Shown one piece after another: positions 1 to 24,330 of a stretch of 24,330 nucleotides of DNA. Made by a program: the position numbers and the translations under genes. Origin of the DNA: a virus. The notes below the pieces were generated by a model, which was given only the letters and a program-made list of their open reading frames with translations, made no database searches and was not told the DNA's origin. Within the stretch, counting starts at the first letter, position 1. Every line of letters starts with the position of its first letter. The DNA lies in IMG/VR virus record IMGVR_UViG_3300007538_000175, positions 1 to 24,330 of that record; one strand, given 5' to 3'.

Positions 1-70
1 AGTTTGGTTTGCCAAACATCTAACCTTTAATTTAATGGCTTGTATTAGAGAAGCTTTTAAATTAAAGAAT

Positions 71-158
71 ATAATTAGGTAGCTTATTTTAAAGCATGTT
101 GAATAGATTTCTTGGTTTCTATTCAATAAGAAGTTAGCTCGTATCTAACCCTAATTAT
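71..158 (+). other. long nested stem-loop before the first tRNA
   Basis: ATAATTAGG at 71-79 pairs with CCTAATTAT at 150-158. AGCT at 81-84 can pair with AGCT at 136-139, and TTGAATAGA at 99-107 pairs with TCTATTCAA at 118-126. Together they make a nested hairpin that ends two bases before tRNA-Lys. Positions 1-70 hold only a small hairpin (GTTTGG/CCAAAC at 2-17) and no gene. The structure could be a processing or leader element for the tRNA cluster. No function is established. Confidence 0.5.
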
Positions 159-160
159 AC

Positions 161-236
161 GCACTGGTAGCTCAGAGGTCAGAGCAAGGGTCTTTTAAAC
201 CCAAGGTCGTGGGTTCGAATCCCACCCAGTGCTCCA
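161..236 (+). tRNA. tRNA-Lys (anticodon UUU)
   Basis: The cloverleaf has acceptor arms GCACTGG (161-167) and CCAGTGC (226-232), anticodon loop CTTTTAA with TTT at 194-196, a canonical TTCGAAT T-loop, and encoded CCA at 234-236. It would decode AAA/AAG, which are abundant in this AT-rich genome. Confidence 0.93.
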
Positions 237-283
237 ATTTACTGATAACTGAAAGGTTATGTTATTTGAAAATTTAGTAATAT

Positions 284-356
284 CGCGGGGTAGAGGAGTA
301 TGGCACCTTGCTAGGTTCATTGCCTAGAGACGCTGGTTCAAATCCAGCCCCTGCAA
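284..356 (+). tRNA. initiator-type tRNA-fMet (CAU)
   Basis: The first base C284 faces A355, the unpaired C1xA72 that marks bacterial initiator tRNA. The other six acceptor pairs form, one of them G-U. The anticodon loop TTCATTG has CAT at 318-320 and the T-loop is TTCAAAT. The anticodon stem is CTAGG/CCTAG, so the three consecutive G-C pairs usual for initiators are not complete, and base 37 is T rather than a purine. Only CA follows the discriminator, so the CCA end must be completed enzymatically. Confidence 0.85.
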
Positions 357-360
357 CATT

Positions 361-412
361 GAAACCCTAATTATATAAATAATCGGTAATGAGTTTATTA
401 ATTAGGGGTTTC
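361..412 (+). repeat. 12-bp hairpin with a TATAAATA motif in its loop
   Basis: GAAACCCTAATT (361-372) pairs with 400-412 with one bulged G. The loop contains TATAAATA at 374-381, the T4-type late promoter octamer. The string AACCCTAATTATA also occurs at 147-159. From 413 to 529 no gene is visible. The layout resembles the hairpin before the homing endonuclease gene at 23219, but no ORF follows here. Confidence 0.5.
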
Positions 413-529
413 CACAATATTTTACACTATTTATGAAGTAAAGAATAGAAAAGAACTTGACCATTCCAGATGGATGGTATAAAGGTAGAAAATAACTTCA
501 ATAAATACATCACGTGTAACCAATAATAT

Positions 530-603
530 ATTCTGTTAGTGTCAATCAACACGTTGGTCTATAGGGACCAAAGATAGTGGTGGAAATCCATTACAGGATA
601 CCA
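530..603 (+). tRNA. degenerate tRNA-like cloverleaf
   Basis: A full secondary structure can be drawn: a 7-bp acceptor (530-536 with 593-599), a 4-bp D stem GTGT/ACAC (539-542 with 549-552), a 5-bp anticodon stem (554-558 with 567-571), a 5-bp T stem (576-580 with 588-592), discriminator A600 and encoded CCA 601-603. The loops are wrong: the D-loop CAATCA lacks GG, the T-loop TGGAAAT lacks TTC, and the anticodon loop has 8 bases (CTATAGGG). It is either a decayed tRNA or a structured RNA using tRNA processing signals. No amino acid can be assigned. Confidence 0.5.
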
Positions 604-610
604 AATATAT

Positions 611-684
611 TCTGGTCAAGCCAACTTGGTGGAGGCAGGAGACTGTTAATCTCTTTATGACTGGTTCGAAACCAGTGACCAGAG
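611..684 (+). tRNA. tRNA-Asn (GUU)
   Basis: The acceptor is TCTGGTC (611-617) with GACCAGA (677-683). The anticodon loop CTGTTAA has GTT at 645-647, the T-loop is TTCGAAA and the discriminator is G684. The next bases are CCT, so a full CCA is not encoded. Confidence 0.92.
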
Positions 685-734
685 CCTTTGGGGTTAAGTC
701 AAGACTCTTACACTACAGATAGATACACTACAAT

Positions 735-817
735 GCTAGGTAAGCTAAATGGGGTAGCCTGCTGCTCATAACAGCACATCTATGATCGAGTTGGTTCGAT
801 TCCAACACCTAGCACCA
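735..817 (+). tRNA. tRNA with CAU anticodon and a long variable arm
   Basis: The acceptor GCTAGGT/ACCTAGC is perfect, the D stem is GCTA/TAGC and the anticodon stem TGCTG/CAGCA is perfect. The loop CTCATAA has CAT at 767-769, the T arm is canonical and CCA is encoded at 815-817. The variable region, about 13 bases at 777-789, can form ATC/GAT. A class II shape is expected for Leu, Ser or Tyr but not for a CAU tRNA (Met or lysidine-Ile). The identity of the charged amino acid is uncertain. Confidence 0.82.
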
Positions 818-828
818 AATACTTATAA

Positions 829-902
829 GCTGTTATAATTCAATGATAGAATGCCTGTTTTGTAATCAGGATATGAGGGTTTGATTCCTTCTAACAGCAC
901 CA
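829..902 (+). tRNA. tRNA-Thr (UGU)
   Basis: The acceptor is GCTGTTA (829-835) with TAACAGC (892-898). The anticodon loop TTTGTAA has TGT at 861-863, the T-loop is TTTGATT and CCA is encoded at 900-902. One T-T mismatch closes the anticodon stem. Confidence 0.88.
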
Positions 903-1453
903 ACATACTGAAGAAGCCCCACTGATAAGTACGTTATTTATCATGCGCCTTCAGACAATTATGCGTAAAGAGCGTTATGAGTTTAGTATCACCGTATATT
1001 GGCTAACTCATAGGACGGTATGTCTACGGGAGATGTATTTACAGGACACGTTAAGGTGGTTTCCAATCCCTTCTGAGCTAAGGAAACGCTGCTACTGTAA
1101 CATAATTGAAATTAAAGCCTGATAAGCTAATCTGGTGAAAGCGCTTGTTTGAAGAACACCGACTTGTGATGTTGGCTTGAAACATGCTAGATTGATCCAT
1201 AAATAGTGCATAGGGGCATGATACGCCCTGTTAATAAAACAGGATTGATCAAGATGGTATTGATGGTTATGATTATGCGAAAATTCTAATACCATTACCT
1301 GAAATGGAATCTATGGTGTTTATGTGGATGTATGATGATGAGACAACTTGTTAGTATACATCTATAGTAGATGAAGTTTATATAAAATCAATAATCAGGG
1401 TAATTGATTCTTATAAAGATTTCCCATTTAAATAAAGGATAAAGGATAAAAAC
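903..1453 (+). other. non-coding, structure-rich stretch
   Basis: There is no convincing gene in about 550 bases. Several stems are visible. CTGAAG (908-913) pairs with CTTCAG (949-954) around GATAA/TTATC. ATGAGTT (977-983) pairs with AACTCAT (1005-1011), and its loop base string ACCGT (991-995) matches ACGGT (1015-1019), which would make a pseudoknot. GTTTCC pairs with GGAAAC near 1059-1087, TTGATC with GATCAA near 1193-1251, and ATGGTATT (1254-1261) with AATACCAT (1288-1295). At 1126-1185 a D-like arm with GG, a TTGAAGA loop and a perfect ATGTT/AACAT stem look like the remains of a tRNA-Phe (GAA). A stop-bounded reading frame at about 1240-1371 has no start codon except an internal ATG. Confidence 0.45.
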
Positions 1454-1825
1454 ATGAAGAGATTAATTATTAGTGCAGTCTTATTTAATTTTATGTTATT
1501 GGGTTATGCACAAGCAGATTGTTTCAAAAAAACTGAATTACAAGATCAAATTGTAAAAATGATCGGACCTACTTGGCTTGAATTTGATGTAAAAGGAGAA
1601 AAATTTGCTAATATGGTTTCTGTGTTTCCTGTTAAATATAGAAGTCAGGTCAAAGATGCTACATATGCAAGTATCTTAATTCCGGGAAATGATGTTAATT
1701 CTATGTTAATTATATGGTTAAAGGGTGATGGTGTCACCTGTAATTATACCATGGTAAGCGATAAAAAGTTATTTGATAATATTTTGAATACTCTGCAAAC
1801 TAATATGAAAGAATATTCAATTTAA
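1454..1825 (+). CDS. small secreted or periplasmic protein, unknown
   Basis: This 123-residue protein has a clear N-terminal signal peptide: basic MKR, a hydrophobic stretch to about residue 18, then AQADC, which resembles a signal peptidase I site. The mature part is about 100 residues and contains two cysteines (in ADCFKK and VTCNY) that could form a disulfide in the periplasm. The start follows a duplicated purine-rich stretch (AAAGGATAAAGGATAAA), so the ribosome site is doubled. I do not recognise the family. In phages such proteins may act in the host envelope, for example in superinfection exclusion or lysis control, but nothing here shows that. Confidence 0.75.
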   Translation: MKRLIISAVLFNFMLLGYAQADCFKKTELQDQIVKMIGPTWLEFDVKGEKFANMVSVFPVKYRSQVKDATYASILIPGNDVNSMLIIWLKGDGVTCNYTMVSDKKLFDNILNTLQTNMKEYSI

Positions 1826-1828
1826 CGG

Positions 1829-1857
1829 TTGACATTGTTTTAAAAATAGCCTATTGT
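1829..1857 (+). promoter_or_regulatory. sigma70-type promoter
   Basis: TTGACA at 1829-1834, a 17-base spacer, then TATTGT at 1852-1857. It lies just after the secreted-protein gene and 36 bases before the next start codon. Confidence 0.75.
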
Positions 1858-1892
1858 GTTTATATAGAGTGAGAAACATATAGGAGATTGAT

Positions 1893-2135
1893 ATGTTCGT
1901 AGAAACCGCAAAAACTGAAGATGGTAATAATGCTTACAACTTCACTGCAAATGGTACGGAATATACGGTAATTGAAAAATCTGATAGTCCTTTGTATACT
2001 GTTTTCAGTGAACGTAAGTCTGCCAGTTTTGGCTTGCAGGTGAAGGTTATGACTTTGGGAGAAATGTCCAAAAGGTCTAAAGCACTGGAAAATCTGGTAA
2101 CACTGATTGGTTATAATGCAATGGGTGAAGCATGA
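1893..2135 (+). CDS. small hypothetical protein
   Basis: This 80-residue soluble protein is preceded by AGGAGA at a good distance. It is the first gene behind the sigma70-type promoter at 1829, so it is probably expressed early. No signal peptide, membrane segment or known motif is visible. The middle is beta-like (NFTANGTEYTVIEKS) and the C-terminal half looks helical. Its stop overlaps the start of the next gene in an ATGA arrangement, so the two are translationally coupled and may act together. The family was not recognised. Confidence 0.75.
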   Translation: MFVETAKTEDGNNAYNFTANGTEYTVIEKSDSPLYTVFSERKSASFGLQVKVMTLGEMSKRSKALENLVTLIGYNAMGEA

Positions 2136-2425
2136 GAGTTCGTAGTCTAGAATCTTTGTATAATCGCCCAACTTCATATGAGGTTGTTTTTTATGATAAT
2201 GGGGTTGTAACTCACTTAGGTTTTACCGCAAAGAAAACCAATAGGGAAATTCTATTTTTTGCTCGAAAACATAGTGATGTGATATTGAACAGAATGGAAG
2301 AATTGTCATGTGGAGATGATAGCAAACCAAAAAAAGGTGTTTGGGATTTTGGTAATGGACTTATGGTCAAGTTTAGTGGAAAAACAGAACATGACTATGC
2401 ATCTGAAATAGCAAAAAACCAGTAA
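2132..2425 (+). CDS. small hypothetical protein
   Basis: The 97-residue product is read from the ATG that overlaps the stop of the upstream gene (ATGA). The N-terminal half (YEVVFYDNGVVTHLGFTAKK) looks like a short beta sheet, followed by a helix (TNREILFFARKHSDVILNRM). The C-terminal part contains KGVWDFGNGLMVKFSGKTE. No catalytic motif was recognised. It shares the sigma70-type promoter at 1829 with its partner. A tRNA cluster with its own upstream TATAAATA starts just downstream. Confidence 0.75.
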   Translation: MRVRSLESLYNRPTSYEVVFYDNGVVTHLGFTAKKTNREILFFARKHSDVILNRMEELSCGDDSKPKKGVWDFGNGLMVKFSGKTEHDYASEIAKNQ

Positions 2426-2453
2426 AATTCTATTGGTTTTGAAACAGAATTTT

Positions 2454-2461
2454 TATAAATA
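2454..2461 (+). promoter_or_regulatory. TATAAATA late-promoter motif before tRNA-Val
   Basis: An exact T4-type late octamer lies 12 bases before the tRNA-Val acceptor stem. It could start the cluster Val-Asp-Glu-Gln-Met-Trp. Confidence 0.45.
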
Positions 2462-2473
2462 GATAAATAATAT

Positions 2474-2547
2474 GGTTGATTAGTTTAATGGTAAAACAAT
2501 TGCCTTACATGCAATAGCCAGCGGTTCGATACCGCTATCAACTACCA
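2474..2547 (+). tRNA. tRNA-Val (UAC)
   Basis: The acceptor is GGTTGAT (2474-2480) with ATCAACT (2537-2543). The perfect anticodon stem ATTGC/GCAAT carries loop CTTACAT, with TAC at 2506-2508. The T-loop is TTCGATA and CCA is encoded at 2545-2547. Confidence 0.92.
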
Positions 2548-2552
2548 ATTTA

Positions 2553-2626
2553 GGGTTAGTGGCCGATTGAAAGGGATCTGATTGTCCATCAGTTCTATGC
2601 GGGTTTGATTCCCGTCTAGCCCGCCA
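2553..2626 (+). tRNA. tRNA-Asp (GUC)
   Basis: The acceptor is GGGTTAG (2553-2559) with CTAGCCC (2616-2622). The anticodon loop TTGTCCA contains GTC, the discriminator is G2623 and CCA is encoded at 2624-2626. The D arm pairs poorly and base 37 is C, so it is somewhat irregular. Confidence 0.82.
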
Positions 2627-2725
2627 AAAAATGAGGTAAAATTGCTTGATGTTTTGATAATGTTAATTTTATATCTAATTTTTATATTCGCTGTATACAT
2701 TTTTTGTCTACATATAATAAAAATG

Positions 2726-2794
2726 GCCCTATAGTTTAATGATAGAATCCTTGATTTTCACTCAAGAGACGAGAGTTTGATTCTTTCTAGGGCA
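2726..2794 (+). tRNA. tRNA-Glu (UUC)
   Basis: The acceptor is GCCCTAT with a TAGGGC 3' strand (2788-2793). The anticodon stem CTTGA/TCAAG has loop TTTTCAC, with TTC at 2757-2759. After discriminator A2794 the sequence is ACCA rather than CCA, so the encoded end is one base out of register. A TATAAT box at about 2714-2719 may be its promoter. Positions 2627-2713 show nothing else. Confidence 0.88.
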
Positions 2795-2802
2795 ACCAAT
2801 AT

Positions 2803-2878
2803 TCGGTGGTAATTTAATTGGCAGAAGCTTTGGTTTTGACCCAGAGAAATGTAGGTTCGAGTCCTACCCGCCGATCCA
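2803..2878 (+). tRNA. tRNA-Gln (UUG)
   Basis: The acceptor is TCGGTGG (2803-2809) with CCGCCGA (2868-2874). The anticodon loop TTTTGAC has TTG at 2836-2838, the T stem GTAGG/CCTAC is perfect with loop TTCGAGT, and CCA is encoded at 2876-2878. Confidence 0.92.
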
Positions 2879-2919
2879 ATTAATAATAGAAAAGGGAATT
2901 AATGATTTTCGTCCTAGAT

Positions 2920-2993
2920 AGCTCTGTAGTTCAATGGTAGAACATGCGCCTCATATGCGTAGAACAATGGTTCGATTCCATTCTGAGCTACCA
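2920..2993 (+). tRNA. tRNA-Met (CAU), elongator type or lysidine-Ile
   Basis: The acceptor is AGCTCTG with CTGAGCT (one mismatch). D stem GTTC/GAAC is perfect and the anticodon loop CTCATAT has CAT at 2952-2954. The T-loop is TTCGATT and CCA is encoded at 2991-2993. A CAU tRNA with a paired first base is either elongator Met or Ile2 after lysidine modification. Sequence alone does not decide. Confidence 0.88.
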
Positions 2994-3008
2994 ATAAATG
3001 TTAATTAT

Positions 3009-3082
3009 ATGGGATTAGCTTAGTGGTAAAGCATCAGGCTCCAAACCTGAAGACTAGGGTTCGATTCCCTAATCCTATGCCA
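3009..3082 (+). tRNA. tRNA-Trp (CCA)
   Basis: The acceptor is ATGGGAT with ATCCTAT (one G-U). D stem GCTT/AAGC and anticodon stem TCAGG/CCTGA are perfect. The loop CTCCAAA has CCA at 3041-3043, the discriminator is G3079 and the CCA end is encoded at 3080-3082. Confidence 0.94.
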
Positions 3083-3098
3083 ATTTAAGGTGTTGAAA

Positions 3099-3461
3099 AT
3101 GACAAACAGTAGTGCAAATAAAAATGGTGATGTTTATAAATCTGCAGATGCAATCCTAAAATCAACAGAAACACTACCAAATTTACCATCAGATGCTGAA
3201 GCCGAACGACTCATTCTTTTGATTGAAGAGGCTGGTGAAGTAATTCAGGCTGCAAGTAAAATATTACGCTTTGGATATGATGGTTATAATCAAAAAACAT
3301 TGGAAGGTAATAGATATTCTCTTGAAAATGAACTTGGTGATTTTGTTGGTGTTATGAATGAAATGGGTAAAGCAAATGACATTAGTTTACATAGTGTGAA
3401 TGTCCATGCAAATAGAAAATGGGCAAAGGTATTGACATATTCAAGATTTCAGTTAAAATGA
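3099..3461 (+). CDS. MazG-like nucleotide pyrophosphohydrolase
   Basis: This 120-residue protein has the all-alpha NTP pyrophosphohydrolase signature. EEAGEVIQA (residues 43-51) provides the ExxE half and ENELGDF (76-82) the ExxD half, the acidic residues that hold magnesium. The family hydrolyses (d)NTPs to NMP and pyrophosphate. Phage versions are thought to adjust nucleotide pools or the host alarmone state. I chose ATG 3099, nine bases after AAGG, over the GTG at 3090, which directly abuts that site. It lies right after tRNA-Trp and before an HD hydrolase that may act on ppGpp, so the two could work on the same host signal. The substrate is not visible from sequence. Confidence 0.85.
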   Translation: MTNSSANKNGDVYKSADAILKSTETLPNLPSDAEAERLILLIEEAGEVIQAASKILRFGYDGYNQKTLEGNRYSLENELGDFVGVMNEMGKANDISLHSVNVHANRKWAKVLTYSRFQLK

Positions 3462-3485
3462 TTGTAGTTGTAATGGAGATGTGAA

Positions 3486-4055
3486 ATGAGTAATTTAAAT
3501 GGTCGAGATATTTTAATTGCTGCACAATTAGCAACAGCATTTCATAGTGGTCAAAAGTATGGTGACGAAAGTTATTATGCAGGACACCTTTTACAATGCG
3601 CTAATTATCATAATTATTTTATGACTACATATGAAATTCAATTTGACGATTATTATTATGCTGGAGTTGGGTCTCATAATGAATTTGAATGCGAAAATGA
3701 ATATCTTATTAGTGTATGTATTTTCCTTCATGATATTCTTGAAGATACTGAATGTGATTCAAAAGTGATTGAAAGATGTTTTGGATTGAGAGCATTGGAA
3801 ATTGTGAATGCAGTTTCTGATGGTGAAGGAAAAACACGTAAAGAAAGAAAAGAAGCGTGTTATAAAAAACTTGCAGGGGATCGAAGTGCAACTTATGTTA
3901 AGTTGATTGATCGTATTGCAAATACTGCATCTGGTAAAAAGAATGATATGTATCGTAAAGAACATCCAAGATTTAAAGAAGTTCTTTATAGAGAAGATCA
4001 CGGTTTTGATATGTTATGGAATAAAATTGAAGAAAATCTTTTTAAGTATAAATAG
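3486..4055 (+). CDS. RelA/SpoT-type HD hydrolase-like protein
   Basis: The 189-residue protein resembles the hydrolase half of RelA/SpoT and the small MESH1-type enzymes. It has an early histidine in AFHSGQKYGDESYYAGH (residues 18-34), the HD core CIFLHDILEDTE (H82, D83, E86, D87), and KLIDRIANT (139-147), which matches the family's K-x-x-D-R-x-x-N. These residues bind the metal and the nucleotide. A role in removing (p)ppGpp is inferred from the family. An insertion at about residues 41-75, rich in tyrosine and acidic residues, is not usual. Its start follows GGAGATGTGAAATG. It stands behind the MazG-like gene. Confidence 0.8.
   Translation: MSNLNGRDILIAAQLATAFHSGQKYGDESYYAGHLLQCANYHNYFMTTYEIQFDDYYYAGVGSHNEFECENEYLISVCIFLHDILEDTECDSKVIERCFGLRALEIVNAVSDGEGKTRKERKEACYKKLAGDRSATYVKLIDRIANTASGKKNDMYRKEHPRFKEVLYREDHGFDMLWNKIEENLFKYK
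4047..4054 (+). promoter_or_regulatory. TATAAATA motif before tRNA-Gly
   Basis: A late-promoter octamer overlaps the stop codon of the HD hydrolase gene and ends 8 bases before tRNA-Gly. Confidence 0.4.
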
Positions 4056-4062
4056 AATATAT

Positions 4063-4136
4063 GCGTGTATAGTGTAATGATAGCATACGAGATTTCCAAT
4101 CTCTTGGTGAGGGTTTGAATCCCTCTACCCGCTCCA
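4063..4136 (+). tRNA. tRNA-Gly (UCC)
   Basis: The acceptor is GCGTGTA with TACCCGC (one T-C mismatch). The anticodon loop TTTCCAA has TCC at 4095-4097, the T stem GAGGG/CCCTC is perfect with loop TTTGAAT, and CCA is encoded at 4134-4136. Confidence 0.88.
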
Positions 4137-4142
4137 ATTTAT

Positions 4143-4219
4143 GCCTATGTATCCCAATTGGTAGAGGAAGTGGTCTTAGAAGCCATACAGTGTGAGTTCG
4201 AATCTCATCATAGGCACCA
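4143..4219 (+). tRNA. tRNA-Leu (UAG) with a short variable loop
   Basis: The acceptor GCCTATG/CATAGGC is perfect. The anticodon loop CTTAGAA has TAG at 4177-4179, the T-loop is TTCGAAT and CCA is encoded at 4217-4219. The variable region is only ACAGT (4187-4191), whereas bacterial tRNA-Leu normally has a long variable arm. The Leu identity rests on the anticodon alone. Confidence 0.86.
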
Positions 4220-4238
4220 TTTAATATAGGAATTTTTA

Positions 4239-4331
4239 ATGATGCTCTGTTATGTGAAGAATGCGCTGATGATAATGATCAAGAAACAGTTGCAGCATGG
4301 CAGAGTTATTACAGTGGTTGTCTATAAATAA
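4239..4331 (+). CDS. possible 30-residue peptide
   Basis: ATG 4239 follows AGGA at a 7-base distance and opens a 30-codon frame (MMLCYVKNALMIM...). An overlapping frame from about 4232 to 4324 encodes a more protein-like acidic peptide (CEECADDNDQETVAAW) but has no ordinary start codon. The stretch may be a real micro-gene or the remnant of a longer one. Coding status is uncertain. Confidence 0.25.
   Translation: MMLCYVKNALMIMIKKQLQHGRVITVVVYK
4323..4330 (+). promoter_or_regulatory. TATAAATA motif before the YkuK-like gene
   Basis: A late-promoter octamer lies 15 bases before ATG 4346. AAAGGAAG lies between it and the start. Confidence 0.5.
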
Positions 4332-4345
4332 TATGAAAGGAAGTG

Positions 4346-4828
4346 ATGGAAATGCAACATCTTGACGTAACAAAGGCATGCGCCTATATAGAAAAAGTGT
4401 TAGAAGAATATCCAGATACCAAGGTATATATTGGATGTGATTCATACAAACGAAAATTAAAAAAAGGTATTTGGGAAGCTGTTTATACAACTGCTTTGGT
4501 CGTACATCTGAATGGTAGACATGGTTGCACTGTGTTTGGTAGAGTTGATAGAGAACGTGATTATGACCAAAACAAATCAAGACCATCTCTTCGTTTAATG
4601 AATGAAGTTTACCGTGTATCTGAATTATATTTGAATGTAGCTGATTTGATACCAGACCTTGAAATTGAAGTTCATTTGGATATCAATCCAGATGTGAAGC
4701 ATGGTTCAAGTTGTGTAATCCAACAAGCAGTTGGGTACATTAGGGGTGTATGTGGTGTGACCCCACTAGTCAAACCTGATGCATGGGCCGCTAGTCACGT
4801 AGCTGATAGATTTAGGGTTGCGGCATAA
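4346..4828 (+). CDS. YkuK/DUF458-like RNase H-fold protein
   Basis: This 160-residue protein matches the YkuK (DUF458) family, predicted RNase H-like proteins. VYIGCDSYK (residues 27-35) holds the first acidic residue at the end of strand one. EVHLDINPD (108-116) and AVGYIRGVCG (128-137) follow, then LVKPDAWAASHVADR (141-155), where the conserved K-P-D and the last aspartate are expected to complete a metal site. The family function is not established. A nucleic-acid processing role is inferred from the fold, and the position among tRNA genes makes tRNA handling a thought only. I chose ATG 4346 (AAAGG, 5-base spacing) over the adjacent GTG 4343. Confidence 0.8.
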   Translation: MEMQHLDVTKACAYIEKVLEEYPDTKVYIGCDSYKRKLKKGIWEAVYTTALVVHLNGRHGCTVFGRVDRERDYDQNKSRPSLRLMNEVYRVSELYLNVADLIPDLEIEVHLDINPDVKHGSSCVIQQAVGYIRGVCGVTPLVKPDAWAASHVADRFRVAA

Positions 4829-4835
4829 TTAATAA

Positions 4836-4910
4836 GCCAGAGAGTCCAAGTGGTGAGGGACTCAACTGATAATTGAGGGTTTGTTGGTTCGATTCCAACC
4901 TCTGGCACCA
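4836..4910 (+). tRNA. tRNA-Ile (GAU)
   Basis: The acceptor GCCAGAG/CTCTGGC is perfect. The anticodon stem CTCAA/TTGAG has loop CTGATAA, with GAT at 4868-4870. The T arm GTTGG/CCAAC is perfect and CCA is encoded at 4908-4910. Confidence 0.94.
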
Positions 4911-4919
4911 AATTAACTG

Positions 4920-4948
4920 TTGACATTGATTTCAATATGAGTTATAAA
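4920..4948 (+). promoter_or_regulatory. sigma70-type promoter before tRNA-Leu
   Basis: TTGACA (4920-4925), a 17-base spacer and TATAAA (4943-4948) make a near-consensus promoter about 65 bases upstream of tRNA-Leu (UAA). Confidence 0.8.
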
Positions 4949-4963
4949 TTCATTATAGAATAA

Positions 4964-5000
4964 AATGTCGAAAAATGATCATGAATGTCGAAAAACATTC
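4964..5000 (+). repeat. tandem AATGTCGAAAAA element with hairpin
   Basis: AATGTCGAAAAA occurs at 4964-4975 and 4984-4995 with a 20-base period. The second copy is part of the hairpin GAATGT/ACATTC (4983-4988 with 4995-5000), followed by an A-run. It lies in the leader between the promoter and tRNA-Leu and may be a binding or processing site. Confidence 0.45.
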
Positions 5001-5012
5001 AAAAAATAATAT

Positions 5013-5088
5013 GCGGGTCTAGCCCAATGGCAGAGGCGGTAGACTTAAAATCTATACAGTGCGGGTTCGAGTCCCGCGACCCGTACCA
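5013..5088 (+). tRNA. tRNA-Leu (UAA) with a short variable loop
   Basis: The acceptor is GCGGGTC with GACCCGT. The anticodon loop CTTAAAA has TAA at 5046-5048, the T stem GCGGG/CCCGC is perfect, and CCA is encoded at 5086-5088. The variable region is ACAGT, the same five bases as in the other Leu tRNA, so both lack the class II arm. Confidence 0.9.
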
Positions 5089-5136
5089 AATCAGTAAACA
5101 CAAGCAATTATATCAAGGGTGTTTATCTAAAAATTT

Positions 5137-5207
5137 TGACAATTAGTTTAAGATAAAACGTCGTGCAAGCTTCGAAAATTTGGGTGCGAGTCCCATATTG
5201 TCAACCA
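5137..5207 (+). tRNA. degenerate tRNA-like gene, perhaps Cys-derived
   Basis: The acceptor TGACAAT/ATTGTCA is perfect, D stem GTTT/AAAC is perfect and CCA is encoded at 5205-5207. The anticodon arm pairs over only three bases (TCG/CGA) around TGCAAGCTT, which contains GCA. The T-loop is TGCGAGT instead of TTCGAGT and the D-loop lacks GG. At 71 bases it is short. An intact tRNA-Cys lies at 7072, so this may be a decaying copy or a non-decoding RNA. Confidence 0.5.
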
Positions 5208-5217
5208 AATAAAAAAT

Positions 5218-5295
5218 GCCTATATAGTTTAATGGTAAAACATTTTGGATATATAATATTCAATATAAATGCAGTTTCGATACCTGCTATAGGTA
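5218..5295 (+). tRNA. degenerate tRNA-like gene
   Basis: The acceptor is GCCTATA with TATAGGT, the D arm GTTT/AAAC carries a normal AATGGTA loop, and the T-loop is TTCGATA over a stem with one mismatch. The anticodon arm is AT-only, displaced by two bases and has a loop of 7 to 9 bases (TATATAATA), so no anticodon can be fixed. No CCA is encoded. It may be a decayed tRNA or one with an unusual anticodon arm. Confidence 0.5.
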
Positions 5296-5325
5296 ATTAA
5301 ATTTGGATAAATACGTAACAGATAT

Positions 5326-5399
5326 GCCGTTGTAGCTTAATGGGAAAGCGCCTAGTTGTGGACTAGGTAATATGGGTTCAATTCCCGTCTTCGGTTCCA
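5326..5399 (+). tRNA. tRNA-His (GUG)
   Basis: The anticodon stem CCTAG/CTAGG is perfect with loop TTGTGGA, GTG in the anticodon position. D stem GCTT/AAGC is perfect and the T-loop is TTCAATT. CCA is encoded at 5397-5399. The acceptor GCCGTTG/CTTCGGT has two T-T mismatches, and the usual extra 5' G paired to C73 is not obvious. Confidence 0.85.
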
Positions 5400-5404
5400 A
5401 TAAT

Positions 5405-5479
5405 GGGGGTTTAGTGCTAACGGGAACACGATGCGTTTGCAACGCATAGTTAAGGGTTCGATTCCCTTAATCTCCACCA
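5405..5479 (+). tRNA. tRNA-Ala (UGC)
   Basis: The acceptor is GGGGGTT with AATCTCC (two G-U pairs). The anticodon stem ATGCG/CGCAT is perfect with loop TTTGCAA, anticodon TGC. The T-loop is TTCGATT and CCA is encoded at 5477-5479. Confidence 0.92.
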
Positions 5480-5509
5480 AATTTATACTTTATAATGAAA
5501 CATTAAATT

Positions 5510-5728
5510 ATGAAAAAATCAATCAAATTTACAATAACACAACGTGGTATTCCATATAATGGTGGAGTACCAGATAGTGTTTTCTATTCTAAATTAAAGA
5601 TGAAACCAGATGTATTTGATAAATTCAGTGATGCTAATAATTTAGCAAATATTTTCAATATATTATCTAAATCGTCGGATTTTATCGTTAAAATTTATAA
5701 AGAACAATTCAGCTTTACAGGCATTTGA
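5510..5728 (+). CDS. small hypothetical protein
   Basis: The 72-residue protein begins 30 bases after tRNA-Ala. It opens with a basic strand-like segment (MKKSIKFTITQRGI) and continues with mixed helices. There is no good Shine-Dalgarno sequence before ATG 5510, so translation may be weak. I found no motif and do not recognise the family. The promoter of the next gene lies inside its last codons. Confidence 0.5.
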   Translation: MKKSIKFTITQRGIPYNGGVPDSVFYSKLKMKPDVFDKFSDANNLANIFNILSKSSDFIVKIYKEQFSFTGI

Positions 5729-5742
5729 TTATATGTTATGAT
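5714..5742 (+). promoter_or_regulatory. sigma70-type promoter
   Basis: TTTACA (5714-5719), a 17-base spacer and TATGAT (5737-5742). It overlaps the end of the preceding ORF and serves the RMF-like gene 33 bases on. Confidence 0.65.
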
Positions 5743-5774
5743 GTAGTCACAATCAAACAAGAGGAGATTTCATT

Positions 5775-5945
5775 ATGAATTATGCATATGAAGAAGGTTA
5801 TAAAGCATATGTCGCTGGTCTTGATAGAGAATCAAACCCATATGATCTGAATATTATTTATGAACTAGATAGTTGGGAAGATTGGGAATATGGCTGGTGC
5901 GCTGGAGATGCTGAATTTCTATCAAAAAACCTTAATATTATTTAA
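5775..5945 (+). CDS. RMF/CrpP-like small protein
   Basis: This 56-residue protein sits behind a strong ribosome site (GAGGAG) and its own promoter. Its pattern EEGYKAYVAGLDRESNPY (residues 6-23) followed by WEYGWCAGDAEF (37-48) matches the G-Y-x-A-x-x-x-G ... N-P-Y ... W-x-x-G-W layout of the ribosome modulation factor and CrpP fold. RMF dimerises ribosomes in stationary phase, while other members of the fold have unrelated roles. The similarity is seen by eye only. It is acidic, unlike the basic RMF, so binding to ribosomal RNA is doubtful. The gene forms a short run with the basic peptide gene and the YqeY-like gene. Confidence 0.65.
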   Translation: MNYAYEEGYKAYVAGLDRESNPYDLNIIYELDSWEDWEYGWCAGDAEFLSKNLNII

Positions 5946-5965
5946 ATCAATGAAGGAATTAAATT

Positions 5966-6106
5966 ATGCAAAGAAAAAATGGTAAAGATAACAAAATTAA
6001 TGCGAATGGTCCAAAGAAAACGTCTATTGGATGTAGCGCTAATACACGTCCATCGAATAAAAATGCAAAACGTGGGTTCAAGAAATATAGAGGTCAAGGT
6101 AAGTAA
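5966..6106 (+). CDS. 46-residue basic phage protein
   Basis: ATG 5966 follows AAGGAA. The product is strongly basic and has a small conserved core seen in T4-like phages: KKTSIG (residues 17-22), NTRPSNKNAKR (26-36), then FKKYRGQGK at the C-terminus. I recall such K-K-T-S-I-G ... K-K-Y-R-G-Q-G peptides in many phages. Their role is unknown. RNA or DNA binding is plausible from the charge. The stop is followed directly by the start of the YqeY-like gene (TAAATG), so the two are coupled. Confidence 0.75.
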   Translation: MQRKNGKDNKINANGPKKTSIGCSANTRPSNKNAKRGFKKYRGQGK

Positions 6107-6481
6107 ATGACGATTTATGAAATAATTAAAACAAAACGTGACGATTACCGTAGAAATCAATTGAGTGATACAGTTATGTTTGTCAATTGGTTGATTGCAG
6201 AAATTGAAAATAAGTGTCCTAGAAATGCGCTTGGTGATGAAAATGTAACACCTATTCTTAAAAATATTTTGCGTAAGTTTGAAGATATTCCCAATCAGGA
6301 TAAATTTCAACTTCACTTTATTAAAGATTTGCTGCCACAACAAATGACAGAAGATGAAATTAGAAATGTTTTGGTAAATTCAAATCTACAAACAATGCCA
6401 GAACGTATGACCTTTCTCAAAGAAAATTATACAAATCTTTATGATGGTAAGATGGCTTCTGGTATAGCAAAAAGTCTGTAA
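6107..6481 (+). CDS. YqeY/GatB-domain-like protein
   Basis: The 124-residue, mostly helical protein resembles the YqeY family, whose fold is shared with the C-terminal tRNA-contacting domain of GatB. Supporting features are the helical N-terminus with MTIYEIIKTKRDDYRR, the stretch QQMTEDEIRNVL (about residues 77-89), and the end YDGKMASGIAKSL, which parallels the D-G-K-x-x-S-x-V-x-x-x-L ending of YqeY. Full YqeY proteins have about 150 residues, so this one is reduced. The cellular role of YqeY is not settled, but a link to tRNA would fit the surroundings. Confidence 0.6.
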   Translation: MTIYEIIKTKRDDYRRNQLSDTVMFVNWLIAEIENKCPRNALGDENVTPILKNILRKFEDIPNQDKFQLHFIKDLLPQQMTEDEIRNVLVNSNLQTMPERMTFLKENYTNLYDGKMASGIAKSL

Positions 6482-6501
6482 CACTTTTAAGGGGAATTTT
6501 G

Positions 6502-7026
6502 ATGAAAAATGTGTATACAAGTAAATGGGAAACACATAAGGGTAACTTTAATCCAATACCTAATAAATGGGCTGGTGAGTTTGAATATTTAACTAAAGAA
6601 GGTAATGTATATAGTAACGCCTCATCACCAAATGTGGATTGGAATAATATTACTCATTACCGCTTAATAGATAAAAATATGCCAGAAAACATCAAAAGAA
6701 CATATCCTATTCTTAGTAATGGTACTATCATTGAATCTGGAAAACATTATAGATTGGTAAAAGGTAACGTGGTGTTTATTCTCAATGTTGATGATTATGA
6801 AATGCGTGGTGGTACAACACCAACAATTACGGGTGTTGTTGATGGTATACTTCATAGATTTACTATAAATGGTATACATGCATACACTATTAGAAATGGT
6901 AAGGCTACAGCACCAAACCATAATCTGGATATTGTGGGTGAATGGGTTAATCCTGTAGAAATGACTATGGAAGAAATTGAAACCAAGCTTGGTTATTCAG
7001 TTAAATTGGTTGAATTTTATGGGTGA
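6502..7026 (+). CDS. hypothetical protein, 174 residues
   Basis: AAGGGGAA precedes ATG 6502, which I prefer to the TTG one codon earlier. The protein is beta-rich with many Gly, Asn and Thr and has no membrane segment. The last 25 residues (EMTMEEIETKLGYSVKLVEF) form a recognisable tail seen in several phage proteins of unknown function, of the type L-E-E-I-E-x-K-L-G-Y-x-V-x-I-V. I cannot assign a function. It follows the YqeY-like gene closely and precedes tRNA-Cys. Confidence 0.75.
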   Translation: MKNVYTSKWETHKGNFNPIPNKWAGEFEYLTKEGNVYSNASSPNVDWNNITHYRLIDKNMPENIKRTYPILSNGTIIESGKHYRLVKGNVVFILNVDDYEMRGGTTPTITGVVDGILHRFTINGIHAYTIRNGKATAPNHNLDIVGEWVNPVEMTMEEIETKLGYSVKLVEFYG

Positions 7027-7071
7027 AACATTGGATGCAGGGTAATAGAAATAAGATAAATAACCAGATAT

Positions 7072-7146
7072 AGGGTAGTGACTGATTGGCTTAGGTGATG
7101 GTCTGCAAAACCATTTAAGAGGGTTCGATTCCCTCCTATCCTTCCA
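7072..7146 (+). tRNA. tRNA-Cys (GCA)
   Basis: The acceptor is AGGGTAG with CTATCCT. The anticodon stem ATGGT/ACCAT is perfect with loop CTGCAAA, anticodon GCA. The T stem GAGGG/CCCTC is perfect and CCA is encoded at 7144-7146. Confidence 0.93.
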
Positions 7147-7164
7147 ACATAATAAAGGGTTTTA

Positions 7165-7224
7165 ATGACGTTTGTAATAATTTGTTTTATAGTAACTTTC
7201 ATCGTAGTTTTGATGTGGGATTGA
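7165..7224 (+). CDS. 19-residue membrane micropeptide
   Basis: ATG 7165 follows AAAGGG at a normal distance. The product is almost wholly hydrophobic (MTFVIICFIVTFIVVLMWD), one transmembrane helix and nothing else. It stands in a row with a second micropeptide and a zinc-finger-like gene, each with its own ribosome site. Confidence 0.45.
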   Translation: MTFVIICFIVTFIVVLMWD

Positions 7225-7230
7225 TTGGAG

Positions 7231-7305
7231 ATGATTAGTATAATACTTTATATACTTTTGGTTTTCATAGTGTTTTTTATTGTGGTGTGTGCTTATGGGA
7301 GTTAA
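7231..7305 (+). CDS. 24-residue membrane micropeptide
   Basis: ATG 7231 comes directly after GGAG, with only the two preceding bases of spacing room from TTGGAG. The product consists of one hydrophobic helix (ISIILYILLVFIVFFIVV) plus CAYGS. Its stop lies two bases before the start of the next gene. The tandem layout of two near-pure membrane helices supports both being real, but they are too short for certainty. Confidence 0.4.
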   Translation: MISIILYILLVFIVFFIVVCAYGS

Positions 7306-7307
7306 TA

Positions 7308-7604
7308 ATGACTGATAATGGTTCTATTTTAGCATTCAAGCGATATAAGAAAATTATTGAAGATAAGGGTGTAACTCCAGTAGATCATACTAAAATTGAG
7401 GGTGGTGATACAACATCATTGGAACACCTACTATGGATGTGTAATCATTGTTTAACTAAAATAAGAGATGATGGAAATGGTTTCTCTGTTGATAAATATT
7501 CTAGATGGTTGGGATTTGTTCAAGGTTGCTTGATTTGTAGAAAAATAACAACTGTTGATTATGAAAGAAATATTACAAGACCATGGTTAAATAAAGTAGT
7601 TTGA
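7308..7604 (+). CDS. small protein with two CxxC motifs
   Basis: ATG 7308 follows GGGAG, so I take it over the in-frame GTG at 7287. The 98-residue product has CNHC (about residues 46-49) and CLIC (about 77-80), a pair that could bind one zinc ion, and a basic helix between them (TKIRDDGNGFSVDKYSRWLGF). The layout resembles small phage proteins with treble-clef or ribbon zinc sites. No specific family was recognised. The acidic N-terminal part has GSILAFKRYKKIIEDKGV. Role unknown. Confidence 0.75.
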   Translation: MTDNGSILAFKRYKKIIEDKGVTPVDHTKIEGGDTTSLEHLLWMCNHCLTKIRDDGNGFSVDKYSRWLGFVQGCLICRKITTVDYERNITRPWLNKVV

Positions 7605-7627
7605 TCAATAAAATAGCCTTACATTTG

Positions 7628-7635
7628 TATAAATA
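7628..7635 (+). promoter_or_regulatory. TATAAATA motif
   Basis: A late-promoter octamer lies shortly after the zinc-site gene and upstream of the long inverted repeat and the DUF3293-like gene. Confidence 0.35.
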
Positions 7636-7652
7636 TAAAGTATGATGATTTT

Positions 7653-7742
7653 ATTGATTAAGTTATTATGTAGAATGAATCTCTTTTCTATACTTTTCCC
7701 TCCCTTGGAAGAGAATTATATCTACATAATAACTTAATCAAT
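7653..7742 (+). repeat. 22-bp perfect inverted repeat
   Basis: The arms 7653-7674 and 7721-7742 are exact reverse complements over 22 bases (beginning ATTGATTAAGTTATTATG). The 46-base interior can extend the stem imperfectly (AATCTCTT against AAGAGAATT). A third copy of the terminal ATTGATTAA lies at about 7797-7805 next to a small hairpin (ATCAAT/ATTGAT). No T-run follows, so it is not a simple terminator. The remaining 7605-7826 stretch contains no gene. Confidence 0.85.
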
Positions 7743-7826
7743 TATAGGTGGATTGAGCCTAGTCCGGGTAGACAGTGGCAGATATATCAATTTGTGATTG
7801 ATTAACTAATTAAAAAAGGAAAAGTA

Positions 7827-8360
7827 TTGAAGCGTTTTACAGAATTTTTAAATGAAACTACACTGAGTCGAGTTACATCACATTTCAAAAGTGCTAGACC
7901 AGTTGCTATTCTAACTGCTTTTAGAGGCTCCAATACATATGAAGATAACGTTAAACTTAATAAACAATTAGCTTCATCCATTAAAAGTGCGGGTTATGGA
8001 TATGTTTATGTAGATGGTCATTGGGTTGAAAAGGATGGAAATAACATTGATGATACATCAGAAGATTCAATTCTTATTATCGGCAATGAAGTTGATGATG
8101 GTAAGCTGAAGGGTTTAGTTACTAAGTGGATGAAGAAATATGATCAGGATGGTGTGCTATTTAAAGCAGAAGGTGAAGGTCAAGAAATGACTATCCTTTA
8201 TAGTGATGGAAGGGTTGAAACAATTGGTAAGTTCTCACCAAACAAAATTGCTCAGGCATATACAAAACTAAGAGGTAGGGGTAAAAGAAGTTTTGTTTTT
8301 GAAGGATATAGAGAAACACCTAATTGGATTGGACAAATGAGTAGGAATGTAACTAATTAA
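7827..8360 (+). CDS. DUF3293-like protein
   Basis: The 177-residue protein starts at TTG 7827, 5 bases after AAAAAAGGAAA; no upstream ATG exists in frame. The N-terminus MKRFTEFLNE is a common opening in T4-like phage proteins. Residues 26-60 (VAILTAFRG...N...LA..IKSAGYGYVYVDGHWVE) and the later VLFKAEG resemble DUF3293 proteins, which share the pattern I-T-A-F ... N ... L ... G ... G-x-W-x-E. The family has no established function. Inverted repeats lie on both sides of the gene (7653-7742 and 8363-8438). Confidence 0.65.
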   Translation: MKRFTEFLNETTLSRVTSHFKSARPVAILTAFRGSNTYEDNVKLNKQLASSIKSAGYGYVYVDGHWVEKDGNNIDDTSEDSILIIGNEVDDGKLKGLVTKWMKKYDQDGVLFKAEGEGQEMTILYSDGRVETIGKFSPNKIAQAYTKLRGRGKRSFVFEGYRETPNWIGQMSRNVTN

Positions 8361-8362
8361 AT

Positions 8363-8438
8363 TCAAGAATATATCAAAGTCAAAACTTGACCGTAAATCA
8401 TGTAGAATCGCAATCTTATGTAATTGATATATTCTTGA
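8363..8438 (+). repeat. 14-bp perfect inverted repeat, possible terminator
   Basis: TCAAGAATATATCA (8363-8376) and TGATATATTCTTGA (8425-8438) are exact complements. The interior contains a further hairpin GTCAA/TTGAC. Six T residues follow at 8442-8447, so it could end the upstream transcript although the loop is long. The tmRNA promoter starts immediately after. Confidence 0.65.
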
Positions 8439-8448
8439 CTCTTTTTTG

Positions 8449-8479
8449 TTGACATATGTTATCCTTTTCTATATAAATA
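8449..8479 (+). promoter_or_regulatory. promoter of the tmRNA gene
   Basis: TTGACA (8449-8454), 17 bases, then TATAAA (8472-8477), a near-consensus sigma70 promoter. The -10 region is also an exact TATAAATA late octamer, so both polymerase forms might use it. A start about seven bases downstream would coincide with the beginning of the tmRNA acceptor piece. Confidence 0.8.
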
Positions 8480-8482
8480 ATA

Positions 8483-8765
8483 ATGAAGCTGCTTGATGTA
8501 GCGGTAATATCTGGCAAGACGTGGCTTCGATGCCACCGCCTCCACCAAATTAATAGAGTCAATATATGGGGGCGAAAGGATTCGATTGGTAGAAAAAAAC
8601 GTTATTAGGTTTCCGGTATGATACCCGCCGAAATGGTTCAAAAACGTAAATGCAAAATTTACACCAAGTAATGATAATTTTTCTGAAATGGCTATTGCCG
8701 CTTAAGTGAAGTAAATCATTCGGGGTATGAGTTCCACCTTGTTAACCAACGGACTCATTTCTTCT
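8483..8765 (+). ncRNA. ssrA: circularly permuted (two-piece) tmRNA
   Basis: The tmRNA halves are in reversed order, as in alphaproteobacterial two-piece tmRNA. The acceptor piece (about 8483-8547) comes first. It ends with T arm GTGGC-TTCGAT-GCCAC, 3' strand CGCCTCC (8537-8543), A8544 and CCA (8545-8547). After a 20-base spacer the coding piece begins with GGGGGCG (8568-8574), which pairs over seven positions with the acceptor strand (one G-U), followed by the conserved D-loop region GGATTCGAT. The tag frame is at 8652-8705. A downstream stem ATGAGT/ACTCAT (about 8727-8756) probably belongs to the pseudoknot region. Ends are approximate. tmRNA rescues stalled ribosomes and tags the product for proteolysis, helped by host SmpB. 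The T-loop has six bases instead of seven. Confidence 0.88.
8652..8705 (+). CDS. tmRNA tag peptide reading frame
   Basis: From the GCA resume codon the frame reads AKFTPSNDNFSEMAIAA and stops at TAA 8703-8705. The end AIAA is like the ALAA/AVAA degron recognised by ClpXP, and NDNF with the two-small-residue ending is like alphaproteobacterial tags. The resume codon is inferred from GTAAAT before GCA. A later resume point would shorten the tag. Confidence 0.82.
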   Translation, partial: AKFTPSNDNFSEMAIAA

Positions 8766-8793
8766 TTTCCAAAATAATTTTGCATAATATATG

Positions 8794-8820
8794 TTTACTT
8801 TCTATAAATAATAATATAAT
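8794..8820 (+). promoter_or_regulatory. promoter before the Pro/Ser tRNA cluster
   Basis: TTTACT (8794-8799), 15 bases and TATAAT (8815-8820). A TATAAATA octamer (8803-8810) lies inside, so the region may be read by both the early and the late polymerase. Spacing of 15 is short. Confidence 0.5.
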
Positions 8821-8823
8821 ATG

Positions 8824-8885
8824 GCTCTAGCAGCCTGATCGGAGTTCGAGGGGGACTTGGCAACAGAATCCCTTCACTTATAGCA
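8824..8885 (+). other. tRNA-like RNA lacking a T arm
   Basis: GCTCTAG (8824-8830) pairs with TTATAGC (8878-8884) with one mismatch, and it ends one base before tRNA-Pro. The 47-base interior has a G-rich hairpin (about 8849-8874) but no T arm. It shares GGACTTGG with the tRNA-Pro anticodon region. It may be a rearranged piece of tRNA-Pro. Confidence 0.35.
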
Positions 8886-8886
8886 A

Positions 8887-8960
8887 CAGGGAGTGTTGAA
8901 ATGGTATCTTACCGGACTTGGACTCTGGTGTCGAGGGTTCGATTCCCTCCTTCCTGACCA
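8887..8960 (+). tRNA. tRNA-Pro (UGG)
   Basis: The acceptor is CAGGGAG with CTTCCTG (one G-U). The anticodon stem CCGGA/TCTGG has loop CTTGGAC, anticodon TGG. The T stem GAGGG/CCCTC is perfect and CCA is encoded at 8958-8960. Confidence 0.92.
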
Positions 8961-8967
8961 ATTTAAA

Positions 8968-9054
8968 GGAAAGTGATTCCATCCGGGGATGGACTCTGTT
9001 TTGAAAACAGATGGGACCGCAAGGTTTGGGGTTCAACTCCTCCGCTTTCCGCCA
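8968..9054 (+). tRNA. tRNA-Ser (UGA)
   Basis: The acceptor is GGAAAGT with GCTTTCC plus one G-U. The anticodon loop TTTGAAA contains TGA. A normal class II variable arm (near 9012-9027) is present. The discriminator is G9051, as expected for Ser, and CCA is encoded at 9052-9054. Confidence 0.93.
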
Positions 9055-9072
9055 ATTATTGAAAGGTATATT

Positions 9073-9174
9073 ATGAACAAAGAATTATATGAACTAGTTA
9101 AGAAAGCCATAGAAGAAGTGGGCTTGGAAGAATTTAAAAAGATTTCATGGTTTTCATCTAACCAGAAGAAATAG
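9073..9174 (+). CDS. 33-residue hypothetical protein
   Basis: ATG 9073 follows GAAAGG with correct spacing just after tRNA-Ser. The frame is open further upstream, but only because it passes through the tRNA. The product is one amphipathic, acidic-basic helix (ELYELVKKAIEEVGLEEFKK) followed by SWFSSNQKK. The stop overlaps the AGAGGA ribosome site of the next gene. No function was recognised. Confidence 0.6.
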   Translation: MNKELYELVKKAIEEVGLEEFKKISWFSSNQKK

Positions 9175-9184
9175 AGGATTGATT

Positions 9185-9490
9185 ATGACATCTGAGAAAA
9201 AGTTTACGCAGCGTGGTTTTGGTATTATTGAATTTAATGATTATAATGGAGAAAAATGTTCATTACAGAAAAGTAGTGTTATAGCAGATGAAGAATGTGT
9301 ATGGTTAGGTTGTGATGAAATTGGTTTGAAAAAATTTATTCCTCATCAGGGATGGTTTGATGTTCCACTTGAAAATGATATTAGTGGTATATCTCATATT
9401 GCAAATAATCGAATGCATTTGACACAATCACAAGTACAAGACCTTTTACCACAATTAACTCATTTTGCTGATACAGGTGAATTGCTATGA
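9185..9490 (+). CDS. conserved phage protein with RMHLT...LLP...TGEL end
   Basis: I take ATG 9185 (AGAGGA, 6-base spacing) over TTG 9179. The 101-residue product belongs to a widespread phage family that I recognise by its layout: FTQRGFGIIEFNDYNGE (residues 7-23) near the start, SLQKSS, a WLG motif, and at the end RMHLTQSQVQDLLPQL followed by FADTGELL. The family is found in many tailed phages and has no assigned function. It overlaps the next start by an ATGA, which places it in an operon with the frameshifted gene behind it. Confidence 0.8.
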   Translation: MTSEKKFTQRGFGIIEFNDYNGEKCSLQKSSVIADEECVWLGCDEIGLKKFIPHQGWFDVPLENDISGISHIANNRMHLTQSQVQDLLPQLTHFADTGELL

Positions 9491-9710
9491 CTTCTGATGT
9501 TATGCATCTTTTCTTCGTGTCTGGAGATATAGACATAATAACGCTATTACTCTTCATAAATGGCTGAAGAATAAAGTAAAACATTCAAATGACCACGTTG
9601 ACCCTTTTGGAAAATCTTATATGTCTTCACTTAATGACTCTAAACAATATTTGATATATCTCTATAAAGAAAGAGACGATATAAAAAAAGTTTATAACAA
9701 AATGTTATAA
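9487..9710 (+). pseudogene. frameshifted small gene
   Basis: ATG 9487 overlaps the previous stop (ATGA) and reads MTSDVMHLFF, then stops at 9565 after 26 codons. In the minus-one frame a protein-like sequence is open from 9498 to the stop at 9708 (RVWRYRHNNAITLHKWLKN, then a charged C-terminus ending KKVYNKML) but has no start codon. Joined near 9510-9520 the two give a plausible protein of about 74 residues. No typical minus-one slippery heptamer is visible, so a mutation or an assembly error is more likely than programmed frameshifting. Confidence 0.55.
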
Positions 9711-9797
9711 CTTGTGGTTACGTCTTTTGTAGAATGTCTGAGAAACCTGATAGCATACGTAATTTGAGATTACATAAATAGATTAAATTTTGAATTA

Positions 9798-9819
9798 GGG
9801 GCTGTAAAGCTCCTTTTTT
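9798..9819 (+). terminator. rho-independent terminator
   Basis: GGGGCT-GTAA-AGCTCC forms a 6-bp stem with a tetraloop, followed by six T residues (9814-9819). From 9711 to 9797 there is only a small GTAAT/ATTAC hairpin. Confidence 0.85.
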
Positions 9820-9820
9820 C

Positions 9821-9849
9821 TTTACATTGATTTGAAAATAGGTTATATT
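9821..9849 (+). promoter_or_regulatory. sigma70-type promoter
   Basis: TTTACA (9821-9826), a 17-base spacer and TATATT (9844-9849), directly after the terminator and 31 bases before the metallopeptidase-like gene. Confidence 0.7.
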
Positions 9850-9879
9850 TAGTTATCAAATCAGGAAAGGAATTTTATT

Positions 9880-10368
9880 ATGCATACGAAAATGCCATGG
9901 TTAAATGTATGGGATGCGTTGCATTCAGGTTATAAAGATCGTGCCACTTCTCTTAAAAAACATATAGATGATTCAGTTGATATATGGAAATCACACTTTG
10001 ATTTTAGTGATGATTTGAATATTGAAATTATTGCCATTGATGGTCCATCAATACATGCAATGTATATTTCAGATAAAAACACAATCCAGATAGACCCCAT
10101 GAAATCATCATCGATTGCTGAATTGTTTTGTACGCTTGCTCATGAAATTACACATGCACAACAATATCACCTAAATCAATTGGACACAATATACATTGGT
10201 CTAGATGCATATTATCTTTGGGATGATATCCATTTTGATATAGAAGATAATTTAGAACATGCAGAATATCTAAATTATCCATGGGAAATTGAAGCACGAA
10301 ATAATGAAATTATTGGTGCTCGAATTTATCAACAGTTGTTATTGGGCATATCTTACAATACCATATAA
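9880..10368 (+). CDS. HExxH zinc metallopeptidase-like protein
   Basis: The 162-residue protein has HEITH (H88, E89, H92) inside LAHEITHAQQYH, a typical zinc-binding helix. WEIEAR (residues 135-140) downstream could supply the third zinc ligand by E136 or E138, as in gluzincin-type enzymes. The N-terminal half (DDLNIEIIAIDGPSIHAMY) looks like the sheet that precedes the active-site helix in ImmA- or SprT-like minimal proteases. No signal peptide is present, so it acts in the cytoplasm. The substrate is unknown; a repressor or host factor is possible. It has its own promoter behind a terminator. Its last 30 bases overlap the convergent minus-strand gene. Confidence 0.75.
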   Translation: MHTKMPWLNVWDALHSGYKDRATSLKKHIDDSVDIWKSHFDFSDDLNIEIIAIDGPSIHAMYISDKNTIQIDPMKSSSIAELFCTLAHEITHAQQYHLNQLDTIYIGLDAYYLWDDIHFDIEDNLEHAEYLNYPWEIEARNNEIIGARIYQQLLLGISYNTI

Positions 10369-12294
10369 ATAATTATCCATTGGAGTATGTTGTGGAGTGG
10401 TTCTTGCTACTCCACGACCTGATGCTACTCCACCAGATTTAGAATTATTATAACTATCTTTTACACTTTTATCTATTATTACAGGTGCACCATTAAATCT
10501 ATTTGTCATAGCAGATGATTCCCTTTCTGTTAATTCTTTCGTTTGTTTGAGCCGACCAGTTTTTGCTACTGTTACTGTTTGGAAAACTGGACCAGTAGTT
10601 GGTGGTGATGCATTAGCTTCAGGTGATGGTGTTATTCTATCTTCTTCTTTTTTTTCAAATAAATCTTTAACCCAATTTACAGCCCTATTATCTGTTGCTA
10701 AACCTACCATATAGCCTTTCATATCCTCCCATGTTGGGATCATTTCTATAATCATATCCACAAAGTCATTAAAGGCATCTTTAATAGTTTTCACTACGTC
10801 TATCTCTTCCATCCATTTCTTTGTATCGGCAACCATAGTATTGAATTTAGTTTTAACACCTTCAACAAAATTATCAAAATAGGTTTGAATAGTTTTAATT
10901 ACGTCTATCTCTTCTATCCATTTCTTTGTATCGGCAACCATAGTATTGTATCTAGTTTTAACACCTTCAACAAAATTATCAAAATAGGTTTGAAGTGTTT
11001 TCATCACGTCTATCTCTTCTATCCATTTCTTTGTATCGGCAACCATAGTATTGTATCTAGTTTTAACACCTTCAACAAAATCACTAACATATTTTTTCAT
11101 AGAGGCAGCTATTTCATCTTTTTTAATCACTAACCATTCATAAGCTGATGCGGCCTTTGCAAATAGAGCCTTTGCTTCCTTAGACCATTTAATTGAACCT
11201 TTAAAATCAGCCCATAAATCTGAAAAGAGTAGTACTAAATTATCTCCATATTCTACTAAACTTTTAGATTCTTTTAATTTTTTCCAACTAGCTTTTGATT
11301 TTTCAAAATCTGGCTCCCAATCCAACATATATGCAGCTGCAGCTGCAGCTGCAGCAACAGCCGCTGTGATGGCAATTACAGTTAAACTAAATGGATTCAA
11401 AATCAATGGTATTAACGCTAATCCTCTTAATAACCCGCTTATTGGTTTAATTGCGAGCATTAATTTACCTAACCATTTAATTGCTGGTATAATTAGTTTC
11501 GTGGATTTAATCACTGCTTTTGAGCTTGTGATTATTTTCTTAAAATTATTACCTATAGACCCAATAATTTTCTTAAATCCCAACCATAAACCCATAAATT
11601 TTATAATATCACCTGTCATATCACCCGGCAAAATTTTCCATATTCCTTTTAAAGCACCTACACCCAAACCCTTTATTTTTTTTAATTTGGAATTTTTAGA
11701 TGTAATTTCAACCTTACCTTTTTTATTTTTTGGTTTTTTATCATCAACATTACGTCTTAGTAATGAAGTTTTAAGTGACTCATTAAACTCACCTAGAGAT
11801 TTATTCATGTTCATTTGACTAATATTTGCCGCCTTATTACTATCATATAAATCTGATATCTTCGTTGCTATAATATTAATAGGTTCAATTATTAAACTAA
11901 ACTCATCTTTCAGGTTTTTAATACCCTTTAATACATTCAATTGAGTTTTTTCTTTGGATATATTTGGTTTGATATCTATAATCTTAACATCATTTTCAAC
12001 ATTTTCTATAGGTTCTTTGACCGATACATTAGTTACTCTTGGTTTACTTTTTGTAGTTGAAATAGGAGTTATTTCAGTAGACTTTACTGTTTTTTCTTTT
12101 TTTGTTTCTTTTACTAATTTAACAAACTCTTTTTTATTATCAATATCCACATCAATAGATTTATCTACTTTTGAGATTAATCTATCAAGTTTTTCACTTT
12201 CTCTTAATGCTTTTCTAGCATCTCTGGCAGCATTTTTCTTGTCTAGTTTTTCTCTAGCAAGTACCTCTGATACTGTAGGATTGTCATTACTCAT
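10339..12294 (-). CDS. large repeat-containing probable virion protein
   Basis: The 651-residue protein opens with a charged helical region (residues 1-110). A Lys-rich middle is followed by a hydrophobic block (about 265-325) with Gly/Ala/Ile-rich helices and a run of alanines, then MLDWEPDFEKS. Residues about 400-510 hold three copies of a 35-residue helical unit (FVEGVKTRYNTMVADTKKW). The C-terminus is Pro/Ser/Gly-rich and disordered. Hydrophobic helices plus coiled repeats recall tape-measure or other tail-associated virion proteins, but I cannot name the family. The start overlaps the stop of the membrane protein gene by one base. A minus-strand TATAAATA upstream fits late expression. 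Confidence 0.8.
   Translation of the reverse strand: MSNDNPTVSEVLAREKLDKKNAARDARKALRESEKLDRLISKVDKSIDVDIDNKKEFVKLVKETKKEKTVKSTEITPISTTKSKPRVTNVSVKEPIENVENDVKIIDIKPNISKEKTQLNVLKGIKNLKDEFSLIIEPINIIATKISDLYDSNKAANISQMNMNKSLGEFNESLKTSLLRRNVDDKKPKNKKGKVEITSKNSKLKKIKGLGVGALKGIWKILPGDMTGDIIKFMGLWLGFKKIIGSIGNNFKKIITSSKAVIKSTKLIIPAIKWLGKLMLAIKPISGLLRGLALIPLILNPFSLTVIAITAAVAAAAAAAAYMLDWEPDFEKSKASWKKLKESKSLVEYGDNLVLLFSDLWADFKGSIKWSKEAKALFAKAASAYEWLVIKKDEIAASMKKYVSDFVEGVKTRYNTMVADTKKWIEEIDVMKTLQTYFDNFVEGVKTRYNTMVADTKKWIEEIDVIKTIQTYFDNFVEGVKTKFNTMVADTKKWMEEIDVVKTIKDAFNDFVDMIIEMIPTWEDMKGYMVGLATDNRAVNWVKDLFEKKEEDRITPSPEANASPPTTGPVFQTVTVAKTGRLKQTKELTERESSAMTNRFNGAPVIIDKSVKDSYNNSKSGGVASGRGVARTTPQHTPMDNYLYGIVRYAQ
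10796..11082 (-). repeat. three 105-bp in-frame repeats
   Basis: The unit beginning ACGTCTATCTCTTC (plus strand) recurs at 10796, 10901 and 11006, an exact 105-base period, and encodes three 35-residue repeats in the virion-like protein. The copies are almost identical in DNA, which suggests recent duplication and possible length variation between strains. Confidence 0.85.
11333..11355 (-). repeat. GCAGCT microsatellite encoding poly-Ala
   Basis: GCAGCT is repeated almost four times and encodes the alanine run before the residues YMLDWEP in the minus-strand protein. It is prone to slippage in steps of two alanines. Confidence 0.75.
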
Positions 12295-12620
12295 TAAAAG
12301 TCTTCCTCTTTCATTTCTATTTTATTACCACGTACCATAAATGCAGTGGACCCCATATAACCAATGATTACTCCACCAAGTGTCATATAAAACCATTCAG
12401 CAGAATTAGTAATATTTTCAGTCCAAACTTGTGTATCAACAGCCATATAGTTATACCAAACAGGTAACACAAACCATAAAGTGAATGTGAAAAAAATTAA
12501 ACCATAGAATGAATACCAAGCCATACGTTGTCTATTTTTCCAACGTACAATTAATCTGGTATCATCATTTCCAGTATTAGCGTTATTTTCACGCTTAATT
12601 AAAACTGAGCTATCTGACAT
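12294..12620 (-). CDS. small two-helix membrane protein
   Basis: The 108-residue protein has a hydrophilic N-terminus ending in RWKNRQRM, a first membrane helix (about residues 34-56, SFYGLIFFTFTLWFVLPVW), a short acidic and aromatic loop (AVDTQVWTENITNSAEW), a second helix (about 77-93, FYMTLGGVIIGYMGSTAF) and a charged tail. The positive N-terminus suggests that both ends lie in the cytoplasm. AAAAAAGG precedes the start. It is co-transcribed with the large virion-like protein, whose ATG overlaps its stop. A holin-like or tail-membrane role can be imagined, but neither is shown. Confidence 0.75.
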   Translation of the reverse strand: MSDSSVLIKRENNANTGNDDTRLIVRWKNRQRMAWYSFYGLIFFTFTLWFVLPVWYNYMAVDTQVWTENITNSAEWFYMTLGGVIIGYMGSTAFMVRGNKIEMKEEDF

Positions 12621-12636
12621 TAAATACCTTTTTTAT

Positions 12637-12644
12637 TATTTATA
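12637..12644 (-). promoter_or_regulatory. minus-strand TATAAATA late-promoter motif
   Basis: The complement reads TATAAATA and ends 17 bases before the start codon of the membrane protein gene. It is the natural late promoter of the two-gene minus-strand unit. Confidence 0.6.
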
Positions 12645-12656
12645 TGAAATAAAATG

Positions 12657-12689
12657 TTTACTTTCAATAGATTCATGCTATAATGAATC
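12657..12689 (+). promoter_or_regulatory. cca promoter with palindromic operator
   Basis: TTTACT (12657-12662), 16 bases, TATAAT (12679-12684). The palindrome GATTCAT (12670-12676) and ATGAATC (12683-12689), separated by six bases, spans the -10 box, a placement typical for a repressor-binding site. The start codon of cca lies 22 bases further. Confidence 0.65.
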
Positions 12690-12710
12690 GTAGATCAAAT
12701 GGAGAATATT

Positions 12711-13949
12711 ATGAAATATAAAGTTGGTGGTTCAGTAAGAGATTTCTATATTGGTGTTGAACCAAAGGATTTCGATTATGTTGTAACTGGAATGACAGAA
12801 GAAGAAATGGTTGAAATTTCCGATAAAAGAGTTGGTGCTAAATTTCCTGTTTTTCTCATTGATGGTGATGAATATGCTATGGCACGTAGAGAAGTATCTA
12901 CTGGTCCGGGTTATAATGATTTCCAAATTGAATTTGATCCAAATGTCACAATTGAAGAAGATTTGTCACGTAGGGATTTTACAATGAACTCGATTGCAAT
13001 CTCATTTGATGATGTGGTTGTTGATCCTTTTGGTGGTGTTCAGGATATCAAAAATCGGGTTATTCGGGTTTTGGGTAATCATGATAGGGTTTTTGTAGAA
13101 GACCCAATTCGGGTTCTGAGGCTTGCTAGGTTTGCGGCTCAATTTCCTGCATTTTCTATTGATGTGGATACTAAAGAACTTGCAAAAAGTGGCATGCTTA
13201 ACCATGCAACACCTGAAAGAGTTTACAAGGAATTTGAAAAGGCTCTTATGTCTCTAAAACCAAGTAATTTTTTCAATACTCTGAATGAAATTGGACATCT
13301 GGAACATTGGTTTCCAGAGGTATTTAATATGATTGGTGTTCCACAACCAGTTAAATGGCATGCTGAAGGTGATGCATATACCCATACTATGATGGTTTTG
13401 GATGCTGCAGCTAAAGCAGATGAGTCTTTTGAAGTTAGGTTTGGTGCACTGGTGCATGATTTTGGTAAGGCTATTACACCAGAACATAAACTACCCTCAC
13501 ATCCGGGACATGAAAAAGCTGGTGTGCCACTGGTTAATAGTTTTTGTAAGAGGCTTAAGGTGCCTAATAAGGTCGAAACTATTGGTAAATTTGTAGCAGA
13601 ATACCATATGCATGTTCATAATGTACAAAAGCTAAATCCTAAAACATTTTTGAAAATGTGGGATATCTTCAAAAGACATCATTTTTATGTTATTGATGTA
13701 GTTGCTAGTGTGGCATTTTATGATAATGAAGGTCGTCTACCATATCTACCTAATTATGGTAATAGTGGTTTCTTTGTTGATATGATGGAACGGATCGAAG
13801 ATGCTGATAATATGACACGTATGTATAGTAGTGATGAACTATCAAAAATGAAACCAGAAAGGATCATCAATGAAAGACGAAAAATGCTTATCAAAGATAT
13901 AACTGATATTAAATCTAATATCATTGATAATCATAGTATGTTTAGATAA
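12711..13949 (+). CDS. cca: CCA-adding enzyme (tRNA nucleotidyltransferase)
   Basis: The 412-residue protein has the class II nucleotidyltransferase core: GGSVRD (residues 6-11), the DxD metal pair in KDFDYVV (D20, D22) and RRDFTMNSIA. Further on, EDPIRVLRLARFAAQF and the template region with ATPERVYKEFEKAL follow. The C-terminal half contains an HD domain (LVHDFGKA, then HPGHEKAGVPLV), as in the E. coli enzyme, which can also have phosphatase activity. It rebuilds the CCA end of tRNAs. GGAG before ATG 12711 decides the start against ATG 12699. Several phage tRNAs here (initiator Met, Asn, Glu) do not encode an in-register CCA and would need it. Confidence 0.95.
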   Translation: MKYKVGGSVRDFYIGVEPKDFDYVVTGMTEEEMVEISDKRVGAKFPVFLIDGDEYAMARREVSTGPGYNDFQIEFDPNVTIEEDLSRRDFTMNSIAISFDDVVVDPFGGVQDIKNRVIRVLGNHDRVFVEDPIRVLRLARFAAQFPAFSIDVDTKELAKSGMLNHATPERVYKEFEKALMSLKPSNFFNTLNEIGHLEHWFPEVFNMIGVPQPVKWHAEGDAYTHTMMVLDAAAKADESFEVRFGALVHDFGKAITPEHKLPSHPGHEKAGVPLVNSFCKRLKVPNKVETIGKFVAEYHMHVHNVQKLNPKTFLKMWDIFKRHHFYVIDVVASVAFYDNEGRLPYLPNYGNSGFFVDMMERIEDADNMTRMYSSDELSKMKPERIINERRKMLIKDITDIKSNIIDNHSMFR

Positions 13950-13966
13950 AAACATCTAATATTACG

Positions 13967-13999
13967 AAAAACCCCCGCTTAACCAAAGTGGGGTTTTTT
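13967..13999. terminator. terminator after cca, bidirectional shape
   Basis: AAAAACCCC (13967-13975) pairs with GGGGTTTTT (13990-13998). The T-run on one side and A-run on the other allow termination from both directions. Confidence 0.88.
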
Positions 14000-14004
14000 G
14001 TTAC

Positions 14005-14012
14005 TATAAATA
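14005..14012 (+). promoter_or_regulatory. TATAAATA late promoter of structural genes
   Basis: This octamer lies between the terminator and the next start codon (27 bases), upstream of two genes that look structural. It is the best-placed late promoter in the window. Confidence 0.65.
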
Positions 14013-14038
14013 ATATAAAATAATGGAAAAGGTTTTCA

Positions 14039-14614
14039 ATGAAAAAATTAGATAAAGATGAAAAGGTAGATGATAAAAAGAAACTATCTAAAGCCAAAAA
14101 TGAAATAGATTTTGAGCCTGAAACTAAGGATGATGTGGCAGAGTCTGAAATGTATGTCATGTATGTTATGGAAGGTGATTTATCCGATATTGATGAACAT
14201 GCTGATCTTTTAACTGCTATGCATGAAGCATTGAGTGTTACGCAACGTCTAAAGAAAAGACAAGTTATGCGTAGATTCAAGGGTAAAATGAAAACAGCAC
14301 GTAAAAGGTCTAGGAAAAGAAAAGCCAACCTTAAGGTGATTAAAAAAAGAGCTAGAAGACAGGCTATTACCAATGTTAAGAAAATTCTATCCAAGGGTAG
14401 AAATCTGAAAAAAGCATCTGCATCTGAAAAAAATAGAATTGAAAGAATGGCTAAAAGACGTGGTGCTTTTGTGAACAGACTAAGCAAAAGATTGGTAATT
14501 CAGAAGAGAAGAGATGAAACGAAGAGATTCCAGAAAAACTCTGAATCTTTCTCCGGTGATAATCTAATGGAAACTTTTAACACACTATATGACAACTTAA
14601 ACAAGGAAAAATAA
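14039..14614 (+). CDS. highly basic conserved phage protein
   Basis: The 191-residue protein has an acidic N-terminus (about residues 1-65) and a very basic middle, with QRLKKRQVMRRFKGKMKTAR, RSRKRKA and IKKRARRQAI followed by KKILSKGRNLKKASASEKNR. This layout is conserved in T4-like phages of marine hosts. The family function is not established. The charge suggests contact with DNA or a role inside the capsid. AAAGG precedes the start and TATAAATA lies just upstream, which fits late expression. The stop is followed directly by the start of the next structural-type gene (TAAATG). Confidence 0.8.
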   Translation: MKKLDKDEKVDDKKKLSKAKNEIDFEPETKDDVAESEMYVMYVMEGDLSDIDEHADLLTAMHEALSVTQRLKKRQVMRRFKGKMKTARKRSRKRKANLKVIKKRARRQAITNVKKILSKGRNLKKASASEKNRIERMAKRRGAFVNRLSKRLVIQKRRDETKRFQKNSESFSGDNLMETFNTLYDNLNKEK

Positions 14615-15175
14615 ATGACACTTTTTGGTAAAAGAGATCAGCTATCTGATGCTCCAAAGAACGTAATAAATGACAAAAATGCAACTGGAAATGCCCAATT
14701 TGGTAACACTGTTTATGGTGTTGATGCAACTGAAACTGGTGTTGATGGAGCAGTTACTCATTCTGGTTGGGTTTATAGAACTCTAGGAACTGGACCAGTT
14801 GCATCATTTGTAGTAAATGCAGCTGGCACAACATATGACAATGCTGATACTATCGATGTAGAAGGTGGAACTGGTGCAAATGCAGTTGGTACATTTGTTA
14901 CAGATGCTTCAGGTAATATTGTTTCTGTTACAGTTACTAGTGCAGGACAGGGTTTCGCTAATGTTGGAGCTACTTCAGTAACGATTAATACATCTACAGG
15001 AACTGGTGCTAATGTTGAAGTTGCTACTTTGGGTGGTAGATCGGATAGGGTTTCAATTGAAACTTTAATTGCTGGTGGAATTGATGGGGATGCTACAAGC
15101 TTCTCTAATGCAAGTACCACAGATGTAGCTAATACTACTGGTACTGCAGATGATGCAGTGTTTGCCGATAGCTAA
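14615..15175 (+). CDS. beta-rich virion structural protein
   Basis: The 186-residue protein has few Lys and is rich in Gly, Thr, Asn, Val and Asp. It reads as strand-turn repeats, for example VVNAAGTTYDNADTIDVEGG (residues 66-85) and VTVTSAGQGFANVGATSVTI. The order GGRSDRVSIETLIAGG and the end ADDAVFADS match a class of small virion proteins I know from T4-like marine phages. A place on the capsid or tail surface is inferred. The gene is coupled to the basic protein upstream and is followed by a strong terminator, so the two form one late unit. Confidence 0.75.
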   Translation: MTLFGKRDQLSDAPKNVINDKNATGNAQFGNTVYGVDATETGVDGAVTHSGWVYRTLGTGPVASFVVNAAGTTYDNADTIDVEGGTGANAVGTFVTDASGNIVSVTVTSAGQGFANVGATSVTINTSTGTGANVEVATLGGRSDRVSIETLIAGGIDGDATSFSNASTTDVANTTGTADDAVFADS

Positions 15176-15182
15176 TAACAAT

Positions 15183-15216
15183 AAGCAATGTCCTTAGTCC
15201 GAGGACATTGCTTTTT
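15183..15216 (+). terminator. rho-independent terminator
   Basis: AAGCAATGTCCT (15183-15194) and AGGACATTGCTT (15202-15213) form a 12-bp perfect stem around TAGTCCG, followed by a T-run to 15216. Confidence 0.93.
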
Positions 15217-15230
15217 AAATAGGAGTAGTT

Positions 15231-15503
15231 GTGGTTAAAGAAGACTTTGGTATTGTGTTAAATCAACGCACAATAAGTTTTATTATTGGGTTGATAACTT
15301 TGTTCTCACTACTTTTTGTTGGAGTGTCTGCATGGAATGACTACACATATAGAATTGATTCTTTAGAACAAAGAAACATTAGCTTATTAAATGAAATTAC
15401 AGCATTAAATCAACGATTGGTGCAACTATCAGATTCAATCGTTGAATTAACAATAACTCTTAATAGGGTTGATGATAGAACTAGAGGTAAAAATTCAGAA
15501 TGA
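15231..15503 (+). CDS. membrane-anchored coiled-coil protein
   Basis: Start is GTG 15231 behind TAGGAG. The 90-residue product has one membrane helix (about residues 15-34, ISFIIGLITLFSLLFVGVSA) and then a heptad-like segment (RIDSLEQRNISLLNEITALN and following, to about 82). One helix plus a coiled coil is the shape of an inner-membrane spanin or of small membrane-bound virion or lysis proteins. The evidence does not decide between these. It is the first gene of a coupled run up to the primase. The stop overlaps the next start (ATGA). Confidence 0.75.
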   Translation: MVKEDFGIVLNQRTISFIIGLITLFSLLFVGVSAWNDYTYRIDSLEQRNISLLNEITALNQRLVQLSDSIVELTITLNRVDDRTRGKNSE

Positions 15504-16009
15504 TTATATTCTTTGGTAATTCCTTTACTGGAATATTGGAAGCAATTATATGGTTTTTCATAGTAATTGGTATAGTAGTCCCAACATATGTTTTTATCCC
15601 TTTACTAGATAGTTATTTATTTCCAGTATTGACCGATTTTAGTATGTATGAATTAGGTATAACAGATGAAGGATATCCTATATATGAATTTACTTACCTT
15701 AAAACTAGAACACGCTGTAAATTTATAATTGAAGATATGGGTTGGTATATATTACCCGATAAATACTTAATGCGGGTTTCTTATTTAAATACGAAATTAG
15801 AAGAAAATAACAACATATCAAGACCAAAAGGTTATAATAAATCTGTTCCATGGATTGTCCATATTCCTCAAGAATATCAAAGAACCAATCAACAAATTTT
15901 ATTTACTTATAAATGTTTTGGTGATTTTCTCTGGTCTACAAAAACAACAATTGATTTGATTTGGTCTACAAAAGAGAATAGGTTTATACAAAAAAATGAA
16001 AATACATGA
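15500..16009 (+). CDS. membrane protein with soluble C-terminal domain
   Basis: The 169-residue protein has a long hydrophobic N-terminal segment (about residues 10-38, LEAIIWFFIVIGIVVPTYVF and beyond), which may be one long or two short helices. A soluble domain rich in Tyr, Trp and charged residues follows (YILPDKYLMRVSYL, VPWIVHIPQEYQR, FLWSTKTTIDL). The repeated WSTK near the C-terminus is notable. No family was recognised. It overlaps both neighbours and probably works in the membrane together with the coiled-coil protein upstream. Confidence 0.7.
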   Translation: MIIFFGNSFTGILEAIIWFFIVIGIVVPTYVFIPLLDSYLFPVLTDFSMYELGITDEGYPIYEFTYLKTRTRCKFIIEDMGWYILPDKYLMRVSYLNTKLEENNNISRPKGYNKSVPWIVHIPQEYQRTNQQILFTYKCFGDFLWSTKTTIDLIWSTKENRFIQKNENT

Positions 16010-16376
16010 AGCGAATTTTACTATTGTAGCAGCGAAATTATATGAAAACCCTTCTTTGGATACAACTGAATTTTATGAAGATTTGAAGAGGTTTTCTTAT
16101 ATTAAACGGTTATTCAACCAATATGAAAAAACCGGAATATTGAAAGAAAATTTAATCATAAATCATATAATCATATTATATAATGTTTTTGGTAATTTGG
16201 CTACTGAGATGTTATTTTTGAGATTAGAAGGACAAGAGGAAATCCTGAAAACCTTTTTAGTACATTTACAGAGAATGCCCGATAGGGTTAGTAATATTGG
16301 GGTTAAATGTCGCATTATAAATAACGATGAAATTAAGATATTAACAGACGTTCAGGAAAAGTTGAAAAAGTTATGA
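15996..16376 (+). CDS. conserved T4-like phage protein
   Basis: The 126-residue helical protein overlaps the preceding gene by 14 bases. The core FYEDLKRFSYIKRLFNQY (residues 26-43), then TGILKENLIINHII, LYNVFGNLATEMLFLRLEGQ and the end of the conserved part (LKTFLVHLQRMPDRV), is a layout I recognise from many T4-like phages, where it has about the same length and no assigned role. A TATAAATA octamer lies inside its 3' part (16316-16323) and could drive the kinase-fold gene. The stop overlaps the next ATG. Confidence 0.8.
   Translation: MKIHEANFTIVAAKLYENPSLDTTEFYEDLKRFSYIKRLFNQYEKTGILKENLIINHIIILYNVFGNLATEMLFLRLEGQEEILKTFLVHLQRMPDRVSNIGVKCRIINNDEIKILTDVQEKLKKL
16316..16323 (+). promoter_or_regulatory. 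intragenic TATAAATA motif
   Basis: A late octamer inside the preceding gene, 49 bases before the kinase-fold gene. T4 late promoters often lie within upstream genes, but chance is a real alternative in AT-rich DNA. Confidence 0.3.
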
Positions 16377-17017
16377 TTACATACAAAAAAATAGTGTCAT
16401 TATTAGAATTAAATAAACCTAAAGAAATTGGTATGTTTAAGGATAGAGTTAGTAAATTTGACACGGTTGATTCACGTAACACTGATTGGCAGGGTGAAGC
16501 TAATGACTTATTTGGTAAGTTTGGTTTTAAATCATTTGGACGTGGTAAATATGCTACAGTTTTCGGTAATCCTAGATATCCATATGTCATTAAATTATTC
16601 ATGAAAGATACTGCATATCTTAAATATTTGAATTGGGTTATTAGAAATCAATCAAATAAATATGTACCTAAAATAAAAGGTAAAGTTATAAAAATTAATG
16701 ATATTTTTATGGCTGTTAGGCTTGAGAAATTGAATAATAGTTCTCGTGCATCTGATGAGTTTATTGAGATGTGTAGAGCACCAGATGATTTTCTTGAAGG
16801 TTATTCCGACTTTAATTCTATACCAAATAATGATAAAGATGCTATTGATTTGTGTGAATTTTTATCAGCAAATGAAAGGTTGATTGATGTTCATGGTGAT
16901 AATGTCATGGAAAGAAATAATAAACCAGTGTTGATTGATCCATTGTATAATTGGTTTAAAGGTGGTAGATTTACTATGGACCCTAATGATATATCCAATT
17001 TTAAGGATATTTTTTGA
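16373..17017 (+). CDS. kinase-fold protein
   Basis: The 214-residue protein has the marks of a small protein-kinase or aminoglycoside-phosphotransferase fold. These are a glycine-rich loop GRGKYATVFG (residues 56-65), the lysine in YVIKLF (K74), a hinge-like segment FMAVRLEKL (112-120), the catalytic-loop motif IDVHGDN (171-177) and VLIDP (186-190) as the second metal-binding aspartate. The catalytic residues look intact, so activity is plausible. The target is unknown and could be a host protein or a small molecule. It lies between a conserved phage protein and the Acb1-like gene, overlapping both. This suggests an accessory host-takeover or counter-defence segment. Confidence 0.75.
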   Translation: MITYKKIVSLLELNKPKEIGMFKDRVSKFDTVDSRNTDWQGEANDLFGKFGFKSFGRGKYATVFGNPRYPYVIKLFMKDTAYLKYLNWVIRNQSNKYVPKIKGKVIKINDIFMAVRLEKLNNSSRASDEFIEMCRAPDDFLEGYSDFNSIPNNDKDAIDLCEFLSANERLIDVHGDNVMERNNKPVLIDPLYNWFKGGRFTMDPNDISNFKDIF

Positions 17018-17490
17018 AGACCTTTAAAGAATATTTATCAAAATTTAATAGAAAATTTGTTGGGATTACTTTTACAAGTGAGAGCCAAAAGCTATTAACT
17101 GAATATGCTAAATCAAATGGGTTTGATTTATCTGAAAACTACAATAATGAACCAATAAAAACATTTGAGTTTCACACAACTATTTTCTATACTACATCTG
17201 AACACAACATAACAAATGGAGTATTTACATTAGAACCATTTGAAGTATCCTTTGATTCATTTGGTTTGCTTGGTAAAGAAAACAACATACCAGTGATAAA
17301 ATTAAATGTAACAAATCTTGTAAAAATTCGTAACAGGTTTGAAAATTTGGGTATGAAGGATGAGTGGCCTGCATTTGTTCCACATATCACTCTATCATAT
17401 AATTGGGATGGGACACCAAAAATCAAGGATTTAGAATTACCAAAATTTAAAATTATTGCTGAAAAAATAACAATTGAGGATCAGACATGA
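17014..17490 (+). CDS. 2H phosphoesterase, Acb1-like anti-CBASS candidate
   Basis: The start is TTG 17014, overlapping the previous stop (TTGA) and preceded by AAGGAT. The N-terminus MKTFKEYLSK is typical for T4-like proteins. The 158-residue product has the two H-x-T motifs of the 2H phosphoesterase fold, FHTTIFYT (H54, T56) and PHITLSYN (H124, T126), 70 residues apart. Size and spacing closely match T4 gp57B, the Acb1 enzyme, which cleaves cyclic di- and trinucleotides and so silences CBASS immunity. That it is Acb1 itself is inference. A ligT-like RNA 2',3'-cyclic phosphodiesterase is the alternative. Confidence 0.78.
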   Translation: MKTFKEYLSKFNRKFVGITFTSESQKLLTEYAKSNGFDLSENYNNEPIKTFEFHTTIFYTTSEHNITNGVFTLEPFEVSFDSFGLLGKENNIPVIKLNVTNLVKIRNRFENLGMKDEWPAFVPHITLSYNWDGTPKIKDLELPKFKIIAEKITIEDQT

Positions 17491-18005
17491 CACAATTACA
17501 TGAAGGTATATTCAAATCAGGTGCAAACATCTATATGTTATATTCTTTTCTAAAAAGACTTGTTCTCAAGTTTGATGAATGGGAAGCTTATAAATTGGGT
17601 TTGATTGATGCAGATGGAAAAGTTCTTAAAAAGCGCTCTGATATGACAAGAGATGAAAGAGAGAATTTTTCTAAATTCGATGTTATGATTCTAAATCTTA
17701 AAAAACTTCTAGGTAAATTACCGGGTGGTAAAACTAGGTTAGCATCATTTGCTGGTGCTTTATTTTTACTTAAAGAGGGTCAATATATGACTGAAGAAGA
17801 AGTCAGTAAATTGGTTCGATATGACCTAATTTTAGAAAAATATATGGCTGATGCAGAAGTCTTGATGGAAGAAGGTGTATCTGGTGGAGTACCAGCAAAT
17901 AATATGGGGTCTGGTAATATAGCAATTAAAAATGATAAAGAGTCCATTATTTTCAAAAAAACCAAAGCACTTAAAAGGAAAAAGAAACCTTGTAAGGATG
18001 CATGA
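17487..18005 (+). CDS. conserved phage protein of unknown function
   Basis: The 172-residue protein begins with LHEGIFKSGANIYMLYSFLK (residues 4-23), continues with KFDEWEAYKLGLID and has a central helical region (FDVMILNLKKLLGKLPGGKT, then RLASFAGALFLLKEG). The tail is flexible and ends in a Lys-rich run (KKTKALKRKKKP). The layout is conserved among T4-like phages, often next to replication or tail genes, without known role. ATG 17487 overlaps the previous stop (ATGA), and its own stop overlaps the primase start in the same way. Confidence 0.75.
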   Translation: MTQLHEGIFKSGANIYMLYSFLKRLVLKFDEWEAYKLGLIDADGKVLKKRSDMTRDERENFSKFDVMILNLKKLLGKLPGGKTRLASFAGALFLLKEGQYMTEEEVSKLVRYDLILEKYMADAEVLMEEGVSGGVPANNMGSGNIAIKNDKESIIFKKTKALKRKKKPCKDA

Positions 18006-19036
18006 ATTATGCTATATTGTTTCCAATGGATACAATAGAAAAACTACTAATTCAGCAAGAATATGCAAATCAATTATCACCATACTTAGAAAGATTTCAG
18101 GTTATATCACAGTCACCTTATAAAGCAACATTTCGATGTGATAATTGTGGTGACTCTCAAAAAAGCAAACACAAGAAACGTGGTAGCATTTATGAGAGGG
18201 ACTATGAACTTTTTTATGGGTGTTATAATTGTGGTGCATCATTCCGTTTTGAAACATATTTGAGAGAACATCATCATAACTTGTATCAAAGTTATCTGAT
18301 GGATATTAAGGTGAATAAACCAAAATTTAAATATAAAAGTAATCCATGCACTGATGTTATTAAGAGTACACAAAAGAACGATCCATTTCAATATCTGATA
18401 CCGATTACAGACGTACCCAAAGCTTTGGGATACATCAAGGGTAGAAAAATACCATCACATCAATATTCTAAATTATTCTATATTGAGAATTTTTATGAAT
18501 TTGTCAATAAAATCATACCAAATAAATTTTCAGAAGAAGTCTTAAAATATGATCATGAAAGAATTGTGATACCATTTATTGATATAATGGGTACGTGTTT
18601 TGGATTTCAGGGTAGAACATTTGAAGATGGTGATTTCAGATATATAACGATTATGATCAATGAAGACCAAAATAAAATATTTGGTCTTGATGAAATAGAT
18701 TACTCGAAAACAGCCTATTGTGTAGAGGGGCCATTTGATAGTTTATTTTTACCAAATTCATGTGCTATGGCTGGTTCTGATATAAACACACTTGATAAAT
18801 CTTTTGTAATAGTGCTAGATAATGAGCCTAGAAATGCAGAAATCGTTAAAAAATACCATAAATATATTGAACGTGGTTATAAAATTTGTATATGGCCTAG
18901 TAATAATTCAACAAAAGATATAAACGATTTAATCCTTTCAGGGATGTCCGTTTCTGAAATTGTTAAACTTATCGATTCAAATACCTATTCTGGTATAAAT
19001 GCAAAAATAAAATACAACAAATGGAGAAAATTATGA
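18002..19036 (+). CDS. 61: DNA primase, T4 gp61-like (DnaG type)
   Basis: The 344-residue protein has a zinc-binding domain with CDNC (C46, C49) and CYNC (C74, C77), a linker, and a Toprim-type catalytic core. VEGPFD (about residues 241-246) gives the metal-binding glutamate, and VIVLDNEPRN carries the acidic residue of the second Toprim motif. STKDINDLIL follows as the D-x-N-D-L signature. T4 gp61 makes the short RNA primers for the lagging strand together with the gp41 helicase. The length matches T4 gp61. ATG 18002 overlaps the upstream stop (ATGA). Confidence 0.92.
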   Translation: MNYAILFPMDTIEKLLIQQEYANQLSPYLERFQVISQSPYKATFRCDNCGDSQKSKHKKRGSIYERDYELFYGCYNCGASFRFETYLREHHHNLYQSYLMDIKVNKPKFKYKSNPCTDVIKSTQKNDPFQYLIPITDVPKALGYIKGRKIPSHQYSKLFYIENFYEFVNKIIPNKFSEEVLKYDHERIVIPFIDIMGTCFGFQGRTFEDGDFRYITIMINEDQNKIFGLDEIDYSKTAYCVEGPFDSLFLPNSCAMAGSDINTLDKSFVIVLDNEPRNAEIVKKYHKYIERGYKICIWPSNNSTKDINDLILSGMSVSEIVKLIDSNTYSGINAKIKYNKWRKL

Positions 19037-19209
19037 ATGATAAAGTTATGTTAAGTAAGCTTATTAAAGAAGATGATGATTTGATTATGTGTTTTCATCC
19101 TGATTTATTCAAATCCCTAAACCTAAAAGAAGATCAACTATTCCTATGGGAGCCACAAGATGATGGTACAATTATTTTGACTCCTACCGAACTAAAATCT
19201 CAATTATAA
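19033..19209 (+). CDS. small AbrB-like protein
   Basis: ATG 19033 overlaps the primase stop (ATGA) and follows GGAG; I prefer it to ATG 19021. The 58-residue product contains HPDLFKSLNLKEDQLFLWEP (residues 21-40) followed by DGTIILTP. This resembles the L-x-L-x-x-G-D-x-x-x-W ... D-G-x-I-x-L-x-P pattern of SpoVT/AbrB-type swapped-hairpin domains and of small phage proteins next to primase or reductase genes. It might bind DNA as a dimer. The similarity is by eye. Confidence 0.6.
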   Translation: MNDKVMLSKLIKEDDDLIMCFHPDLFKSLNLKEDQLFLWEPQDDGTIILTPTELKSQL

Positions 19210-19227
19210 GAAAGAAGAAAAAAATAA

Positions 19228-22200
19228 ATGAACTCACAAGTAGATAGTCGTGCCATGATGTCAAATGCTAAATTTTTTGACGGTTATTCAAGATGGTCTG
19301 AAACAACAAATAAATACGAAACATGGGATGAATCTGTATCACGTGTAATGGACATGCATAGAGGTTATTACTCTGATAAAATGTCAACAGAATTAGAAGA
19401 AGCTATTCAGACTGCTGAAGATGGGTACAAAGAAAAATATGCATTGGGTGCTCAAAGAGCATTACAATTTGGTGGTGATCAGCTACTTAAGAATCCGATG
19501 CGCTTATACAATTGTTTCGCACAAGAAACTAAATTCATCACCTCTTTAGGTATTAAATCATTTAAGGATTTTGATGATGGTGATGAAATATCTGTATTAT
19601 CACATAAAGGAGTGTGGAAAAATGCTACTGTTAAATCATATGGTAAAAATACATTAAATAAAATAACTTTAAGTAAAAAAAGTTCTATTAAAACTGTTTA
19701 TGCTACAGATAATCATACATGGATTTTAAAAAACGGTGATAGAACAGATGAATTATCAGTTGGTGACGTACTTTTAGAAGTACCTGAAATTTTACAAGAA
19801 TTTGATTTTGATGATGCTAATTTTTTAGAGCGTCTTTATTGGTGTTATGGATATGTTTATGGTGATGGTGTTGTAAATAATAATCATTCTAATGTTCGTT
19901 TATGTGGTAAAGATAATCAATATGAGTATAGATTTTTAGAGATGGGATTTAAATCATCATCTAGTGCATCCTTGTATGGTGATATTATTTGTTATACGGG
20001 TAAATATAAAAAAACACTACCAAACCCTGAAAAAGATTCACCAGAATTAATAAGAGCATTTGTTCGTGGTTATCTAGATGCAGATGGTGAAAAGAAAGAA
20101 AGTCGTTTTAATCATAATTCTTTTGTTGGTATACAGGCATCAAATAAAAAAGCCGTTGATTTTATTCGTAGATGTTTTAGTGTTGCTGGTTCATATACTA
20201 TAAGTGAAAGGGATGTTTCATTTACAAAAACTAATTATGGTGAATATGCTGATGGTACTACTAGATTTAGATTATTTGATTCATCCTCACAAAAAACTAG
20301 ATGGCATGTTAGAAATATTGAAAAAACTAACAGATTTGAAACCGTGTGGTGTTTAGAAGTTGAAGACGATAAATCATTTATTTTGGATGGTGGAATTGTC
20401 ACTGGAAATTGCACATCCACATATTTAGACAGGTCTGAAGCTTTTGGTGAAATATTTCATACTCTTTTATGTTTGGCACCTGAAACCATGGTTAAAATTA
20501 AATCAGGTGATAAAATGATAAAGGATATTGAAGTTGGTGATGAAGTTTTATCATATAATGAAACCACAAAAAAATATGAGTATAAACATGTTTACAACAC
20601 AATAGAAAATGCAACAGAAGATAAGGAAAAAATTGAGTTAGAGTTGGAGAATGGTGCGACCATTCGATGTACTGTTGATCATAAATTTTTAACTTCTAAT
20701 AGAGGTTGGGTAGAAGCACAACACCTTTCCGAAGATGATGATATAGTTAATTATCACGAAATGCATGAAATGAAAATAACAAAAAAAACTATAATAAAAG
20801 ATGAGAGAAAATATTGGGATATTTCTGTTGAAGATAACCATAATTTTATTTTAGAAGATGGAACTGTTGCACATAATTGTGGAGCGGGTGTAGGATTTTC
20901 AGTACAGAAACATCATATTAAGAAACTACCTAAAATCGCTAATCGAACAAAGATGGCAAAGGTTTATGTAGTTGAAGATAGCATTGAAGGTTGGGCATCA
21001 TCATTAGACGTTTTAATGTCCTCTTTTTTTGTTGGTGGTGGTAAACATCCAGAGTATGAAGGTAGACGTGTTTATTTTGATTTATCAAATATCAGACCAA
21101 AGGGTAGTTTCATTTCAGGTGGATTTAAAGCTCCGGGACCAGAACCACTAAGAAGAGCCTTGGATAAAATTGAATATCTACTCCAAGGTTTAATTTTGAG
21201 TGGAAAAGATAAACTTAAAACAATTGATGCATATGATATTGTAATGCATTCAGCTGATGCTGTTTTAGCTGGTGGTGTTAGGCGTTCTGCTACAATTTGT
21301 CTCTTCTCATTAGATGATGATGATATGATAAATGCAAAAACAGGTGATTGGTATAACACAAACCCACAAAGAGCAAGAAGTAATAATTCAGTTGTGTTAT
21401 TGCGTAGCACAATCACATTTGAAATATTTCAATCTGTTATGCAGAAAACAAAAGAATTTGGTGAACCGGGTTTCTATTTTGTCGATCACTTAGACTTTCT
21501 TTGTAACCCATGTTTTACAGGTGATACTATGGTAGCGGTGGCTGATGGTAGAAATGCAGTTTCTATTAAAGAGTTGGCTATGGAAAATAAACCATTTCCA
21601 GTGTACTCTGCTCATATTGGAAATAAAAGAAAGTGGGTTACAGATGTAAAAACTGCTATTGCTTTTAAAACGGGTACACGTAAAACCATCAAAATTACAT
21701 TAAGTGATAATACAACATTTCGTTGTACACCAGAACATAAATTAATGTTACCAGATGGTTCATATGTGGTTGCAAAAGATTCTATGTCATTAGAATTAGA
21801 AGGGTTTTTTACTCATAAATCAAAAAATTATAGAGTAATTAATAGTTTTACAAATGGTCATAATAAACAACATAGATTGATTTGGGAATATTATAATGGT
21901 GATATACCAAAAGGTTCTGTTATCGACCATGTTGTATCTAATACACCAGATTTTATTGATAATTTACAAATGCTTAATAAGAGTGATCATGATAGAAAGA
22001 CTGGTGAAGAAGTTTCAGGTTCCAACAATGCAGTATTTAAAATTGAAGATACAACAAAATGGAAAAATAACCTTTCAAATAAAGCATTTCTACATGGTAA
22101 TCCTAATTTTAATGGAATTACAAATGAAGAATTGATAAAAAATGCGAAATTGCTTTATGATTTAGGTGAAAAAATTACATTTGAAAATCTCAAAATGCTT

Positions 22201-23202
22201 GATTCTAGAACACCACAATCGTTTTCTAAAAATAGATTTGGTGGAAAATTAAGAAATCTTATAGCAATTGCAACAGATACAGTAGATTATGTAGAACCTG
22301 AAAATGTAGAATATATTGAAGATGTTGTGGATGGGTATGAATATAAAAATCCAACTGTAATTAAAATTGAAGATGATGTTGAAGAGGATGTTTATGATCT
22401 TAAAGTAGAGGATAATTCAAATTTTTATATTCTTACTAAGGGTGATGAAACTTATAAAAATTCAACTGGTATTTTAGTGCATAATTGTGTAGAAATTGGT
22501 ATGTGGCCGCAACTTGATGGTGTGTCTGGTTTTCAAGGTTGCAATCTAAGTGAAATCAATGGTGGTAAATGTACAACTGAAGAGAAATTTTATCATGCCT
22601 GTAGGGTTGGTGCAATTCTTGGAACATTGCAGGCTGGTTATACAGACTTCAAATTTCTATCAGATGTGAGCAAAAAAATATTTGAACGGGAATCTCTTAT
22701 TGGTGTTTCAATTACTGGTTGGATGAATAACCCTAAAATTCTATTCAATGCTGACATATTGAAAAAAGGTGCTGAAATTGTAAAAGAAGTGAACCGTGAA
22801 GTTGCTACACTCATAGGTATTAATCCTGCAGCAAGGACAACTTGTGCGAAACCATCTGGAAATGCATGCACAACATTTGACACATTAATTAAAACAGAAA
22901 ATGGTGTTATGTCTCTTAAAGATATATTTGGATTTTGTACCAATGATGAAATAGATATATCAACAGATAATATTGAAGCTGGTACAGCGTTTCAAGTTAC
23001 TAATAATCTAAAGGTGTATGATGAATATAATCAACTTAAAGATGTTACTGGATTATATTTGAATGGTATGGCTAGAATATATGAGGTTGAATTTGAAGAT
23101 GGTAAAATATATAAATTTACTGATAATCATAAGTTGAAAACTGAAAATGGTTGGAAAAAGGTGAGCGATTTAACAGAAAAGGATGTTATTATTAGCTTTT
23201 AA
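19228..23202 (+). CDS. nrdJ: class II ribonucleotide reductase NrdJ, N-terminal part with four inteins
   Basis: The 1324-residue ORF encodes the first part of an adenosylcobalamin-dependent ribonucleoside-triphosphate reductase (monomeric RTPR type), which makes dNTPs for phage DNA synthesis. Extein pieces are residues 1-95 (FDGYSRWSETTNKYETW), 395-414 (CTSTYLDRSEAFGEIF), 551-761 (CGAGVGFSVQKHH, later GGVRRSATICL) and 1087-1213 (CVEIGMWPQL, ending AKPSGNA). After splicing the thiyl-radical motif N-P-C-V-E is formed. Intein 1 is residues 96-394, intein 2 is 415-550, intein 3 is 762-1086, and the N-half of intein 4 is 1214-1324. The ORF ends inside that intein. The rest of the enzyme is encoded after the GIY-YIG gene. 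Confidence 0.95.
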   Translation: MNSQVDSRAMMSNAKFFDGYSRWSETTNKYETWDESVSRVMDMHRGYYSDKMSTELEEAIQTAEDGYKEKYALGAQRALQFGGDQLLKNPMRLYNCFAQETKFITSLGIKSFKDFDDGDEISVLSHKGVWKNATVKSYGKNTLNKITLSKKSSIKTVYATDNHTWILKNGDRTDELSVGDVLLEVPEILQEFDFDDANFLERLYWCYGYVYGDGVVNNNHSNVRLCGKDNQYEYRFLEMGFKSSSSASLYGDIICYTGKYKKTLPNPEKDSPELIRAFVRGYLDADGEKKESRFNHNSFVGIQASNKKAVDFIRRCFSVAGSYTISERDVSFTKTNYGEYADGTTRFRLFDSSSQKTRWHVRNIEKTNRFETVWCLEVEDDKSFILDGGIVTGNCTSTYLDRSEAFGEIFHTLLCLAPETMVKIKSGDKMIKDIEVGDEVLSYNETTKKYEYKHVYNTIENATEDKEKIELELENGATIRCTVDHKFLTSNRGWVEAQHLSEDDDIVNYHEMHEMKITKKTIIKDERKYWDISVEDNHNFILEDGTVAHNCGAGVGFSVQKHHIKKLPKIANRTKMAKVYVVEDSIEGWASSLDVLMSSFFVGGGKHPEYEGRRVYFDLSNIRPKGSFISGGFKAPGPEPLRRALDKIEYLLQGLILSGKDKLKTIDAYDIVMHSADAVLAGGVRRSATICLFSLDDDDMINAKTGDWYNTNPQRARSNNSVVLLRSTITFEIFQSVMQKTKEFGEPGFYFVDHLDFLCNPCFTGDTMVAVADGRNAVSIKELAMENKPFPVYSAHIGNKRKWVTDVKTAIAFKTGTRKTIKITLSDNTTFRCTPEHKLMLPDGSYVVAKDSMSLELEGFFTHKSKNYRVINSFTNGHNKQHRLIWEYYNGDIPKGSVIDHVVSNTPDFIDNLQMLNKSDHDRKTGEEVSGSNNAVFKIEDTTKWKNNLSNKAFLHGNPNFNGITNEELIKNAKLLYDLGEKITFENLKMLDSRTPQSFSKNRFGGKLRNLIAIATDTVDYVEPENVEYIEDVVDGYEYKNPTVIKIEDDVEEDVYDLKVEDNSNFYILTKGDETYKNSTGILVHNCVEIGMWPQLDGVSGFQGCNLSEINGGKCTTEEKFYHACRVGAILGTLQAGYTDFKFLSDVSKKIFERESLIGVSITGWMNNPKILFNADILKKGAEIVKEVNREVATLIGINPAARTTCAKPSGNACTTFDTLIKTENGVMSLKDIFGFCTNDEIDISTDNIEAGTAFQVTNNLKVYDEYNQLKDVTGLYLNGMARIYEVEFEDGKIYKFTDNHKLKTENGWKKVSDLTEKDVIISF
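19513..20409 (+). mobile_element. intein 1 of NrdJ, LAGLIDADG type
   Basis: The 299-residue intein begins with Cys in CFAQETKF, has the block B motif TDNHTWIL, and ends with ILDGGIVTGN before Cys. WCYGYVYGDG and FVRGYLDADGE are the two LAGLIDADG helices of a homing endonuclease, with an acidic residue in each. It is inserted after RLYN, next to the conserved redox cysteine of the reductase. The penultimate residue is Gly instead of the usual His, and block F has DDKSF where a His is common, so splicing may use a variant mechanism. Confidence 0.92.
20470..20877 (+). mobile_element. intein 2 of NrdJ, mini-intein
   Basis: The 136-residue intein begins CLAPETMVKIKSGDKM, has block B CTVDHKFL, block F ISVEDNHNFILEDG and ends VAHN before Cys. 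No endonuclease domain is present. It retains all canonical splicing residues and follows only 20 extein residues after intein 1. Confidence 0.93.
21511..22485 (+). mobile_element. intein 3 of NrdJ, HNH type
   Basis: The 325-residue intein begins CFTGDTMVAV, has block B CTPEHKLML, and ends STGILVHN before Cys. The middle contains HRLIWEYYNGDIPKGSVIDH and, after it, IDNLQMLNKSDHDR, an HNH nuclease signature. Block F (LKVEDNSNFYIL) has Asn in place of His and carries an extra loop. The insertion lies directly before the cysteine of N-P-C-V-E, the thiyl-radical residue. Confidence 0.92.
22867..23202 (+). mobile_element. N-terminal half of split intein 4
   Basis: After AKPSGNA the frame enters CTTFDTLIKTENGVM (block A) and continues through FTDNHKLKT (block B) to VSDLTEKDVIISF and a stop, 111 residues. 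This is a complete N-intein without the C-terminal blocks. The matching C-half is at 24191. Extein continuity (S-G-N-A joined to S-V-L-L-E-S-A-S-G) supports trans-splicing. Confidence 0.92.
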
Positions 23203-23218
23203 TATTCATTTTACCTAT

Positions 23219-23262
23219 GTTAAACCGTCTATAATTATAAATAACATTATAGACGGTTTAAC
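23219..23262 (+). promoter_or_regulatory. 17-bp hairpin with late promoter in its loop, before the GIY-YIG gene
   Basis: The arms 23219-23235 (GTTAAACCGTCTATAAT) and 23246-23262 are perfect complements. The 10-base loop TATAAATAAC holds an exact TATAAATA (23236-23243). GAGGG, the ribosome site of the endonuclease gene, starts one base after the stem. Read-through RNA would fold the stem next to this site, while RNA begun at the late promoter would lack the 5' arm. This is the arrangement known to time I-TevI synthesis in T4. The regulatory role here is inferred. Confidence 0.8.
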
Positions 23263-23274
23263 GAGGGTAAAAAA

Positions 23275-24225
23275 ATGAAGAAATATGTATATTTTATAAA
23301 AAATAAATCCACTGGATTAAAATATATTGGGGCTAAATACTCTAAAACATCTGATCCAAAATCATTTTGGGTTGATTATTTTACATCATCTAAACATATT
23401 AAAAAATTGATTGACGTTTTTGGTGTAGATGATTTTACGTATAAAATATTAAAAACGTTTGATTCAGCATATTCTACATTAAAATATGAAAATCATTTAA
23501 TTAGGTTGGCAATACATAAAGATGATTATTTAAACCTACATTGCAATTTTATTGGTGAAATGTCTGAAGAAGAATATTTGAACTCAAAAGATAAACAAAA
23601 AAAGATAGCAAAAATATATGGAGATATATCATATATAACAAAAACTGGTATGTTTGCATTATCCGATGATGAAAAAAATAAGGCGTGTAGTGATGGTGGT
23701 AGGTCTGCAGCAATCATAAATAAAAAATTAAATAGAGCTATATTTAATGCTGAAGTTAGAGAGAAACAACATAAAACTTTAAAATCTAAAGGTATTAGTG
23801 CATATTATGATGTTACTTTACGTAGTGAAATTTGTAGTAAGGGTGGTAAAAATGGCTACTTTTCTAAAAAATATTATGATAAAAATGGTTTATCTGAAAA
23901 TGAACGTATAGAAGCACAAAGAAGAAGAGGTAAAAAGGGTGGACCTAAAAATAAAGGTTTTATATGGTATAATGATGGTACTAATATATACAAATATACC
24001 ACAAAACAACAAAAGGAATTGACATTTGATGTTTTTTTAGATAATAATCCACAATATATACGTGGTAGTATTTCCACGAGTAAGGGTAAAATATGGGTAA
24101 ATGATGGTACAAAAAATTATATGATACATAAAGAAACATTCAATAAAGAAGAGTATTCTATAGGAAGACTAGGAAATAAGGATAAGTATAATGGGCATAA
24201 AAATAAAAAAAATAACAAGAACTGA
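23275..24225 (+). CDS. free-standing GIY-YIG homing endonuclease
   Basis: The 316-residue protein has an N-terminal GIY-YIG nuclease domain: KYVYFIKNKSTGLKYIGAKY (residues 3-22), with VYF in place of GIY and intact YIG, followed by FGVDDFTYKIL (49-59) and E72 in KYENHLIR as the metal-binding glutamate. The C-terminal half has repeated DNA-binding-like modules with FIWYNDGTNIYKY and KIWVNDGTKNYMI, plus basic GGKNG/KKGG segments. It lies between the two halves of a split intein and probably spreads the interruption by cutting uninterrupted nrdJ. Its last 35 bases overlap the start of the C-half ORF. Confidence 0.92.
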   Translation: MKKYVYFIKNKSTGLKYIGAKYSKTSDPKSFWVDYFTSSKHIKKLIDVFGVDDFTYKILKTFDSAYSTLKYENHLIRLAIHKDDYLNLHCNFIGEMSEEEYLNSKDKQKKIAKIYGDISYITKTGMFALSDDEKNKACSDGGRSAAIINKKLNRAIFNAEVREKQHKTLKSKGISAYYDVTLRSEICSKGGKNGYFSKKYYDKNGLSENERIEAQRRRGKKGGPKNKGFIWYNDGTNIYKYTTKQQKELTFDVFLDNNPQYIRGSISTSKGKIWVNDGTKNYMIHKETFNKEEYSIGRLGNKDKYNGHKNKKNNKN

Positions 24226-24330
24226 TAATTATATGTTAACTGGTGATATAGAAGTAGCCGACACCCACTCATATCAACTTGATAATGGAGCGGTGTCACA
24301 TAATTCTGTACTCCTTGAGAGTGCATCTGG
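24191..24330 (+). CDS. nrdJ: C-half of split intein 4 and C-terminal NrdJ (partial)
   Basis: ATG 24191, with AAGGAT upstream, opens a frame of 46 codons that runs off the window. Residues 1-38 are a C-intein: MGIKIKKITRTDNY, then the block F/G region IEVADTHSYQLDNG and the end AVSHN. The C-extein follows as SVLLESASG, the expected continuation of AKPSGNA in class II reductases. ATG 24233 in the same frame would remove part of the first C-intein strand, so I prefer 24191, which gives the usual C-intein length. The start overlaps the 3' end of the endonuclease gene. Confidence 0.92.
   Translation, partial: MGIKIKKITRTDNYMLTGDIEVADTHSYQLDNGAVSHNSVLLESAS

Follow-up and report, generated by a model that had tools for sequence, protein, structure and literature searches.

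The window analysed here, a complete virus record from IMG/VR (24,330 bases), very probably carries a functional phage gene that encodes a two-piece tmRNA like that of alphaproteobacteria. tmRNA is the RNA that frees stuck ribosomes. The anatomy of the gene, its family membership, its base pairings and the two 3′ tails that follow its tag are laid out below as observed, and from these we infer how the RNA would be processed, charged, used for tagging and timed, and where the second tail came from. An earlier note on the same DNA had proposed a phage-encoded, circularly permuted tmRNA at positions 8483–8765 and had suggested a search with the alphaproteobacterial covariance model, with a score below threshold counting against the idea. 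This proposal is borne out: that model (RF01849, alpha_tmRNA) matches 8431–8759 with 64.8 bits, above its cut-off of 50, and RF04321 (tmRNA_permuted) matches 8485–8705 with 95.5 bits (E 1.1e-17 in a scan of the 24-kb record; cut-off 47) over model positions 1–213, that is, over its full length, with no non-standard pair among those it models. By these two family models, which exclude chance, and not by plain folding, 8485–8758 is confirmed as a circularly permuted (two-piece) tmRNA gene of alphaproteobacterial type; minimum-energy folding of the precursor (z −0.9) speaks neither for nor against it. RF04321 covers the tRNA-like domain and the tag only, with the 3′ tail lying outside the model. 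The interval originally put forward does hold the tmRNA gene, but it ends before a second tag end and a second tail at 8821–8875.

The individual parts named in the earlier note, namely the T arm, CGCCTCC, ACCA, GGGGGCG, GGATTCGAT and the tag frame, were each recovered in place from the sequence and the alignments, and the 20-base spacer is present as well (Table 1). The acceptor 3′ strand lies 5′ of its partner strand, and the seven pairs said to join the two halves all form (7/7, GGGGGCG with CGCCTCC). The third of them is a G-U pair (G8570-T8541), the alanine identity pair G3-U70; a G-U at the third acceptor pair is the signal read by alanyl-tRNA synthetase. The T loop comprises six bases, where seven are usual. 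ARAGORN, when run on the window, did not report the tmRNA gene.

Table 1. Features of the tmRNA locus and its surroundings in the window (position 1 is the first base of the record).
Feature	Position	Strand	Basis or remark
Promoter: TTGACA (8449–8454), 17 bases, TATAAA (8472–8477)	8449–8479	+	sequence reading
Acceptor piece (5′ pairing strand, T arm, acceptor 3′ strand, ACCA)	8485–8547	+	RF04321
T arm, GTGGC-TTCGAT-GCCAC	8521–8536	+	sequence reading
Acceptor 3′ strand, CGCCTCC	8537–8543	+	sequence and alignment
Encoded ACCA	8544–8547	+	sequence reading
20-base spacer	8548–8567	+	between ACCA and acceptor 5′ strand in the RF04321 alignment; presumably removed
Coding piece (acceptor 5′ strand, GGATTCGAT, helix region, tag, linker to tail)	8568–8721	+	RF04321 and RF01849 alignments
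Acceptor 5′ strand, GGGGGCG	8568–8574	+	sequence and alignment
GGATTCGAT	8578–8586	+	sequence and alignment
Tag frame, AKFTPSNDNFSEMAIAA-stop	8652–8705	+	resume codon GCA at 8652 placed by RF04321/RF01849 alignment; TAA ends at 8705
Tail 1, phage-type 3′ pseudoknot	8722–8758	+	end of RF01849 match
Second TATAAATA	8803–8810	+	10 bases 5′ of second tag end
Second tag end, ATGGCTCTAGCAGCCTGA (MALAA-stop)	8821–8838	+	lacks a resume codon and an acceptor
Tail 2, canonical alpha-type 3′ pseudoknot	8841–8875	+	model R1
tRNA-Pro	8887–8960	+	directly 3′ of tail 2; ARAGORN, Rfam tRNA

Which tag would this RNA encode? The frame gives 17 residues, A-KFTPS-NDNFSEMAIAA, in which KFTPS is a five-codon insertion after the first codon relative to the usual ANDN... 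form. For comparison, a heuristic parser, which failed at 26 loci, yielded 109 distinct tags from other viral tmRNA loci: most of these are 9–14 residues long and start with ANDN or similar, and their ends include ALAA (71), RLAA (15), AIAA (8) and AMAA (8). The AIAA end of the window tag, shared with those eight, is a small-residue C-terminus of the usual degradation type. Of the two roles that the earlier note had offered, keeping trans-translation working or changing the tag during infection, the former appears to fit better, as the insertion alters the tag but the degradation-type end is retained. Viral tmRNA tags of 22–29 residues, far above the usual length, are found at L053, L040, L299 and L333 (for example, AKKSTTFASILPVKVERVSLVQEALAASA).

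The near-consensus promoter reported at the acceptor piece is indeed there, with TTGACA and TATAAA separated by 17 bases. Overlapping the TATAAA is TATAAATA (8472–8479), a motif of T4-late type, which we take to be the T4 late promoter core. The window contains 12 copies of it against 6.4 expected (12 were reached in 4 of 100 shuffles), 11 of the 12 are on the gene-rich strand, and about eight, read by eye, stand less than 35 bases 5′ of a gene or RNA. The start predicted from this motif, at about 8485, coincides with the first base of the RF04321 match. Together, the copy number, the strand bias and the placement before genes and RNAs make it plausible that the tmRNA is expressed late in infection, as far as a short motif can tell.

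Judged by its gene content, the contig is that of a T4-like phage: it encodes a T4-type DNA primase (phrog_47/PHROG 47, E 3e-62; 40–42% to Synechococcus and Rhizobium phages), a CCA-adding enzyme whose closest counterparts are in the Sinorhizobium phages phiN3 and phiM12 (43% identity), about 20 tRNA genes (17 by ARAGORN and three more by Rfam), a GIY-YIG homing endonuclease and a class II ribonucleotide reductase (19228–23202) that carries several intein segments as well as an HNH domain. Its host is likely alphaproteobacterial. No close relative was found among phages by DNA, nor among viral contigs via the CCA-adding enzyme or the ORF upstream of the tmRNA. No integrase was recognised in the window, and no SmpB gene is present in the 24-kb record or in the phages RHph_I1_18, Phosso and BL57. 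The same record encodes a protein matching Pfam Acb1, an anti-CBASS protein (17014–17490; 40.5 bits, cut-off 27), and the ORF directly 5′ of the tmRNA (7827–8360) gives a match to PF23780, a family of S-adenosylmethionine lyases (47.5 bits, cut-off 28).

Behind the tag, tail 1 folds as an H-type pseudoknot with the stems S1 (GGGGT/ACCT) and S2 (ATGAGT/ACTCAT), followed by the T-rich TTCTTCTTTT, and its loop reads TTGTTAACCAACGG where the bacterial tail has GGCAACAGAA. Both of these stems form, but our pseudoknot model R1 (see below) barely recognises the tail, at only 8.1 bits (E 0.5). Tail 1 is homologous to the bacterial tmRNA tail, from which it has diverged. Tails of its type (GGTATGAGTTCCACCT...AACGG) stand 3′ of the tag in about 30 viral tmRNAs or contigs; Sinorhizobium phage Phosso has one in which S2 is changed on both sides, GGG/CCC for GAG/CTC, and thus in a compensatory manner. 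The pattern gave no match in genome_contigs, which holds one genome per species for 84,980 prokaryote species, and, as far as this exact pattern can show, tails of the tail-1 type appear restricted to phages.

About 80 bases separate tail 1 from tail 2, and this gap contains a promoter motif and the second tag end. Tail 2 reads GGAGT-TCGAGGGGG-ACTT-GGCAACAGAA-TCCCTTC (S1 GGAGT/ACTT, S2 GAGGGGG/TCCCTTC) and, with two crossing stems and the exact GGCAACAGAA loop, agrees with the tail definition of alpha_tmRNA. The 3′ end of that family model aligns to 8761–8878 at 36 bits (E 9.6e-9), R1 matches 8832–8877 at 33.5 bits (E 7.4e-9), and the roughly 60 bases at the second tag end and tail 2 share 88–90% identity with viral tmRNA 3′ ends (for example, at L200). 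Two versions of the tail occur in the window, one phage-type (tail 1) and one canonical (tail 2).

This arrangement is not peculiar to the window: a tmRNA with its tail, and then a second tail, also occurs at L175, L148, L154, L219, L254, L149, L102, L136 and L041. At L175, L148, L154 and L219, a 70-residue ORF lies between the tails and a residual tag end precedes the second one; in the L175 group, the tag end kept there is CTAGCGGCTTGA. At L154, the acceptor piece of the phage tmRNA is split by a GIY-YIG homing endonuclease gene (Pfam; 10493–11044, minus strand), beyond which a new acceptor (CATCTCCACCA / GGGGATG) restores the pairing. Given the recurring second tails and this split, phage tmRNA genes are sites of repeated insertion and 3′-end replacement. 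The inter-tail ORFs of about 70 residues form a family (MSTPYDLRFNLIHFARDQL...FVDNK; L175 3056–3268, also L148, L149, L254 and L102), the tested members of which had no PHROG or INPHARED match; the idea that this small ORF is present in the window, too, was rejected, as it was not found there. L041 and L136 instead have an ORF for a hydrophobic peptide of 23–26 residues (MKFYDFGVTLMIVAILGFVGFKVFGG) between the tmRNA tail and the second tail.

Where does tail 2 come from? Most likely, tail 2 and the MALAA-stop preceding it would represent the displaced 3′ end of an earlier version of the tmRNA, left in place once a new 3′ end had been acquired. This is reminiscent of genomic islands (Islander, PMC4383910), at whose ends a displaced 3′ fragment of tmRNA is left over behind a regenerated gene. 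The order of regenerated gene and leftover fragment is alike; unlike the cases outlined there, however, the window has neither an island nor an integrase between the two ends, merely the short gap with its promoter motif. Tail 2 might alternatively be an attachment-site or integration scar: a mobile element would have targeted the tmRNA 3′ end, restored an intact gene and left behind the part it displaced, in the manner of genomic islands (PMC4383910). A displaced tag end with its tail is the signature of such events, and the acceptor piece at L154, split by an endonuclease gene and replaced beyond it, points in the same direction. We nevertheless consider this unlikely, as no integrase was recognised in the window, the tails are only about 80 bases apart and the insert at other loci is a single small gene. 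Slightly less likely again, in our view, is that tail 2 has been retained as a working end-forming element, on a transcript possibly initiated near 8816 and extending into tRNA-Pro. Its pseudoknot is intact according to the R1 score, it has its own TATAAATA, and conserved free-standing tails occur in other phages (see below), but the MALAA codons indicate a tmRNA origin, and tail 2 sits before a tRNA, whereas free-standing tails follow the stop codons of genes.

How might the tmRNA itself operate? Transcription would begin at about 8485, where the acceptor piece starts or immediately 5′ of it, and probably in the late phase of infection. Host tRNA-processing enzymes would cut after ACCA (8547) and before GGGGGCG (8568), with the loss of the spacer in between, and the resulting two pieces would be held together by the seven-pair acceptor stem and a long helix. 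Charged by the host alanyl-tRNA synthetase via G3-U70, the tmRNA could then enter stalled ribosomes together with SmpB, which would have to come from the host because the record has no gene for it. Translation would resume at GCA 8652 and add AKFTPSNDNFSEMAIAA, a peptide ending like other degradation tags, so that during infection ribosomes would be freed and broken proteins marked for disposal. Tail 1 would set the 3′ end of the coding piece.

Several features argue for such a working gene: both family models score over their cut-offs; all seven acceptor pairs, G3-U70 among them, the ACCA and an open tag with a degradation-type end are in place; the promoter and the predicted start agree with where the model match begins; the phage context is rich in translation functions (about 20 tRNAs, CCA-adding enzyme); and two-piece tmRNAs recur in viral contigs and in cultured alphaproteobacterial phages, as do the second tails in viral loci. 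On the other side of the ledger are the lack of an own SmpB, the six-base T loop, the tag insertion and the divergence of the tail 1 loop from that of bacteria. The latter three, along with the broken second 3′ end, could also befit a decaying passenger, that is, a once-captured host tmRNA gene whose function is now fading, with tail 2 as further debris. This would be very improbable for a locus in which every pair modelled by RF04321 is standard, the frame is open up to its AIAA end and a near-consensus promoter is present, and whose phage-type tail is conserved in about 30 viral contigs, with a compensatory change in Phosso. We give hardly any weight to the notion of a phage RNA that competes with or alters the host tmRNA, for which there is a phage precedent in the tag-less tmRNA of mycobacteriophage DS6A, reported to interfere with that of its host (PMC11915505), and to which the deviant form of the window tag might lend itself, since, unlike in DS6A, a tag frame with the usual degradation-type end is present.

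As a candidate working tmRNA gene, the locus is in company. The earlier note regarded permuted tmRNA as rarely discussed for phages; its occurrence there is established: 402 phages with tmRNA genes have been described, representing 133 distinct tmRNAs, of which 53 are two-piece, 50 of these from marine or aquatic samples (PMC9004378), and 79 phage tmRNAs are listed in the source of RF04321 (PMC11915505). The window gene joins this already published kind, the phage two-piece tmRNA, and adds one more divergent case to the known set. With the alphaproteobacterial two-piece tmRNA (RF01849, Caulobacter type), it shares the gene order, the G3-U70 acceptor, the encoded CCA, the tag and the 3′ pseudoknot, and it differs in the six-base T loop, the KFTPS insertion, the TTGTTAACCAACGG loop, the second tail and its location in a phage genome. 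Methylophage Melnitz and its relatives (PMC9004378) are likewise T4-like aquatic phages with no reported integrase, and their permuted ssrA is complete and of alphaproteobacterial type; the Melnitz gene, however, is described with an early promoter and, at its 3′ domain, a predicted glutamine riboswitch, whereas the window has a late-type promoter motif. A glutamine riboswitch at the window tail was considered and rejected, as there was no Rfam glnA match in the window, nor in 8300–9000 at E up to 0.1. The published tmRNA_permuted family (RF04321, PMC11915505) is matched over its full length, and the unusual features of the window's tails fall outside that model.

Two-piece tmRNAs recur in many viral contigs and have matches in cultured phages, namely Rhizobium phage RHph_I1_18 (60 bits), Sinorhizobium phage Phosso, Caulobacter phage BL57 and the Rhodobacter phages RcSimone-Hastad (L474 901–1188) and RcRudolph (L475 900–1188). 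The annotated records of Phosso, BL57, RcSimone-Hastad and RcRudolph have no RNA feature at the tmRNA, and the RcRudolph annotation has a hypothetical protein gene spanning it. Standard annotation thus misses such genes, both in the window (ARAGORN) and in these four cultured-phage records, and current counts of phage trans-translation genes are therefore probably too low. BL57 additionally encodes a GOLLD RNA (L287 1097–1583, minus strand; 169.7 bits) near tRNAs and its permuted tmRNA.

Pseudoknots of the tail type are also found apart from tmRNA genes. Across 463 loci, we counted 356 tails: 241 attached to a recognisable tmRNA, 17 second tails and 98 others. Dropping duplicates and tails that lay too close to the end of a contig reduced the 98 to 63 distinct ones, part of which turned out on inspection to be tmRNAs missed by the acceptor test, and about 30 free-standing tails were curated, with selection by eye. 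These lie directly 3′ of the stop codons of unrelated phage genes (for example, L126 7425–7471, L470 8059–8105, L468 575–621, L162 2873–2919 and L419 2444–2492). A box, TGANTAAGANTC, often stands just 5′ of the pseudoknot, and terminator-like hairpins, read by eye, follow some of the tails on the 3′ side (L399, L446, L419).

The structural evidence for this element is strong. At the middle S1 pair, in loci fetched without constraint at this position and with tmRNA tails included, G-C occurs 50 times, A-T 35 times and a mixed combination never. Among 26 distinct candidates, the longest S2 stem averages 5.42 pairs, compared to 3.54 when the 3′ sides are exchanged (best of 1000 shuffles, 4.19). 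In ten free-standing tails of equal register, chosen for alignability, 98% of cells pair and each of the six S2 pairs varies in both strands; their covariation score was reached by 0 of 500 shuffles, and slid structures give 25–46% pairing. Model R1, although built solely from ten free-standing elements, recovers tmRNA tails, not only tail 2 of the window but also the tail at L136 (62.6 bits).

Could the free-standing tails simply be leftovers of broken tmRNAs? For most copies, we reject this: 11 of the 15 records tested, including records of 90 and 160 kb, have no RF04321 match, bearing in mind that records may be fragments and that two of the 11 (L122 and L145) are outside the curated set. 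Position counters it as well, since 25 of the 30 tails lie at −10 to +40 bases from the end of an open frame of at least 60 codons, compared to 12% of random sites; on the opposite strand, 6 of 30 do so.

The simplest reading would be a 3′-UTR element shared with tmRNA, which, as to its function, may protect RNA 3′ ends. More broadly, and tentatively, the tmRNA 3′ pseudoknot could be a portable phage RNA element, placed without a tmRNA after unrelated stop codons, where it would probably block 3′-to-5′ decay or mark the RNA end, and defining the end of the coding piece where it is part of a tmRNA. If one covarying pseudoknot does form the end of tmRNAs and of ordinary phage mRNAs alike, this would provide a direct and testable explanation of how two-piece tmRNAs acquire and protect their 3′ end, and the tail would constitute a new stabilising element of phage mRNAs. 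The free-standing tails have no Rfam family of their own, only sub-threshold alpha_tmRNA matches at 22–40 bits, and we found no description of them in the open-licence literature. The exact pattern of the box was matched 15 times in viral sequences and once in a Patescibacteria assembly.
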